NCBI RefSeq assembly: GCF_034351645.1
Contig: NZ_CP133782.1
Span: 2,485,001 to 2,549,000 of the forward strand
Source of the DNA: Pseudomonas sp. DC1.2
GTDB taxonomy: Bacteria; Pseudomonadota; Gammaproteobacteria; Pseudomonadales; Pseudomonadaceae
Length of the DNA stretch: 64,000 bases
Reading direction: 5' to 3'
Below, piece by piece: positions 1 to 64,000 of this stretch. The notes under the pieces were generated by a model that worked only from the letters and a program-made list of their open reading frames with translations, made no database searches and was not told where the DNA came from. Each line of letters opens with the position of its first letter. Positions within the stretch are counted from its first letter, which is position 1. The translations under genes were made by a program, and so were the position numbers.

Positions 1-732
1 CGCGAAGCTCAGCATGAAGTTCAGGTAACGGAACAGCTCCGGGCTGTCGCTCATGTCCGGCGTTGGCTTGGGCCAATCGATTTTCGGCGCAGCCGGCGGT
101 GCCGGTTGCTTAAGGTATTGGCTCAGGGTTTGAACCTTGTAGGCGTTCTGGATCTGCTTGACCTTGCGCAGGTCATCGTTGTCAAACAGTTGCGTGCGAT
201 ACAGCGCATAGGCGATGTTGCTTTCACTGCGTATCAGGCGATCGATATTCACCGGTTGCTGGCCCTGCCAGTCGGGGCCGACAAGCATGAAATTACCGCC
301 CTTATTGCCAGTGCTGCGGGTGCCCAGGTAAGCAAAGTTCTGAGTGTAGAGGTCAATCAGTTGCACCGAGTAATAGCGGTTTTCAGCGATTGGCGGCAGG
401 CTCAGTACCACCGGTTCGGTCCGTAGATCCATCCAGACGAACGAGTAGGGTGTGTCCGCGTTTGGCGTGACAAACGCTGTGTCCGCGGCTGTGAACACCT
501 TGGCCGTGTTGGCGATCTTGTTGAACGGCGCCTTGAAGTTCGGTCCTCCTTTGTCCACCGCTTGGGTGTAGAGGGTTTTGTACATCTCCACCACCGGAAA
601 ACCATACAAATAGGCTTCCTTGGCGATGCCGCGGGCTTCTTCCGGGGTTGCGGTGAAATCCGCCCAGGCGCTGCAACTCAGCAGTAGCGAGAGGCCTGCC
701 AGCAGTAAGCGGGATGTTTTTTCAATCGGCAT
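1..732 (-). CDS. DUF1254-type exported protein, 3' end outside window
   Basis: The reading frame starts at 732 and stays open to base 1, so 244 N-terminal residues are seen and the C-terminus is missing. The first 25 or so residues form a signal peptide (short basic start, LLLAGLSLLLSCSAWA, cleavage after AWA). The mature part has the DUF1254 pattern: EEARGIAKEAYLYGFPVVE, then TPNADTPYSFVWMDLRTEP, RYYSVQLIDLYTQNFAYLG and GNFMLVGPDW. Full proteins of this family usually run to about 450 residues with a DUF1214 domain at the end. An AGGACA ribosome site lies just before the ATG. The family has no established function, so the location (periplasm) is inferred from the signal peptide only. Confidence 0.85.
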   Translation of the reverse strand, partial: MPIEKTSRLLLAGLSLLLSCSAWADFTATPEEARGIAKEAYLYGFPVVEMYKTLYTQAVDKGGPNFKAPFNKIANTAKVFTAADTAFVTPNADTPYSFVWMDLRTEPVVLSLPPIAENRYYSVQLIDLYTQNFAYLGTRSTGNKGGNFMLVGPDWQGQQPVNIDRLIRSESNIAYALYRTQLFDNDDLRKVKQIQNAYKVQTLSQYLKQPAPPAAPKIDWPKPTPDMSDSPELFRYLNFMLSFA

Positions 733-1742
733 GTCCTGTCCTTTTCATGAGTACGTCGGCGTCAATGCACAGCCGTGATATCGTCGATTTTTTCAGCCTA
801 TTGAACATAGAAGCGATCCCTTTCGTTGATCGGTTCGTTCTGAATGATCGGGCGTAAACCCCGCGTGTCCTTATAACAGTTAACAGTTGACCAGCGTCAG
901 GCCGCTAATGCGGGTATCCAGATCGCGGACGTGCGCGGCGATGCCCAACGGTAGGCGCTCAGTCATGAGCCATAAAATATTGAACAGGTTCAGCTCACCC
1001 ATGCCGGTGGTGTAGGCCTTGTTTGGGTGGGCAGGGCGCCAGGCTCAGGAGTGGGTTGCTCTCGTTGACGGCGTCTGCGTTCGCACGCCCCCAGATGCCA
1101 TTAATGTCACCGCCATCAGTGCTTGGGCCATGCATGTTTAGACGTGACTCCACGGTTGCGCGGTGGCTTAGTCCTTGTCTTCGACCGATCCCCGTAATCT
1201 CTTTCTGATCAGGCCTGTAGGACATGTCTGCGAAACTAGCAGCTAACCACCGGTTAGCCAGTCGCGGGCTTTAATTCTTATGTTTTGTGTGCCGTGTTTG
1301 GGGCAAGCGCTAATCTGCCACGCCGTTGGCCAATGGATTGCTTCATTTATGCCGGTTTTGGAACTCAGAACGCTCATCCCCAGTCGTACCCCGAAGCACG
1401 TGCTCGAATTTTGCCTCGATAGTGCCAATTTTTCCTGAGCGGGTGATGCCGCTGGGTGATATCGATCCCAGTACCCCGACAATTGAAGCAGGCAAGCGCC
1501 GTTGGAACGGTTAATGGGACAGGCGACGGATGTTCGTGGCGCGCAATCGAAACAGGCTGTGCTTACTCAAACGAGCCCGCATGCCCGAAGTTCCACAGGC
1601 ATTGTGTCGGTTGTGCGCGATGCATCTTGTTTCAGTAACGGCGCATGACAATTTGTATCTGGGCATAGGTCGTCGAGCCATTTCGTGGTTAACTTCGGCC
1701 TCTTGATAATTATTAACAACACCCTCCAGAAGGACTCCGTTC
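733..1742. other. 1-kb gap without a convincing intact gene
   Basis: Between the DUF1254-type gene and tpx no frame gives a recognisable intact protein. It must hold the divergent promoter of the upstream minus-strand gene near 740-830 and that of tpx just before 1743. The only coding-like stretch is the possible remnant at 880-1225, described separately. I see no tRNA, strong terminator or repeat in the rest. Confidence 0.5.
880..1225 (-). pseudogene. possible frameshifted gene remnant, family not recognised
   Basis: On the minus strand two adjoining frames look protein-like and seem to join. The first (from 1225) carries GPSTDGGDINGIWGRANADA. The second, from about 1045 to the TAA at 880, carries KAYTTGMGELNLFNILWLMT and then ERLPLGIAAHVRDLDTRIS. 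A shift near 1040 would connect them, and the second frame has a stop just upstream, so no intact start-to-stop gene exists. I do not recognise the family. It could be chance; the amphipathic second half is the only real support. Confidence 0.25.
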
Positions 1743-2243
1743 ATGGCTCAAGTCACTCTTAAAGGCTCTCCGGTTCAAGTCAACGGCCAACTGCCACAAG
1801 CTGGCTCCAAGGCGCCAGCCTTTTCCCTGGTGGCCGGCAATCTGTCGGACGTGACCCTGGCGAGCTTCGCCGGCAAGCGCAAAGTATTGAACATTTTCCC
1901 AAGCGTCGACACCCCGACCTGCGCCACGTCGGTTCGCAAGTTCAACGCCCAGGCCAATGACATCGCCAACACTGTCGTGCTGTGCATCTCCGCGGACCTG
2001 CCGTTTGCCCAAGCTCGCTTTTGCGGCGCCGAAGGTCTGGAAAACGTACAGAACCTGTCGACCCTGCGCGGTGCAGAATTCATCGAGAACTATGGCGTTG
2101 CCATTGCTGATGGCCCGCTCAAAGGCCTGACCGCGCGTGCCGTGGTGGTTCTGGACGAAAACGACAACGTACTGCACAGCGAGCTGGTTAAAGAAATCGC
2201 TGAAGAGCCTAATTATGAAGCGGCGCTCGCCGTTCTCAAGTAA
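1743..2243 (+). CDS. tpx: thiol peroxidase (Tpx, atypical 2-Cys peroxiredoxin)
   Basis: The 166-residue product matches the length of the bacterial Tpx family, which reduces hydrogen and alkyl peroxides with thioredoxin as electron donor. The peroxidatic cysteine is C60 in [15 protein letters not shown] and the resolving cysteine is C94 in [12 protein letters not shown], the spacing expected for the intramolecular disulfide. The start ATG is preceded by AGAAGGACTCC, a good ribosome site. The gene is monocistronic: a strong intrinsic terminator follows 17 bases after the stop. No signal peptide is visible at the start ([15 protein letters not shown]), so the protein is predicted to be cytoplasmic. 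Identity is secure from the two cysteine motifs and the length. Confidence 0.97.
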
Positions 2244-2260
2244 GCGCTTTTACAAAGGTT

Positions 2261-2290
2261 AACGGCCTGGCCCTGTCCAGGCCGTTTTCA
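2261..2290 (+). terminator. intrinsic terminator of tpx
   Basis: A perfect 10-bp stem, AACGGCCTGG at 2261-2270 pairing with CCAGGCCGTT at 2277-2286, encloses a 6-base loop and is followed by TTCATTT. It lies directly after the tpx stop codon. Confidence 0.9.
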
Positions 2291-2418
2291 TTTGTGATTC
2301 AGTGTTTTGGACAAATATCCTGTTACGTAAGCCGAAGGTAAATTGCCGGTAAAGGCGCTTTGCTAAACATCAGTCAGTGCTTATCGTTCAGCCTCCCGTA
2401 ATAGAAGCCCACGCGCCC

Positions 2419-3732
2419 ATGGTTGATCATTCAATGCAATCCTCCACACCCCGTCGTTCCCGTCGCTGGCTGTTCGGCCTGCTTGTCCTGTTGATTATCG
2501 CGGGCGCGTGCTGGAAATTCTGGCCTGCCGGCAATAACCATGAGGCCACAACGAACAAAGCTGCCGCTGGGCATACGGGTAAGGCGGGGGGGATGCGTCC
2601 AGGATTTGGCGGGGCGACCGGGCCGATCCCGGTGCGCGTGGCGCCGGCGGTCAAAGGGGACTTCCCGGTCTATTACAAGGCCTTGGGCACCGTCACGGCG
2701 CTGAACACCATCAATGTACGCAGCCGGGTGGCTGGCGAGTTGATGAAGGTGTCGTTCGAGGAAGGCCAGATGGTCAAAGCGGGTGATCTGCTCGCCGAGA
2801 TTGATCCGCGTCCTTACCAGAACGCCTTGCTCCAGACCGAAGGCACGCTGTTACAGAACCAGGCGCAACTGAAAAACGCTCAGGTGGATGTCGAGCGCTA
2901 TCGCGGCCTGTTCAAAGAGGACAGCATCGCCAAGCAGACCCTGGATACCGCTGAAGCGCTGGTCGGCCAGTACCAGGGGACGGTCAAGACCAACCTGGCC
3001 GCCGTCAACGACGCCAAGCTCAACCTCGAATTCACCAAAATCCGTGCGCCGATTGCCGGGCGTGTCGGCTTGCGTCAGCTTGACGTCGGCAACCTGGTCG
3101 CGGCCAACGACACCACAGCGCTGGTGATCATTACCCAGACCCAGCCGATCAGCGTCGTCTTCACCTTGCCGGAGAACAGCCTCGACACCGTATTGGCACG
3201 CTATCACTCGGGCGCTAAATTACCCGCCGAAGCCTGGGACCGTGGCGACACGAAATTGCAGGCGACCGGCGTGTTGCAGAGCCTGGACAACCAGATTGAC
3301 GTCAGCACCGGCACGCTGAAGTTCAAGGCGCGCTACGACAACCGTGATCAGTCGCTATTCCCTAATCAGTTTGTGAACCTGCACTTGCTGGCCGACACCC
3401 TCAAGGGGGTGGTGCTTGCGCCATCGGCAGCTATCCAGTACGGCACCAACGGCACCTTCGTCTACGCGCTGGATGGCGACAAGAAGGTCACGGTTCGCCA
3501 ATTGAAAGTTGGCCCGAGCGACGGCAACAACACCGTAATTACCGAAGGCCTGGCTGTGGGCGATCGCGTCGTCCTCGAAGGCACCGACCGCTTGAAGGAA
3601 GGCAGCGAGGTGGAAGTGGTCAACGACACGCCACAAGTTCCGAGCACTGCGGCCGAAAACCTGCCAGGCAAGCCGGCCGCCGGTACTCCTGATGCCGCCG
3701 TTACCGACAAGGCGAAAAAGGGCGGCGCATGA
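2419..3732 (+). CDS. muxA: RND efflux periplasmic adaptor subunit (MuxA/MdtA type)
   Basis: This is a membrane fusion protein that bridges an inner-membrane RND pump to an outer-membrane channel. One N-terminal membrane anchor ([18 protein letters not shown]) is followed by the biotinyl-lipoyl half motif [20 protein letters not shown], an alpha-helical hairpin of about 80 residues, and the second lipoyl half ([20 protein letters not shown]). I chose the ATG at 2419 ([13 protein letters not shown]), giving 437 residues. The frame is open 14 codons further up and another ATG lies at 2434; neither has a clear ribosome site, so the start is uncertain by a few codons. The stop overlaps the next ATG in ATGA. 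The order adaptor-pump-pump-channel is that of P. aeruginosa muxABC-opmB and enteric mdtABC. Confidence 0.93.
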
Positions 3733-6700
3733 ACATCTCGCGGCTGTTCATCCTTCGCCCGGTCGCAACGACCCTGAGCATGCTGGCCATTATTCTGGCC
3801 GGTCTCATCGCTTACCGGCTGCTGCCGGTGTCTGCTTTGCCTCAGGTTGATTACCCGACTATCCGCGTCATGACCCTATACCCTGGCGCCAGTCCGGATG
3901 TAATGACCAGCGCCGTGACGGCACCGTTGGAGCGTCAGTTCGGGCAGATGCCGGGCCTGACCCAGATGGCGTCCACCAGCTCTGGCGGCGCTTCGGTGTT
4001 GACCCTGCGGTTCAGCCTCGACATCAACATGGATGTCGCCGAGCAGCAGGTGCAGGCGGCGATCAACGCTGCGACCAATTTGTTACCCAAGGATTTGCCC
4101 GCACCGCCGGTGTACAACAAGGTCAACCCGGCCGACACACCGGTGCTGACGCTGGCCATCACCTCCAAGACCATGCTGCTGCCCAAACTCAATGATTTGG
4201 TCGACACACGCATGGCGCAAAAAATCGCCCAGATCAGCGGTGTCGGCATGGTCAGCATTGCTGGCGGCCAGCGTCAGGCGGTGCGAATCAAGGTCAACCC
4301 CGAGGCCCTGGCCGCCAATGGTTTGAACCTCTCGGACGTGCGGACCCTGGTGGGTGCGTCGAACGTCAACCAGCCCAAGGGCAACTTCGACGGACCGACT
4401 CGGGTCTCGATGCTTGACGCCAACGACCAACTGACCTCGCCCAAGGATTACGCCAACCTGATTCTGGCTTATACCAAGGGTGCGCCATTGCGGCTCAAGG
4501 ACGTCGCCGAAATCGTCGACGGCGCCGAAAACGAACGACTCGCGGCCTGGGCCAACGAAAACCAGGCCGTGTTGCTGAACATCCAGCGTCAGCCCGGTGC
4601 CAACGTTATTGAAGTCGTGGACCGGATCAAGGCCCTGTTGCCGAGCATCACCGACAACCTGCCGGCCGGCCTTGATGTCACCGTCCTCACCGACCGTACC
4701 CAGACTATTCGCGCGTCGGTTACCGACGTGCAGCATGAACTGTTGATTGCCATCGCGCTGGTGGTGATGGTGACCTTCCTGTTCCTGCGTCGGGCCAGCG
4801 CCACGATCATTCCCTCCGTGGCGGTGCCCCTGTCGCTGATCGGCACCTTTGGCGTGATGTACCTCGCAGGCTTCTCGGTCAACAACCTGACCCTGATGGC
4901 CCTGACCATCGCCACCGGTTTTGTGGTGGACGATGCAATCGTCATGCTGGAGAACATTTCCCGGTTCATCGAAGAAGGCGACAGCCCACTGAATGCGGCG
5001 CTCAAGGGCGCCAAACAAATTGGCTTCACCCTGATTTCCCTGACGCTGTCGCTGATTGCGGTGCTGATCCCGCTGCTGTTCATGGCCGATGTGGTAGGGC
5101 GCCTGTTCCGCGAATTCGCCATCACGCTGGCGGTGGCCATCCTGATCTCCCTGGTGGTATCGCTGACCCTGACGCCGATGATGTGCGCGCGGTTGCTCAA
5201 GCGTGAACCCAAGGAAGAAGAGCAGGGCCGCTTTTACCGGGCCAGCGGCGCGACCATTGACTGGATGATCGCCGCCTACGGGCGCAAATTGCAGTGGGTA
5301 CTCAAGCACCAGCCGCTGACGTTGCTGGTAGCCATCGGCACCCTGGCGTTGACGGTGGTGCTGTACATGGTAGTGCCCAAGGGGTTTTTCCCGGTGCAGG
5401 ACACCGGGGTGATTCAGGGTATTTCCGAGGCGCCGCAGTCGATTTCCTTTGCCGCCATGAGCGAGCGTCAGCAGGAGCTGGCGAAGGTGATCCTGGCGGA
5501 CCCGGCGGTGCAGAGCCTGTCTTCCTATATTGGTGTGGACGGTGACAACGCGACGCTCAACAGCGGTCGTATGCTGATCAACCTCAAGCCACACAGCGTG
5601 CGCAACCTGAGTGCCACCAAAGTGATTGCCCGCCTGCAACCGCAAGTGGACAAGTTGATCGGTATTCGCCTGTTCATGCAGCCGGTGCAGGACCTCACCA
5701 TTGAAGACCGGGTCAGCCGCACGCAGTACCAGTTCAGTATGTCGTCGCCGGATTCCGAATTGCTCAGCCTGTGGAGCGGTCGTCTGGTCGACGCGCTGGC
5801 CAAACAGCCGGACCTGACCGACGTCGCCAGCGATTTGCAGGACAAGGGTTTGCAGGTGTATCTGGTGATCGACCGGGATGCGGCATCGCGGGTCGGGGTC
5901 TCGGTGTCGAACATTACCGATGCGCTATACGACGCCTTCGGTCAGCGGCAGATTTCCACTATTTACACGCAGGCCAGCCAGTACCGCGTGGTCTTGCAAT
6001 CACAGTCCGGAGAGAAGATTGGCCCTGATGCGTTGAACCAGATTCACGTCAAGACCACTGCTGGAACTCAGGTGCGTCTGTCGAGCCTGGCCCACGTCGA
6101 GGAACGTCAGGCGCAATTGGCGATCACCCACATCGGCCAGTTTCCGGCAGTGATGATGTCCTTCAACCTCGCCCCCGGCGTGGCGCTGGGGCATGCAGTA
6201 GACATCATTAATCAAGTGCAGAAGGACATCGGCATGCCGATTGGCGTGCAGACTCAGTTCCAGGGGGCGGCCCAGGCTTTCCAGGCCTCGCTTTCGAGCA
6301 CTTTGCTGCTGATTCTGGCAGCGGTGGTGACGATGTACATCGTCCTCGGCGTGCTTTACGAGAGCTATATCCACCCGATCACCATCCTCTCGACCTTGCC
6401 CTCGGCGGCGGTCGGCGCCTTACTGGCGCTGCTGTTGAGCGGCAATGACCTGGGGATGATCGCGATCATCGGCATCATCCTGCTGATCGGTATTGTGAAA
6501 AAGAACGCGATCATGATGATCGACTTCGCCCTCGACGCTGAACGCAATCAGGGCATGGACCCTGAAAAGGCGATTTATCAGGCAGCGCTGCTGCGTTTCC
6601 GGCCGATTCTGATGACCACCCTGGCGGCGCTGTTTGGCGCCGTGCCATTGATGCTGGCCACCGGCTCCGGCGCGGAATTGCGCCAGCCGTTGGGTCTGGT

Positions 6701-6833
6701 GATGGTCGGTGGGTTGCTGGTAAGCCAGGTGTTGACGCTGTTCACCACACCGGTGATCTACTTGTATTTCGACCGTCTCGGTCGGCGCTGGGGCCGTGCG
6801 CCTTCGCGCGTGGAGTCGGTAGAGCAGCCATGA
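3729..6833 (+). CDS. muxB: RND efflux pump, first of a heteromeric pair (MuxB/MdtB type)
   Basis: A 1034-residue RND (HAE1-type) inner-membrane transporter: TM1 at the N-terminus ([20 protein letters not shown]), two large periplasmic loops and TM2-6 and TM8-12 blocks. The proton-relay aspartates of TM4 are D401/D402 in [15 protein letters not shown]. Late helices carry [20 protein letters not shown], typical of the family. In the Mdt/Mux systems two different RND subunits assemble into one trimer, and here muxC follows with an ATGA overlap, as muxB follows muxA. Known MuxABC-OpmB substrates in P. aeruginosa include novobiocin, macrolides and aztreonam; whether that holds here is inference. 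Confidence 0.95.
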
Positions 6834-9800
6834 ACCTTTCCGGTCCCTTCATCAAACGCCCGGTGGCGACCATGCTCTTGAGCCTGGCGATCATGCTGCT
6901 GGGCGGCGTGAGCTTTGGCTTGTTGCCGGTCTCGCCGCTGCCGCAGATGGACTTCCCGGTGATCGTGGTGACGGCCAGTTTGCCAGGCGCAAGCCCCGAG
7001 GTAATGGCCTCGACCGTGGCCACGCCGCTGGAGCGCTCCTTCGGCGCTATCGCCGGGGTCAATACCATGAGCAGCCGCTCCAGCCAGGGCTCGACCCGGG
7101 TGATATTGCAGTTCGACATGGACCGTGACATCAACGGTGCGGCGCGGGAAGTGCAAGCGGCGATCAATGCCTCGCGCAACCTGCTGCCCAGCGGGATGCG
7201 CAGCATGCCGACCTACAAGAAGGTCAACCCGTCGCAAGCGCCGATCATGGTGCTGTCCCTGACCTCGGACGTGCTGGAAAAAGGTCAGCTCTACGATCTG
7301 GCGTCGACGATTCTGTCTCAGAGCCTGTCCCAGGTGCAGGGTGTGGGTGAGGTGCAGATTGGCGGCAGCTCACTGCCGGCGGTGCGTATCGAACTCGAAC
7401 CGCAGGCGCTCAATCAGTACGGCGTGGCCCTCGACGATGTGCGTAACACCATCGCTAACGCCAACGTGCGCCGGCCCAAGGGTTCGGTCGAGGACGACCA
7501 GCGTTTGTGGCAGGTGCAGGCTAACGATCAATTGGAGAAGGCCAAGGATTACGAGTCGCTGATCATTCACTACAACAACGGTGCGGCGTTGCGTCTCAAG
7601 GACGTGGCCAAAGTCAGTGACAGCGTCGAGGACCGCTACAACAGCGGCTTCTTCAACGACGATGCGGCGGTGTTGCTGGTGATCAACCGCCAGGCCGGTG
7701 CCAACATCATCGAGACCGTCAACGAAATCAAGGCTCAGTTGCCGGCGTTGCAGGCGGTGTTGCCGGCCAGCGTCAAACTGAACCTGGCGATGGACCGTTC
7801 GCCGGTGATCAAGGCGACCCTGCACGAGGCGGAGATGACCCTGCTGATCGCTGTGGCTTTGGTGATTCTGGTGGTGTTCCTGTTTCTCGGTAACTTTCGC
7901 GCCTCGCTGATTCCGACATTGGCAGTCCCGGTGTCGCTGGTGGGCACCTTTGCGGTGATGTACCTCTATGGGTTTTCCCTGAATAACCTGTCGTTGATGG
8001 CGCTGATTCTCGCCACCGGGCTGGTGGTGGACGATGCCATTGTGGTGCTGGAGAACATTACCCGGCACATCGATGAAGGGGTGCCGCCGATGAAAGCGGC
8101 TTACCTCGGCGCCAAAGAAGTCGGTTTCACCTTGCTCTCGATGAACGTGTCCCTGGTGGCGGTGTTCCTGTCGATTCTATTCATGGGCGGCATCATAGAG
8201 AGCCTGTTTCGCGAGTTTTCCATCACGCTGGCTGCGTCAATTGTGGTGTCGCTGGTGGTGTCCCTGACGCTGACCCCGATGCTCTGCGCCCGATGGCTTA
8301 AACCGCACACGCCGGGCCAGGAAAATCGTTTGCAGCGCGGCAGTCGCCGGGCCAACGAATGGATGGTCGGCAAATACGCCACCAGCCTCGATTGGGTGTT
8401 GCGTCACCGTCGGTTGACGTTGCTCAGCCTGATCGTGACCGTTGGCGTCAACGTGGCGTTGTACGTGGTGGTGCCCAAAACCTTCATGCCCCAGCAGGAC
8501 ACGGGCCAATTGATCGGTTTCGTGCGTGGCGACGACGGGCTGTCGTTCAGCGTGATGCAACCGAAAATGGAAGTCTTCCGCCGTGCCGTGCTCAAGGACG
8601 ACGCGGTGCAAAGTGTTGCCGGTTTCATTGGCGGTAATAACGGTACCAACAATGCATTCATGCTAGTGCGTTTGAAACCGATCAAGGAACGGGGTGTGTC
8701 CGCGCAAAAAGTCATCGAACGCCTGCGCAAGGAAATGCCCAAGGTTGCCGGTGCGCAATTGATGTTGATGGCCGATCAGGACCTGCAATTTGGCGGCGGT
8801 CGTGAACAGACGACCTCCCAGTATTCCTACATCCTGCAAAGCGCCGATCTGGGCTCGTTGCGCGAGTGGTATCCGAAAGTCGTGGCCGCCCTCAGAACCT
8901 TGCCGGAGCTAACGGCCATTGATGCCCGTGAAGGTCGCGGTGCTCAGCAAGTCACCCTGATCGTCGATCGTGACCAGGCCAAGCGCCTGGGGGTGGACAT
9001 GGACATGGTTACTGCCGTGTTGAACAACGCCTACAGCCAGCGGCAAATTTCAACAATCTATGACAGCCTCAACCAGTATCAAGTGGTGATGGAGGTCAAC
9101 CCGATCTACGCCCAGGACCCCATCACGCTCAAACAGGTTCAGGTGATTACGGCGGCCGGTGCGCGGATTCCGCTGTCCACCATCGCCCACTATGAAAACA
9201 GCCTGGAAGACGACCGGGTCAGTCACGAAGGCCAGTTTGCCTCCGAGAGCATTTCCTTCGACATGGCTGAAGGCGTCACGGTGGAGCAGGGCACGGCCGC
9301 TATCGAGCGGGCGATTGCCAAGCTCGGCATGCCCGAAGACGTGATTGTGAAAATGGCCGGCACCGCCGATGCCTTCGCCGCGACGCAGAAGAGCCAGCCG
9401 TGGATGATTCTGGGGGCGTTGGTGGCGGTTTATCTGGTTCTCGGTGTGCTCTATGAAAGCTACATTCACCCGCTGACGATTCTGTCGACGCTGCCATCGG
9501 CTGGGGTCGGCGCATTACTATCGATCTACGCCCTGGGTGGGGAGTTCAGCTTGATCTCGCTGCTGGGGCTGTTCCTGCTGATCGGTGTGGTGAAGAAAAA
9601 CGCGATTCTAATGATAGACCTGGCGTTGCAACTGGAACGCCATCAGGGCCTGAGTCCGCTGGATTCAATTCGCAGCGCTTGCCTGCAACGGTTGCGGCCG
9701 ATCCTGATGACCACCCTGGCGGCGATCCTGGGCGCGTTGCCGCTACTGCTCAGCCGTGCCGAAGGCGCGGAAATGCGTCAGCCGTTGGGCCTGACCATCA

Positions 9801-9937
9801 TCGGCGGGCTGATTTTCAGCCAAGTGCTGACCCTTTACACCACTCCGGTGGTTTACCTCTATCTCGACAAACTGCGCCATCGTTTCAACCATTGGCGTGG
9901 GGTGCGTACCGATGCTGCTCTGGAAACTCCGCTATGA
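6830..9937 (+). CDS. muxC: RND efflux pump, second of a heteromeric pair (MuxC/MdtC type)
   Basis: A 1035-residue paralogue of the preceding gene with the same topology. The TM4 motif is [19 protein letters not shown] with D401/D402, so both subunits keep the proton-relay acids at identical positions. The start of the first helix follows [20 protein letters not shown], and the C-terminal helices carry [20 protein letters not shown]. Both ends overlap neighbours in ATGA, which points to tight translational coupling of pump subunits that are needed in fixed ratio. MuxB versus MuxC is assigned by order in the operon. Confidence 0.95.
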
Positions 9938-11415
9938 CTGACCGTTCGCTTATCACTCTGGCTACACCGCTGGCCATGGCTCGGGGCTCGCGTTTGCTGA
10001 GTCTGTCGTTGTGCGTGGCAATGCTCAGCGCTTGCGCGGTCGGTCCCGATTACCAGCGCCCGCAAACGGCTGAACCGGCACAGTACAAGCAAGCCGAAGG
10101 CTGGCGGCAGGCCAACCCGAGTGATGCCTTGGCACGCGGCGCCTGGTGGGAGTTGTACGGTGATCAGCAGCTCAACGGTCTGGTCGAACAACTCAATAGC
10201 GCCAACCAAACGGTGGCCCAGGCCGATGCGCGCTATCGGCAGGCCCAGGCGTTGGTGAGCACCGCCCGCGCTGCGTTTTATCCCACCATTGATTTGAGCG
10301 CTGGAAAAACCCGCTCCAGTCAGGGCGCCGGCAGCAGTAGTTCAAGCCTGAGCAGTTCTTCCAGCGGTATTCGTGATACCTACAACGCTCAATTGGGGGT
10401 TAGTTGGGAAGCCGATATCTGGGGCAAATTACGCCGTGGCCTGGAGGCCAACGAAGCCAGTGCCCAGGGGAGCTTTGCCGACCTCGCCGCGATGCGCCTG
10501 AGTCAGCAGTCGGAACTGGTGCAGAATTATTTGCAGTTGCGGGTGATCGACCAGCAGAAGCGTTTGTTGGAATCAACGGTCGAGGCGTACCAGCGCTCCC
10601 TGCAGATGACCCAGAACCAATACCGCGCCGGTATTTCCGGGCGCTCCGCCGTGGCCCAAGCCCAGACGCAGCTCAAATCCACGCAGGCCAGTCTGGTGGA
10701 TTTGATCTGGCAGCGTGCCCAGTTCGAAAACGCCATTGCGGTGCTGATCGGCTTACCGCCGGCGCAGTTCAACCTGGCTGAAACCCAGGGCATTCCGGCG
10801 CTGCCGCAGATTCCCTTGAACCTGCCGTCGCAACTGTTGGAACGCCGACCGGACATTGCGTCGGCCGAACGTTCGGTGATTGCCGCCAACGCCAACATCG
10901 GGGTGGCGAAAGCCGCTTACTACCCGGACTTGAGCCTGAGCCTCAGCGGTGGTTACAGCAGCAGTACCTCCAGCAACCTGATCAGCTTGCCAAACCGCTT
11001 CTGGTCGGTGGGGCCGAAAGTGACGTTGCCACTGTTCGACGGCGGCGCGCGTTCGGCGGATGTCGATCGCAATGAAGCGCTGTACGACGAAACCGTGGCC
11101 AAATACCGCCAGACCGTACTGGATGGCTTTCGCGAGGTGGAAAACTACCTGGTGCAGCTCAAAGTCTATGAGGACGAAGCAGCGGTGCGCCAGGAAGCGC
11201 TGGACGCCGCTCGGGACTCCCTGCGCCTGACACAAAACCAGTACAAGGCGGGCTTGATTGCTTATCTGGACGTGGTGGTGGTTCAAGCGACGGCACTGAG
11301 CAATGAGCAAAGCGTCCTGACGTTGATGCAGAGCCGATTGATCGCCAGTGTGCAACTGATTGCCGCGCTCGGTGGTGGTTGGGACGGGCAGTTGCAGAAG
11401 GCGGAGAAGCCCTGA
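9934..11415 (+). CDS. opmB: outer-membrane efflux channel lipoprotein (OpmB/OprM family)
   Basis: An NodT/TolC-family outer-membrane factor. The ATG at 9934 overlaps the muxC stop in ATGA and gives 493 residues; the frame is open far upstream but that part is muxC sequence. A lipobox lies near residue 30 (LCVAMLSACAVGPDYQRP), so the mature lipoprotein should start at that cysteine. Two OEP repeats follow, each with the usual ending (QMTQNQYRAGISGRSAVAQA and LRLTQNQYKAGLIAYLDVVV). A serine run (GAGSSSSSLSSSSSGI) sits at the position of the first exposed strand and may be a strain-variable loop. It completes the tripartite pump. Confidence 0.93.
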   Translation: MTDRSLITLATPLAMARGSRLLSLSLCVAMLSACAVGPDYQRPQTAEPAQYKQAEGWRQANPSDALARGAWWELYGDQQLNGLVEQLNSANQTVAQADARYRQAQALVSTARAAFYPTIDLSAGKTRSSQGAGSSSSSLSSSSSGIRDTYNAQLGVSWEADIWGKLRRGLEANEASAQGSFADLAAMRLSQQSELVQNYLQLRVIDQQKRLLESTVEAYQRSLQMTQNQYRAGISGRSAVAQAQTQLKSTQASLVDLIWQRAQFENAIAVLIGLPPAQFNLAETQGIPALPQIPLNLPSQLLERRPDIASAERSVIAANANIGVAKAAYYPDLSLSLSGGYSSSTSSNLISLPNRFWSVGPKVTLPLFDGGARSADVDRNEALYDETVAKYRQTVLDGFREVENYLVQLKVYEDEAAVRQEALDAARDSLRLTQNQYKAGLIAYLDVVVVQATALSNEQSVLTLMQSRLIASVQLIAALGGGWDGQLQKAEKP

Positions 11416-11590
11416 TTCCGGCACTTTCAGCTTTGTATCGCCGCGCTTTTTGGGTGTCAAACAAGCGTTTCATCGGGTTGATGGCACTTTGATAACTTTG
11501 TCAGTGCGTTCTGGCGCGTAATCAGTACAATCGTGCGCTTTGCCCCACTGAGAATGGACGCGGTATGGTGTGGCGGTCACGAGAAATCCC

Positions 11591-13690
11591 ATGCTTATTG
11601 GCACCTACTCTCCCGCGCTGGTTTTCATTTCGATCTGCGTGGCGATTCTTGCTTCTTATACCGCGCTTGACCTCACCGGGCGGATAGCGACCGCCAAGGG
11701 GCTGGCGGTTCACTTCTGGACCGCCGGTGGCGCCGTCGCCATGGGGGTTGGCGTCTGGTCGATGCATTTCATCGGCATGCTCGCGTTCAAGTTGCCCATC
11801 GAACTGGGTTACGACCTCAGTATTACCCTTCTCTCGTTGCTGATCGCGGTCCTGTCCTGCGGCTTCGCCCTGTGGCTGGTGAGTCAGCCGCAACTGCTGG
11901 CCTGGCAATTGGCATTCGGCGCGTTGGTCATGGGGGCCGGGATCAGTGCGATGCATTACACCGGTATGGCGGCGATGCGTATGCAGCCTGGCATCGATTA
12001 CGATCCTGCGCTGTTCAGTACCTCGCTGGTGATTGCGGTGGGCGCCTCCGCCGCGGCGTTATGGATCGCCTTTCGCCTGCGCCAGCACTCGCCTTACGTT
12101 GGCCTCTTGCGCGGCGGCGCCGCGGTGATCATGGGGGTCGCCATCGTGGGTATGCACTACACCGGCATGGCGGCAGCGCGTTTTGCCGACGGTGGTTTCT
12201 GTGGTGCGGCCCTCACCGGGTTGAGCGGCAAGGGACTGGACAACCTGGTACTGATCACTACTCTGGCGGTGTTGAGCATCGCCTTGCTGACGTCGGTTCT
12301 GGATGCGCGTCTGGAGGCGCGCACCGCCGACCTGGCCCATTCCCTGACCGAAGCCAACCGCGAACTGACTCAGTTGGCTTTGCACGATACCTTGACCGGT
12401 TTGCCTAACCGTATGCTGCTGGCTGACCGCATCGAGCAGGCCATCTCCAAGGTGCAGGAGCAGGGCGGTTGTTTTGCGTTGATGTTCATCGATCTGGACG
12501 GATTCAAACCGGTCAACGACGCCTTTGGTCACCATATGGGCGATCAGTTGCTGCGCGAGGTCGGCCTGCGCCTGCGTGAGGACTTGCGTAGCCAGGACAC
12601 CTTGGCACGGATTGGCGGTGACGAATTTGTGCTGCTGGTGCGACTAACTGAACCCGGCGATGCACTGAGTCTGGCAGCTCGTCAGGTCGGGCTGATTGCG
12701 CGTTCGTTTCGGGTCGCCGAGCACGACTTGCAGATTTCCGCCAGCGTCGGCATCGCGGTTTACCCTGGCAACGGTCAGAGCGCTCAGGAACTTCTGATGA
12801 ACGCCGACGCTGCCATGTACCACGCCAAAGGTGCCGGGAAAAACGGCTACAGCTTCTTTGACGCCTCCATGAACAGCAATGCCCGTAAACAACTGCAACT
12901 GCTGCAAGACCTGCGCAATGCCGTGGATTTGCAGCAGTTCAAGCTGCATTACCAGCCCAAGTTCGACGCGATGAATGGTCGACCGGTCGGTGCCGAGGCA
13001 CTGCTGCGTTGGGAGCACCCAGCCCAAGGCATGCTGCTGCCGGACAAATTCATCGATTTAGCGGAAAAAACCGGGCTGATCATTCCCATCGGCGAATGGG
13101 TACTCAACGAAGCGTGCCGCCAGATGCGTGAATGGTATGTGCAGGGCTACACCGACTGGCGGATCGCGGTGAATCTTTCGGCGTTGCAGTTCTGTCATGT
13201 CGGGCTGGTGCAAAGCGTCGCCAAAGCGCTCGCCACGCATCATTTACCCGCCAATAGCCTGACCCTGGAAATCACCGAAACCACCGCCATGAGCGACGCC
13301 GACGCGAGCATGACGGTGCTTCAGGAACTGTCGGAAATGGGCATCGATTTGTCCATCGATGACTTCGGCACTGGCTATTCGAGTTTGATGTACCTCAAAC
13401 GCCTGCCAGCGAATGAACTGAAAATCGACCGCGGTTTTGTCCGCGATCTGGAGCACGACAGCGATGACGCTGCCATCGTATCGGCCATCGTCGCCCTCGG
13501 TCAGGCGCTGGGGTTGCGCATTGTTGCCGAGGGCGTCGAGACCGGTGTGCAACAGGAGTTCCTGACGAAGCTGGGGTGTAATTCGCTACAGGGTTACCTG
13601 CTGGGCCATCCGCTGCCTGCGGATCAGTTTATGGCGGACATCCACCGTGGTGAGCAGCGGGCGGTGGGGGCTCATTCATCCTGCGGGTGA
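11591..13690 (+). CDS. MHYT-GGDEF-EAL cyclic-di-GMP turnover protein
   Basis: The product has about 699 residues. The first 230 form an MHYT membrane sensor with three characteristic motifs (SMHFIGMLAF, AMHYTGMAAM, GMHYTGMAAARF) in consecutive helices; the domain is proposed to bind copper and sense O2, CO or NO. The GGDEF domain has an intact RIGGDEF loop with a possible RxxD inhibitory site (RSQD) five residues before it. The EAL domain keeps GAEALLRWEHP and DDFGTGYSSL, so both cyclase and phosphodiesterase activities look possible. I chose the ATG beginning MLIGTYSP, the usual start of the family; an in-frame GTG at 11570 is an alternative. Monocistronic. Confidence 0.92.
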   Translation: MLIGTYSPALVFISICVAILASYTALDLTGRIATAKGLAVHFWTAGGAVAMGVGVWSMHFIGMLAFKLPIELGYDLSITLLSLLIAVLSCGFALWLVSQPQLLAWQLAFGALVMGAGISAMHYTGMAAMRMQPGIDYDPALFSTSLVIAVGASAAALWIAFRLRQHSPYVGLLRGGAAVIMGVAIVGMHYTGMAAARFADGGFCGAALTGLSGKGLDNLVLITTLAVLSIALLTSVLDARLEARTADLAHSLTEANRELTQLALHDTLTGLPNRMLLADRIEQAISKVQEQGGCFALMFIDLDGFKPVNDAFGHHMGDQLLREVGLRLREDLRSQDTLARIGGDEFVLLVRLTEPGDALSLAARQVGLIARSFRVAEHDLQISASVGIAVYPGNGQSAQELLMNADAAMYHAKGAGKNGYSFFDASMNSNARKQLQLLQDLRNAVDLQQFKLHYQPKFDAMNGRPVGAEALLRWEHPAQGMLLPDKFIDLAEKTGLIIPIGEWVLNEACRQMREWYVQGYTDWRIAVNLSALQFCHVGLVQSVAKALATHHLPANSLTLEITETTAMSDADASMTVLQELSEMGIDLSIDDFGTGYSSLMYLKRLPANELKIDRGFVRDLEHDSDDAAIVSAIVALGQALGLRIVAEGVETGVQQEFLTKLGCNSLQGYLLGHPLPADQFMADIHRGEQRAVGAHSSCG

Positions 13691-13766
13691 TAGCCCTTAT
13701 GCAAAACTTGCCAATGCCGGTTACTCTGGGCCCCGACTGCTTACGCTAGAAACGGGGAAAGTCAGC

Positions 13767-14513
13767 ATGGACAAAGTCATGATCATCACCGGCGGTAGCC
13801 GTGGCATCGGCGCGGCCACCGCGCTGTTGGCCGCAGAGCAAGGCTATCGGATCTGCATCAACTATCAGTCCGACGAACAGGCTGCGAACCGCGTACTGGA
13901 ACAGGTTCGCGCCTTGGGCGCCGAGGCCATTACGGTCCGGGCCGACGTCAGTATTGAAGACGAAGTGATCGCCATGTTCCACCATGTCGACACTGAGCTG
14001 GGGCGGGTGACCGCGCTGGTCAACAACGCGGGCACCGTCGGGCACAAGTCTCGGGTGGATGAGATGTCCGAGTTTCGCATTCTCAACATCATGAAAACCA
14101 ACGTTCTGGGGCCTATTCTCTGCGCCAAGCACGCGATCCTGCGCATGTCACCCAAACACGGTGGGCAGGGGGGCAGTATCGTCAATGTGTCGTCGGTGGC
14201 GTCGCGCTTGGGCGCGCCCAACGAGTATGTGGATTACGCGGCGTCGAAAGGCGCGTTGGACAGTTTCACCATTGGCCTGTCCAAGGAAGTGGCGGGCGAG
14301 GGGATTCGCGTCAACGCGGTACGTCCCGGTTACATCTATACCGATTTCCATGCGCTGAGCGGCGATCCGGACCGGGTCAGCAAGCTGGAGTCGGCGATTC
14401 CGATGGCCCGCGGTGGCCGGCCGGAAGAAGTGGCGGAGGCGATTATCTGGCTGTTGTCGGACAAGGCCTCTTATGCAACCGGGACCTTCGTTGATCTTGG
14501 CGGTGGGCGCTAA
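13767..14513 (+). CDS. short-chain dehydrogenase/reductase (classical SDR)
   Basis: 248 residues with the classical SDR layout: nucleotide-binding TGGSRGIGAATALL at residues 8-21, NNAGTVG, a serine in VNVSSVASRLG and the catalytic Y157xxxK161 in YVDYAASKGAL. The C-terminus WLLSDKASYATGTFVDLGG is typical of FabG-like and sugar-dehydrogenase-like SDRs. The basic residues after the first beta strand (GGSRG) favour NADP but do not prove it. The ATG has GGGGAAA upstream; the frame is open further up but that part is non-conserved. The substrate cannot be read from the sequence. Confidence 0.9.
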   Translation: MDKVMIITGGSRGIGAATALLAAEQGYRICINYQSDEQAANRVLEQVRALGAEAITVRADVSIEDEVIAMFHHVDTELGRVTALVNNAGTVGHKSRVDEMSEFRILNIMKTNVLGPILCAKHAILRMSPKHGGQGGSIVNVSSVASRLGAPNEYVDYAASKGALDSFTIGLSKEVAGEGIRVNAVRPGYIYTDFHALSGDPDRVSKLESAIPMARGGRPEEVAEAIIWLLSDKASYATGTFVDLGGGR

Positions 14514-14517
14514 ACGC

Positions 14518-14547
14518 TGACCGTTCCCACTTGCGCGCGAACGGTCA
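14518..14547. terminator. hairpin between convergent genes
   Basis: TGACCGTTC at 14518-14526 pairs perfectly with GAACGGTCA at 14539-14547 around a 12-base loop, lying between the stops of the SDR gene and the converging MocR gene. No T-run follows on either strand, so it may be a bidirectional weak terminator. Confidence 0.4.
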
Positions 14548-14550
14548 CTG

Positions 14551-15960
14551 TCAGAACGAGCGAACAATCCGTCCCAGCGTCTCCATCGCTCTCTGCGACG
14601 CCTCATCCCACGGGCTGCCGTAGTTCAAGCGAATGCAATTCCTGAAGCGCCGGGTCGGCGAGAAAATCGGCCCCGGCGCGATGCTGATGCCCTGCGCGAG
14701 TGCCATCTGGAACAATTTCAGTGAGTCCATCTGCGGTGGCAGTTCCAGCCACAGGAAATAGCCGCCCGCCGGTTGGCTGACTCGGGTTTGTGCCGGAAAA
14801 TAGCGCGCAATGGCGGCGAGCATCGCGCTTTGCTGTTCTTCCAGGGCATAACGCAGTTTGCGCAGGTGTCGATCGTAGCCGCCATGTTGCAGGTAATCGG
14901 CGATGGCCGCCTGGGCTGGCATCGAGGCGCAGAGCGAGGTCATCAGCTTCAGCCGTTCGATTTTTTGCGCGTAACGCCCGGCAGCCACCCAGCCGATCCG
15001 ATAGCCAGGGGCCAGGCTCTTGGCGAACGAACCGCAATGCATCACCAGCCCTTCGGTATCAAAAGCCTTGGCCGGTTTTGGGGCTTGTTGACCGTAATAG
15101 AGTTCGGCGTAGACATCGTCCTCGATCAGCGGCACCTGATGGCGGCGCAATAACTCAACCAGCTCCTGTTTCTTTGCCTCGGGCATGGTCGCCCCCATCG
15201 GATTCTGGAAACTGGTCATGCACCAACACGCTTTGATCGGGTGGCGCTCCAGGGTTTGCGCCAGTACGCCGAGGTCGATGCCATCGCGCGGGTGTACGGG
15301 GATTTCCACGGCTTTGAGTTTCAGCCGTTCCAGCACTTGCAGGCTGGCGTAAAACGCCGGGGCCTCGATGGCCACTAGATCGCCGGGTTCGGTAACGGCT
15401 TGCAGGCATAGGTTCAGTGCCTCCAGTGCGCCGTTGGTAATCAGCAGTTCTTCCATGGGCAGCATCAGACCGCCGACCATGTAGCGCAGGGCGATTTGTC
15501 GACGTAGCTGTGGGTTGCCTGGCGACATGTCGGTCACCACCATGCGTGGGTCCATGTCCCGCGCGGCACTGGCCAGAGAACGTGACAAGCGTTGCAGCGG
15601 AAACAGCGTAGGGCTCGGGAAGGCCGAGCCGAACGGCACGGTGGTCGGGTCTTTGATCGAATCCAGGACCGAAAACACCAGTTCACTGACATCGACTTCG
15701 GTGGATTCGTTGACCTGACTGCTGATCACCGGCTCTGAAAACGGGCTCGGTGCGTGGGTGTTGACGAAGTAGCCTGAGCGCGGCCGAGCACGGATCAGCC
15801 CGCGACGTTCCAGCAGGTAATACGCCTGGAACACGGTGGACGGGCTGACCCCATAGGTCTGGCTGGCGTAGCGCACGGACGGTACGCGCTGGCCGGGTCC
15901 AAGGACGCCGGAGCGGATTAGTTCTGCGATGTCTTCGGCGAATTTTTCGTAGCGTTTCAT
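14551..15960 (-). CDS. MocR-type transcriptional regulator (GntR HTH fused to aminotransferase fold)
   Basis: 469 residues, the length typical of MocR proteins. Residues 1-75 form a GntR winged helix (ELIRSGVLGPGQRVPSVRYA, YGVSPSTVFQAYYLLERRGL). The rest is a class I aminotransferase fold with the PLP-site signatures SFQNPMGATMP, LIEDDVYAELYYG and the Schiff-base lysine K314 in GSFAKSLAPGYRIGW. These proteins bind PLP and regulate vitamin B6, GABA, taurine or amino-acid genes, commonly a neighbour. Neither neighbouring gene is an obvious PLP-pathway gene. Target therefore unknown. Confidence 0.92.
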   Translation of the reverse strand: MKRYEKFAEDIAELIRSGVLGPGQRVPSVRYASQTYGVSPSTVFQAYYLLERRGLIRARPRSGYFVNTHAPSPFSEPVISSQVNESTEVDVSELVFSVLDSIKDPTTVPFGSAFPSPTLFPLQRLSRSLASAARDMDPRMVVTDMSPGNPQLRRQIALRYMVGGLMLPMEELLITNGALEALNLCLQAVTEPGDLVAIEAPAFYASLQVLERLKLKAVEIPVHPRDGIDLGVLAQTLERHPIKACWCMTSFQNPMGATMPEAKKQELVELLRRHQVPLIEDDVYAELYYGQQAPKPAKAFDTEGLVMHCGSFAKSLAPGYRIGWVAAGRYAQKIERLKLMTSLCASMPAQAAIADYLQHGGYDRHLRKLRYALEEQQSAMLAAIARYFPAQTRVSQPAGGYFLWLELPPQMDSLKLFQMALAQGISIAPGPIFSPTRRFRNCIRLNYGSPWDEASQRAMETLGRIVRSF

Positions 15961-16036
15961 CGAGTGCCTGGGTTGGTTTTATTCTGAAAATCGGCGCTGA
16001 CTTCTGCGTGAGCCGGCCGCACCGCAGTCTAAGGGA

Positions 16037-17467
16037 TCAACGATTCATCGGTGCAACAAACCGGCTTTTGGCCACGCTGTAGATGTCGGGCTGATCGCGG
16101 TCGACAATCTTGAAGCGGATGGTTTGTGAGCTGCTGCTCGGGCGTTCGGCGGTCATCGCCACGGATACCGGCACATCGACAATCTCGCCGGGCGCCAGGC
16201 TCAGCTCGGTCTTGCCTTGCAGTTGGAATCCATCGCCCGCTACCAGGCTCAAGTGGTACGCCTGGCGCTGCTGGGTTTTGTTGATGACTTTAAGGCTGTA
16301 GATATTTTCGATAAGGCCTTCACTGTTCTCACGGAACAGGCCACGGTCCTTGCTCACATCCAGCGATACCATTGGCCGTTCCACCAGCGCCAGGACCAGC
16401 GCGCCGATCATCAGCAACAACACGGCGGTGTAACCGATCAAGCGTGGCCGCAGCAGATGAGTCTTGCCACCCTGCAGCTCATGCTCGCTGGTGTAGCTGA
16501 TGAGTCCACGGGCGTAGCCCATTTTGTCCATGATCGAATCGCAGGCGTCGATACACGCCGCGCAGCCGATGCACTCCATCTGCAAGCCGTCGCGGATGTC
16601 GATACCGGTCGGACAGACTTGCACACATAACTGGCAATCAATGCAATCGCCCAGCCCGATGTTGGCGGGTTTGACCTCGCGTTTGCGTGGACCACGGATG
16701 TCACCCCGCGCCGCGTCGTAGGAAATGGTCAGGGTGTCTTTGTCGAACATCACACTCTGGAATCGCGCATAGGGGCACATGTGCATGCACACCGCTTCAC
16801 GCAGCCAGCCGGCGTTGATGTAAGTCGCCCCGCTGAAGAAGATGACCCAGAACAAACTGACACCCGCCATTTGCAGGGTCAGTAGCTCTTCGGCCAGCGG
16901 TCGGATGGGTGTGAAGTAACCGACAAAGGTCAGTCCGGTGAGCACGCTGATGGCCAGCCACAGCGTGTGCTTGGCCGAGCGCCGTAGCAGTTTGTTCAGG
17001 CCCCAGGGGGCGGCGTGCAGTTTGATCCGCTGGTTGCGTTCGCCCTCGGTGATTTTCTCGCACCACATGAAGATCCAGGTCCAGGAGCTTTGCGGGCAGG
17101 TGTAGCCGCACCAGACCCGGCCGGCAAACACCGTAATCGCAAACAAGCCGAACGCGGCGATGATCAGCAAGGCCGAGAGCAGGATGAAATCCTGTGGCCA
17201 GAAGGTCGCGCCAAAAATATGGAATTTGCTTTCGGACAGGTCCCAGAGCACCGCTTGACGGTCGCCCCAGGTCAGCCACACGGTGGCGAAGAACATCAAA
17301 AACAGAAAACCTGCGCCGGTCATGCGCAAGGTCCGGAACAGACCGGTGAAGCTGCGGGTGTGGATCAGATTATCGCTGGACCTGGCCTTCATCTTTGGAC
17401 GCGAAGGCTCATGGCTTTTGACTAACGGGGTGCTTTCTACGGTTCGGACGGGGATTCTATCGCTCAT
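16037..17467 (-). CDS. ccoG: CcoG/RdxA/FixG-type Fe-S membrane protein
   Basis: This family helps reduce copper during assembly of cbb3 cytochrome oxidase. The sequence shows a membrane region with CGYTCPQSSWTW, further helices, two 4Fe-4S clusters at roughly residues 250-300 (CIDCQLCVQVCP and ECIGCAACIDACDSIMDK), one more helix and a C-terminal Ig-like domain, the CcoG order. I chose the ATG at 17467 (MSDRIPVRTV), giving 476 residues. A longer start at 17491 exists, and a five-codon ORF with GGAGG upstream ends in an ATGA overlap with the chosen start. No ccoNOQP genes are in the window, so this may be a second, unlinked paralogue. An insertion sequence sits about 180 bases upstream. Confidence 0.9.
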   Translation of the reverse strand: MSDRIPVRTVESTPLVKSHEPSRPKMKARSSDNLIHTRSFTGLFRTLRMTGAGFLFLMFFATVWLTWGDRQAVLWDLSESKFHIFGATFWPQDFILLSALLIIAAFGLFAITVFAGRVWCGYTCPQSSWTWIFMWCEKITEGERNQRIKLHAAPWGLNKLLRRSAKHTLWLAISVLTGLTFVGYFTPIRPLAEELLTLQMAGVSLFWVIFFSGATYINAGWLREAVCMHMCPYARFQSVMFDKDTLTISYDAARGDIRGPRKREVKPANIGLGDCIDCQLCVQVCPTGIDIRDGLQMECIGCAACIDACDSIMDKMGYARGLISYTSEHELQGGKTHLLRPRLIGYTAVLLLMIGALVLALVERPMVSLDVSKDRGLFRENSEGLIENIYSLKVINKTQQRQAYHLSLVAGDGFQLQGKTELSLAPGEIVDVPVSVAMTAERPSSSSQTIRFKIVDRDQPDIYSVAKSRFVAPMNR

Positions 17468-17645
17468 GGTCTTTCGCTCATCAGCCTCCATCAGGCCGGT
17501 GAACTATGAGCGGCAATCTGTTTGCATAACAGACTCAGCTATTGCAATAAAAAGCAGATCAGATGAGCGTCCAGGTGGAGCCTGCGACACGTTGATGCAG
17601 TGGGCATCGCGGGCTGCGAATCTCTATATCGGGTGCACGGAGGGG

Positions 17646-17650
17646 GTGTT
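17646..17650. repeat. 5-bp target-site duplication, left copy
   Basis: GTGTT immediately before the inverted repeat TGGACTGGCCCC of the insertion sequence; the identical pentamer follows the other end. IS2-group elements make 5-bp duplications. Confidence 0.9.
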
Positions 17651-17687
17651 TGGACTGGCCCCTATCAAACCGGACACCTGCACCCCG

Positions 17688-18560
17688 TTAAATTGATGCC
17701 GCTGCCAAACGCCTAAACTCCCGTGGTGAACGGTATTTCAGCGCGCTGTGCGGATGCTCCTCGTTGTAATGCTCAAAGGCAATCGTCAGGTTACGCAAGG
17801 CTGTTTCCCGGTCAGGTTTGGGCATGTGCGCGACGTAGTCGCGTTTCATCGTTTTGACGAAGCTCTCGGCCATGCCGTTGCTCTGCGGGCTACGCACCGG
17901 TGTGGTCACCGGTTGCAAACCGATCTGTCGGGCAAACTGGCGTGTCTGTTCAGCGATGTAGGCCGAGCCATTGTCGCTCAGCCATTGCACCGGGGTGGCA
18001 GGCGCCTCTTCACCGAAGCGTTTTTCCACCGCCTCCAGCATCAGATCACGGATATCGTCGCCGCTGTACCCGGTCGGGCTGGCCACCCAACCGATGGCTT
18101 CGCGGTCGCAGCAGTCCAGGGCAAAGGTCACGCTCAGCTTGGCGTTATCATCACAGCGAAACTCAAACCCGTCCGAGCACCACCGGGTATCGCTGGTGGC
18201 CACGGCAATTCGGCCTTCGTGACGGCGTGCCACACCCGGTTGTTTAATCCGTCGCTCCAGCAGCAACTGATGATCGCGCATGACGCGATAAACCCGCTTG
18301 ACGTTGATCGGCGCCTGACTCTGCTTTTCACGCCGACGACGCAGCAACCCCCACACACGGCGGTACCCGTAGCTGGGCAGTTCACTCACTTCAGCCTGAA
18401 TTTCTTCGACCAGTGCGGCATCGTCCAGCGCAGGGCGACGCCGCTCGACCTGAGCATTTGGGTTGAGTCGAACCGTCAATTGCGAGCGCGCTACACCGAG
18501 ACTTTCACTGATCAGCTTCACTGGTCGTCCCCCGGCAACAAGGGTGAGTGCGCAATCCAT
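17688..18560 (-). CDS. IS3/IS2-type transposase OrfB (DDE integrase)
   Basis: From the internal ATG at 18560 ([20 protein letters not shown]) the product has 290 residues. It matches the IS2 OrfB plan: an HTH_21 segment ([35 protein letters not shown]) followed by the rve core with [20 protein letters not shown] (first D), [20 protein letters not shown] (second D) and [20 protein letters not shown] (E). The frame is open upstream to 18740, as needed for an OrfAB fusion by -1 frameshifting. I do not see the canonical A6G slippery run; AAGAAAAC near 18610 is the nearest thing, so the shift site is unproven. Confidence 0.93.
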
Positions 18561-18904
18561 TTTCGCGACCGAGCAATCTCCACAGCTTCCTGAAGGATCT
18601 CGACCTGCATGGTTTTCTTGCCAAGCATGCGCTGTAGCTCGCGGATCTGCTTGAGCGCATCGGCCAGCTCGGAAGCGGGCACCACGCTCTCCCCAGCACT
18701 GACAGCCGAGAGACTGCCGCTCTGATAGAGCTTGCGCCACTGAAACAACTGGTTGGCATTCACGCCATTCTGTCGAGCCACCACCGAGACGCTTTGCCCC
18801 GGTTGCAGGCTCTCGCGAACCATGGCCAGTTTTTGCTCCGGGCTCCAGCGGCGACGCCGCTCCTGACCCAAAAGCTCCCCACCCTTATCGTTTCTATTAG
18901 TCAT
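18518..18904 (-). CDS. IS3/IS2-type transposase OrfA (HTH protein)
   Basis: 128 residues from the ATG at 18904 ([20 protein letters not shown]). A HTH_Tnp_1 domain is clear: [40 protein letters not shown]. It is followed by a coiled-coil leucine zipper ([20 protein letters not shown]) and the conserved IS2-like end [12 protein letters not shown]. It overlaps orfB by 43 bases in the -1 frame. OrfA alone regulates the promoter in related elements; the OrfAB fusion is the transposase. Confidence 0.93.
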
Positions 18905-18974
18905 ATACACAGTCGTTTGCCTATCCCTTATGTTAAGGGGGAAACGGTGTCCTGTCTTTCAGGGGGCTCGTCCA

Positions 18975-18979
18975 GTGTT
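18975..18979. repeat. 5-bp target-site duplication, right copy
   Basis: GTGTT directly after the inverted-repeat end of the insertion sequence, identical to 17646-17650. Confidence 0.9.
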
Positions 18980-19110
18980 GATCCGGGTCAGTCAAATCAT
19001 CGAATCACGGTCGGTGGCCTTTAATCACTTAAGACAATCAACGGCGACGGTTAGGGCGTCAGCCTCTGCTTCGCTCATATTCTCCACGCTCGCTTCTGCG
19101 TTGAAGCGGT

Positions 19111-19141
19111 AAAAAACCGAGAGGGCGTGAAGCCCCCTCGG
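19111..19141 (-). terminator. intrinsic terminator of the accessory operon
   Basis: Read on the minus strand, CCGAGGGGGC at 19141-19132 pairs with GCCCTCTCGG (one mismatch) and is followed by TTTTTT (19116-19111). It lies eight bases past the stop of the 66-residue gene and would end transcription arriving from 22-19 kb. Confidence 0.9.
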
Positions 19142-19148
19142 CGGGTAC

Positions 19149-19349
19149 TTAACTGTACTCGATGGCTCCAATGGAGGTTTTTGATAAGTTCGACTGGAAG
19201 CTGTTGTTACGGGCCCGCCAATTTGGACCCAGCCAGGTTGCGATGGTGATCTGGAGCGCAGCATTGTGGACGTGTTTAGTGGTTTTCCAATAAACAATCT
19301 GAGTGGCTCCGGTAACAGTGTCTTCGAATTTTTCTTGACTGTACGCCAT
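19149..19349 (-). CDS. small protein of unknown family, 66 residues
   Basis: Starts MAYSQEKFEDTVTGATQIVY and ends SKTSIGAIEYS. The ATG is preceded by ACGAGGTAAAAAATC, a good ribosome site, and the stop is followed at once by a strong terminator, so it looks like the last gene of the minus-strand operon begun by the two larger proteins. No signal peptide or membrane helix; tryptophan and aromatic residues are frequent (VYWKTTKHVHN, ATWLGPNWRARNN). I do not recognise it. Possible roles are a chaperone, immunity or accessory factor for its neighbours, but nothing in the sequence decides this. Confidence 0.75.
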   Translation of the reverse strand: MAYSQEKFEDTVTGATQIVYWKTTKHVHNAALQITIATWLGPNWRARNNSFQSNLSKTSIGAIEYS

Positions 19350-19465
19350 GATTTTTTACCTCGTTCATTCCATTAAAAACATAGGTTTGGTGGTGCGTGT
19401 GTGGCTCGTTACTCATCTGTTTTGGTCATTGCAGTCCTCCTTGGTCAGCGCTTGAAAAAGTTCGG

Positions 19466-20659
19466 TCAGTGCGAGGTCGGGTTACTGATCACGCCGAGCA
19501 GCACCGGCAGGTTCGAATCCCGTGCGTCAAAATGAATATCAACGGCACCCGAGCTGCCGCTTGCCCCGGCCGGGAGTTGTACGGTTGCCGTCGCCTGGAC
19601 GTTGAACGGCCCGATGCGCGTGACCGAGTTGGCCAAACCTTGGGCCTGCGCCAGGTTGCTGGCCCTCAGCGTCAGGTGCGGACGAAAGCCCACCACGGCA
19701 TGGCTGGGCAGCAGGCCAATGGCGCCGTTGGCACTGAAAAAATCGGCCGCCGCGGGCGGTATCGGGTAACGGGCGCCGTCAAAAAAATTGGCGTTAAACC
19801 AAGCGGAAGCGCTGAGTGCGAAGCGTGAAAATTGCTCAACCGACAGGCTCATGGTGATGGAGGTGCTGCTGAGGTTACTGAGTGCTATCGAGCGGGTATT
19901 GGCGGCGCTCAGCTCAATAAATGCCGGCCAGTCGGCAGCGGTCAGCATTTGCGTGAGTACGGTGTGGCTGGATGACGAGGGCAGGTTGATGGCGACGCTG
20001 TCAAGCAGGGTCATCGGAGCGCTACTGCGCAGCAACCCGTTGCCACGCCAGACGGGCAGGGTCTGGGCCCACTGCTCAAGGGTGTATCCGGGGCATTGAA
20101 AAATCGTGGTGTCGGCAGTGCCAGCCGTCATGTTGAGTGATGTCGGTTGCTGAAGAGAGGCCAGCCAGCACTGATCCATTGCCGTAATAATCTGCGGTGC
20201 GCAGGCGTTGCAGGCGCTCTTGAGCGATTGATGCGCCGCTGCCAGGCTGGCGGCATTCGTGGTGGTGTTTGCCGTGCGTAAACCTGTCTGAGCCCCGGCG
20301 GTTTGAGACGCGCGCGTGGCTAGCAGCAGTTGCCGATAGTGTTCGAAATTGATCGGCGCTGCCGCCGTGTGAGCGTTTGCCTGTAAGAGTAGGGGGGAGG
20401 GTGCAGCGTCTTGAAGCAGATAGCTGAGGTAAACCCAGTAAGACGAAAACAGTCCGCTGTGGGGTGAATAGCTGCCGTTGGGTGAGGGGATGCCATTGCC
20501 CAGTTGATAGATGCTCCAGTTACACACGCCGGTATCCGGGCTGCCAAGGTCACTGAAGGTATCGATGGCCGCGACCGAAAAAATCTCGCTACCCGTCACG
20601 TGCGCCCAATGGGCAAGGGTCTGCGTATAAAGCTGCCACATTGATGAGTCGCTTGGCAC
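19466..20659 (-). CDS. unrecognised beta-rich protein, paralogue of the upstream gene
   Basis: 397 residues from a GTG at 20659 that has AGGGAGC nine bases before it; the first ATG (20641) lacks such a site. It is a diverged paralogue of the next gene upstream. The N-terminus shares DLGSPD...NGIPSP...SGLFSSYWVYL with DLGNPN...GDVVPA...SGLLSAYATFL. The C-terminus shares HAVVGFRPHLTLRASNLA, RIGPFNVQATATV and SNLPVLLGVIS with VGFEPTVTLKMSAS, GIGPFRLGSLKG and STLPILLGVIS. No signal peptide and no long hydrophobic helix are present; serine/threonine-rich alternating stretches suggest beta strands. I do not recognise the family. A secreted or pore-forming role is possible but is only inference. Confidence 0.8.
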   Translation of the reverse strand: MPSDSSMWQLYTQTLAHWAHVTGSEIFSVAAIDTFSDLGSPDTGVCNWSIYQLGNGIPSPNGSYSPHSGLFSSYWVYLSYLLQDAAPSPLLLQANAHTAAAPINFEHYRQLLLATRASQTAGAQTGLRTANTTTNAASLAAAHQSLKSACNACAPQIITAMDQCWLASLQQPTSLNMTAGTADTTIFQCPGYTLEQWAQTLPVWRGNGLLRSSAPMTLLDSVAINLPSSSSHTVLTQMLTAADWPAFIELSAANTRSIALSNLSSTSITMSLSVEQFSRFALSASAWFNANFFDGARYPIPPAAADFFSANGAIGLLPSHAVVGFRPHLTLRASNLAQAQGLANSVTRIGPFNVQATATVQLPAGASGSSGAVDIHFDARDSNLPVLLGVISNPTSH

Positions 20660-20740
20660 GGTCAGTGCTCCCTGTTTTGGCGCGGATCCAGAGGCGGTCC
20701 ACCCTTTGCCGAAAGGCGAAGGGCAACCGCTGGCGAAGGC

Positions 20741-22099
20741 CTAGACGCCGAGTTTTTGACTGATCACACCCAGCAATATCGGGAGCGTGCTGCTTAGCGG
20801 GCCGATGGTCACGGACGCGGTGGCATCGTCGTATTTGATGTTTTGCTTGGTGCCATTAGCTGAACCTTTGAGCGACCCAAGACGGAATGGACCGATACCG
20901 ATTGAGGTGGTGGCGGTCGCGTCCCAGCTGCTTTTGACATTGCTGTAATCGCTGGCGCTCATCTTCAGCGTGACTGTTGGCTCAAAGCCCACCACCACTT
21001 GGGTGGCGATAGCCGACAAAGCGCCATCGTCACCAAAGAAAATCGGCGCGTTGGGTTTCAGTTTTTTGCTGTTTAACGCCACCAGCGCACTGTCCCACCA
21101 CTGCCCGGGGCTGACCATAAAACTGCCAAAACCGGTGAAGTCGACTTGCAAGGAAAAGTCGCTGCTGGAGGTGTCGATGCTGGTTTTTTGGCCGCTGGCC
21201 GAGCCGCCCAGGGAAAAGCTGAAGAAGTCTCCGAACAGACTGGCATTGGCCGACGTGCTCCAGCCCGACTTGTCCAGATTGTAGGTGGCAGTGCTCGACG
21301 TAATGGTGATCGAGGCGCCAGCATTGGTCTTGCCGGCAACGCTAGCGGCTTGCCATTCGGCATATTTGGTGCCAAACGCCTGGAGGGTATAAGACGGTGC
21401 GAGTGATGACACCTGGGCGCTCACGGGGGGCGGAGTCGTCCCTCCAATCACGACCGGTTGACTGCCTGGCGGCGAGACGGAGCCGGAGGTGACGGCCATG
21501 TTGAACGCGTTCGCCCCCAGCAAGCTCTGCGCACCGTTAATGCCGACTTTTGTCCGCGCCGTTTGAAGGACGCTGTAGCCCGGTCCATACATCGCAATCA
21601 TCGATTGTTCGTAGGCGCTGGCAGCGCCGATCAGCGTGTTATTCGCTGCGATATAGGACGGGTAGCTTTGTCCTACCCAATCCTGGAAGGCAGGGAGGTT
21701 GGGGAAGACATTTTTGGCGCTGGTGTAGGCGGTAAAGGCTTGCACTTGCACGCTATTGAAGCCTGTCTGCGCGGTATTGAGGTTGGTGGTCGCGATCGAA
21801 ACCTGACTCGCCAGGTTCGGGTTGAGTACAGCACCTGGATCGATCCAGTCGAGAAAGGTCGCATAAGCAGACAGCAAGCCACTGCCCGCCGAGTAGGATG
21901 GGCTGTTAGCCGGCACCACATCACCCAAGCCATGGATGTAGTAGTTCTGGATACTCGGGTTGGGATTACCCAGATCAATGTTAAGGGTGGTTGAACCTGC
22001 ACTGAATCGCTGAGTTTCACCAAGGCCACCCGGCAGTGCCACGGCCTGAACAGCGCCCATCCATTTTTGCCACAGATCCAACGTATCAATGTTAGCCAT
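20741..22099 (-). CDS. unrecognised beta-rich protein with paired paralogue downstream
   Basis: 452 residues, ATG at 22099 with TTGGAGCGATAAAAA before it. The N-terminal 150 residues seem helical (ATTNLNTAQTGFNSVQVQAF), then a proline-rich linker (VVIGGTTPPPVSAQ), then a Ser/Thr-rich half with alternating small and hydrophobic residues: NASLFGDFFSFSLGGSASGQ, TSIDTSSSDFSLQVDFTGFG. The last 90 residues are the module shared with the downstream paralogue (VGFEPTVTL, GIGPFRLG, STLPILLGVIS). No export signal is seen. The alternation resembles membrane-inserting beta hairpins of pore-forming proteins, but this is a pattern observation only; the function is unknown. Confidence 0.8.
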   Translation of the reverse strand: MANIDTLDLWQKWMGAVQAVALPGGLGETQRFSAGSTTLNIDLGNPNPSIQNYYIHGLGDVVPANSPSYSAGSGLLSAYATFLDWIDPGAVLNPNLASQVSIATTNLNTAQTGFNSVQVQAFTAYTSAKNVFPNLPAFQDWVGQSYPSYIAANNTLIGAASAYEQSMIAMYGPGYSVLQTARTKVGINGAQSLLGANAFNMAVTSGSVSPPGSQPVVIGGTTPPPVSAQVSSLAPSYTLQAFGTKYAEWQAASVAGKTNAGASITITSSTATYNLDKSGWSTSANASLFGDFFSFSLGGSASGQKTSIDTSSSDFSLQVDFTGFGSFMVSPGQWWDSALVALNSKKLKPNAPIFFGDDGALSAIATQVVVGFEPTVTLKMSASDYSNVKSSWDATATTSIGIGPFRLGSLKGSANGTKQNIKYDDATASVTIGPLSSTLPILLGVISQKLGV

Positions 22100-22102
22100 T
22101 TT

Positions 22103-22288
22103 TTATCGCTCCAAATCGGTTGGGGAAACCGAGCATCGCGGCCAGTACCGCGACCTCCTGAGACGATCAGTGCAGGACTGCCTGCAGCTCTCGTCTGAAA
22201 CAAAGGCTAACGTGTGTTCGACGCTGTGAACCTGTACGCAATGCTGATTTATGGTCTCCAAAAGACTGATTCTTTCCTCGGTATTCAT
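22103..22288 (-). CDS. possible small gene between regulator and beta-rich proteins
   Basis: A 61-codon frame starting MNTEERISLLETINQHCVQV and ending PTDLER, whose TAA lies three bases before the ATG of the 452-residue gene; the ribosome site of that gene is inside its last codons. The N-terminal half is protein-like and the tight junction suggests coupling, but the C-terminal half is Arg/Ser-rich and no clear ribosome site precedes the ATG. It overlaps nothing. Either a real small gene or leader sequence of the downstream mRNA. Confidence 0.35.
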   Translation of the reverse strand: MNTEERISLLETINQHCVQVHSVEHTLAFVSDESCRQSCTDRLRRSRYWPRCSVSPTDLER

Positions 22289-22305
22289 ACCGACGCCCGT
22301 CAGCG

Positions 22306-22956
22306 TTAAAGCCATCCTTCGCGCAGTGCATAACGTGTCAGTTGTGCGATGCCCTTGAGGTTTAGCTTGCTCATGATGTGTTCGCGGTGCGTACTCACGG
22401 TTTTGCCACTGATGTGCATGCAGTCGGCAATCGCTCGGGTGGTGAGCCCCTCCACCAGCAGTTGCAGGATTTGCCGCTCCCGTGGGCTGAGGCTTGCCGC
22501 TGCGCAGGCGGGGGTTTTGGTGTGGGTCAAGCGCTGGCTCAAGACCATCGCCGTGGCGATTTCCGGCGACAGGTAGCCTCGTCCCTGAGCCACGGTGCGC
22601 ACGGCTTTGACTAACTCGTCGGCGGCACAGTCCTTGAGCAGATAGCCTGAGGCGCCGGCGTCCAGCGCCGCGCTGATGCGGCGTTGTTCACCGTGGGCTG
22701 AAACGCATAAAAACCGCAGGGCTGGAACCAGTTTGTGCGCCCTCGTGATGGTGTCGATGCCGTTCAAGAGCGGCATCTCCAGATCGATAATCATCAGATC
22801 CGGAGGCTGTGGGGCAATCAACGCAAGCGCCTCAAGGCCATTGGCCGCCTGACCGACAATGCGTAGGTCGTGCTCACTGAGCAGCAACGCGGCGAGGCCT
22901 TGGCGAAACAGGCTATGGTCGTCGACCAGCAAAATTTTCAGCGGTGCAGGGCTCAT
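22306..22956 (-). CDS. NarL/FixJ-family response regulator
   Basis: 216 residues from the ATG at 22956, which overlaps the stop of the kinase gene in ATGA; longer forms of the frame run into that gene. The receiver domain has ILLVDDHSLFRQGLAALLLS, the phospho-acceptor D in LMIIDLEMPLLNG, and K in YLLKDCAADE. A LuxR/GerE HTH follows (LSPRERQILQLLVEGLTTRA, HISGKTVSTHREHIMSKLNL). With the upstream kinase it forms a two-component pair. Its closest candidate targets are the genes directly downstream at 22-19 kb. Confidence 0.93.
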   Translation of the reverse strand: MSPAPLKILLVDDHSLFRQGLAALLLSEHDLRIVGQAANGLEALALIAPQPPDLMIIDLEMPLLNGIDTITRAHKLVPALRFLCVSAHGEQRRISAALDAGASGYLLKDCAADELVKAVRTVAQGRGYLSPEIATAMVLSQRLTHTKTPACAAASLSPRERQILQLLVEGLTTRAIADCMHISGKTVSTHREHIMSKLNLKGIAQLTRYALREGWL

Positions 22957-23639
22957 GAGCGGTTCCTCGCGGAATGACACCCGCGATGAGTGGGCACGAG
23001 CAGACGCACGAAGGTGCCACGGCCCAGCTCTGAGTCCAGTAGCACGCGTCCCTCCAGCGGCTTGAGTTGCAGCGCAATGCTGCGCAAACCAAAGCCGCCC
23101 CACTGACCCTTAAGTGCCGGCGCGAAACCATGGCCATTGTCTTCTACGCACACCGTGAGGCTGTGCTCGTGGCACGCAGAGCTGAGCGTCGCCTGCGTTG
23201 CGCCGCTGTGCTTGCGGACATTGGCCAGCAGCTCGCTGACTGCGCGCAATAAAGTCTGAGTGATGCTGTCCGCTAGCGGTATGGGTGGGCCTTGCAGGTT
23301 CAGAACAATGGTTGGGGCGTCGGGAAAACGTTGCTGCATGCCCAGAACCAGCCCTCGAAGCGCGTCGTCCAAGGATTGACGCGGCATCGGCTCGTTCCCC
23401 AAATTTTGCACCACCGTGCGCAGGCTCGCGCTGGCCTCATGGATCAGGCGCTGTAATTGCTCAATCAGTGGCTGCAGCGCAGGTGCTGCTGCGTGTCGTT
23501 GCAGTTCGGCCAAGCACAATTGGGCGAGGGCCAAGTGTTGCCCCGCGTGGTCGTGCAGGTCACAGGCGATACGCAAACGTTCGTTTTCGATGGCCCCGAG
23601 GCACGCGGGCGGACAGGCACACTTGTGTTGGCGTGACAT
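22953..23639 (-). CDS. short soluble histidine kinase (HisKA_3/NarX type)
   Basis: 228 residues. The HisKA_3 dimerisation box is ERLRIACDLHDHAGQHLALA with the phospho-histidine in LHDH. The ATPase part has the N box (LLRAVSELLANVRKHSG), G1 (VEDNGHGFAPALKGQWG) and G2 (GGFGLRSIALQL). There is no membrane helix and no sensor domain, only a 15-residue N-terminus with three cysteines (HKCACPPACLG, C7, C9, C13), which could bind metal or an Fe-S cluster or react to redox state. The kinase may otherwise be driven by a partner protein. The start has GGAGACAAGG upstream. Coupled to the response regulator by ATGA. Confidence 0.92.
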   Translation of the reverse strand: MSRQHKCACPPACLGAIENERLRIACDLHDHAGQHLALAQLCLAELQRHAAAPALQPLIEQLQRLIHEASASLRTVVQNLGNEPMPRQSLDDALRGLVLGMQQRFPDAPTIVLNLQGPPIPLADSITQTLLRAVSELLANVRKHSGATQATLSSACHEHSLTVCVEDNGHGFAPALKGQWGGFGLRSIALQLKPLEGRVLLDSELGRGTFVRLLVPTHRGCHSARNRS

Positions 23640-23769
23640 TCCTTGTCTCCGTTAACGAGGCTGACGCCCGGGCGGCTGCTCGAGTGATTCAGTTATGGCA
23701 TTTCGCCGTTACATGATTGGAGACAGTTTGCGAGTCCGGCAATACCACCGATGGCGTAGTAGCGATGCT

Positions 23770-24042
23770 TTAGCTGGCCGGCCTGATCAGTTGTTGGTCC
23801 AGGCAATAGCGCACGAGCTGCACGATGCTGCTGATGGCCAGTTTTCGATACAGATTTTCTCGGTGTTTACGCACCGTCAGGTCACTGACACCCAACGCTT
23901 GGGCAATTTCCTTGCTGGTGCGACCGCCCGCGATCAGCCGCGCGATTTGTTGTTCTCGGCGCGACAGCGGGGAAGAGGAACGGCCGGGTGGGGGCGCGGG
24001 TTCAGCCGTGATCTGATTCAGCGCTTGTTCGACGAAAGTCAC
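23770..24042 (-). CDS. LuxR-type HTH protein, single domain, 90 residues
   Basis: Consists almost only of a GerE/LuxR DNA-binding domain: LSRREQQIARLIAGGRTSKE, QALGVSDLTVRKHRENLYRK. There is no receiver or ligand domain. The only start candidate is a GTG at 24042 that lies 41 bases inside the preceding LuxR-like gene, an unusually long overlap. It may be expressed by coupling, or the two may be the pieces of a former double-HTH protein. Confidence 0.75.
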   Translation of the reverse strand: MTFVEQALNQITAEPAPPPGRSSSPLSRREQQIARLIAGGRTSKEIAQALGVSDLTVRKHRENLYRKLAISSIVQLVRYCLDQQLIRPAS

Positions 24043-24238
24043 GCTCTACGGCAAACGCGCAGAGCTGCGCCGAATGGGTCAGACCCTTTTTAGCCATGAT
24101 GTTGCTGCGATGTTTACGAACGGTCAGAGGGCTGATGTGTAACTGCAGGGCAATCGCCCTACAGTCCAGGCCCAGGCTGATCAATCGCATCACCTCGCGC
24201 TCCCGTGGCGTCAGTGGTTTGAAGTTGACCGGACTCAA
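24002..24238 (-). CDS. LuxR-type HTH protein, single domain, possibly 5'-frameshifted
   Basis: From a TTG at 24238 the product has 78 residues, nearly all GerE HTH: LTPREREVMRLISLGLDCRA, QLHISPLTVRKHRSNIMAKK. The frame continues upstream as IQIGRPAHDVG before meeting a TGA at 24289 without an ATG or GTG. A 37-codon ORF with a good ribosome site (24235-24348) ends in a TTGA overlap with this TTG. So either the TTG is used by coupling to that leader, or one base was lost near 24285 and the original protein began MINASKITTALAQAK. Confidence 0.7.
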   Translation of the reverse strand: MSPVNFKPLTPREREVMRLISLGLDCRAIALQLHISPLTVRKHRSNIMAKKGLTHSAQLCAFAVERDFRRTSAESDHG

Positions 24239-24348
24239 GCCGACATCATGTGCTGGCCGGCCAATCTGGATGACCGCCGCGCCGGATCATCGGTGTGAGG
24301 CAACTTGGCCTGCGCCAAGGCAGTCGTGATCTTGGATGCATTGATCAT
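24235..24348 (-). CDS. 37-codon leader ORF or detached N-terminus of the LuxR protein
   Basis: MINASKITTALAQAKLPHTD followed by DPARRSSRLAGQHMMSA. GGGGAGCTCGATA before the ATG is a strong ribosome site, much better than any available to the LuxR frame. The TGA overlaps the TTG of the next frame by two bases (TTGA). The first 21 residues look like a natural protein start while the rest is less protein-like, which fits a frameshift near 24285. Confidence 0.5.
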   Translation of the reverse strand: MINASKITTALAQAKLPHTDDPARRSSRLAGQHMMSA

Positions 24349-24528
24349 TATCGAGCTCCCCGTAGCCTTGCCTCGAAGTGACCGGCCCTGATAGACACAC
24401 AGGATAGTTCAAAAAACTTCCAGTCTTCGAGTGGGGTGGCGGAGCAGTCGCTGTGTTTAGAAAAGCCCGAATCAAAGGTCGGGGGGGTACTAAAGGGAGG
24501 TGCAGAGGGCGCTGATTTTCAGGAAAGG

Positions 24529-24579
24529 CGACAGGCGGTAGCGTTCATGTTCGAGACGCTAACTGAATCACGCCTGTCG
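24529..24579. repeat. nested inverted repeats, possible structured RNA or terminator
   Basis: CGACAGGCG (24529-24537) pairs with CGCCTGTCG (24571-24579), and inside it TAGCG (24539-24543) pairs with CGCTA (24557-24561). It lies just past the stop of the proline-rich gene on the minus strand. No T-run follows, so a terminator role is uncertain. Confidence 0.4.
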
Positions 24580-24600
24580 GCATCTATAACTACGCTTGTC

Positions 24601-24762
24601 TCAAGCCTTCAACGGCGGCGCTTCATTTGGCGGGTCGCCCACAGGCGGCTGGATACCTGGCGGTATCGGGTCTTGCTCAGGGACAGGCTGAGGGTCTGGA
24701 GGTGGAAGCGTCGGGTCGTCGATGTTGGGATCGGGGGTTTCAGCCGGTATTGGAATATTCAT
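24601..24762 (-). CDS. proline-rich small protein, 53 residues
   Basis: Starts MNIPIPAETPDPNIDDPTLP and ends PVGDPPNEAPPLKA. Almost half the residues are Pro, Asp or Glu, so it is acidic and probably disordered. GAGG lies eight bases before this ATG; an ATG two codons earlier is too close to it. I believe similar small proteins occur in other pseudomonads, but no function is known to me. Transcribed divergently from glgE. Confidence 0.65.
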   Translation of the reverse strand: MNIPIPAETPDPNIDDPTLPPPDPQPVPEQDPIPPGIQPPVGDPPNEAPPLKA

Positions 24763-24989
24763 GAACATGGCCTCATTTCTGCTTCTTATCAAACAGGAGT
24801 TAAGCCATTGACCTTAAGACTGAGCCATTGATTCCCGATTTTTTAAGGAAACCGACACGGGCAAATTTCTGTGAACTTTTACCGGGGCCAGTCGCTCGGA
24901 ACTTAAGCGAGTTCACTGCGGGCCGCGTGGTCGATCTGCAGGAACACCAGACACAAGAGCGTCCTTGGGGCGTTAAGGAGAGATGCTCG

Positions 24990-26987
24990 ATGACGGCTGA
25001 AAAACCCACAGAACTCAGTTACAACCCCTCTATGCCGTTGTCGCAGGCCCTGTTGCTGCCGCGCATCGTCATCGAAAACACCACGCCTACCGTTGAGGGT
25101 GGGCAGTTTGCTGTCAAGGCCATCGTTGGCCGAGACGTCGAGGTGACTAGCACCGTGTTTGCCGACGGCCACGATCAGTTGGCGGTTTACATTCGTTGGC
25201 GTGGAGAGGGCCAAGACATCTGGCAACGCGAGCGCATGACCGATGTCGGTAACAACGGCTGGCAGGGGCGCTTTCGTGTCGAGCAGCAGGGACGTTGCCT
25301 GTTTTGTATCGAAGCCTGGATCGATCAGTTCGCCAGCTTTCGTTATGAATTGGAAAAAAAGCACAACGCGGCCGTGCCCGTCAGCCTTGAGCTGCAAGAA
25401 GGCCGCACGATGGTGCAACAGGCTGCCGAGCGCAGTGACGGGCCGCTGAGCGAAGCCCTGGCGGCGTTGCACCATGAGTTGTCGGGGCTGCTCGAAACCG
25501 AGCAGGTGGCGTTGTTTATGCACCAGCGTAGCGCCGACTTGATGGCCCAGGCCGATCACCGTGCCTATCTGAGTTTGAGCCCGGAATACCCGCTGGACGT
25601 TGAACGAGTGTTGGCCGAATTTGCCAGTTGGTATGAGCTGTTTCCACGCTCGGTCACTGATGACGCAGCGCGGCACGGTACGTTTAACGACGTGCACGCG
25701 CGGCTGCCGATGATCCAGGACATGGGCTTTGACGTGCTGTACTTCCCGCCCATCCATCCGATCGGTCGTCGCCACCGTAAAGGGCCGAACAACGCCCTGA
25801 CGGCAGGCCCCGATGACCCCGGCAGCCCCTACGCGATCGGCAGTGAAGAGGGCGGGCACGAGGCGATTCACTCGCAACTCGGCACCCGCGATGACTTCCG
25901 TCGGCTGGTCGCGGCGGCGGCTGATCATGGTCTTGAAATCGCGCTCGACTTCGCGATCCAGTGTTCTCAGGACCATCCATGGCTTGAGCAGCATCCGGGC
26001 TGGTTCAATTGGCGGCCCGACGGCACGATCAAATATGCCGAGAACCCGCCGAAAAAATACCAGGACATCGTCAACGTCGATTTCTATGCCGCCGATGCGA
26101 TCCCGAGCCTTTGGGTCGAGTTACGCGACATCGTGTTGGGTTGGGTCGAGGAGGGCGTGAAGATTTTCCGGGTCGACAATCCGCACACTAAACCCCTGCC
26201 GTTCTGGCAGTGGTTGATTGCTGATGTGCGAGCGCAGTACCCCGAGGTCATGTTTCTGGCGGAGGCTTTTACGACGCCGGCGATGATGGCGCGTCTGGGG
26301 AAAGTTGGCTATTCCCAGAGCTACACGTACTTCACGTGGCGTAACAGCAAGGCGGAACTGGCGAGCTATTTCAGTGAACTCAATGAATCGCCGTGGCGCG
26401 AGTGCTTCCGGCCGAACTTCTTCGTCAATACCCCGGACATCAACCCGCCGTTTCTGCATGAATCCGGGCGTGCGGGGTTTCTCATCCGCGCCGCGCTGGC
26501 GACCATGGGCTCGGGCCTGTGGGGCATGTACTCGGGTTTTGAGCTGTGTGAAGCCGCGGCGGTGCCGGGCAAGGAAGAGTATCTCGACTCGGAGAAGTAC
26601 CAGATACGTCCACGGGACTTCAACGCGCCGGGCAACATCATTGCCGAGATCGCTCAGCTCAATCGAATTCGACGGCAGAACCCGGCGCTGCATACGCACC
26701 TGGGGCTCAAGCTCTACAACGCGTGGAACGACAACATTCTGTATTTCGGTAAGCGCAGCGCCGATGGCAGCAATTTCATTCTGGTCGCGGTCAGCCTCGA
26801 CCCGCACAACGTGCAGGAAGCGAATTTCGAATTGCCGCTATGGGAAATGGGCTTGTCCGACGACGCCAGCACTCAAGGTGAAGACTTGATGAGTGGCCAT
26901 CGCTGGACGTGGTACGGCAAGTACCAGTTCATGCGGATTGACCCGGCCCATCAGCCCTTCGGGATTTGGCGAATCACTATTTCTTGA
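24990..26987 (+). CDS. glgE: alpha-1,4-glucan:maltose-1-phosphate maltosyltransferase
   Basis: GlgE transfers maltosyl units from maltose 1-phosphate onto alpha-1,4-glucan in the cytoplasm. The ATG at 24990 (MTAEKPTELSYNPSMPLSQA) has AAGGAG nine bases upstream and gives 665 residues, the family length; the frame is open earlier but that part is not GlgE-like. An N-terminal Ig-like domain (DUF3416) precedes the GH13_3 barrel. Catalytic residues by motif are the nucleophile D396 in FRVDNPHTKP, the acid/base E425 in FLAEAFT and D483 in NTPDINPPF. It opens an operon with treS-pep2, which supplies its substrate, and glgB, which branches its product. Confidence 0.97.
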   Translation: MTAEKPTELSYNPSMPLSQALLLPRIVIENTTPTVEGGQFAVKAIVGRDVEVTSTVFADGHDQLAVYIRWRGEGQDIWQRERMTDVGNNGWQGRFRVEQQGRCLFCIEAWIDQFASFRYELEKKHNAAVPVSLELQEGRTMVQQAAERSDGPLSEALAALHHELSGLLETEQVALFMHQRSADLMAQADHRAYLSLSPEYPLDVERVLAEFASWYELFPRSVTDDAARHGTFNDVHARLPMIQDMGFDVLYFPPIHPIGRRHRKGPNNALTAGPDDPGSPYAIGSEEGGHEAIHSQLGTRDDFRRLVAAAADHGLEIALDFAIQCSQDHPWLEQHPGWFNWRPDGTIKYAENPPKKYQDIVNVDFYAADAIPSLWVELRDIVLGWVEEGVKIFRVDNPHTKPLPFWQWLIADVRAQYPEVMFLAEAFTTPAMMARLGKVGYSQSYTYFTWRNSKAELASYFSELNESPWRECFRPNFFVNTPDINPPFLHESGRAGFLIRAALATMGSGLWGMYSGFELCEAAAVPGKEEYLDSEKYQIRPRDFNAPGNIIAEIAQLNRIRRQNPALHTHLGLKLYNAWNDNILYFGKRSADGSNFILVAVSLDPHNVQEANFELPLWEMGLSDDASTQGEDLMSGHRWTWYGKYQFMRIDPAHQPFGIWRITIS

Positions 26988-26998
26988 ATACACGGCAC

Positions 26999-27070
26999 TG
27001 ATCGTTCCCGCGCTCGGCGTGGGAATGCCGCCTTGGACGCTTTGCGTCCGCTGCGATGACGCAGGGCGTC
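26999..27070. repeat. REP-like intergenic repeat inside the glgE operon
   Basis: Two small hairpins follow each other: TTCCCGCGCTCGGCGTGGGAA and GGACGCTTTGCGTCC. The motif GTTCCCGCGCTCGGCGTGGG is of a kind scattered between Pseudomonas genes. It separates glgE from treS-pep2 and could moderate mRNA stability or relative expression. Confidence 0.55.
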
Positions 27071-27121
27071 ACTGAAATGACCTCGGTCAGGGCGCTCTCT
27101 AGCTTTCAACAGGAGTTTCAA

Positions 27122-30100
27122 ATGGCGAAGAAACCCACAGCAGCGACTTTCATCAAAGACCCGCTCTGGTACAAAGATGCGGTGATTTACCAAGTTCACG
27201 TTAAGTCCTTTTTCGACTCCAACGATGACGGTATCGGCGACTTTCCGGGCCTGATTGCCAAACTCGATTACATCGCCGATCTCGGCGTCAACACCATCTG
27301 GCTGTTGCCGTTCTATCCCTCTCCACGTCGCGATGACGGTTATGACATCGCCGAATACCGCGGCGTGCATGCCGACTACGGCACCCTGGCCGATGCCAAA
27401 CGTTTCATTGCCGAGGCTCACAAGCGAGGGCTGCGGGTCATCACCGAGCTGGTCATCAACCACACCTCGGACCAACACGCGTGGTTCCAGCGCGCGCGCA
27501 ACGCCAAGAAAGGTTCTGCGGCCCGCGACTTCTATGTCTGGTCCGATGACGATCAGAAATACGACGGCACCCGCATCATTTTCCTCGACACCGAAAAGTC
27601 CAACTGGACGTGGGACCCGGTGGCTGGCCAGTATTTCTGGCACCGTTTCTATTCCCACCAGCCGGACCTGAACTTCGACAACCCGCAGGTTATGGAAGCG
27701 GTGCTGTCGGTGATGCGTTACTGGCTCGACATGGGCATCGACGGCCTGCGCCTGGATGCGATTCCGTACTTGATCGAACGCGACGGCACCAACAACGAAA
27801 ACCTGCCCGAGACCCACGACGTCCTCAAACAGATTCGCGCCGAAATCGATGCCAATTACCCGGACCGCATGCTGCTGGCCGAGGCCAACCAATGGCCGGA
27901 AGACACGCAGTTGTACTTCGGTGATACCGACGCCAACGGCCTGAACGGCGACGAGTGTCATATGGCGTTTCACTTCCCGTTGATGCCGCGCATGTACATG
28001 GCGCTGGCCCAGGAAGACCGCTTTCCGATTACCGACATCCTGCGTCAGACCCCTGAAATCCCGGCTAACTGCCAGTGGGCGATCTTCCTGCGCAACCACG
28101 ATGAATTGACCCTGGAGATGGTGACCGACAAGGAGCGTGATTACCTATGGAATTACTACGCCGCTGACCGTCGGGCACGGATCAACTTGGGTATTCGCCG
28201 TCGCCTGGCGCCGTTGATGGAGCGCGACCGCCGCCGTGTCGAACTGCTCAACAGCCTGCTGCTGTCGATGCCTGGAACGCCGACGCTGTATTACGGTGAT
28301 GAAATCGGCATGGGTGACAACATCTACCTGGGCGACCGTGACGGCGTGCGCACGCCGATGCAATGGTCTATCGACCGCAATGGTGGTTTTTCTCGCGCCG
28401 ACCCGGCCAGCCTGGTGTTGCCGCCGATCATGGACCCGCAGTACGGCTATTTGTCGGTTAACGTCGAAACCCAGGCCGGCGATCCGCACTCGCTGCTGAA
28501 CTGGACCCGGCGCATGCTCGCGGTGCGCAAGCAATCGAAAGCCTTCGGGCGCGGTACGTTGAAAATGCTTTCGCCGAGCAACCGGCGGATTCTGGCCTAC
28601 ACCCGCGAATTCACCGGCGCTGATGGCAAACACGAAACCATTCTGTGCGTGGCCAACGTGTCGCGCAGCGCGCAAGCCGCAGAACTTGATTTGTCGGCAT
28701 ACGCCGGAATGGTCCCGGTGGAAATGCTCGGCGGCAACGCGTTCCCGCCGATCGGCCAGCTGAATTTTTTGCTGACCCTGGCGCCCTACGGCTTTTATTG
28801 GTTTGTGCTGGCCGCGGAAAACCAGATGCCGAGCTGGCATGTGGAGCCCGCGCAAAGCCTGCCGGATTTCACCACCCTGGTGCTGAAAAAACGCATGGAA
28901 GAACTGCTCGAATCGCCGTCGCGCGACAGTCTGGAGCAGGGTATTTTGCCGAGTTGGCTGCAAAATCGCCGCTGGTTTGCGGGCAAGGATGCCGCTATCG
29001 ACAGCGTTAAAATCGCCTACGGTGCGCGCTTTGGCGATCCACAACATCCCGTGCTGTTGAGCGAAATCGATGTTGCCAGCGGCGGTCAGACCAATCGCTA
29101 TCAACTGCCGTTCGGCTTCATCTCCGAAGATCAAGTCGGCGCGGCGTTGCCGCAGCAACTGGCGTTGTCTCGTGTTCGACGCGTGCGGCAGGTGGGTTTG
29201 ATCACCGATGCGTTCAGCCTTGAGACGTTTGTCAGGGCGGTGCTGCACGGCATGCAATCGAGTACCGTGCTGGCCTCCAGCGAAGGTGAGATCCGCTTCG
29301 AGCCTACGCAGGAGCTGAGCCGACTTGGCCTCAACGCGGAGTCCGAGGTGCGTTACCTGTCTGCCGAGCAGTCCAACAGTTCGGTGGTGATCGGCAGTAG
29401 CCTGGTGCTGAAGCTGATTCGCAAAGTCGCATCGGGCGTCCACCCGGAACTGGAAATGAGCGCGTACCTGACTCAGGCCGGTTTCGCCAATATCTCACCG
29501 CTGCTGGGGTCGGTGATTCGCCGTGATGCCCAAGGCGAAGACAACTTGCTGATGATCGCCCAAGGCTACTTGAGCAATCAGGGCGATGCTTGGGAGTGGA
29601 CGCAGAATAACCTTGAGCGCGCGTTGCGCGACGAGCTGGCGGGCGCGATCTCCGAGCAGGGACAACATTACAACGCGCTCGGCGAGCTGAAAGATTTCGC
29701 AGGCATGCTCGGCCAGCGTCTGGGTGAGATGCATCAGGTTCTGGCCGCACCCACCGACAATCCAGACTTCGCGCCACAGGTCACCACGCAAAAAGAAGCC
29801 TTGGCCTCGGCCAAGGACGTGGCCGCGCAATTGGAGCATGCGTTGAAGCTGCTCAAGCAGCATCAAGATGAATTGAACCCGGCGGACAAGGCTTTGGTTA
29901 GCCACTTGCTGGACAACAGAAAAGCCCTCCTCGGCCATGTTCAAGACTTGGGCAAAAAAGCGGTCGGTGGTTTGCGCATCCGTGTCCATGGTGATTTGCA
30001 CTTGGGTCAAGTCCTGGTGATCAAGGGCGATGCGTACTTGATCGATTTCGAAGGCGAGCCGGCGCGGCGCTTGAGCGAGCGCCGGGGCAAGCACAGCCCT

Positions 30101-30463
30101 TACAAAGATGTCAGCGGCGTGCTGCGCTCTTTCGATTACGCGGCAGCAATGGCGATCAACGTCAACAACGTCGATCACACCGGGGACACCCAGGCCGCTC
30201 GTCAACGGGTGGCGGATCGTTACCTAAGTGAGGCGCGTCAAGCATTTATCGACGCCTATCGGCTGGCGGCAGCTAGTCTTGCTCATGCATGGCAAGATCC
30301 TGAAGGCGAGGACGCCGCGATGGCGTTGTTCGGTCTGGAGAAGGCGGCCTATGAAGTGGCCTATGAGGCTGAAAATCGTCCCGCTTGGCTACCCGTGCCG
30401 TTGCACGGTTTGTTTGGATTATTAAGTGGGCTTAAACCCTTTTCCGATCTTGGTGGAGAGTAG
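27122..30463 (+). CDS. treS: trehalose synthase/maltokinase fusion (TreS-Pep2)
   Basis: A 1113-residue fusion. The N-terminal GH13_16 part interconverts trehalose and maltose: [20 protein letters not shown], nucleophile D212 in [11 protein letters not shown]254 in LLAEANQW, D327 in LRNHDELT. From about residue 600 a maltokinase (Pep2/Mak) follows, with the aminoglycoside-kinase-like catalytic loop [12 protein letters not shown] and Mg-binding [12 protein letters not shown]; it phosphorylates maltose to maltose 1-phosphate for GlgE. I chose the ATG at 27122 ([10 protein letters not shown]) because AACAGGAG precedes it; the frame is open back to 27056 without a ribosome site. Two bases separate its stop from glgB. 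Confidence 0.96.
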
Positions 30464-30465
30464 TC

Positions 30466-32697
30466 ATGAGTTTCTCGAACAAGGAACAGGGGCACGCTAA
30501 AGAGGCGCTGTTGCCCAGTGCGCGGGACATTGATGCCCTGGTCCGGGCCGAACATCACGACCCGTTTGCCATACTCGGCCCCCACGGCGATGGTCATGGC
30601 GGGCAATTCATTCGTGCCTATCTGCCGGATGCGCTGAGCGTGCAGGTGTTGGCCAACGATTGCGGGGAAGTGCTGGGCAGCCTTGAAGCCGCTCACGCCC
30701 CCGGGCTGTTTGTCGGACACTTCGATCATGCCCAGCCTTACGTGCTGCGCACCCGTTGGGCCGGCGGCGAGCAGGTCGCGGAAGACCCTTACAGCTTCGG
30801 CCCATTGCTCGGCGATATGGACTTGTACCTGTTTGCCGAAGGTAATCACCGGGACCTGAGCAGTTGCCTTGGCGCCCAGTTGATGACAGTCGACGGGGTA
30901 GCTGGTGTGCGTTTTGCCGTCTGGGCGCCGAACGCCAAACGGGTGTCGGTGGTCGGCAACTTTAACGTCTGGGACGGTCGGCGACACCCGATGCGTCTGC
31001 GTCATCCGACGGGGGTCTGGGAGTTGTTTATTCCGCGCTTGCAGGCCGGGGAGACGTACAAGTACGAAATCCTCGGCGCCAACGGGATTCTGCCGCTCAA
31101 GGCTGACCCGATGGCTCTGGCAACTACGCTGCCGCCGGACACCGCGTCAAAAGTGGCTTCGCCGCTGAGCATCGACTGGCAGGATCACGACTGGATGCAG
31201 GCCCGTGGCGAGCGTCAGGCGCCCAGCGCACCGCTGTCGATTTACGAACTGCATGCCGGTTCATGGCAGTGTGAGCTGGATGATCTGGGGGAAGTGGCCC
31301 GTCAGTACAACTGGCATGAATTGGCTGAGCGACTGATTCCTTATGTGAAGGAATTGGGCTTCACCCACATCGAACTGATGCCGATCATGGAACACCCGTT
31401 CGGTGGTTCCTGGGGTTATCAGCTACTTTCACAATTCGCCCCGAGCGCTCGTTATGGCGCGCCGGATGATTTTGCGGCGTTCGTCAATGCCTGCCACCAG
31501 GCTGACATCGGCGTAATTCTTGACTGGGTGCCGGCGCATTTTCCGACCGACACCCACGGCTTGGCGCAATTCGACGGCACCGCATTGTACGAATACGCCA
31601 ACCCACTCGAAGGCTTTCACCAAGATTGGGACACGCTGATCTACAACCTGGGCCGCACCGAAGTGCATGGCTACATGCTGGCGTCGGCGCTGCACTGGCT
31701 CAAACATTTCCACATCGATGGCCTGCGGGTCGATGCTGTGGCATCGATGCTCTATCGCGACTACTCGCGCAAGGCCGGCGAGTGGGTGCCTAACCGGCAC
31801 GGTGGTCGCGAGAACCTTGAAGCCATCGACTTTCTGCGCCACCTCAACGACGTGGTGGCGCTGGAGGCGCCCGGTGCATTGGTTATTGCCGAAGAGTCCA
31901 CCGCGTGGCCGGGTGTCAGCCAGAGCACTCAACAGGGTGGGCTGGGTTTCAACTACAAGTGGAACATGGGTTGGATGCACGATTCGCTGCACTACATCCA
32001 GCAAGACCCGGTGTACCGCGCGCATCACCATAACGAGCTGAGTTTCGGCTTGGTGTACGCCTGGTCCGAACGCTTCATCCTGCCCATTTCCCATGATGAA
32101 GTGGTACACGGCAAGCATTCGCTGATCGACAAAATGCCCGGTGACCGCTGGCAGAAGTTCGCCAACCTGCGGGCCTACCTGAGTTTCATGTGGGCGCATC
32201 CGGGCAAAAAGCTGTTGTTCATGGGCTGTGAATTCGGCCAATGGCGTGAGTGGAACCATGACCAGCAACTGGACTGGTACTTGCTTCAATACTCCGAACA
32301 CAAAGGTGTGCAAAAACTGGTTGGCGACCTCAATCGACTGTACCGCGAGGAGCCGGCACTGCACGACCAGGACGATGCTCCCCAAGGCTTCCAGTGGCTG
32401 ATCGGCGATGATGCGATCAACAGCGTCTACGCGTTTCTGCGCTGGAGTAAAGAGGGGAGGCCCGTGCTGGTAGTGGCCAACTTCACGCCAGTGCCGCGTC
32501 AGGCCTATCGTATTGGCGTACCGCTTGCCGGCCGCTGGGGCGAGATGATCAACAGTGATGCCGATACTTATGCCGGCTCCAACTACGGCAATGGCGGCGG
32601 TGCGTTTACCGAGGAAGCGCCAAGCCACGGTCAGGCACTCTCGCTGGTGTTGAATTTGCCGCCGTTGGCCGTATTGATTCTGCGGCCGCAGGGTTGA
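30466..32697 (+). CDS. glgB: 1,4-alpha-glucan branching enzyme
   Basis: 743 residues, slightly longer than the E. coli enzyme. It has the N-terminal N1 and CBM48 modules ([35 protein letters not shown]) and the GH13_9 barrel with nucleophile D423 in [18 protein letters not shown]476 in [11 protein letters not shown] and D544 in [15 protein letters not shown]. The enzyme makes alpha-1,6 branches in the glucan formed by GlgE or GlgA. GGTGGAGAG before the ATG is a good ribosome site. Last gene of the plus-strand operon. Confidence 0.97.
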
Positions 32698-32721
32698 TCC
32701 GAGTTCACGGGCAGGCCCGCC

Positions 32722-32760
32722 CTCACACTGGTTTTGTGTTCGTCACCCGCCCAGTGTGAG
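32722..32760. terminator. hairpin after glgB between convergent operons
   Basis: CTCACACTGG (32722-32731) pairs perfectly with CCAGTGTGAG (32751-32760) around a 19-base loop. No T-run follows; it sits between the glgB stop and the stop of the converging PIG-L gene, so a bidirectional terminator is plausible. Confidence 0.45.
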
Positions 32761-32825
32761 AGCAACTGCCGGTCGAAAAAGGGCGGGATCGTGGTCGTGC
32801 TTTCCGTTAGTCCGCTGCCAACAGT

Positions 32826-33584
32826 TCAGACAAAGACGATTTCATAAGGTAAGCGCATTCGCTCAAGAATCACTCGCGGCAGCAGGGGCGAGAGGCCAAT
32901 CGCCGGCTCGCCCTCAAGTTGACTGGCATAAGCATGGGTGGCGTGGCTTTTACGAGCGACGGTCCAGGTGTCAAGGCGCACCTTGCGTGCTCGGTGCCAA
33001 GGGATTTGCCCTTGGTCCCGAACCGGCCAATGCCAGGCCCAGACCGGCACTTCGTTAAACCCCACACCGACCATCAAGGCCGCCTTGGCGCTGGCTCTGC
33101 CCACCGCTTCATGGTCGTCATTGCCGTCGCTGCGCCAGGTGCTGAACACCACGTCGCCGGGCCGCAGGTAACGTGCAATGAACTGGGTCAATTGATGCTC
33201 GTGCTCAACCAGCGCGTTGTCGGCGAAACCGCCACGAATCCACTTCAGGCTGTGCATCGGTAAACCAAGCCGGCGTAACGCTTCGACACTCTCCTGGGGG
33301 CGAAACACGCTCAAGCGCTTCTCCGACCACTGCGTGGAGCCGGGGTGGCTGGCGCTGCCGTCGGTAATCGAGATCAATTGCAGCGGATGCCCCAGCGAGC
33401 TCAGTAACTGTAGCAAACCGCCGCAGGTCACCACTTCATCGCCGGGGTGGGGCGCGATCACCACAGCCCTGGCGCCGGGGGCTACCAGGGTTTGCGTACT
33501 GATGACGGGGATATTGTCCAGTTGCTGGGCGCTGTTCCATACCTGTATCGGCAGGCTGCCATCACTGATGGGAAATGATTTCAT
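32826..33584 (-). CDS. PIG-L/LmbE family protein with altered catalytic motif
   Basis: 252 residues from ATG 33584 (AAGGA ten bases upstream; a GTG at 33593 is too close to it). PIG-L enzymes are Zn-dependent N-acetylglucosamine deacetylases. Recognisable parts are IAPHPGDEVVTCGGLLQL, ITDGSASHPGS, RPQESVEALRRLGLP and DDHEAVGRAS. The usual HPDDE is HPGDE here: the first Asp, general base in characterised members, is Gly, while the second Asp (Zn ligand) and the DHEA His remain. It is a close paralogue of the gene at 35023-35781, which has HPDDE. It may be catalytically weak, regulatory or differently specific. It lies 192 bases after the glycosyltransferase gene, at the end of the operon. Confidence 0.88.
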   Translation of the reverse strand: MKSFPISDGSLPIQVWNSAQQLDNIPVISTQTLVAPGARAVVIAPHPGDEVVTCGGLLQLLSSLGHPLQLISITDGSASHPGSTQWSEKRLSVFRPQESVEALRRLGLPMHSLKWIRGGFADNALVEHEHQLTQFIARYLRPGDVVFSTWRSDGNDDHEAVGRASAKAALMVGVGFNEVPVWAWHWPVRDQGQIPWHRARKVRLDTWTVARKSHATHAYASQLEGEPAIGLSPLLPRVILERMRLPYEIVFV

Positions 33585-33776
33585 GGGTAGCACGTCCTTG
33601 TTATGACTCGCCTTCAGTCGTGCCCAGCGCTCGCGTATTGCAAGCCTGGCAGACCCGTGAGGGCTGGTTAATAGCGTTATGCCGCGCTCCTAACCCTGGA
33701 TTGCGGCGAACAGAGTATTGCTCATGCCACGCGATTCGTCGCGTCGCGGTTGCATCTGATGGGTTTTTTTTTGAAG

Positions 33777-34430
33777 CTACTGTGTCAATCCGCGCAGATA
33801 GTCACCGAAGCCGCCTCGGGCCCGGCTGTCCAGTCGGGCACTGGTGTGTACTTGCGGGCGGTGACTCCACGCGATATTTGCGCCGCAGCGTTCAAGCTGG
33901 CGCACCAGTTGCACATCCTCATCGCACGCTAACGGTTCAAACCCGCCCGCACGTTGGTAGGCCTCGGCGCTGATGCCCAGATTGGCGCCGTGAATATGCC
34001 GGTGGCCCTCACGGGCCTGGTAGCTTTGGTGGTAGCGGATCTGCGCTGACTCGTCGAACGTCTCGTGCCACGCCTCGACGGTGACGGTGCCGCATACCGC
34101 GTCGGCGCCCAAGGCCAACTGCGCCACCAGCCAGTCACTGGCAACCCGGCTGTCGGCGTCGGAGCAGGAAATCCAGCGTGCGCCGCGATCCAGCAGAAAC
34201 CGCGCACCGGCGGCTCGGGCCTGACCGACATTGCGCGCGTCGATCGTCAAGCTATGCACCGGGTAACGGTTGACGATCTGCGAGGAGCGATCGGTGCAAC
34301 TGTCGAGTACGACCAGCACCTCGACGGTTTCGCCCTCCAGCTGTTCGTGTTGCGCGGCGCACAGAGCGGCTCGCAGGCAGTCGTCCAGCAAGGCCTCTTC
34401 GTTGTGCGCGGGGATCACAATTCCAATCAT
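33777..34430 (-). CDS. GT2-family glycosyltransferase
   Basis: 217 residues, a bare GT-A domain without membrane helices. Motifs are IGIVIPAHNEEALLDDCLRA at the N-terminus, VVLDSCTDRSSQIV, the metal-binding DxD-like SCSDADSRV, HGANLGISAEAYQRAGGF and DEDVQLVRQLERCGA. It should transfer a sugar from a nucleotide-sugar donor; donor and acceptor are not evident. Its ATG overlaps the stop of the methyltransferase gene in ATGA, tying it to the PIG-L, methyltransferase and acyl-CoA dehydrogenase genes. Confidence 0.9.
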   Translation of the reverse strand: MIGIVIPAHNEEALLDDCLRAALCAAQHEQLEGETVEVLVVLDSCTDRSSQIVNRYPVHSLTIDARNVGQARAAGARFLLDRGARWISCSDADSRVASDWLVAQLALGADAVCGTVTVEAWHETFDESAQIRYHQSYQAREGHRHIHGANLGISAEAYQRAGGFEPLACDEDVQLVRQLERCGANIAWSHRPQVHTSARLDSRARGGFGDYLRGLTQ

Positions 34431-35026
34431 CTCAGGCCCTCCATAGCTGCCACGGAGCGGGGTTCTCGGCTCCAGAGTTCCAACACGAAATCCGCCTCCT
34501 GATGAAGCACCAAGCGCGGTATGTGCAGGTGTTCGTGGAGCAAGTCATGCACCTGGCGTGCGTTCAACGGACAGCCGTCGATGGGCGGGCGCCAGTGGCA
34601 GGCCAACAGTTGGCCGTCGGCGGTGAGCGAGTGTGCCGCCTGTTCAATCAGGCGCTTGAGATCGTCGGCGTCCAGGTAGTAGCCGATTTCACTGAGCACG
34701 ATCAGGTCGAATGTTTCATCGGGCCAATCGGCCGGTAGGCGTCCCTGGCGTACTTCGGCGTGATCGAACATGCTCAATCGAGTGCGGGCCAGGTCCACCG
34801 CGGCGGTGGCGGTGTCGCAACACAGCAGACGATCGCTGCGGGTGGCCAGTTCAGCGCTCAATTCGCCGTTGGCGCAGCCAGGTTCGAAAATAGCGCGATA
34901 GCGGCGACGGGGCAGGGCGGCGAGCGTGACGGCGCGCTTACGCTGTTCGTACCAGCGTTGGCGGAAGGCCCACGGGTCGTCGTTGCCGCTGAACAATCCG
35001 TCGAAATAGCGATCCTCCACACTCAT
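34427..35026 (-). CDS. SAM-dependent methyltransferase, NodS-like
   Basis: 199 residues from the ATG at 35026 (MSVEDRYFDGLFSGNDDPWA), which overlaps the preceding PIG-L stop in ATGA; a longer open frame exists but is PIG-L sequence. The SAM-binding motif I is FEPGCANGELSAELA, the acidic end of beta 2 is LLCCDTATAAV and motif IV is FDLIVLSEIGYYLD. The N-terminal DDPWAFRQRWYEQRKRAVTL resembles NodS, which N-methylates the deacetylated sugar of Nod factors. By analogy it could methylate an amino sugar exposed by the neighbouring deacetylase; this is inference. Confidence 0.88.
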   Translation of the reverse strand: MSVEDRYFDGLFSGNDDPWAFRQRWYEQRKRAVTLAALPRRRYRAIFEPGCANGELSAELATRSDRLLCCDTATAAVDLARTRLSMFDHAEVRQGRLPADWPDETFDLIVLSEIGYYLDADDLKRLIEQAAHSLTADGQLLACHWRPPIDGCPLNARQVHDLLHEHLHIPRLVLHQEADFVLELWSREPRSVAAMEGLR

Positions 35027-35781
35027 ACAAACACCACTTCGAAGGGTTGCAGCAGACGATCCAGGACATAGGGCGCCAGTACCGGCGGCACGCCACTCTG
35101 CGGGTCGCCTTCCAGCTGACTGGCGAAGGCGTGAATTGCATGACGCTTGCGTGCGACCAACGGTGGCGCCAAGAGAATTTTGCGTGCGCGGTGCCACGGC
35201 ACGAAGCTGTCTTCGGGGGCGGCCCAATGCCAAGTCCACACGGGTAACTCATGCAGGGTGGCGCCGACCTGTTGTGCGGCATCGGCGCTGGCACGGCCCA
35301 CGGCCTCATGATCGCAATGGCCGTCTTCGCGCCAGGTGGTGAACACCACATCGTCAGGACGCAGATGGCGTGCGAGGAACGAACACAATTCAGCTTCCCT
35401 GGCCGCGACCTGGCTGTCGGCGAAACCGCCTCGCAGCCATCTCAGGCTGTGCAGCGGCAAGCCGAGCCGGCGCAAAGCCTCGGCGGATTCCTGAGGGCGG
35501 ACGATGCTCAGGCGCTCGGCTGACCAGCGTCCGGAGCCGGGGTGGCTGGCGCTGCCATCGGTGACTGAGATCAGTTGCAGCGCTCGACCCGCAGCCGCCA
35601 GCAGTTGCAGAAAACCGCCGCAACCGAGCACTTCATCGTCTGGGTGCGGGGCGATGATCACCGCCCGAGCGCCCTCCGGGACCAGCTCCAGGATGTCGAT
35701 CGCCGGCAATTGCGCCAGATGGCGTGAGGTTTGCCACAGGTGCAGCGACGTGCCTTGGCCGACAATGGGGTTGGTTTTCAT
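35023..35781 (-). CDS. PIG-L/LmbE family deacetylase
   Basis: 252 residues from ATG 35781, which overlaps the acyl-CoA dehydrogenase stop in CTATGA. Full Zn-site motifs are present: IAPHPDDEVLGCGGFLQLLA with both aspartates, VTDGSASHPGSGRW, GHCDHEAVGRASADAA. Such enzymes remove N-acetyl groups from GlcNAc-containing compounds. It is the same length as the paralogue at 32826-33584 and very similar over the whole protein, so a duplication followed by loss of one catalytic Asp in the other copy is likely. Cytoplasmic: no signal peptide. Confidence 0.92.
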   Translation of the reverse strand: MKTNPIVGQGTSLHLWQTSRHLAQLPAIDILELVPEGARAVIIAPHPDDEVLGCGGFLQLLAAAGRALQLISVTDGSASHPGSGRWSAERLSIVRPQESAEALRRLGLPLHSLRWLRGGFADSQVAAREAELCSFLARHLRPDDVVFTTWREDGHCDHEAVGRASADAAQQVGATLHELPVWTWHWAAPEDSFVPWHRARKILLAPPLVARKRHAIHAFASQLEGDPQSGVPPVLAPYVLDRLLQPFEVVFV

Positions 35782-36767
35782 AGCGTCCATGCCTCATTGA
35801 TGACTTTTTTGCCGAGGGCGGCGAGATCCCGCTCGGCATGGCTTTGTCGCAAGAACACCGGGAGGTCTGCCATCAGTCGGGCGAACTGCCGATCCTTGCA
35901 ATAGGGGCCAGCGCCGAGGGCGTGGCCAACATGTTGGATGACCCGTTCGGCGCTGTGCTCGACGACCGCCCTGGCACGCCGCGCCAGATGTTCGGCATCG
36001 GCCAGGGGCGCCGCGTCAATACTCACGGCACTGGCCCGCAGCACCTCGGCGGCGGCGCACAGCGCGCTGTCCACCGCACCCAAATGAGCCAAGGCATGCG
36101 GTTCCAGGCGTTGTGCGCAGTGCGCACGCAAGCGTTCGGCAAGGCTCTGCGCTGCGCCGTACCAGCAGGCGGCAATGCCGATCCCGCCCTGCCAGAAACC
36201 GGGACGTTGCAGGTAATCGCCGGGGTTGCCAATGGCCTGCGCAGCGGCGCCTTCAAACAGCACCTCGACGCTGCCCGTCGCGGCCATGCCTACGGCGTGC
36301 CAACCGTCAGTGGTGAGCGTAACGCCGGGTTGGTCGAGCGCTACCGCGACCAATTGCTGACGGTCCTGGTCGTCCCAGGCCGTCAGCAAGGCATGGCTGA
36401 GCACTGTCGCACCCGAGCACCAGGCCTTGCGTCCATTGAGCACGCCCCTCTGACCCTGCGGGCTGAACCGAACCTTGGCGTGTGGCGGTTCGGCGGCCCA
36501 CATGCCCCACGTACCCGCAGGCGTTGACGAGCCACCCAGTTGCTGGATGATCGCCAGCGCGTCGGTGTGCCCTTCGTACAACTTGCACAAACCCAGGTCG
36601 TGACCGCCGACGTGGGCCAGGCGCTGAAACCGCTCCAGCGTCCGGCCACTGCCAGGCAGCGGGAGTTGATCGAGCCCGGCCTGGACCAAGGCACTGAGGC
36701 CATGACCTAGTGCTGCGGTGTTGTTGCAGTCGGCTATCTCACGTTGCAGAAATGCCTGAAGGTCCAT
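35778..36767 (-). CDS. acyl-CoA dehydrogenase-like protein
   Basis: 329 residues from ATG 36767 (MDLQAFLQREIADCNNTAAL), one base after the glgX stop. The acyl-CoA dehydrogenase fold is visible in GLCKLYEGHTDALAIIQQLG, GTWGMWAAEPPHAKVRFSPQ, LNGRKAWCSGATVLSHALLT (the FAD-binding beta domain) and the C-terminal helical domain with HVGHALGAGPYCKDRQFARL. It is shorter than typical enzymes of about 380 residues, and I cannot place a catalytic Glu. It may oxidise an acyl chain or a glycan-linked intermediate of this cluster. Assignment to the superfamily is firm; the substrate is open. Confidence 0.82.
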   Translation of the reverse strand: MDLQAFLQREIADCNNTAALGHGLSALVQAGLDQLPLPGSGRTLERFQRLAHVGGHDLGLCKLYEGHTDALAIIQQLGGSSTPAGTWGMWAAEPPHAKVRFSPQGQRGVLNGRKAWCSGATVLSHALLTAWDDQDRQQLVAVALDQPGVTLTTDGWHAVGMAATGSVEVLFEGAAAQAIGNPGDYLQRPGFWQGGIGIAACWYGAAQSLAERLRAHCAQRLEPHALAHLGAVDSALCAAAEVLRASAVSIDAAPLADAEHLARRARAVVEHSAERVIQHVGHALGAGPYCKDRQFARLMADLPVFLRQSHAERDLAALGKKVINEAWTL

Positions 36768-36768
36768 G

Positions 36769-38931
36769 TCACTCGTCTTCCTCATGCTGCAATTCGAACA
36801 GCAGCAGCGAACGGCCGGTGACCGAATATTCATGACCAAACTCGAAGCGTTCCTGGCCGCGAATTGACGGTTGATTAGTGTCGATCATGCAGGTCCAGAA
36901 CCCGCCGTCAGGCACTTGCGGCAGCGTGAAATTGACGATGTCGTGATGAGCGTTGACCACCAGCAGCAACGTCGCATCGCCGCCCTTGCGCCGAATACCG
37001 GTTTCCTGCGCGCGGCCGTCGAGCAACATACCCATGCAGCGACCATGACTGTCCTGCCATTGCTCAATGCTCATCTCGCTGCCGCCAGGGGCCAGCCACG
37101 TGACGTCCTTGACGCCGATGTCTTCGTTATAGTTGCCCACCAAAAAACGCCCGCGCCGCAGGATCGGGTAGGCCAGGCGCAACTTGATCAGGCGTTTGAC
37201 GAATTTGAGCAAGGCCTTGCCGTCTTCACTCAAGTCCCAGTTGACCCAGCCAATGTCGCTGTCCTGGCAATAGGCATTGTTGTTGCCGTCCTGAGTGCGT
37301 GCGAATTCGTCGCCAGCGACCAGCATGGGCGTGCCTTGGGAGAGCAGCAGTGTGGCGAAGAAGTTGCGCATCTGGCGCTGGCGCAGTGCGTTGATCTGTG
37401 GGTCATCTGTCGGGCCTTCGACACCGTGGTTCCAGGACAGGTTGTTGTTGCTGCCGTCCTGGTTGTTCTCGTCGTTGGCTTCGTTGTGTTTGTCGTTGTA
37501 CGACACTAGATCGTTTAGGGTGAAACCGTCGTGAGCGGTGATGAAGTTCACCGACGAATACGGCCGCCGACCCCGTTGGTTGAACATCTCGCCGGACGCG
37601 GTCATGCGGCTGGCGAAGTCCGCGAGTTGGCCGTCGTCGCCTTTCCAGAACGCGCGCACGGTGTCGCGAAACTTGTCGTTCCATTCGACCCAGCCCGGCG
37701 GAAATTTACCTACTTGGTAACCGCCAGGACCGCAGTCCCACGGCTCGGCAATCATTTTTACCTGGCGCAATACTGGGTCTTGGCGGCAGGCCACCAGGAA
37801 GCTGTGACGTTCGTCAAAACCGTCGTGGTAGCGTCCGAGGATGGTCGCCAGGTCGAAGCGAAAACCGTCTACGTGCATTTCTGTTGCCCAGTAACGCAGC
37901 GAGTCGGTGACCATTTGCAGCACGCACGGGTGACTCAGGTCCAAGGTGTTGCCGGTGCCGGAATCATTGATGTAGAAGCGTTTGTCGTCGGGCATCAAAC
38001 GGTAGTAGGACGCGTTGTCGATGCCGCGCATGGAGAGGGTCGGGCCTTGCTCGTTGCCCTCGGCGGTGTGGTTGTAGACCACATCGAGGATCACTTCCAG
38101 ATTGGCGTCGTGCAGGTGCGCAACCATCTCCTTGAACTCGGCGATTTTGCCGCTGGCCAGGTAACGTGGGTCCGGGGCGAAAAAGGCGATGCTGTTGTAG
38201 CCCCAATAGTTGGTCATGCCTTTGTGGAGCAAGTGTTGGTCATTGACAAAGGCGTGAATCGGCAGCAGCTCAATGCTCGACACGCCCAGTTTGCGGATGT
38301 GTTCCAGCACGTCATCGACCATCAACCCAGCGAAGGTGCCGCGCACATTCTCGGGGACCGAGGGATGACGCATGCTGATGCCGCGGACATGAGTTTCATA
38401 AATGATGGTTTTGTCCCACGGCACGCTGACGCGTTGATCGTTGCCCCAGGTGTGGGCTGGGTCGATCACTTTGCATTTCGGCACGAAGGGCGCACTGTCA
38501 CGCTCGTCGAAACTGAGGTCGGCGTCGGGATGGCCGATGGTGTAGCCGAAGAGCGCTTCCGACCATTTCAATTCACCGACCAGTTGCTTGGCATACGGGT
38601 CGATCAGCAGCTTGTGGTGGTTGAAGCGATGGCCGTTGGCCGGGTCGTATGGCCCATAGACACGGTAGCCGTAGATCAGCCCTGGGTGAGCGTCGGGCAA
38701 GTAGCCATGGTAGATCTCGTCGGTGTATTCCGGCAGTTCAATGCGCTCGAGTTCCACCTCGCCGGTGTTGTCGAAGATACACAGTTCGACCTTGGTGGCG
38801 TTGGCGGAGAACAGCGCGAAGTTCACCCCCAGGCCATCCCAGGTCGCGCCGAGCGGGAAGGGCAAACCTTCACGGATTCGCGAGGCCTCGACTTGAGACT
38901 CCGGCGCGGCGACTTTCTTTGGATGGGTCAT
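36769..38931 (-). CDS. glgX: glycogen debranching enzyme (GlgX/TreX)
   Basis: 720 residues from ATG 38931 (MTHPKKVAAPESQ) with CAGGAGCATTT upstream. It has the CBM48 module (GLPFPLGATWDGLGVNFALF) and the GH13_11 barrel with nucleophile in GFRFDLATILGRYHDGF, acid in IAEPWDCGPGGYQVGKFPPG and D in ITAHDGFTLNDLVSYNDKHN. It hydrolyses alpha-1,6 branches, giving linear maltooligosaccharides for TreY/TreZ and MalQ. It is the first gene of a string that continues into the acyl-CoA dehydrogenase, PIG-L and NodS-like genes with one-base or overlapping junctions. Confidence 0.97.
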   Translation of the reverse strand: MTHPKKVAAPESQVEASRIREGLPFPLGATWDGLGVNFALFSANATKVELCIFDNTGEVELERIELPEYTDEIYHGYLPDAHPGLIYGYRVYGPYDPANGHRFNHHKLLIDPYAKQLVGELKWSEALFGYTIGHPDADLSFDERDSAPFVPKCKVIDPAHTWGNDQRVSVPWDKTIIYETHVRGISMRHPSVPENVRGTFAGLMVDDVLEHIRKLGVSSIELLPIHAFVNDQHLLHKGMTNYWGYNSIAFFAPDPRYLASGKIAEFKEMVAHLHDANLEVILDVVYNHTAEGNEQGPTLSMRGIDNASYYRLMPDDKRFYINDSGTGNTLDLSHPCVLQMVTDSLRYWATEMHVDGFRFDLATILGRYHDGFDERHSFLVACRQDPVLRQVKMIAEPWDCGPGGYQVGKFPPGWVEWNDKFRDTVRAFWKGDDGQLADFASRMTASGEMFNQRGRRPYSSVNFITAHDGFTLNDLVSYNDKHNEANDENNQDGSNNNLSWNHGVEGPTDDPQINALRQRQMRNFFATLLLSQGTPMLVAGDEFARTQDGNNNAYCQDSDIGWVNWDLSEDGKALLKFVKRLIKLRLAYPILRRGRFLVGNYNEDIGVKDVTWLAPGGSEMSIEQWQDSHGRCMGMLLDGRAQETGIRRKGGDATLLLVVNAHHDIVNFTLPQVPDGGFWTCMIDTNQPSIRGQERFEFGHEYSVTGRSLLLFELQHEEDE

Positions 38932-39004
38932 AAATGCTCCTGCACATAGGGGTAACAACTAAGGGAATAAATACGGGCTCTTTTTGAGGGCGAGCGCTCC
39001 CCCG

Positions 39005-39024
39005 GTGGCGAGCGAACTCGCCAC
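39005..39024. repeat. REP-like hairpin between DUF2934 gene and glgX
   Basis: GTGGCGAG and CTCGCCAC form a perfect 8-bp stem around CGAA, the sort of GGCGAGC-type palindrome repeated between Pseudomonas genes. There is no T-run on the minus strand, so it is not a typical terminator; it may stabilise the upstream mRNA. Confidence 0.55.
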
Positions 39025-39053
39025 GACGTCAATCGAAAATAATGGGTAAAGCG

Positions 39054-39371
39054 TTAGACAGCGGGTGGTTTGCGCGTTGTTCGAGGCTTTTTCTCGGCGG
39101 CTTTTTCACCCGGCGGAACTACTTTCGACGCGGCAGCAGGTTTAGCCTTGGTTTTCGGCTCGACCGCTTTCACATCCGCCTTGCCGGCAGGTGCCTTGCT
39201 CGCAGCGGTTTTGCTTGCCGCGGCTTTGGGCGATTTTTTAGGGGCCAAGGCTTCGGCTTCGGCCAGTTTGCGCGCCATCTCCCAATGGCGAGCTTCATGG
39301 CCTTCGGGCTGACCTTCGGACTCCCAGATCTGATAGGCGAATTCGCGGATGCGTTTATCGTCGGTGCTCAT
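39054..39371 (-). CDS. DUF2934 protein with Lys/Ala/Pro-rich tail
   Basis: 105 residues. The first 40 match the DUF2934 pattern (DKRIREFAYQIWESEGQPEG, HEARHWEMARKLAEAEA). The rest is a low-complexity tail of Lys, Ala, Pro and Thr (PKAAASKTAASKAPAGKADV), basic and probably disordered, as in histone-like tails. AGGAGCATTGCG precedes the ATG, and the gene lies 21 bases after treY. The same position (between treY and glgX) is occupied by a DUF2934 gene in P. aeruginosa, so a link to trehalose/glucan metabolism or stress is likely but undefined. Confidence 0.9.
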   Translation of the reverse strand: MSTDDKRIREFAYQIWESEGQPEGHEARHWEMARKLAEAEALAPKKSPKAAASKTAASKAPAGKADVKAVEPKTKAKPAAASKVVPPGEKAAEKKPRTTRKPPAV

Positions 39372-39392
39372 CGCAATGCTCCTGAACTGAAC

Positions 39393-42188
39393 TCAAGTAT
39401 CGGTACTTTGGATAAAGAGATTGACCGGAAAATTTCCCAGCGCGTCGCTGATGTTCAGCTCCCTGTTTTTTGTGACTGTGACGTTTGCAAAAAGTCCCTT
39501 TAGATTTTCGTCAGAGGCGGCGAACGGTAGCTTGACCCTCGTATCGCCCCACAGCAGCGCGTCAATCTGTGGGTGGGCACTGTTTTTCAGCAGTTCGGCG
39601 CTGCGTATCGGCACGATCACGATGGCCCGCGTACCGGCATGGGCACGCACAAACGCGAGCACACGATGCGCCTGGCTGCCAATGACCTCCAAGTGCTGGT
39701 ACGTCCCTCGGCGAAACAACTCGGCCTGTTCGGTGCGGCGACGCAACGTGCGGGCGATCAGGGTTTGCTTGATGCGCCCATCACGCCAGTTCGCCAACAA
39801 TTCGGGCAGGTGCAACGGGGCCTCTAACGCTTGTTGACGGCTGTGATAGTCCACCGGCCGACGATTGTCCGGGTCCACCAGGCTGAAATCCCAGAAGTCA
39901 TTGCCCTGATACAGATCGGGGATGCCCGGCACGGTCATTCGCAGCAACGTTTGCGCCAAGCTGTTGAGCGCACCGGGCGCAGCGAGGCTCTGCACGGCCT
40001 GGTCCAAGGCTTTGCGCAACGGTGCGCCCTCGGGGCTCAACAACAGGCGTTGGATAAACGCTTCGGTCGCCTGCTCGTAGGCGTCGCTTGGTGCGCTCCA
40101 ACTGCTTTGCAACTTGGCTTCACGTAAGGCTTTGCGTTGCCACTGCCAGAGGCGTTTGGCGTAGTCCTCGAGCGCGGGCAGGTCGTCGCTGCGCAGGTTC
40201 AGGGGCCAACTGCCGAGGAGCGCTTGATAGAGGATCAGCTCATCGCCAGCCGACGGTATTTGCGCATCAGTGCGCAGCGATTTAGCCAGGGCGCTCCACT
40301 GCGCAACCTGCTCGGCATACCACGCACCGCGTTCGCTCAGTACGGCCAATCGCGCGCGGGTGTCTTCGCCGCGTTTGTGGTCGTGGGTGGCGGTGGTGAG
40401 CAGGTTGTCTGGGAACGCTTGCAGGCGGTAGGTGCAGGCGGCATGGAAATCCGCCACCGGCGCACTGAATTGTTCAGTGCTGAAACCCACGTCATTTCGC
40501 GAAAGCACGACCGCCGAACGATAGAACGCGGTGTCTTCTACGGCCTTGGCCGCCGCCGGCGAGGTCAGTTGCTGAAAGCGCACGCAGGCATGCTTGAGCC
40601 TTTTGCGCGCGCGGCCCACCGGGCGTTTGCGCCACGGTTCGCCGCCAAGCCAGCCGGCCAGGCAGTCGAGTACCGGCCAGTCGGCCTCGCTGAGGGTTTG
40701 CCGTGCACCGTCCATAGCCTGTTGGAAAAACTTCTCGTCCTGGGCGGAGCGCCCAAGCGAGCTGATGTACGTGCGGTACACCGGAAAATGCACGATCAGT
40801 GCTTGTAGCGCCCGACGAATAGCGCCGAGGGTCAGGTCACGGGTCATCAAGTCGTCCCTTGCCACTTGCAGCAAAGCTTGGGCGACGCTTTCGAAGTCCC
40901 CGGCCAACGAGCCGTTGAGGATCTGCTGGCGTGCCAGGTGTGCCTCCTGGATAAACTCGGCGGGGCGTTCGCTGTGTTGGCTCCACAGTTCTCCCAGTGG
41001 TTGTGCGCCGGTGGGATCGTGCTGCAGCAACGATAATTGGTTCATGAACTCGTAACCAGTGGTGCCATCCACTGACCAGTCGCGGTGCAGGGTTTCACCT
41101 TCTCCGAGGATCTTTTCGACATAGATCGGCAGGTGCCGTCCCGGCGCCAGGCTGTCAACCCGACGCCGCAACTTGCGGCAGTAACCGCGAGGGTCAGCCA
41201 GACCATCGATGTGGTCGATGCGCAGCCCATCCACCAGACCTTCGGCGATCAACTGAAAAATTTTTGCATGGGTCGCTTCGAAGACTGCCGACCGTTCAAC
41301 CCGCAGCCCCCCGAGTTCGTTGACATCAAAAAAGCGCCGCCAATTGATATCGTCCGCTGCGGTGCGCCAACTGGCCAGGCGATAACTTTGGCGTTCCAGC
41401 AGTGAGTGCAGACGGGCAAAGCCTTCAGGCGTGAGCGAGTCGTAAGCGTCAAGCGTTTGCTGGAGCGCGTGAACAATCGCCGGGCTCTCGCCCAGCGCAA
41501 CCAACTCCTCCTGAAGCGGCGTCGCCAAGCGATGGGCATCGCTTTGATAGTTCAGGGTGCTGAAGCGCTCAGCGAGGGACCTAAGCTGTTCGTGCTGTTG
41601 ACCCGTCAATGGCGCGTTGGTTTTGAGCAGTTCGCCATAGTCCTTGGGGCAAATCGGAAAGTGATGGTCGTAGTGTTCGACATAAAACGCGCCGTGCTGC
41701 GCATCAAAGCGCAGGGTCAACGTGCCTTCCTGCAGGGCAACGCCGTAGTCGCTGCCCAGAAACGGCAACAGCAATTGGCCTGCCATCAGCGGGTCGGGCG
41801 AATGCCACTGGATGTCAAAAAATTCGCTATACGGGCTCAGGCGCCCCCAGGCCAGCAAGTCCAGCCACCACGGATTGTCGCTGCCACCGACGGCCATGTG
41901 GTTGGAGACGATATCGAGGATCAGTCCCATGCGTTGCTTACGCAATGCATCGACCAGCCTGCGCAGCGCGGCTTCACCGCCCAGTTGCGGGTTGACTGTA
42001 GTCGGGTCCACCACGTCGTAGCCGTGCATGGAGCCGGCGCGTGCGCTGAGCAACGGCGAGGCGTAGACATGACTGATGCCCAGTTGGGCAAAGTACGGCA
42101 CCAGCGGCACCGCATCATCCAGGGTGAAGTCCTTGTGAAACTGCAGCCGCAGGGTGGCTCTCAACGGTTGGGTAAGTGTCGGGTTCAT
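39393..42188 (-). CDS. treY: maltooligosyl trehalose synthase
   Basis: TreY converts the reducing end of maltooligosaccharides to a trehalose linkage. At 931 residues it is at the long end of the family. Motifs include LRLQFHKDFTLDDAVPLVPY, HVYASPLLSARAGSMHGYDV, the nucleophile region DGLRIDHIDGLADP, VEKILGEGE, TATHDHKRGEDTRARLAVLS and VPGIPDLYQGNDFWDFSLVD. Its ATG overlaps the malQ stop in ATGA. It works with TreZ, two genes upstream, to release trehalose from glucan. Confidence 0.97.
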   Translation of the reverse strand: MNPTLTQPLRATLRLQFHKDFTLDDAVPLVPYFAQLGISHVYASPLLSARAGSMHGYDVVDPTTVNPQLGGEAALRRLVDALRKQRMGLILDIVSNHMAVGGSDNPWWLDLLAWGRLSPYSEFFDIQWHSPDPLMAGQLLLPFLGSDYGVALQEGTLTLRFDAQHGAFYVEHYDHHFPICPKDYGELLKTNAPLTGQQHEQLRSLAERFSTLNYQSDAHRLATPLQEELVALGESPAIVHALQQTLDAYDSLTPEGFARLHSLLERQSYRLASWRTAADDINWRRFFDVNELGGLRVERSAVFEATHAKIFQLIAEGLVDGLRIDHIDGLADPRGYCRKLRRRVDSLAPGRHLPIYVEKILGEGETLHRDWSVDGTTGYEFMNQLSLLQHDPTGAQPLGELWSQHSERPAEFIQEAHLARQQILNGSLAGDFESVAQALLQVARDDLMTRDLTLGAIRRALQALIVHFPVYRTYISSLGRSAQDEKFFQQAMDGARQTLSEADWPVLDCLAGWLGGEPWRKRPVGRARKRLKHACVRFQQLTSPAAAKAVEDTAFYRSAVVLSRNDVGFSTEQFSAPVADFHAACTYRLQAFPDNLLTTATHDHKRGEDTRARLAVLSERGAWYAEQVAQWSALAKSLRTDAQIPSAGDELILYQALLGSWPLNLRSDDLPALEDYAKRLWQWQRKALREAKLQSSWSAPSDAYEQATEAFIQRLLLSPEGAPLRKALDQAVQSLAAPGALNSLAQTLLRMTVPGIPDLYQGNDFWDFSLVDPDNRRPVDYHSRQQALEAPLHLPELLANWRDGRIKQTLIARTLRRRTEQAELFRRGTYQHLEVIGSQAHRVLAFVRAHAGTRAIVIVPIRSAELLKNSAHPQIDALLWGDTRVKLPFAASDENLKGLFANVTVTKNRELNISDALGNFPVNLFIQSTDT

Positions 42189-44263
42189 TGGTCACGCTCG
42201 GCGGCCTGAAGTCGGGCGCAGGCAAGCAGTTCCAGGCGTCTTGCGGCGTCCGGACTGTCGAGTAAGGCGTCGCTGTTGCCGGGCAGGCGTCGCGACCAGT
42301 TAGGGTGGGTGTCAGTGGTGCCAGGCAGGTTGGCCTGTTGCTCAATACCCAAGGCGTCCTCCAGTGGCAACAACACCAAGGGCGCACGTGTGTGGCCAAG
42401 GAAACGCACGCTGGCGTCGAGTACCTGATCGGTTTCGTGGGACTCTTCACGAAAGTTCTGTGGGTCTTGGCGCAGTTCCCGGCGCAAGCCTTCACGCTCC
42501 CGCTCGCGGTGGTGCCGCCATTCGATTTCAGCGTTTGCGTCGATCAGGCCCAAGCGCGCGTTCCAGTCGATATCCCGCCCGTGCCACCAGCCGTTGAGCG
42601 TGGGCAGGTCATGGGTGCTGGTGGTGGCGAGCGCGTTGTCCGGCCAGTCGAGAATCGGCTTGAAGTGGGCGTTATCCTGTTCAAACAGCAGCACGCGCAT
42701 GCCGAGGATCGAGCGCGCAATGAGTTTCTCGCGCAGGCCGTCTGGCACGGTGCCAAGGTCCTCCCCCAGAACGATGGCGTGATGACGGTGGGATTCGAGG
42801 CTCAGCAAGCGCAGCAAGTCATCCACTGGGTAATACAAATAAGCCCCGTCGCTCGGTGGCGCGCCATTGGGGATCACCCAAAGCCTTTGCAGGCCCATGA
42901 CATGATCGATCCGCAGGCCTGCGGCGTGAGCGAAGTTGGCTCGCAGCATTTCGATGAAGGCGCGAAAGCCGTTGCGCACCAAGCCTTCCGGGGAAAATGC
43001 CGAAATGCCCCAGCCCTGGCCCGAGCGGTTGAGGATGTCCGGTGGTGCGCCCACGGTCAGGGACGCGAGCAATTCGTCCTGCCGGCTCCAGGCCTGGCTG
43101 CCGCCACCGTCGGCGCCCACGGCGAGGTCGGCGATCAGGCCAATCCGCATGCCCGCACCGCGAGCGGCGCTTTGCGCGCGTTCCAGGCCGCGGGCGATCA
43201 GCCACTGGCAAAACGCGAAGAAGCCAATGCGCCCCGCGTTCTCTTCGGCAAAATGCGCGAGTGCAACGCTTCGCGGATCGCGCCACTGTTCGGGCCATTC
43301 ACGCCAGTCCAGGGCATCGCCGCTGGCGGCGCGCGCTTCTTGAATGGCTTCGAAGCGACAGTGGTTTTCCAGGGCTTCGCCGCCGGTATGGCGGAAACTG
43401 CTGAAGTCTTCATGCAGCGGATGCTGGCCCTGAACAAAGCCTTCGTAGAGCGCTTGCAACAGTCGATGCTTGGCTTCGGCGGCGGCGGGCCAATCGATCA
43501 GAGGCAAGGCTTCCAGGTGTTGCAGTTGTTCGCCAAGCCCGGCGGCCTCAATCGCATCGCGTAAGGCCCGCTCACCCAGAATCGCCCCGGGGGCGGCATA
43601 CAGGCTATTGAGGAATAACCGACTGGAAGGTGAATAAGGGCTGTAGCGCTGGGTGTCGCTACTGAACATCGCATGCAGTGGGCTGATGGCCAAGGCCTCG
43701 GCGCCGCGTTCACCGGCCGAGCGGGCCAGGTTTTCAAGCGCCAGGGTGTCGCCGAAACCGCCATCTCCGGGGCGACGCAACGAATACAGCTGCACGCTCA
43801 GGCCCCATGTGCGCGGGATCGCGCTGTCGACTGCATCGCCGACGCTGTAGCAGCGCTCAGGCGCCACGGCCAGGGTGAAGGCCTGCCCATCAATGGTGAC
43901 GTGCTGATAGCCGACCGGAATCAAACCGGGCAATACCGCTTCGGCATCAAGTTTGAGGTGCAGCCGCGAGCCGTCTTCGAGGTGAATTTCGCAAGGGGTT
44001 TCGGGTTCGAAATAGCGTGCAAGGTCGATGCCCGTGCCAACGTCAGCGGTGATCAGCGGCGGCAGGTGCCGGGTCTGTTGCACCTGCTGCAATTGCAGCA
44101 GGCTGGCGTCGATTTCCTGAGCCGTGCCGGCCGGGTGGCCCAGCCCGGTCAAGACGCTGCGCAGCACTGGCGCGGCGACTTTCTGTGGGCGACCGTTGGC
44201 ATCGATCCAGTCGACGGCCAGGCCAGCACGGCTGGCCAGTATTTCCAGTTGCGCATCGCTCAT
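42185..44263 (-). CDS. malQ: 4-alpha-glucanotransferase (amylomaltase)
   Basis: 692 residues, the size of E. coli MalQ. GH77 signatures are WGLSVQLYSLRR, nucleophile D in GLRIDHVMGLQRLWVIPNG, acid E in VLGEDLGTVPDGLREKL and D in TSTHDLPTLNGWWHGRDI. It disproportionates maltooligosaccharides and so recycles the short chains left by TreY/TreZ and GlgX. It overlaps treZ and treY by ATGA at both ends. Confidence 0.96.
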   Translation of the reverse strand: MSDAQLEILASRAGLAVDWIDANGRPQKVAAPVLRSVLTGLGHPAGTAQEIDASLLQLQQVQQTRHLPPLITADVGTGIDLARYFEPETPCEIHLEDGSRLHLKLDAEAVLPGLIPVGYQHVTIDGQAFTLAVAPERCYSVGDAVDSAIPRTWGLSVQLYSLRRPGDGGFGDTLALENLARSAGERGAEALAISPLHAMFSSDTQRYSPYSPSSRLFLNSLYAAPGAILGERALRDAIEAAGLGEQLQHLEALPLIDWPAAAEAKHRLLQALYEGFVQGQHPLHEDFSSFRHTGGEALENHCRFEAIQEARAASGDALDWREWPEQWRDPRSVALAHFAEENAGRIGFFAFCQWLIARGLERAQSAARGAGMRIGLIADLAVGADGGGSQAWSRQDELLASLTVGAPPDILNRSGQGWGISAFSPEGLVRNGFRAFIEMLRANFAHAAGLRIDHVMGLQRLWVIPNGAPPSDGAYLYYPVDDLLRLLSLESHRHHAIVLGEDLGTVPDGLREKLIARSILGMRVLLFEQDNAHFKPILDWPDNALATTSTHDLPTLNGWWHGRDIDWNARLGLIDANAEIEWRHHREREREGLRRELRQDPQNFREESHETDQVLDASVRFLGHTRAPLVLLPLEDALGIEQQANLPGTTDTHPNWSRRLPGNSDALLDSPDAARRLELLACARLQAAERDQ

Positions 44264-46065
44264 GGGCGCTCTCCATCCGGGGGTAGCAAAGGGGCTGCGG
44301 CTGTGAGGCTAACGAGCGCGCAATACGGGGCGAGAATGCCTTGGTCCAGCAGGCGGGCTGAGCGTGGCGGGTGTTCGAACAGCAGCGTAGCGCCGGCCTG
44401 TGGGGTGTGGACCACAGCGGTCTCGTTGAGGTTCAGGTCAATGCGCAGTTGAGCACCATCGCCCATTCGCCAACGCGCGGTGACGGCACCGTTGGCCAAT
44501 ACTTCGGCGCCCAAGGCGCAGGCACCGGGCAGGCGAGGGCTTATTTCGCGCTGGCGCAGTTGCAGCAACTGGCGATACAGGTCGTACATGTCACGTTGTT
44601 CCGATGGCCCGTCCGAGTGGAGTGTGGGCCGCGAGGCTGCAAAGGTCTGCGGTGCATTCGGGTCGGGAATCTGTGCCCGTTTTTGCGGATCTTTAAAGGC
44701 ACTGAAGGCGGCGAATTCATTGCGTCGACCCTCGCGCACGCACTCCGCCAACTCGCCGTGGTGACTGGTGAAAAACAGGAACGGTTGTTCGGCGGCGAAC
44801 TCATCGCCCATGAACAGGAGCGGGATCATCGGCGACAATAACAGCAATGCAGTGGCCGCTTTTATCGCGTCGGGGTGGGCCAGTTGGTGCAGCCGCTCGC
44901 CAAAGGCGCGGTTACCGATCTGATCGTGATTTTGCAGAAACAGCACGAAAGCACTCGGCGGCAAATGGCCGCTGGGCTCGCCGCGCGGTGTGCCATGCCG
45001 GGTGATGTGCCCCTGGAAAACGAAGCCCTGACTCAGGCAGCGTGCCAGTTGCTCGGTGGGTTGGTGGGCATAGTCTTCGTAATAAGCGTCGGTTTCACCG
45101 GTCAGCAGCACATGCAGGGCGTTATGCCCGTCGTCGTTCCACTGTGCGTCAAACCCTTGCTCCAGCAGGCTGGCCTCATTGTGTTCGTTTTCCACGGTGA
45201 GCCAGACGTGGCGTGCCGCGTCGGTCTGTTGGCGCACACGTTGTGCCAGCTCCGGGAGAAAATCCGGGTCTTCAATGGCATGCACCGCGTCCAGGCGTAA
45301 ACCGTCGAAGCGGTATTCCAGCAACCACATCAGCGCGTTTTCGATGAAGAAATCCCGCACTTCGCGTCGGCGAAAATCGATGGCGGCGCCCCACGGCGTA
45401 TGCTTGTCCTCGCGAAAGAAGCCCTTGGCATAACGATGCAGGTAATTACCGTCCGGGCCAAAGTGGTTGTAGACCACATCAAGAATGACCGCCAAGCCAT
45501 GGCCGTGGGCGGCATCAATCAGGTGTTTGAGTTGGTCGGGGGTGCCATAGGAGGCTTGCGGGGCGAACGGCAAAACGCCGTCGTAACCCCAGTTTCGCGT
45601 GCTGGGAAACTGCGCCAGGGGCATCAGTTCGATGGCGGTGATGCCCAATTCGACGAGCCGTGTCAGGTGTTGCTCGACCTCGCTGAAGCCGCCGAGCGCC
45701 CCGACGTGTAACTCATAGATCACCGCCTCGCTCCAGGGCCGGCCGCGCCAGGCGCTGTGCTGCCATTGATAAGCAACAGGGTCGACGACCACGCTATGGC
45801 TATCGATATCACCGGCCTGTGCCCTGGATGCGGGGTCTGGCACCTCAAGTTCGCCATCAATGTTGAAGCGATAGCGCGTCCCGGCGGGGCAGCGGGCATT
45901 GATCACAAACCAGCCATCGGCCTGAGGCAACAGCGGTAAGGATTGTCCATCGTCCAGTTCGAGACTGACGTAAAACGCATCTGGCGCCCACAAGGCAAAA
46001 CGCGTGTGCTCGGCGTTCAGCATGATTGCGCCGTGGGGCCAGGTTTCAAGGGTCCGTAACGGCAT
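44260..46065 (-). CDS. treZ: maltooligosyl trehalose trehalohydrolase
   Basis: 601 residues. TreZ hydrolyses the bond next to the terminal trehalosyl unit made by TreY, releasing trehalose. An N-terminal E-set domain (TRFALWAPDAFYVSLELDDG) precedes the GH13_10 barrel: VIYELHVGALGGF, nucleophile in GLRLDAVHAIEDPDF, acid in LTVENEHNEASLLEQGFDAQ and LFLQNHDQIGNRAFG. TAGAGGCTTTCAACG before the ATG holds the ribosome site; the glgA stop is 15 bases away. Confidence 0.96.
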   Translation of the reverse strand: MPLRTLETWPHGAIMLNAEHTRFALWAPDAFYVSLELDDGQSLPLLPQADGWFVINARCPAGTRYRFNIDGELEVPDPASRAQAGDIDSHSVVVDPVAYQWQHSAWRGRPWSEAVIYELHVGALGGFSEVEQHLTRLVELGITAIELMPLAQFPSTRNWGYDGVLPFAPQASYGTPDQLKHLIDAAHGHGLAVILDVVYNHFGPDGNYLHRYAKGFFREDKHTPWGAAIDFRRREVRDFFIENALMWLLEYRFDGLRLDAVHAIEDPDFLPELAQRVRQQTDAARHVWLTVENEHNEASLLEQGFDAQWNDDGHNALHVLLTGETDAYYEDYAHQPTEQLARCLSQGFVFQGHITRHGTPRGEPSGHLPPSAFVLFLQNHDQIGNRAFGERLHQLAHPDAIKAATALLLLSPMIPLLFMGDEFAAEQPFLFFTSHHGELAECVREGRRNEFAAFSAFKDPQKRAQIPDPNAPQTFAASRPTLHSDGPSEQRDMYDLYRQLLQLRQREISPRLPGACALGAEVLANGAVTARWRMGDGAQLRIDLNLNETAVVHTPQAGATLLFEHPPRSARLLDQGILAPYCALVSLTAAAPLLPPDGERP

Positions 46066-46080
46066 CGTTGAAAGCCTCTA

Positions 46081-47670
46081 TTACTGTTTATTACCCGACT
46101 TGCCCAGGGCTTTAGCCACCAGTCGTTCGTAGAGTTCGGCGTAGGGTTCGACTGCCTTGCACCAGTTGAAGGGGGCTGCCATCGCCCGGCAACGCATGGC
46201 GTTCAGCAGCTCGGGAAAGGCAAATACCTTGAACGCTCGGCTCAGTGCTTCGCGGTAGCTCTCAACGGTGGATTCGTCGAACAGGAAACCGGTTACGCCA
46301 TTTTCAATGGTGTCAGCCAGGCCGCCCGTGTTGCGCGCCACCGGTAAAGAGCCGAAACGCTGGGCGTACATCTGGCTCAGACCACAGGGCTCGTAACGTG
46401 ATGGCATCAGCAGGAAATCACTGCCCGCGAACATCCGGCGAGCGTCGGTTTCGTTGAAACCGATGCGCACGCCGACTTGTCCGGGGAAGCGCAGCGCCAG
46501 TTCGCGCATGGCTTGTTCTTCTTCCGGCTCGCCACGACCGATGATCGCAATCTGCCCACCGTTGTCGACGATGAACTCAGCCACCGCCTCGGTCAGGTCC
46601 AGACCTTTCTGGTACACCAGGCGCGAAACCACGGCGAACAGTGGGCCCTCAGAGTCGCTCAGGCCAAACAGCTCACGGACGTGAGCGGCGTTGACCGCTT
46701 TGCCGTCCCAGTCACCGATGCTGAAAGGGCAGAACAGGTGGGGATCGGTCGCCGCGTCCCAGCTTTCGTCAATCCCGTTGGGAATCCCGCTGAGCAGGCC
46801 TTGCTGGGTCTTGGCGGCGAGAAAACCGTCGAGGCCGCAGCCGAAGGCCGGGGTGGTGATTTCCTGGGCGTAGGTAGCGCTGACGGTGGTGATGTGACTC
46901 GAATAAGCCATACCCGCCTTGAGGAACGACATTTTGCCGTAGAACTCCATGCCTTCCTGTTGCAGGGCATGCATCGGTATACCGAGTTCCGGGCACGAAC
47001 CGAGGCTGGTAACACCTTGGTAAGCCAGGTTGTGAATGGTGAAGAGTGTTGGGGTCCGCTGCCCACGCCAGTGCATATAAGCCGGGGCGAGACCCGCAGG
47101 CCAATCGTGGGCATGCACCAGGTCCGGGCACCAGTGGATCTGTGCGAGATTGGCGGCGATGTCCGCGGCTGCCAGACCCAAACGGGCGAAACGAATGTGG
47201 TTGTCCGGCCAGTCGCGACCGTTGTTGGCGCCGTAAGGCGAACCTTCTCGTTCGTAAAGCTCAGGACAGATCAAGACGTAAATGACCAGGCCGTCGGGCA
47301 TGTCCATACGTCCGATCTTGCACGGTGGCAGCGCCGCATGGCCGCCCAGCTCACCAATGATGTGGATCGGGTTTTCGCTGTGTAGCACTTGCGGATAACC
47401 GGGGATCAATACCCGCACGTCATGCAGGTGCGCCATGGCACGCGGCAACGCAGCCGACACATCGCCCAGGCCGCCGGTCTTCACCAGATCGGCGATCTCC
47501 GAGGTGACAAACAGCACTTTCTTTTTGTTCGGGTTTTGATGAGCTATCGGTGCCAGCGTCTTGGTGCCGGGCACGCTGATCGATTGTGTGCCTGGCGCAC
47601 TGACCGCGATCGTTTCACCGGCCTGCAGATGAGCACGCTCTCCCTGAATATCTAAAGCCGCACTGATCAT
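46081..47670 (-). CDS. glgA: glycogen synthase (GT5 glucan synthase)
   Basis: 529 residues with the ADP-glucose-binding KTGGLGDV at residues 64-71 instead of near residue 15 as in E. coli, so there is an N-terminal extension of about 49 residues (ending HQNPNKKKVLFVTSE). Other motifs are HAHDWPAGLAPAYMHW, FTIHNLAYQGV, SRLVYQKGLDLTEAVAEF and the C-terminal PSRYEPCGLSQMYAQRFGSL with the catalytic Glu. A GGGAG site precedes the ATG. First gene of the minus-strand operon; no glgC is in the window, so the source of ADP-glucose (or use of another donor) is not shown here. Confidence 0.95.
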   Translation of the reverse strand: MISAALDIQGERAHLQAGETIAVSAPGTQSISVPGTKTLAPIAHQNPNKKKVLFVTSEIADLVKTGGLGDVSAALPRAMAHLHDVRVLIPGYPQVLHSENPIHIIGELGGHAALPPCKIGRMDMPDGLVIYVLICPELYEREGSPYGANNGRDWPDNHIRFARLGLAAADIAANLAQIHWCPDLVHAHDWPAGLAPAYMHWRGQRTPTLFTIHNLAYQGVTSLGSCPELGIPMHALQQEGMEFYGKMSFLKAGMAYSSHITTVSATYAQEITTPAFGCGLDGFLAAKTQQGLLSGIPNGIDESWDAATDPHLFCPFSIGDWDGKAVNAAHVRELFGLSDSEGPLFAVVSRLVYQKGLDLTEAVAEFIVDNGGQIAIIGRGEPEEEQAMRELALRFPGQVGVRIGFNETDARRMFAGSDFLLMPSRYEPCGLSQMYAQRFGSLPVARNTGGLADTIENGVTGFLFDESTVESYREALSRAFKVFAFPELLNAMRCRAMAAPFNWCKAVEPYAELYERLVAKALGKSGNKQ

Positions 47671-48158
47671 TTGAATCTCCCGTGTTGTTGATCTAATTCA
47701 GGCCTGGCACAAACGTTTCAATTGCCAATTCCTGTGGCCTGACGCAAACGCGCTATGCATCGGTGATGCAAGCGCTGTGCAATGCGGTGAGGCAGAGTGA
47801 ATGAAGAGGCCGTTGCAAAGATTGCACCAGTCGCAGCGACCCCACCTTTCACCTGACCTGTACCCCGGAGCAAAAGTTTCGAGTTTTTTTCCACTGGTCG
47901 ACCGACCGGTTTTAACCCGCAAAAAGGAGTCTAGGCCAGAACCTAGAGCGGGGCAGGCCAAGTGATGAAATTGTTCGACAATCGATTTGCAGAGGGTACG
48001 GGCGTAAGACTTTGAGGGGGGCGCGCACCGACGAAGGGCAGGTTTATTTTTGATCGTGGGTCAAAACAGGACTGGCGGGTCACGGGAGTGTGCGCTGTGC
48101 ATCGGGGCTGCGCACTGTTGAGGTGCGTAAAGATTGACGGAGGTGCAGCGATTGACAG
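47671..48158. other. control region upstream of glgA
   Basis: About 490 bases without a convincing gene. It must hold the promoter of the glgA-treZ-malQ-treY operon. A small inverted repeat, TCTAGG/CCTAGA with a 6-base spacer, lies at 47930-47947, and a GGTCGACC palindrome near 47897. I cannot assign a regulator to either. Frames of up to 87 codons exist but look non-coding. Confidence 0.5.
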
Positions 48159-48190
48159 GCGTTCATCGCGAGCATGCTCGCGTTGAACGC
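48159..48190. repeat. 32-bp near-perfect palindrome (REP-like)
   Basis: GCGTTCA at 48159-48165 pairs with TGAACGC at 48184-48190, and in between CGCGAGCATGCTCGCG (48167-48182) is a perfect palindrome; only one T-T pair interrupts the symmetry. The core GCGAGC..GCTCGC is REP-like. It sits exactly where homology to glutathione S-transferase begins in the following gene remnant. Confidence 0.75.
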
Positions 48191-48604
48191 TCACTTGGCG
48201 ACGACTATCTCGATCACCAGCACGTCGGTAACCCGCTGATTCCTCGCGACGGTCCTGCCCGCTGGCGTCGTCTGACCCTGGCCTCACTGGCCGATGGGAT
48301 CATGGATGCAGCGGTGATGATTCGTTACGAACAAGCGCTGCGCGCCCCGGAGAAACAATGGCAACAGTGGCTTGATGCCCAGCGCGACAAAATCCGCCGC
48401 GTCCTGGCGCTGTTCGAAGCCGAGGCGATAGCCGAGCTGAGCAGCCATTTTGACGTGGCGGCGATCAGTGTGGCCTGTGCCTTGGGTTATCTGGATTTAC
48501 GTCATGCCGATTTGGCATGGCGCGAGGTCAATCCGACACTGGCTGCGTGGTTTTCCGAGGTGAGTCAGCGGCCCTCGATGTTGGCGACGGTACCCAGGAT
48601 TTAA
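48191..48604 (+). pseudogene. glutathione S-transferase remnant, N-terminal domain lost
   Basis: The frame is open from 48134 to 48604, but only the part from about 48200 (SLGDDYLDHQHVGNPLIPRD) is GST-like. It then continues through LADGIMDAAVMIRYEQALRA, AQRDKIRRVLALFEAEAIAE, HFDVAAISVACALGYLDLRH and WFSEVSQRPSMLATVP. This is the all-helical C-terminal GST domain complete to its end. The thioredoxin-fold N-terminal domain of about 75 residues, which binds glutathione, is absent, and the join lies at the 32-bp palindrome. A deletion through the repeat is the simplest explanation. A short protein could still be made from 48134 but could not be a normal GST. Confidence 0.8.
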
Positions 48605-48807
48605 ACTTCACAGGCGGTACTCACCTTTTAGCCTTCGACAGCGATCCGACTTAACGGACACGTCCTACACCAAATATCGATTTGCCTGACTGCGCCCCTC
48701 TCTCGATCCACGCACAGTCCTATGCCTCCATCAAGGCATAGGGCTAAGGGAATGTTCAGCGCCGTTAATCTGCAGGTTGTCCGATTCAAGTTCGAAGGGT
48801 GGCGTCC

Positions 48808-51800
48808 ATGACGTCACCCGCCAACCTCGCCGCCGCCGCAGCCTCCAAGACGCCCTTCGGCTCGCTCGGTGCCTGCCCATTGCGCCAAACCCACGTGCAA
48901 CTTCTACCCTTGCGCTACGCACTGGTAGAAGAAACCGTCGATCCGAGTGCTGATCTGAAATTGCCCTACGCCCTTCAAACCCGGCCGCTGGGCATTCGTA
49001 TGCTGCGCGATGGCTGGCTGTACGTGATCGACAGCGTCACCGGCCACCTGAACGAGTATCGGGTGCTCAACGGACTGGTCAGCGCCTTGCTGCACAAGGG
49101 CGCCAAGGTCGATGGCGATCAGCGAACGGCCATCGAGGAGCGCCCGGCGCTGATTTTTTCAAGGCGCAGCACCTTGCACGTCAGTTTCGCCGAGGTGCAG
49201 TGGACCGCCGCCAAATGCGCGCAAGTGATCGACAGCCGCGAGGAGCGCGAGCACTTTATGCAGGCCGTCGATCTTGGCCCGGTGAACTGCGAAACCGGTG
49301 GCGAGCATTTGCTGACGGTCGCGCAAGGCAAGCAGTGGCTGGCAGAAATTGCGACGGTCCCGGCGCAGCAGGCTCAAGCCGAAAAAGAGCGCGCCGAGCT
49401 GCAAGCCAACTCGCCACCGGACGCCGTTCTATTGCCGACGGTACACGTCAACAATGCCCCCGAGCACGAACGCGAACCGTACCTGTGGGAGCAGCCGCGA
49501 CGCTTTCGCGAGGCGCACATCGGCGAGTTTCTCGGACGGGTGCGCCCGGCGTATCAGGACGACACGCTGTTCCTGGTGGTCCAGGATGACCTCGGTGTGT
49601 TGCGCGACCTGGCCGACTATCAAAACACCGTGGTCGGTTGGGTCGACGCCTGGAGCAATGCCGGGCACAACGAGCGTAATTATTTGCTGGCGTGCTACAT
49701 CGAATCCCTGAGCCAGCTCAGCCCGGCGGATGTTGAAAAACTGGGCGAAGTCAGCGACGACCCGGCGGTCAATGCCCTGCTTGTCGATCTGCAACAGTTG
49801 CCTGAGCCCACTCAGGAACGCACACGCAACGCCTTGCTGGATTACCTGAACAAGGGCGGCAAGGTCGAGCCAGCGGACGCCCCGGTGTCGCCGCAGTTGG
49901 AGCAAATGCGCCGCGAAGCCGTAGACAAGGCGTATGAAATGCAGCGCTTCGACGGCATAGCACCTGACATAACGGCCTACCGCCGTGCCAGTGATGACGC
50001 GGACCTCCATTACTACACACGTCAGCATTTCGCGGTTGCCCCCGACGATTTCGTCGAGCGCCACGTGCAAACCCTGGTCAACCTCGGCAAGGAGAACAAC
50101 CAGCGCATCCGGGACCTGCTCGACGGTCCCGTGCTCAGCGGCAAGCGCGGGGTCAACGATTTCATCGACCGCTCGGCCATGGACAGTGAGCTGTTTCAGC
50201 ACCGGGCCGACCTCGGTCGCTGGAATCGCCTGCTTGAGCGCATCACCGACGACCGCACAACGCTGGTGTGTGCCGGTCGCTACCACCGCTCGGCCTGGTA
50301 CTACGACGCGCAAGAACCCACACAACTGGGCCAGGCTTTCAGTGCCGAATACGCCTGCCTCAACGACATTTGCCGCAGCGATCACGCAAGCAAGACAATG
50401 CTCGACTACCTGGAACAGCACCCGGAATTGACCCGGCCGCTGTTCTACACCTTGCCGTTGCGCCTGCAACCGGAACAGGCCGCGAAGTACACCACGTTGT
50501 TCAACGCGGGCATGGGCGTGTTCAACAACTTGCCGTACTGGTTGGCCGAGTTGAAGGCCATCGAACAACCGCAGTTGCCGGCCCTCGACGACTTGCCCGA
50601 GCACACCCGAGCCGTCGCTGACGCCGTCCAGCACAGTTACAGCCCGGCGCTGAACCTGGGCCTGAGCCAGACGCTGGAAGGGTTCGACCTGGCGGGCGAA
50701 AAAATCCCCGACCTCGACGAGCTGTTCCGCCGCCTGCCCAAAGCGCTGCACATGCGGCTGCTCGATGCGGCAAAAACCACCGGTGTGACGTTCACCGTCG
50801 CCACGCCGGCAGAACACACGGCGCTGCAAGCCAACCTCAAGGAAATACTCAGTGAGCGCGACTACCTCAAAACCCTGACCCGTGAACGCAACCAGATCAA
50901 CCACAACAAAAACCGCCAAGGACACAAAACGCCACGGGCAGTGGAACTGCAGGGTGAGATCGTTCAGGTACGCACGCAATTAACGCAACTGGAGGGCCGA
51001 CTGGCGGGGGCATTGAGCCCGATTGCGGAACTGCCGGATCAGTCGGTGCGGCTTTACGGCGCGACACAGGCACGGGCGGGGGTGACGCTGGTGTTTCCTC
51101 CGGCGCAGCAGATGGACGTGCGCAGCTTGCTGAAAAGTATTCGGTTTGGCGTGGAAGCGGTGCCGAATGGGCGTTTGATTAAAAGCGAGGGGATGGGGTT
51201 GTTGGTGTTTTTGGTGCAGGGGGTGAATTTGGTTTCGGTCATCAGGGAATTGACCAACCAATCCAAGAACAAGCGAATATGGATGCCGTTGGCCAATGCA
51301 TTGGCTGCTACTGGGGCGGCGGGATTCACTGCGGCTCAGAGTCTGGCTGATACAGCTTTGAAGGCGCGTAGCGCGGAGCTGGTTGCGGGACTTCAGCGTC
51401 ACGCTTTGCAGAATGTGCATGTGCAGATGGGGAAAATGCATGTTGGATTGGGCGGATTTACCTATTTTTTGGGGCTTATTGCTTCGTTATTAAGCTTGAA
51501 TAACCAACTCAAGAATTGGCAGCAGGCAACACGCAGCGGAAATAGCTCGGCACAGCGCAGCGCAGCGCTGGCCGCAACGGGGGCAGGAGGTATGACAACT
51601 GTTAATGCTTACGGCCTAAACCATACCGTCCACGCGGGGATCAAAGTTTTGACTGCGCGGAACACTGAAGCACGAATAGCTGCGTGGGCCGCCGCGGGGA
51701 CACGTCTGTCGACGGTGTTCTTCCGGTTCAATTTGGCTGGGGCGCTGTTCACCGTACTGGAACTGGGGGGCACCTGGCTTTACAACCGCTACAACATCAG

Positions 51801-52440
51801 CGCCCACGACAAATGGCTTAAAACCACGCCATGGAGCCTGGACGTCGAGGAGCGTGGTGACCATACGCTGGATGAATACAAAAATTATCTGACGTATTTG
51901 CTTCATGCTCCGTATGTCCAGTTGGGTCCAAACGAACATGACTCGTGGCTGAAAAATCTGCTGTTAAAGGCCAAACCCAAAGACATCCATCTGGTGTTGC
52001 CAGGGCTCACGCTCAATGATTTTCAGCCGCCATTAACCGGTCAACCAGTCCGGCGCCTGGGGATCGGCGCTCACCGCATTTCCATTCCGCTTCACAGTCG
52101 CGGCACGCCGCGAGAACGCAAGGACGTCATCAGCGATGAAGTCGCGAACAGCCTGCGCGTCGTAGAAACAGGCCCCGATCGGTTGGTGCTATGCCTGCAA
52201 TACCCGCTGAGTCCTGATAACGAATTTACGCCTGCCTCCGAAACACTGGAATTGACGGTCTGCCTACAGACCCTGAACGCCAACGGCGAGTGGATTTCTC
52301 GCAATCGCGTTCTTCACGTCAATCCCCGAGGTGATGGTCATTTCCCGGCGCTGAATGCCAAACCTATCAACGAGCGTCCCCCCATGTTGTTGGTTGAAAC
52401 TCACCTACTCGAGCTGGCCGACCATGCCCACCAAGGCTGA
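48808..52440 (+). CDS. VasX-like (BTH_I2691-type) T6SS effector
   Basis: 1210 residues from ATG 48808 (MTSPANLAAAAASK), with AAGGGTGG upstream; a GTG lies three codons earlier. The N-terminus (PFGSLGACPLRQTHVQLLPL, RPLGIRMLRDGWLYVIDSVT) matches what I know as the toxin VasX N-terminal region, found on type VI secretion effectors. Several hydrophobic helices occur between about residues 795 and 1000 (GLLVFLVQGVNLVSVI, HVGLGGFTYFLGLIASLLSL, NLAGALFTVLELGGTWLYNR), consistent with a membrane-active toxin. The last 110 residues form a soluble module that is duplicated at 53551-53886. No vgrG, PAAR or T6SS structural gene is in the window, so it would be an orphan effector locus. Confidence 0.85.
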   Translation: MTSPANLAAAAASKTPFGSLGACPLRQTHVQLLPLRYALVEETVDPSADLKLPYALQTRPLGIRMLRDGWLYVIDSVTGHLNEYRVLNGLVSALLHKGAKVDGDQRTAIEERPALIFSRRSTLHVSFAEVQWTAAKCAQVIDSREEREHFMQAVDLGPVNCETGGEHLLTVAQGKQWLAEIATVPAQQAQAEKERAELQANSPPDAVLLPTVHVNNAPEHEREPYLWEQPRRFREAHIGEFLGRVRPAYQDDTLFLVVQDDLGVLRDLADYQNTVVGWVDAWSNAGHNERNYLLACYIESLSQLSPADVEKLGEVSDDPAVNALLVDLQQLPEPTQERTRNALLDYLNKGGKVEPADAPVSPQLEQMRREAVDKAYEMQRFDGIAPDITAYRRASDDADLHYYTRQHFAVAPDDFVERHVQTLVNLGKENNQRIRDLLDGPVLSGKRGVNDFIDRSAMDSELFQHRADLGRWNRLLERITDDRTTLVCAGRYHRSAWYYDAQEPTQLGQAFSAEYACLNDICRSDHASKTMLDYLEQHPELTRPLFYTLPLRLQPEQAAKYTTLFNAGMGVFNNLPYWLAELKAIEQPQLPALDDLPEHTRAVADAVQHSYSPALNLGLSQTLEGFDLAGEKIPDLDELFRRLPKALHMRLLDAAKTTGVTFTVATPAEHTALQANLKEILSERDYLKTLTRERNQINHNKNRQGHKTPRAVELQGEIVQVRTQLTQLEGRLAGALSPIAELPDQSVRLYGATQARAGVTLVFPPAQQMDVRSLLKSIRFGVEAVPNGRLIKSEGMGLLVFLVQGVNLVSVIRELTNQSKNKRIWMPLANALAATGAAGFTAAQSLADTALKARSAELVAGLQRHALQNVHVQMGKMHVGLGGFTYFLGLIASLLSLNNQLKNWQQATRSGNSSAQRSAALAATGAGGMTTVNAYGLNHTVHAGIKVLTARNTEARIAAWAAAGTRLSTVFFRFNLAGALFTVLELGGTWLYNRYNISAHDKWLKTTPWSLDVEERGDHTLDEYKNYLTYLLHAPYVQLGPNEHDSWLKNLLLKAKPKDIHLVLPGLTLNDFQPPLTGQPVRRLGIGAHRISIPLHSRGTPRERKDVISDEVANSLRVVETGPDRLVLCLQYPLSPDNEFTPASETLELTVCLQTLNANGEWISRNRVLHVNPRGDGHFPALNAKPINERPPMLLVETHLLELADHAHQG

Positions 52441-53554
52441 TAGCGCCCTGCCTACCCCGCACCTTGGGCAATCGCGCAAGGCGGGGGATCTCGAGCTTTT
52501 TCCCAGTGGCAGGATCACTTATCTGGCGCCTTTGCCGTTGCCGACACCGATGCCGCCGCAAGGCCCGCATATTGGGGAATTAAATGAGGTGGTTATGGAC
52601 TTCGGATTGGGGTGGCCGCAGATATTTTCATGGCAGGTCATATTAGGTTTGCCATTCAGTGGCACCTTCATGGTTATGTTTCTATTCCCGCTAATTGCCG
52701 GCGTCATGTTCTTTTTATTCGGGATGGGCTGGGACGACATTTCTCATGCTATAGCAGGCGTTTTCAATGAGGCCTACGGGGTAGGCTTATTAGGTGGCTT
52801 TTTAACGCTACTCATCGGCCTCTGCACCTGGCACCACAACCACAAAAAACGCCTCCAAATCATCCCCACCCGCTTCAACCGTCAACGCCGTGAAGTCTGC
52901 TTTATGCCCGAAGGCGTCACCGAACCGCTCTTCGTTCCCTGGGAGTCGCTCTCGGCCTGGGTCATCGAAGCCCAAGGCGTCACCCAATACGGCATCCAGC
53001 GCCAATACGGCATGGGCATCGGTTTCCAGCATGGCGAGACCCTGACCAGCGTCGAGTTTCCCTGCTTCGGCCTGTCCATCGCCATCAGCCATTGGGAAGC
53101 GATCCGTGGCTACATGGAGTACGAAATCCACGACCTCAAATCCATCCAGGACCCGCTAGACCTGCAAGGCCCCGACGATCCACCCCACGAAGGCCTGCAC
53201 ACCTTTCACAACGCCCGCGCTCGCATGCACCAGCAAATCCGTGACGGCTCACGCAACCGGATTTCGGGATTTTTCTGGTACCTGTACCACGTGATGACGC
53301 TGTGGACGATTCCCAACCACCTCACCGAATGGGAAGTCCGCCGAATCCAGAAACTGGGCCCGCAGACCATGCCCGAAGTCATGCAGCACTGGTCCGCACC
53401 GCTGCCGAAGGAACAATGGGCCAAGCCAAGCGAAGAGCTGCTGCGCATGAGCGAACAGGTCCGGACCCTGCACAAACGTCAACCGCGCCGGCCGATTACC
53501 GAGATTTTTGCTGAAGTACAGCGATTGAACCCCGACAACAAACAACGCGCATGA
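52424..53554 (+). CDS. membrane partner of the T6SS effector, candidate immunity protein
   Basis: 376 residues from ATG 52424 (MPTKADSALPTPHLGQSRKA), overlapping the effector by 17 bases. A proline-rich N-terminus (YLAPLPLPTPMPPQGPHIGE) is followed by two hydrophobic segments (FMVMFLFPLIAGVMFFLFGM and GVGLLGGFLTLLIGLCTW) and a soluble C-terminal domain (TRFNRQRREVCFMPEG, YGIQRQYGMGIGFQHGETL). It resembles the DUF6708-like proteins I recall next to such effectors, but I am not certain of the family. Membrane immunity proteins are usual for pore-forming toxins, so immunity is a reasonable inference. Confidence 0.75.
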   Translation: MPTKADSALPTPHLGQSRKAGDLELFPSGRITYLAPLPLPTPMPPQGPHIGELNEVVMDFGLGWPQIFSWQVILGLPFSGTFMVMFLFPLIAGVMFFLFGMGWDDISHAIAGVFNEAYGVGLLGGFLTLLIGLCTWHHNHKKRLQIIPTRFNRQRREVCFMPEGVTEPLFVPWESLSAWVIEAQGVTQYGIQRQYGMGIGFQHGETLTSVEFPCFGLSIAISHWEAIRGYMEYEIHDLKSIQDPLDLQGPDDPPHEGLHTFHNARARMHQQIRDGSRNRISGFFWYLYHVMTLWTIPNHLTEWEVRRIQKLGPQTMPEVMQHWSAPLPKEQWAKPSEELLRMSEQVRTLHKRQPRRPITEIFAEVQRLNPDNKQRA

Positions 53555-53886
53555 AACTAAGCGAACGCAAGGGTGTAGTCAGTGCTGAAGTGGCAGACAG
53601 CCTGCAAGTCGTGCAGGCATCCCCACTGATTTTATGCCTGCACTCTCCACTGAACCGTAATGCGCCAATGGCCCCCGCGGTCGAGACACTGGAACTGGCG
53701 GTGTGCGTGCAAGTATTGAATGCCCAAGGACAGTGGATCTCCCGCACCCACATCATTCACCTTAATCCTCGAGGTGAAGGCCGCTTTCCTTCGCTGCCGC
53801 GCAACACGGTCACCGAGCATCCTCCGGTGTTGCTGGTTGAAACCCATTTGCTGGAGACGGTCGACCATGCGCAACAACCTGGATAA
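53551..53886 (+). CDS. orphan copy of the effector C-terminal module
   Basis: 111 residues starting in an ATGA overlap with the preceding stop. From residue 5 it matches the last 105 residues of the effector: ERKGVVSAEVADSLQVV against ERKDVISDEVANSLRVV, ETLELAVCVQVLNAQGQWIS against ETLELTVCLQTLNANGEWIS, and PPVLLVETHLLE against PPMLLVETHLLE. It is a truncated tandem duplicate, without the toxin body. It may still be translated through coupling; whether it does anything (for example neutralising or exchanging the effector tail) is unknown. Confidence 0.8.
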   Translation: MKLSERKGVVSAEVADSLQVVQASPLILCLHSPLNRNAPMAPAVETLELAVCVQVLNAQGQWISRTHIIHLNPRGEGRFPSLPRNTVTEHPPVLLVETHLLETVDHAQQPG

Positions 53887-54031
53887 CCCCGTGCCGGCGC
53901 CGCACCTTGAGCAATCGCGCAAAGCAGGGGATATAGAATCCTTTTCCAGCGGGAAGATTACCTACCTCGCCCCGTTGCCGCTGCCTACGCCGATGCCGCC
54001 TAGTGGTCCTCATATCGGGGAGTTGAATTAG
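53867..54031 (+). CDS. orphan copy of the partner-protein N-terminus
   Basis: 54 residues (MRNNLDNPVPAPHLEQSRKA to PHIGELN) matching the first 54 residues of the 376-residue partner protein, and ending with TAG exactly where the partner goes on into its membrane part (GELN-EVVMDFG). It overlaps the preceding ORF by 20 bases just as the full-length partner overlaps the effector. Together these two fragments reproduce the effector/partner junction as a second, truncated copy. Confidence 0.7.
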   Translation: MRNNLDNPVPAPHLEQSRKAGDIESFSSGKITYLAPLPLPTPMPPSGPHIGELN

Positions 54032-54043
54032 TTGACCACTAGA

Positions 54044-54997
54044 TTATTTCAGCGAACGAATGGGGGTTCCCGCCGCCCAAGCCTGAATATCCTCGATCAT
54101 TTGCGAAAAAAGCTGCTGATAATTTTGTCGGCTGACATACCCGACATGCGGCGTTGCCAATACGTTGTCCAGCGTTCTGAATGGGTGATGTTCGGGTAAG
54201 GGCTCGTGTTCGAAGACATCCAGCGCCGCTCCCGCCAGACGATTTTTCTGTAACGCTTTGATCAGCGCCGCTTCATCGACAATCGGCCCGCGTGCGGTGT
54301 TGATCAGCCAGGCGGTGGGTTTCATCCAGTCCAGCGCTTGGGCGTCGACGAGGCCCCGGCTGCGCTCGCTGAGCACCAGATGAATCGACAGCACGTCGGC
54401 CTGCTCGAACAATTGCTGCTTGCTGACATAGGTCACGCCTGCCTCGGCCGCCCGTTCGGGGGTGAGGTTTTCGCTCCAGGCAATCACCTGCATGCCGAAC
54501 ACCTGCCCGAACTGGGCGACGCGCTTGCCAATACTGCCTAGGCCTAGAATCGCCAGGGTCTTGCCGTGCAGGTCACCGCCCAGACCTTGCTGCCACAGGC
54601 CAGCACGCAACGAATTGGCTTCTTTCAGCAGATTGCGGGTCGCGGCCATGATCAGCGCCCACGTCAGTTCGGGGGCCGCCTGTTTATAGCTGTCGGTGCC
54701 GCAGACCTGAATACCCAGTGCCGTCGCCGCCTTGAGGTCCAGCGCTGCGTTGCGCAGGCCGCCGGTGACCAGCAACTTCAGTTTGGGCAGTCGGCGCAGT
54801 AAGTCTTCGTCGAACAGCGTGCGCTCACGCATCACGCAGATCACCTCGAACGGCGCGAACCGCTCTGCCAGGGTGGAATTGTCGCTGGGGTAGTCATGAA
54901 TAAAACTGACGTCGCCGATGCTGTCCAGCGCCGACCAGTCCACCACGCCGCGGGCCACGTCCTGCCAGTCATCGATCACCGCAATCTGCACCGCCAT
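54044..54997 (-). CDS. D-2-hydroxyacid dehydrogenase family protein
   Basis: 317 residues. The NAD-binding motif is LAILGLGSIGKRVAQFGQ; catalytic residues are R in INTARGPIVDE, E in DVFEHEPLPEHHP and H in ATPHVGYVSRQNYQQ. The family includes phosphoglycerate, glyoxylate and lactate dehydrogenases; with no C-terminal ACT domain it is not a SerA-type enzyme, and the substrate cannot be fixed. TGAGGTAAGGCTG gives the ribosome site. It lies 13 bases after the stop of the hydrolase gene on the same strand, so the two are probably one transcript. Confidence 0.92.
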   Translation of the reverse strand: MAVQIAVIDDWQDVARGVVDWSALDSIGDVSFIHDYPSDNSTLAERFAPFEVICVMRERTLFDEDLLRRLPKLKLLVTGGLRNAALDLKAATALGIQVCGTDSYKQAAPELTWALIMAATRNLLKEANSLRAGLWQQGLGGDLHGKTLAILGLGSIGKRVAQFGQVFGMQVIAWSENLTPERAAEAGVTYVSKQQLFEQADVLSIHLVLSERSRGLVDAQALDWMKPTAWLINTARGPIVDEAALIKALQKNRLAGAALDVFEHEPLPEHHPFRTLDNVLATPHVGYVSRQNYQQLFSQMIEDIQAWAAGTPIRSLK

Positions 54998-55010
54998 CAG
55001 CCTTACCTCA

Positions 55011-56030
55011 TCAACGAACAGGGTTGTTTTTGTTCAACCAGCCAAGCAATGCCTGATGGAATTTTGCCGGTTCCTCCATCTGCGGTGCGTGGCCCAAGCC
55101 CGCAAACTCGATCAGTGTCGAGTGGGGAATGAGTTGCGCCACCTGCTTGCCGAGCACCTCGTAGTGACCGATCTTCGCCTTGACTGCTGGCGGCGCAATG
55201 TCTTTGCTGATCGCGGTAGTGTCGGAGGTGCCGATCAGCAACAGCGTAGGCATTTTCAAGTCCTTGAACTCGTAATACACCGGCTGGGTGAAGATCATGT
55301 CGTAGATCAGCGCTGAGTTCCAGGCCACTTGGGTCTTGCCTGGACCGTTACTCAAGCCTGCGAGCATATCGACCCAACGGTCGAACTCAGGCTTCCAGTG
55401 TCCGGCGTAATAAGTGCTGCGTTCGTAATCGTGGATGCTTTGGGCCGTGACTTTCAGTTCGCGCTCATTCCATTGGTCAACGGTGCGATAGGGCACGCCG
55501 AGGGCTTTCCAGTCTTCCAGGCCAATGGGGTTGACCAGCGCCAGTTGTTCGACCTGGTCGGGAAACAGCAAGGCATAGCGGGTGGCGAGCATGCCGCCGG
55601 TGGAGTGCCCCAGCAACGTTGTCTTCTGAATACCCAACGCCTTGAGCAGTTGGTGGGTGTTGGTCGCCAACTGCTGGAAGCTGTATTGATAGTTGTCCGG
55701 CTTACTGGACGTGCAGAAACCAATCTGGTCCGGGGCAATGACCCGATAGCCGGCTTCGCTCAGGGCCTTGATCGAACTGTCCCAGGTGGCGCCGCAAAAA
55801 TTCTTGCCGTGCATCAGCACCACGCTGCGGCCATTGGCTTTGCCTTCGGCAGCGACGTCCATGTAACCCATTTGCAGGGATTTGCCTTGGGACTGAAAGG
55901 CAAAGTGTTTGACCGTGTAGGGATAGTCGAAGCCCTCAAGCTGCGGGCCGTAGGTCGGGCCTTCGGCGTGGGCGAGGACAGGTAAGGCGGCGCTTAATAA
56001 CAGGCTTGGCAGCCAGCGGGAAATAGACAT
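55011..56030 (-). CDS. exported alpha/beta hydrolase
   Basis: 339 residues from ATG 56030 (GGAG seven bases upstream). The N-terminus MSISRWLPSLLLSAALPVLA ends in AHA, a signal peptide. The hydrolase fold shows the oxyanion region VVLMHGKNFCGATWD, the nucleophile elbow LLGHSTGGMLATRYAL, and the catalytic His in EFAGLGHAPQMEEP. The family covers esterases, lactonases and epoxide or haloalkane hydrolases; the cap region is not diagnostic. It acts in the periplasm or outside. Confidence 0.9.
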   Translation of the reverse strand: MSISRWLPSLLLSAALPVLAHAEGPTYGPQLEGFDYPYTVKHFAFQSQGKSLQMGYMDVAAEGKANGRSVVLMHGKNFCGATWDSSIKALSEAGYRVIAPDQIGFCTSSKPDNYQYSFQQLATNTHQLLKALGIQKTTLLGHSTGGMLATRYALLFPDQVEQLALVNPIGLEDWKALGVPYRTVDQWNERELKVTAQSIHDYERSTYYAGHWKPEFDRWVDMLAGLSNGPGKTQVAWNSALIYDMIFTQPVYYEFKDLKMPTLLLIGTSDTTAISKDIAPPAVKAKIGHYEVLGKQVAQLIPHSTLIEFAGLGHAPQMEEPAKFHQALLGWLNKNNPVR

Positions 56031-56115
56031 CGAGGTACTCCACAAAGAATCCGCCGATGCTGGATCGGCGTGATTAGGGCGACATTAACCAGAGGCAATG
56101 ATGGGCCATGAGCGT

Positions 56116-56550
56116 TCAATTCATCCAACCCAGTGTGGCCATGGCCACCACCCCGTAGCGAGCGGCTTTAGCAAGGGTCACGATCAACAGGAATCGACCC
56201 AGCGGCTCGCGCATGACGCCCGCCACCAGGGTCAGTGGATCGCCGATCACCGGCACCCAGCTCAGCAGCAGTGACCAATGACCATAGCGCTGGTAGTGAC
56301 GTTGGGCCGTTTGCAGGTGGCGCGGGCTCACGGGAAACCAGCGCCGCTCGCGAAATCGCTCGATGCGGCAGCCAAGCCACCAGTTCAGCAGCGAGCCGAG
56401 GACATTGCCCAGTGTGGCGACCGCCAGCAGCCACCAGAGCCCATACCGGTCGCTGAGCAGCAGGCCCACCAGCGCCGCTTCGGACTGCAAGGGCAGCAGT
56501 GTTGCTGCACCGAAGGCCGCAAAAAACAACCCAATGTACGCCCCGGACAT
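56116..56550 (-). CDS. YqaA-type small membrane protein (SNARE-associated/DedA superfamily)
   Basis: 144 residues from ATG 56550, overlapping the DUF411 stop by one base (TGATG). Hydrophobic helices are LFFAAFGAATLLPLQSEAAL, LLAVATLGNVLGSLLNWWLG, and two near the C-terminus (LLLSWVPVIGDPLTLVAGVM, FLLIVTLAKAARYGVVAMA). The G(N/S)xxG..N stretch and VPVIGDPLTLVAG are typical of YqaA. Related DedA proteins act as lipid or ion transporters at the inner membrane; the role of this branch is not established. Confidence 0.88.
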   Translation of the reverse strand: MSGAYIGLFFAAFGAATLLPLQSEAALVGLLLSDRYGLWWLLAVATLGNVLGSLLNWWLGCRIERFRERRWFPVSPRHLQTAQRHYQRYGHWSLLLSWVPVIGDPLTLVAGVMREPLGRFLLIVTLAKAARYGVVAMATLGWMN

Positions 56551-56996
56551 CAATGCGCCGGATAGTCCGCCACCACCACATCAGTGCCGCGCTTGGTCAG
56601 GCCTATGATTTGATAGGCGTCGCTCGTGCCGTCCATTTCCATGCCCGGTGAGCCCATGGGCATGCCAGGAGCGGCAACGCCCAATAGATCATCACGTTTG
56701 ATCAGGGCCAGCACGTGCTCGGCAGGCACGTGACCTTCGACGAATTGGCCATTGATCACGGCAGTGTGGCAGGACGCCAGGCGAGGCGGGACGCCCCGCT
56801 GTTGCTTGAATTCGCTCATGTTGGCTTCGATGCGGTCTTCAACCTTGAAGCCGTTGGCCTCCAGGTGACTGATCCACTTTTTGCAGCAACCACAGTTGGC
56901 GTCGCGGTGAACTTCAATAGGCATCAGGTCGGCGGCCTGGGCCAGAGGGGAAAGGATTAGGGTGCTCAGGGCAGCCAGATGCAGGAGGGTTCGCAT
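56550..56996 (-). CDS. DUF411 metal-binding exported protein
   Basis: 148 residues. A signal peptide (MRTLLHLAALSTLILSPLAQ, cut after AQA) precedes the DUF411 domain: the metal-binding DANCGCCKKWISHLEANGF, then RLASCHTAVINGQFVEGHVP and a methionine-rich LGVAAPGMPMGSPGMEMDG. Cys, His and Met ligands like these suggest periplasmic copper handling, and family members often sit near copper-resistance genes. No other copper gene is adjacent here. Followed directly by the YqaA-like gene. Confidence 0.92.
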   Translation of the reverse strand: MRTLLHLAALSTLILSPLAQAADLMPIEVHRDANCGCCKKWISHLEANGFKVEDRIEANMSEFKQQRGVPPRLASCHTAVINGQFVEGHVPAEHVLALIKRDDLLGVAAPGMPMGSPGMEMDGTSDAYQIIGLTKRGTDVVVADYPAH

Positions 56997-57105
56997 AGGG
57001 AATCTCGACTCGGGGGGCGGTCAAAAAGACGCATTTTGACTGCTTTTTCCGATAAAGAATTGCGAGGTTGTTTCGAAGTGCTACCGAGAGTGCCGCCACC
57101 TTTTT

Positions 57106-57137
57106 GGCAACGCTCCTTTGCCATCAGGAGCGTTGCC
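57106..57137. terminator. perfect 12-bp hairpin after the chemoreceptor gene
   Basis: GGCAACGCTCCT (57106-57117) pairs with AGGAGCGTTGCC (57126-57137) around an 8-base loop, ten bases past the chemoreceptor stop on the minus strand. A run of five T precedes it on the plus strand, but no T-run follows on the minus strand, so it is not a canonical intrinsic terminator for that gene. Confidence 0.5.
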
Positions 57138-57147
57138 AGTCGAGTGC

Positions 57148-59139
57148 TTAACGAACTTTGAAGCGTCCCATGATTGCGCTCACCTGGCTGTTGGCTTCGA
57201 GCAGTTGTAGGGTATTCAGCTCGCTGGCGTGGCCGCTTTTCACCAGCTCGTCGACCATATGACGGATCTGCACCATGCTGCGGTTGATCTCTTCGGTCAC
57301 CGCACTTTGCTGCTCGGCGGCCGTGGCGATCTGGGTGCTGAGGCTGTTGATGTGGCTCACGGAGCCGGCCATTTCATCCAGGCCGGAGTTCACGCGGGCC
57401 GTTGCATCAGCGGCGGACTGGCAACTGGCTTGGGTGTTTTCCATCGCTGTCACTGAAGAGCTCACGCCTTGGGTCAGGCGTGCGAGCATTTCGTTGATTT
57501 GCGACGTGCTGGCCTGGGTTCGGGCGGCGAGGGCACGGACTTCATCGGCCACTACCGCAAACCCGCGACCTTGCTCACCCGCACGAGCGGCCTCAATCGC
57601 GGCGTTGAGGGCCAGCAGGTTGGTCTGGCCGGCAATCGCGCCGATGACTCCGAGCACCTCGGTAATTTTCTGCGCATCCTGCTGCATGCTTTCGACTTTA
57701 TGGGTAGCGCTGGCGACTTCGTCGATCAGCGCCACTACGCTGGTGGAGGCTTCACCGACCACGACCCGAGAGCGATCTGCATGTTCGCTGGCGCGTTGAG
57801 TGAAGGCGGCTGTTTCGGCAGCGTTTTGCGCGACGCTGTCGGCGGTGGAACTCATTTCGGTGATCGCGGTGACGGTCTGATCGGTCTCCGAGGCGTGACG
57901 CACCAGAATCTGGCTGGTATGTGCTGAGGTCCGTTGCAGGTTGTCCAGGCTGGAGGCCATGGCGCCGGTGGCTTGGGTGACCTCGCCAATCATGTTTTGC
58001 AGGTAGGCGATGAACGTGTTGACCGAGTGCCCAATAGCCCCCAATTCATCTTCGGCACGGATGGTGATGCGTTTGGTCAGGTCGGCATCACCGGCGGACA
58101 GCGCGTCAATGTTGACCTTCAGTGCTTTCATGCGATGGATCAGTTGGCGAATCGCGTAGATCTGCAACAGCACTAACAGAATCACCATAGGTATCTGCAA
58201 CAGGCTCAAGGTGTTGAGCACATCGTCACGCTGGGCGGTGATTAATTTGGTCGGCAGGGCGGTGGCAAGGAACCACGGCGAGCCTTCGATAGGGCGCATG
58301 AAGAAAGTGCTGGCTTCGCCGTTGTCGTCGAATTCGACCCGCTGCGCTCGGTCACGATTTTGCAAGCCCGCCTTGACCTGATTGGCGAACGGCGAATTGC
58401 CAGCCAGTTCGCTGATGTTTTTCAGCACAATCGGCCCGCTGATACGTGAACTATTGCTGATGATTTTGCCGTCGGCCTCGACGATTAGCATCTCGGCGCC
58501 GAGGTCTTTTTCCTTACGCGCCACCAGGTCATTAAAGAAACCCAGGGTCACGTCAATGGTTGAAACTCCCCACGCCACGCCATTTTTTTGAATGGCCATG
58601 GCGCAGTTGGTGCGCGGCTCGGCGCTGGCGTCATCTTTATAGGCCGCCGCCCAGGCGCACTGGCCGCGCGGGGTCTGCATACCGCCCTTGTACCAGCTCT
58701 GGTCGTAATAGTTGGGGGCTGCGTCGCTGTTCCAAAACGTGTTGACCGCGAGCTTGCCTGAGGCATCGCGGTGCCAGAAGGTGCTGAATTTGTTACGACC
58801 GGCTTCACGCTCACCCGGCAACGGCCAGATACCTCCGCCGAATACTTTCAGCTCGCCGTACTGATCTACCAAACCCGGCAGTACCGTATCGATGGCGGCG
58901 CTGTCGAGCAATGGAATGGTTTGGGTAATGCTGCGTTGCTGCGCTTGCACCTTGTTCAGTTCGCCCTGGATTTGTTCCGCGACTTCGGCGATGCGGTTCA
59001 ACGCCACCTGTTCTTCGGTGTGACGCAGTTTGGGCGCGACCAACTGGCTGATGCCCACGACCGTAAAGATCGACAGCAGCAGGATGAACAGGACCAGAAA
59101 CAAGGTGTAGCGAGCCTGAATGGTACGGAATGCTGGCAT
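57148..59139 (-). CDS. methyl-accepting chemotaxis protein with Cache-type sensor
   Basis: 663 residues: TM1 at about 12-34, a periplasmic domain of about 280 residues, TM2 near 313-335, HAMP ([20 protein letters not shown]) and a signalling domain with the hairpin tip [20 protein letters not shown]. The periplasmic part looks like a double Cache domain ([48 protein letters not shown]). The amino-acid-binding pattern of PctA-like receptors has Arg two residues before the WY pair; here it is Gln, so amino acids are not a safe prediction. The C-terminus (IMGRFKVR) has no CheR/CheB-docking pentapeptide. AAGGACC precedes the ATG. Confidence 0.92.
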
Positions 59140-59505
59140 GGGGCCGGTCCTTGTGCTGCGTTTTTATTGTTGAGTTTCGATTGGCAAATCTATGCCTTGG
59201 AAGTGCTATCGGCTTGTGCGAGGTGAGCTTTAGGCACGAACGTGCAAGAAAGCGCAAAGGAAGTAAGCGCACTAAAAACAAGCGAGGTATCGCGATTGAT
59301 ACACACAGGGTTATCGGGCTCTGTCAGTCCCGATTCGCCGCTGGTGAACTTGGCGAAAGACCGCCCTTATACCCTCTAAATAAGGCGCTTGGTGGTTTGT
59401 ATCTGAAATGTACGATTTTTGTAAAATTTAGAAATATTTTTAGGTGAGATGGCCTTTTCGCATCGATACTCCCGTTTATTCATATCGTTTAGACAAGGAG
59501 TTTTT
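59140..59505. other. divergent promoter region between chemoreceptor and 171-residue protein
   Basis: 366 bases without a gene. The stretch 59395-59445 is strikingly AT-rich for this genome (ACGATTTTTGTAAAATTTAG and following) and is the likely promoter of the plus-strand leader/171-residue gene pair. Both genes point outward from this region. No repeat or RNA gene seen. Confidence 0.5.
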
Positions 59506-59562
59506 ATGCGCTCGTTGCAAAGTCATCCGATTTTCGTCGCGCTGGCGGGAGCACGCTCATGA
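59506..59562 (+). CDS. 18-residue leader ORF
   Basis: MRSLQSHPIFVALAGARS, preceded by AGACAAGGAGTTTTT, the strongest ribosome site in the area, and ending in TGA that overlaps the next ATG (ATGA). It either couples translation to the 171-residue gene or, less likely, is a start of that gene separated by a frameshift. Confidence 0.45.
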   Translation: MRSLQSHPIFVALAGARS

Positions 59563-60074
59563 CCATCGGTCTGGTTGGAAACTGGACGGCCAAGTCGGGT
59601 CTGCTGGTTCGTCAGGGTGCCGCTGACGCAAAACCATTGACTCAGAGTGTGAAGGCCCGACAGATACTGGCCCAGGTTGGCACTAATCCACTGGTGCTCG
59701 ACCGGACAAAAATGGACGCGATGCAGCTGTTCAAGCAGGTCAAGGGTTTTGATCCGGAAAACGTGACGGCTAAGCAATTGGGCAACATGAGCACCTTCCT
59801 TTTGCAGAAGGGCATCATCAGTGATGTGACCGCCCTGACGTTGCTGAACGCCGGCGACAAGTTCGACAAATTTGGCGTGCAGAACAACCCCGACGCGAAA
59901 TTCAATGCCCTGGAATATTTTGCCGTGCAACTGGACACCATCCAGAGCAACAACCTCCAGGGCAACAAGTACGCTAACTACTTGGTCCCTGAGTACAAGA
60001 AAGCGATTTACGTATTGCAGAACCTCAAGACCTACGGTGAGAGCAACGGCTCGACGGTCAAGAAAAAGACCTGA
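59559..60074 (+). CDS. unrecognised protein, 171 residues
   Basis: Begins MTIGLVGNWTAKSGLLVRQG; GGCGGGAG lies eight bases before the ATG. It is soluble, with no signal peptide and no membrane helix; mid-protein helices are likely (MDAMQLFKQVKGFDPENVTA, LGNMSTFLLQKGIISDVTAL) and the C-terminus is basic (NGSTVKKKT). I do not recognise the family. Genes on both sides point to unrelated functions, so context does not help. It appears to be monocistronic apart from the coupled leader. Confidence 0.8.
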   Translation: MTIGLVGNWTAKSGLLVRQGAADAKPLTQSVKARQILAQVGTNPLVLDRTKMDAMQLFKQVKGFDPENVTAKQLGNMSTFLLQKGIISDVTALTLLNAGDKFDKFGVQNNPDAKFNALEYFAVQLDTIQSNNLQGNKYANYLVPEYKKAIYVLQNLKTYGESNGSTVKKKT

Positions 60075-60128
60075 TGCCGATTGCACTCTGACCTGCTCAA
60101 AGCATCGAGCGGGTCAGAGGGCGATTCT

Positions 60129-61124
60129 TCAGCGGTCGAGCAGTTGCATGACCGCTTCCGGATAGCGCAAGCCCGCCGTGGCATTGGCCGGAAAAATCGC
60201 TTCCAGTGTGTGCAACTCGTTTTGGCTGAGGGTGACCTCCAGCGCCGCGACATTCTCCTCCAGGTATTTGCGCTGCTTGGTTCCCGGAATCGGAATCAGG
60301 TAGTCACCCTGCGCCAAGACCCAGGCCAGTGCCAGTTGCCCGGCCGTCACGCCCTTGTCGGCAGCGAGCACCTGGACTTGCTGAACCAATAGCAGGTTCT
60401 TCGCGAAATTTTCCCCCTGAAAGCGCGGGCTGAAACGGCGGTAATCATCCGCCGCGAAGTCGTCCGGGCTTTTCAGTAATCCGGTCAAAAAGCCGCGTCC
60501 CAGTGGGCTGTACGGAACAAAGGCGATGCCCAGACGCTTGCAAGCGGCCAGGCACCCGTTGTCTTCCTGATCGCGGCTCCACAACGAGTATTCACTTTGC
60601 AGGGCACTGATCGGATGAACCTTGTTCGCCCGTTCCAGAGTGGCGGCAGACGCCTCGCTCAACCCCAGATAACGCACCTTGCCGGCCTGCACCAGTTCGG
60701 CCATGGCGCCGACGGTTTCCTCAATGTCCACCTGTGGATCGATTCGGTGCTGGTAGTACAAGTCCAGGGTTTCCACGCCAAGGCGTTTGAGCGTGCCGTC
60801 GATGGCTTGGCGAATGTAGCTCGGACGACCATTGACGCCCCTGGCATCGGGGTTGACTGGGTCGCGAACAATCCCGAACTTGCTGGCGATAAACACCTGA
60901 TCGCGCTTGCCGGCAATCGCTTTGCCAATGAGTTCTTCATTGGTGTGTGGGCCATACATGTCGGCGGTGTCGAGCAGGTTGATCCCCAATTCCAGTGCCC
61001 GATGCAGAGTGGCAGTGGCTTCGCGGGTATCGCCGCCGGTGGTGTAGAAATCGGTCATGCCCATACAGCCCAAACCGATGGCGGAGACGTGTGGTCCGTT
61101 TTTACCCAATTGACGTGTTTGCAT
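60129..61124 (-). CDS. aldo/keto reductase
   Basis: 331 residues from ATG 61124 ([20 protein letters not shown]) with AAGGGAG nine bases upstream. The catalytic tetrad is recognisable: D and Y in [21 protein letters not shown] in [13 protein letters not shown] in [15 protein letters not shown]. The NADPH-binding end includes [20 protein letters not shown]. It belongs to the AKR13-like group of general aldehyde/ketone reductases. Divergent from a LysR regulator, which is the usual sign that the regulator controls it. Confidence 0.95.
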
Positions 61125-61243
61125 GAAGCCAGCTCCCTTGAAGGTGAGCGCACAGTGTTCATCTCGACAGAAACAAGATAAACCGGCTAAAACTGCTATC
61201 ACTGTTTGTAAATTCTAAATAATTCTCCAGGAGCGCCTGAGCC
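61125..61243. promoter_or_regulatory. divergent promoter region, aldo/keto reductase and LysR regulator
   Basis: 119 bases between two divergent starts, with an AT-rich centre (TGTAAATTCTAAATAATT near 61205-61222). LysR-family proteins normally bind such a region at T-N11-A boxes; I could not single out one convincing site. Confidence 0.5.
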
Positions 61244-62194
61244 ATGGATCGTTTCAACGCGATGCGCGTTTTTACGCGGATTGTCGAGTTGGGTGGATTT
61301 GCGAAGGCCGCAGACAGCCTGCAATTGCCCCGTGCTTCAGTGAGCATTTTGATCAAGCAACTCGAGGCTCATCTCGGCGTGCAATTGCTGCAACGGACTA
61401 CTCGACATCTCAGTCTGACGCTCGATGGCGCGGCGTATTACCCGCGCTGTGTCAGGTTGCTGGCGGATCTGGAGGAAACCGAGGCGGTGTTCAGCGCTGC
61501 CCGACAGAACCCCAAGGGTTTGTTGCGGGTGGACATGCCTGCGGGGGTAGGTCGGCTGATTGTGATTCCGGCCCTACCGCAATTCACCGCCAGGTATCCG
61601 TTGATTGAATTGGAAATCGGCTTGAATGACCGTCCAGTGGACTTGATTCGTGAAGGTGTGGACTGCGTGCTGCGGGGCGGTCTGGTGTTGGATGATTCGT
61701 TGGTGGCACGTCCGCTGGTCACGATGGATCAGGTGACGTGCGCCAGCCCGCAGTATTTGCAGCGTCACGGGGCGCCCCAGTGCCTGGCCGATCTGGCGGG
61801 GCATCAGATGGTGGAGTATTTTTCTCCAGGCACAGGCAAGCGCTACGGGCTTGAATTCGTGGTCGAGGGGCAGGTACAGCAGGTCAATCTGCCCAAGCAG
61901 GTTTCGGTCAATAGCGCCGATGGTTATCTGGCCGCGAGCGAGGCTGGGTATGGTTTGATCCAGACGCCGTATTATCACGTCGCCCGGCAGTTGAAGGAGG
62001 GGCGTTTGTGTGAGGTGCTCGGGGCGTTTTCTCCACCGGGAATGCCCATGACGGCGCTGTACCCTCCCCACCGCCAGTTATCCCGACGCGTGCGTGTATT
62101 TGTCGACTGGTTGGTCGAACTCTGCGGGCAGCCGGCGCACTATTTCTACCGCAGCGACTTAAGGGCGCAAGTGGCTGGCGCCGCCGCCAACTAA
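61244..62194 (+). CDS. LysR-family transcriptional regulator
   Basis: 316 residues. The N-terminal HTH is FNAMRVFTRIVELGGFAKAA, DSLQLPRASVSILIKQLEAH and LGVQLLQRTTRHLSLTLDGA; the rest is a type 2 periplasmic-binding-like effector domain (RPLVTMDQVTCASPQYLQRH, SEAGYGLIQTPYYHVARQL). It belongs to the branch that commonly regulates a divergent oxidoreductase, here the aldo/keto reductase. Its 3' end overlaps the converging GNAT gene by 36 bases. Confidence 0.95.
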   Translation: MDRFNAMRVFTRIVELGGFAKAADSLQLPRASVSILIKQLEAHLGVQLLQRTTRHLSLTLDGAAYYPRCVRLLADLEETEAVFSAARQNPKGLLRVDMPAGVGRLIVIPALPQFTARYPLIELEIGLNDRPVDLIREGVDCVLRGGLVLDDSLVARPLVTMDQVTCASPQYLQRHGAPQCLADLAGHQMVEYFSPGTGKRYGLEFVVEGQVQQVNLPKQVSVNSADGYLAASEAGYGLIQTPYYHVARQLKEGRLCEVLGAFSPPGMPMTALYPPHRQLSRRVRVFVDWLVELCGQPAHYFYRSDLRAQVAGAAAN

Positions 62195-63103
62195 CGGCGC
62201 TGTCGCGAACGTCAGATTGTCTTGCAACTGTTGCATATGCGCACAGTGCAAGTTGAGCGGGCGCGCCTGGGCGCCGCGATGAAACAGGGCGAACCAGTGA
62301 ACCTGGCCAGGGGCCGGAATCACCCCGGTGAAGGTGAACCCTTTGGCGCTCATCGCGTGCAAGTCCCTGGCAAAGCCTCTGGACAATGTCAGCCTTACCG
62401 AAATAAGCCAATCCTCGGGCAGTTGAATCAACTGCTGGAGGAAATCCAGGGTCAGGCGCCCGATGATGACATCGACCCTTTTGTGATGCTGCTTCATCTG
62501 CAGCGACGGTATCGGGCCCCACGGGGCTTCCCTGGTGGTGCCGAACACCGAACACAAGTGCCGCATGAATGCCCGACAGCTTCGCGGCCACGCCACGTCA
62601 GGAAGCGGACGGGTGTACCCATTGCGCAGATGGACGCCGATCACGATGCTTTCCGCCCAGGGTTCAGCGAAAGGCGAAGGTACATAGTCCGGTAATAGCC
62701 CGGTGCAATGGAATCCGAGACTCTCTGCCATGCGCTGGGTGTAAGGGTGTTGGGTCACTTGCTTGATCAGGAGTTGCCGCGCCGCAGGCGCAGCCTGTTC
62801 GATGAGTTCGTGACCCAGCCGAGTGGCGATCCCTTGTCCCTGGCTGTCGTGATGTACCACGCTGAGGGCCAGTTCCGCGTGCTCGGGGTGGAGCGTATGC
62901 CGACAGAGCGCGGCATGCCCAACGACACGGGAGCCGTCTACGGCCAGCATCGATTGCCAGCGCCCGTCGCTGTTGTGCTGCGTGATCAGCGCGGGCAGGT
63001 AAACATCTGGCAGCACGTAGTGGTCACCGTAGACCTGACGGAACAGGCTACTGACGGTCTTGGCATCGCTGGCTTTGAAGGGCCGAAACAGCAACGTGCT
63101 CAT
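62159..63103 (-). CDS. GNAT-family N-acetyltransferase
   Basis: 314 residues from ATG 63103, which overlaps the preceding gene's TGA in ATGA. The first 150 residues hold the acetyltransferase fold: LLFRPFKASDAKTVSSLFRQ, AELALSVVHHDSQGQGIATR (the acetyl-CoA pyrophosphate loop SQGQGIATRL) and MAESLGFHCTGLLPDYVPSP. The other half is a second domain of unknown type, with GFTFTGVIPAPGQVHWFALF, resembling the end of a degenerate GNAT repeat. Coupled to a PaaK-like adenylating enzyme gene, so it may modify the same small molecule or carrier. Confidence 0.85.
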   Translation of the reverse strand: MSTLLFRPFKASDAKTVSSLFRQVYGDHYVLPDVYLPALITQHNSDGRWQSMLAVDGSRVVGHAALCRHTLHPEHAELALSVVHHDSQGQGIATRLGHELIEQAAPAARQLLIKQVTQHPYTQRMAESLGFHCTGLLPDYVPSPFAEPWAESIVIGVHLRNGYTRPLPDVAWPRSCRAFMRHLCSVFGTTREAPWGPIPSLQMKQHHKRVDVIIGRLTLDFLQQLIQLPEDWLISVRLTLSRGFARDLHAMSAKGFTFTGVIPAPGQVHWFALFHRGAQARPLNLHCAHMQQLQDNLTFATAPLVGGGASHLRP

Positions 63104-64000
63104 CGCTTGGGTTCCGCCGATGTGGCATAGGTGCGCAAGTCCAGAACACGCAGTTGCTTGCCTGAGCGAGGGTGCAGGGTGAGGTCGGTGACGGAGCATG
63201 GCATGACCCGAAAGTCCAGCAGGCCATCGCGTGTCTGTTGGTCTATCTGCGGATAGAGATCCAGCAGCGCTTGATACAGCGCGAGGTTTAGCCGATCAAT
63301 GTCCGTGGTCCCCGGTTCCGGCACCCAATAGATGCTTAACCGGTCCTTGTGGCGGGGGTGTTCGATGAGTAATTGCCATTGATCGCTGTTGCCTAGACGC
63401 TTGATCGTGTCCTGTATGTCTTCGGTCAGCAACGACATGACGCCCACGCGCACGCGCTGACTGTGGAGGCTTCGCCCTCTGAGGGCGAACTTGCGTCTGG
63501 GCGTATTGGCTGGCTCGACCCAGCAGGCGCGGTCTCCTACGGGGTAACGCACTATTGGCATCAGCCGGCGACCCAGATTGGTCACCACCAACCGCCCGAC
63601 ACGATTGCACTCTTCGATAATTTCACCGCTGTGTTCATCGATGATTTCCAGCACGGTGTGTTGGTCAAACGCGCGATGTTCGCCCAAGGCCGCTTCGCGG
63701 TCGCTGCTGCCAATCAGCCCTGCGTCCACGCTGGCGTAACCAATTGAGGCAACACGGGCATTTGGGAACACGTGGGCGAGCACCGCCAGTTGCCCTGCAA
63801 AGAGACTTTCACCACCGTAGAGCACGCTGTCGACCTCGCTCAACACGCGGTTCTGTTGAGTCAGGTAAGCCGCGAACTTCAGTAGCTGTGCCGGCACGCC
63901 GGCCAGCACATTGATTCGATGATCGCCAATGGCGGCTGCCAACCCCTGAAAGTCAACATGACCGGTGAAGGGAAATTCGCTGATCGAGACGGTGGCGTGA
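63100..64000 (-). CDS. PaaK-like adenylate-forming enzyme, 5' end outside window
   Basis: The frame is open from the window edge to the TGA at 63100, so the C-terminal 299 residues are visible. INVLAGVPAQLLKFAAYL, DSVLYGGESLFAGQLAVLAH, RVASIGYASVDAGLIGSSD and GRLVVTNLGRRLMPIVRYPV-GDRACW match phenylacetate-CoA ligase (PaaK)/CapK-type enzymes, which activate acids as adenylates. The substrate is unknown. It is coupled by ATGA to the GNAT gene. Confidence 0.82.
   Translation of the reverse strand, partial: HATVSISEFPFTGHVDFQGLAAAIGDHRINVLAGVPAQLLKFAAYLTQQNRVLSEVDSVLYGGESLFAGQLAVLAHVFPNARVASIGYASVDAGLIGSSDREAALGEHRAFDQHTVLEIIDEHSGEIIEECNRVGRLVVTNLGRRLMPIVRYPVGDRACWVEPANTPRRKFALRGRSLHSQRVRVGVMSLLTEDIQDTIKRLGNSDQWQLLIEHPRHKDRLSIYWVPEPGTTDIDRLNLALYQALLDLYPQIDQQTRDGLLDFRVMPCSVTDLTLHPRSGKQLRVLDLRTYATSAEPKR

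Follow-up and report, generated by a model that had tools for sequence, protein, structure and literature searches.

A cassette-borne pair of paralogous proteins in Pseudomonas with its own regulators: a candidate two-component toxin

Among the described systems closest to the locus analysed here are toxins encoded as pairs. In Elizabethkingia, a long and a short paralogue encoded side by side act as one bicomponent pore former of the CDCL type, an arrangement found in some CDCLs only (excerpts of PMC11952106 and PMC7527733). The excerpt of PMC11952106 also describes the use of CDCLs in antibacterial antagonism and, for some, a membrane-bound inhibitor. PIP-45, PIP-74 and Xpp84/Xpp85 are operon-encoded binary insecticidal proteins of Pseudomonas and Chryseobacterium that act in the larval gut of insects and of which both components are needed. 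According to the excerpt of PMC9937505, Xpp84 and Xpp85 measure 580 and 467 aa, Xpp85 is a predicted lipoprotein, no known domain was found in Xpp84, and members were active when tested in pairs.

Here we describe a cassette found in a 64-kb stretch of Pseudomonas DNA (the window). It carries two paralogous genes, A and B, that are encoded together at every locus examined. In Pseudomonas and Cupriavidus, a response regulator gene travels with the pair, as does a conserved repeat 5' of A.

Genes, homology and predicted structure of A and B

20741..22099, minus strand: gene A, 452 aa, long paralogue with a helical-hairpin section at about residues 94-185
19466..20659, minus strand: gene B, 397 aa, short and faster-evolving paralogue of A, GTG start at 20659
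19149..19349, minus strand: gene C, 66 aa, small protein without signal peptide
19116..19142, minus strand: intrinsic terminator 3' of C, 11-bp stem and T run

An earlier, sequence-only reading had described open reading frames of 452, 397 and 66 aa followed by a strong terminator. All three were found on the minus strand, separated by gaps of 81 and 116 bp, and the terminator lies just beyond the range of that reading. The GTG start of B is supported by homologues, and the database call (P0041, 391 aa) begins 6 codons later. Differences from the P. farris locus (L004) at codon positions 1/2/3 number 34/32/141 for A, 9/5/28 for C and 85/65/137 for B, and this third-position excess indicates clear constraint on the protein sequences of A and C and weaker constraint on that of B. 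As had been claimed, A and B lack export signals: a crude hydropathy test found no signal-peptide-like sequence at either N-terminus. No signal was found in C. A search for a sigma-70-like promoter within 19000-24900 found none. Just 5' of the A ribosome-binding site lies an inverted repeat, TCGGTT-N4/5-AACCGA (22116-22132, minus strand), which the alignment shows kept or nearly kept in most Pseudomonas loci and not in Cupriavidus; it is a hairpin or operator candidate.

The N- and C-terminal blocks previously noticed in both proteins reflect homology and not chance, judging from BLASTP of A against B (E 3e-11; two blocks, 27-31% identity) and from the alignment of A-family and B-family profiles (383 columns, prob 100, E 3.9e-59). 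By sequence, A and B are true paralogues. Mean protein distance over the same 78 locus pairs is 0.54 for B and 0.27 for A. The B gene of Cupriavidus basilensis OR16 (L009, 9463-10681) is split over two frames, representing a disrupted gene or a draft-assembly error, and was therefore excluded from the distance table and from the mixed profile A3.

AlphaFold models of the single proteins (pTM 0.81 for both; pLDDT 78 for A, 80 for B) share one element order: N-terminal helix, short strand, helices, helical section and C-terminal sheet. The helical section is a long hairpin in A (94-185) and shorter in B, and the sheet comprises two long strands and the closing LPxLLGVIS strand. The two models are not independent, because the alignment for B also contained A-family rows. 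The description of the proteins as beta-rich fits the modelled sheet and overlooks the large helical part. The proteins contain Ser/Thr/Gly-rich low-complexity stretches. Of the alternating segments reported in them, strands 314-333 and 362-380 of A do alternate (z 2.1 and 2.5), whereas the period-two pattern at 281-314 does not exceed shuffles (mean z -0.16, 30 rows). Two amphipathic transmembrane hairpins considered for A were dropped, 281-314 being unsupported by that test and 396-434 weak (z 0.70). In the A alignment, the invariant positions are largely occupied by Gly, Pro and aromatic or aliphatic side chains, with no catalytic-looking polar cluster.

The statement that no named family fits was borne out in Pfam, NCBIfam, PDB sequences and PADLOC. 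Pfam and NCBIfam contained no family above the curated cut-off for A, B or C. Sub-cut-off rows were dropped, namely Endotoxin_mid (E 0.073, 13 of 22 bits) and Tic110 (E 1.6) for B and two oxidoreductase models (E 0.0085 and 0.035, 13-15 bits of ~400) for A. PDB sequences gave no row, or rows with E >=0.25, for A, its alignment A1, the mixed A3 and the distant homologue from genome G155 described below. PADLOC returned nothing for A or B, and its ZorC row for C (E 0.02) was rejected. In Foldseek, the best rows for B were bacterial gasdermins (7n52, 7n50, 7n51), below significance. A BFVD fold search of B gave no row below E 0.1, and VIA fold rows (a helical hairpin for A, mostly helical bundles for B) were dropped as common arrangements. 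No match was found in viral contigs and phages, and no description of the pair was found among the matches listed from the open-licence PMC literature. Judged by these searches, the A/B superfamily is without a family model in the libraries covered.

Distribution of the pair and its distant relatives

Protein searches identified at least 40 A-like proteins including the window's own, the remaining homologues being 31-88% identical to A, and at least 6 B-like proteins besides B itself; the family may be larger, since only ~8,000 candidates sharing most words were scored. A1 comprises 30 rows, the window protein and 29 of the 39 other matches, ten close relatives being omitted. A profile search with A3 found at least 17 proteins (4 known and 13 new, the latter 375-429 aa long). 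A genome scan with the A profile yielded 13 loci in Pseudomonas, Cupriavidus, Rubrivivax, Janthinobacterium, Pseudoduganella and Methylotenera, all 13 with a second paralogue 3' of A; in L013-L016 this paralogue is no less similar to A than to B. Together with the window, L040-L042 from the same genus and the Cupriavidus plasmid locus L045, these make 18 distinct loci. L038, L039 and L043, whose contigs equal those of L006, L004 and L008 in length, were counted once with them, and the Cupriavidus matches H1 and H3 and locus L082 were left out of the comparison. The search for the pair in other genomes that the sequence-only reading had proposed thus found A paired in 18/18 distinct loci. In a genus sample, A occurs in 7 of 398 genomes (own included) with B adjoining in all 7, and in a phylum sample of 398 genomes A was found in the window's own genome only.

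The small protein C, previously read as an accessory protein of the pair, is present in 12/18 loci only, the window counted. Two divergent tandem copies of C occur in L007 (10776-11289), and four Cupriavidus loci (L010 10753-11016; also L009, L012, L045) encode an additional conserved protein of 87 aa between B and C. L005 (8620-9114) and L006 (8929-9423) have no C and carry a 164-aa lipoprotein-like ORF ~220 bp 3' of B. An unrelated 90-aa protein and an Rv2525c/GH25-like glycosidase, perhaps a release factor, are encoded 3' of the pair in L014 (Janthinobacterium, 10749-11865; PF08924) and L015 (Pseudoduganella, 5436-6526; a homologue).

More distant relatives are carried in part by plasmids. 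With A as query, tblastn found a 466-aa protein (P0061) on a Klebsiella michiganensis IncFII plasmid (L044), which the A profile matches with prob 98 over 365-395 columns; the best of 30 block shuffles reached prob 31.6. No match to this gene was found in E. coli genomes. A TRL-family small lipoprotein gene lies 13 bp 3' of the P0061 gene, and the two (L044 5065-6865) possibly form a toxin-immunity pair. In genus genome G155, a less stringent profile search turned up a 472-aa protein (E 0.004), which alone scored prob 66.8 against A1, the shuffle level. Its gene overlaps a 137-aa lipoprotein gene by 4 nt (L050 784-2612, 2856-3476), and a nearby ORF is presumably integrase-like. Using the G155 protein as query led to Hyphomicrobiales plasmid proteins, and the resulting five-member G155/rhizobial family (A4) aligned to A1 with prob 96.5 and E 9e-10 over 380 columns, against a best E of 6e-5 in 30 block shuffles and 0.009 and 0.016 for reversed controls. 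B's own profile reached prob 25.6 against A4 and the mixed A3 prob 84 over 187 columns. The Rhizobium (30% identity) and Sinorhizobium (20%) members are tandem paralogues, so that 2/3 plasmid loci are paired, and the single Acuticoccus member is followed by an OmpA-family gene. By eye, both Sinorhizobium members start with a signal-peptide-like sequence, lending only indirect support to the earlier view of A and B as secreted, A and B themselves having no such start. For the distant relatives (Klebsiella, G155, plasmid proteins) no Pfam or NCBIfam family scored above cut-off, and the cassette regulators are absent among their annotated neighbours. The G155 type is rare (1/398 phylum genomes, 1/348 genus genomes). 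P0061 and A4 therefore resemble the pair in being homologous to A, with some tandem pairs, and differ from A/B in having lipoprotein or OmpA-family neighbours, or signal-like N-termini.

Regulatory genes, candidate operator and insertion site

22306..22956, minus strand: NarL-type response regulator, receiver PF00072 and GerE HTH PF00196 (Pfam)
22953..23639, minus strand: sensor histidine kinase, HisKA_3 and HATPase, 4-bp overlap with the response regulator
23770..24042, minus strand: HTH-only LuxR-type regulator 1, 90 aa from GTG, named by eye, 15/18 loci
24002..24238, minus strand: HTH-only LuxR-type regulator 2, 78 aa, named by eye, 15/18 loci
22244..22271, minus strand: candidate operator, direct repeat AATCAG-N16-AATCAG, 172 bp upstream of A
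19102..24262, minus strand: whole cassette, block homologous to the P. farris (L004) and G237 (L040) loci
18976..19073, plus strand: scar, remnant of a small gene intact in G005 and G011, both without the cassette

The boundaries first drawn around A, B and C miss regulatory genes and an operator candidate that travel with the pair. The response regulator, whose Pfam scan was run with 3 extra N-terminal codons, occurs in 14/18 loci and the kinase in 12/18; the former and mostly the latter precede the pair in Pseudomonas and Cupriavidus. PADLOC rows on the regulator were taken as its common domains. No membrane segment was seen in the kinase by eye, and the kinase is dispensable or replaceable, as no kinase match was found in L007 and L042. 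The tandem HTH-only genes are also found in three loci without response regulator.

AWTCAG-N16-AWTCAG has one match in the window and zero in 100 shuffles. An AWTCAG repeat lies 152-182 bp upstream of A in 14/14 loci with the response regulator and 0/4 without, the 14 representing fewer independent events because L010/L045, L005/L006 and L008/L041 are close. The spacing is 16 except in L042, where it is 17 and the regulator is most divergent (52%). Relaxing it to 14-18 adds two window matches far from A and none off-site in the other 17 loci. We infer that the NarL-type regulator binds this repeat.

When the window was compared by blastn with L004 and L040, each of which includes ~6-7 kb of DNA on either side of the cassette, a single 5.2-kb block matched at 79-80%. 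The one other piece, 92 bp in L004 only, reaches 24435, leaving the edge at 24262 uncertain by ~170 bp. Empty sites were sought in 19 genomes with each flank (matches in 11 and 18, own included). In G005, G006, G010 and G011, all without A, the flanks at ~17.6 and 24.6-24.9 kb are only 0.5-1.2 kb apart, compared with ~7 kb here; an ORF between them in G005, G010 and G011 is one we take to be MgtC-like. In G004, outside the four used, both flanks match the same contig at a distance of 3.0 kb; each remaining genome either has no match to one flank or has the two matches widely separated or on separate contigs. Based on the close flanks and the scar, the cassette most likely came by insertion with loss of local DNA. 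No recombinase was seen among the cassette genes, and no near-identical cassette copies were found on plasmids. Beside the scar lie two overlapping transposase frames (17688-18910, minus strand), presumably a typical IS3-type element; the sides of this place are <100 bp apart in G005 and G011.

Proposed function and comparison with known systems

We tentatively favour the reading that A and B together form a heteromeric toxin, one subunit each, and that the cassette encoding them carries its own regulation and was acquired by horizontal transfer. The cytoplasmic sensor kinase would phosphorylate the NarL-type regulator, which would then bind the AWTCAG direct repeat and switch on A-B-C. A and B would exit the cell by lysis or an unknown route, given the missing Sec signal, and assemble jointly on the target membrane. 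A, the long and more conserved subunit, would serve as scaffold, and B, which evolves faster, would adapt to targets or partners. C may aid folding, storage or release. Most likely, a bent beta-sheet like those of gasdermin, MACPF and CDC proteins would damage the target membrane, a step that only weak fold matches suggest. Of the earlier proposal of two-component pore-forming proteins, the analysis supports true paralogues, paired in all 18 distinct loci; on the pore-forming side, the gasdermin likeness is sub-significant, the first hairpin failed the amphipathic test and the second is weak.

It is unlikely that A and B belong to, or act like, the PIP-45/PIP-74/Xpp84-Xpp85 binaries. Compared by description alone (excerpt of PMC9937505), both are two-gene operons with adjacent genes and unequal components, partly in Pseudomonas hosts, and Xpp84 has no known domain; however, Xpp84/85 differ from the 452- and 397-aa A and B, which have no signals, in length and in the predicted lipoprotein signal of Xpp85. 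The genome scan with the A profile, which reaches fairly close relatives, yielded no P. brenneri, P. rhodesiae or Cellvibrio locus, species that may lie outside the sample.

A CDCL-type antibacterial pair aimed at competitors, with immunity conferred by a lipoprotein or by C, is quite unlikely. A small lipoprotein gene comes next in 2/3 single-gene distant relatives (Klebsiella plasmid, G155), in keeping with the antibacterial long/short pairs and inhibitors described for CDCLs (excerpt of PMC11952106), but the next gene in Acuticoccus is of the OmpA family, the cassette has no lipoprotein, and C has no signal and is missing from 6/18 loci. We consider it very unlikely that the cassette is a regulator-induced cell-death or lysis module following bacterial-gasdermin logic and opening the producer's own membrane: the absence of export signals, the dedicated regulator and the gasdermin-like fold hint would suit such a module, yet PADLOC found nothing for A or B, the cassette has no protease and the Sinorhizobium homologues start signal-like. 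Highly improbable, too, are non-toxic structural, matrix, storage or adhesive proteins forming a polymer, which would agree with the low-complexity stretches and the invariant residues but not with a scattered occurrence as inserted DNA that brings its own regulators, which is unusual for a housekeeping structure.

From Pseudomonas to rhizobia, mobile DNA repeatedly carries members of the A/B superfamily as pairs of paralogues; the pair in this cassette comes with a complete regulatory circuit and a candidate operator that can be tested. If A and B are a true bicomponent toxin, as in the favoured reading, they would provide an extra lineage to set beside the complement-like and gasdermin pores; they might also be a new agent of environmental bacteria against insects or other bacteria. 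The stronger version is doubtful: a new giant beta-barrel pore-former lineage beside MACPF, CDC, CDCL and gasdermin, formed by an obligate long/short heteromer, spread by cassette between Pseudomonas and Cupriavidus with its own two-component switch and operator, and with ancestral secreted pairs on rhizobial plasmids.

The Pfam scan gave no MACPF row for A or B, and the MACPF signature pattern occurs in 0/30 rows of A1 and 0/32 of A3. Bacterial gasdermins provide the best, statistically weak, Foldseek rows for B, and one central bent sheet is plausible in both; A and B differ from them in being two genes, in the large helical section of A and in a cassette with no protease among its genes. 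Fused gasdermins also have no adjacent protease (excerpt of PMC11952106). CDCLs show no sequence match to A and B, and their defining F/Y-F/Y-Xn-YGR motif is absent (0/30 rows of A1, 0/32 of A3), but some of them likewise encode a long and a short paralogue together. Further traits of CDCLs are a heteromeric giant pore and proteolytic activation. By analogy, CDCL long/short pairs are the closest functional analogue of A and B, and the PIP-45, PIP-74 and Xpp84/85 binaries the closest ecological one.
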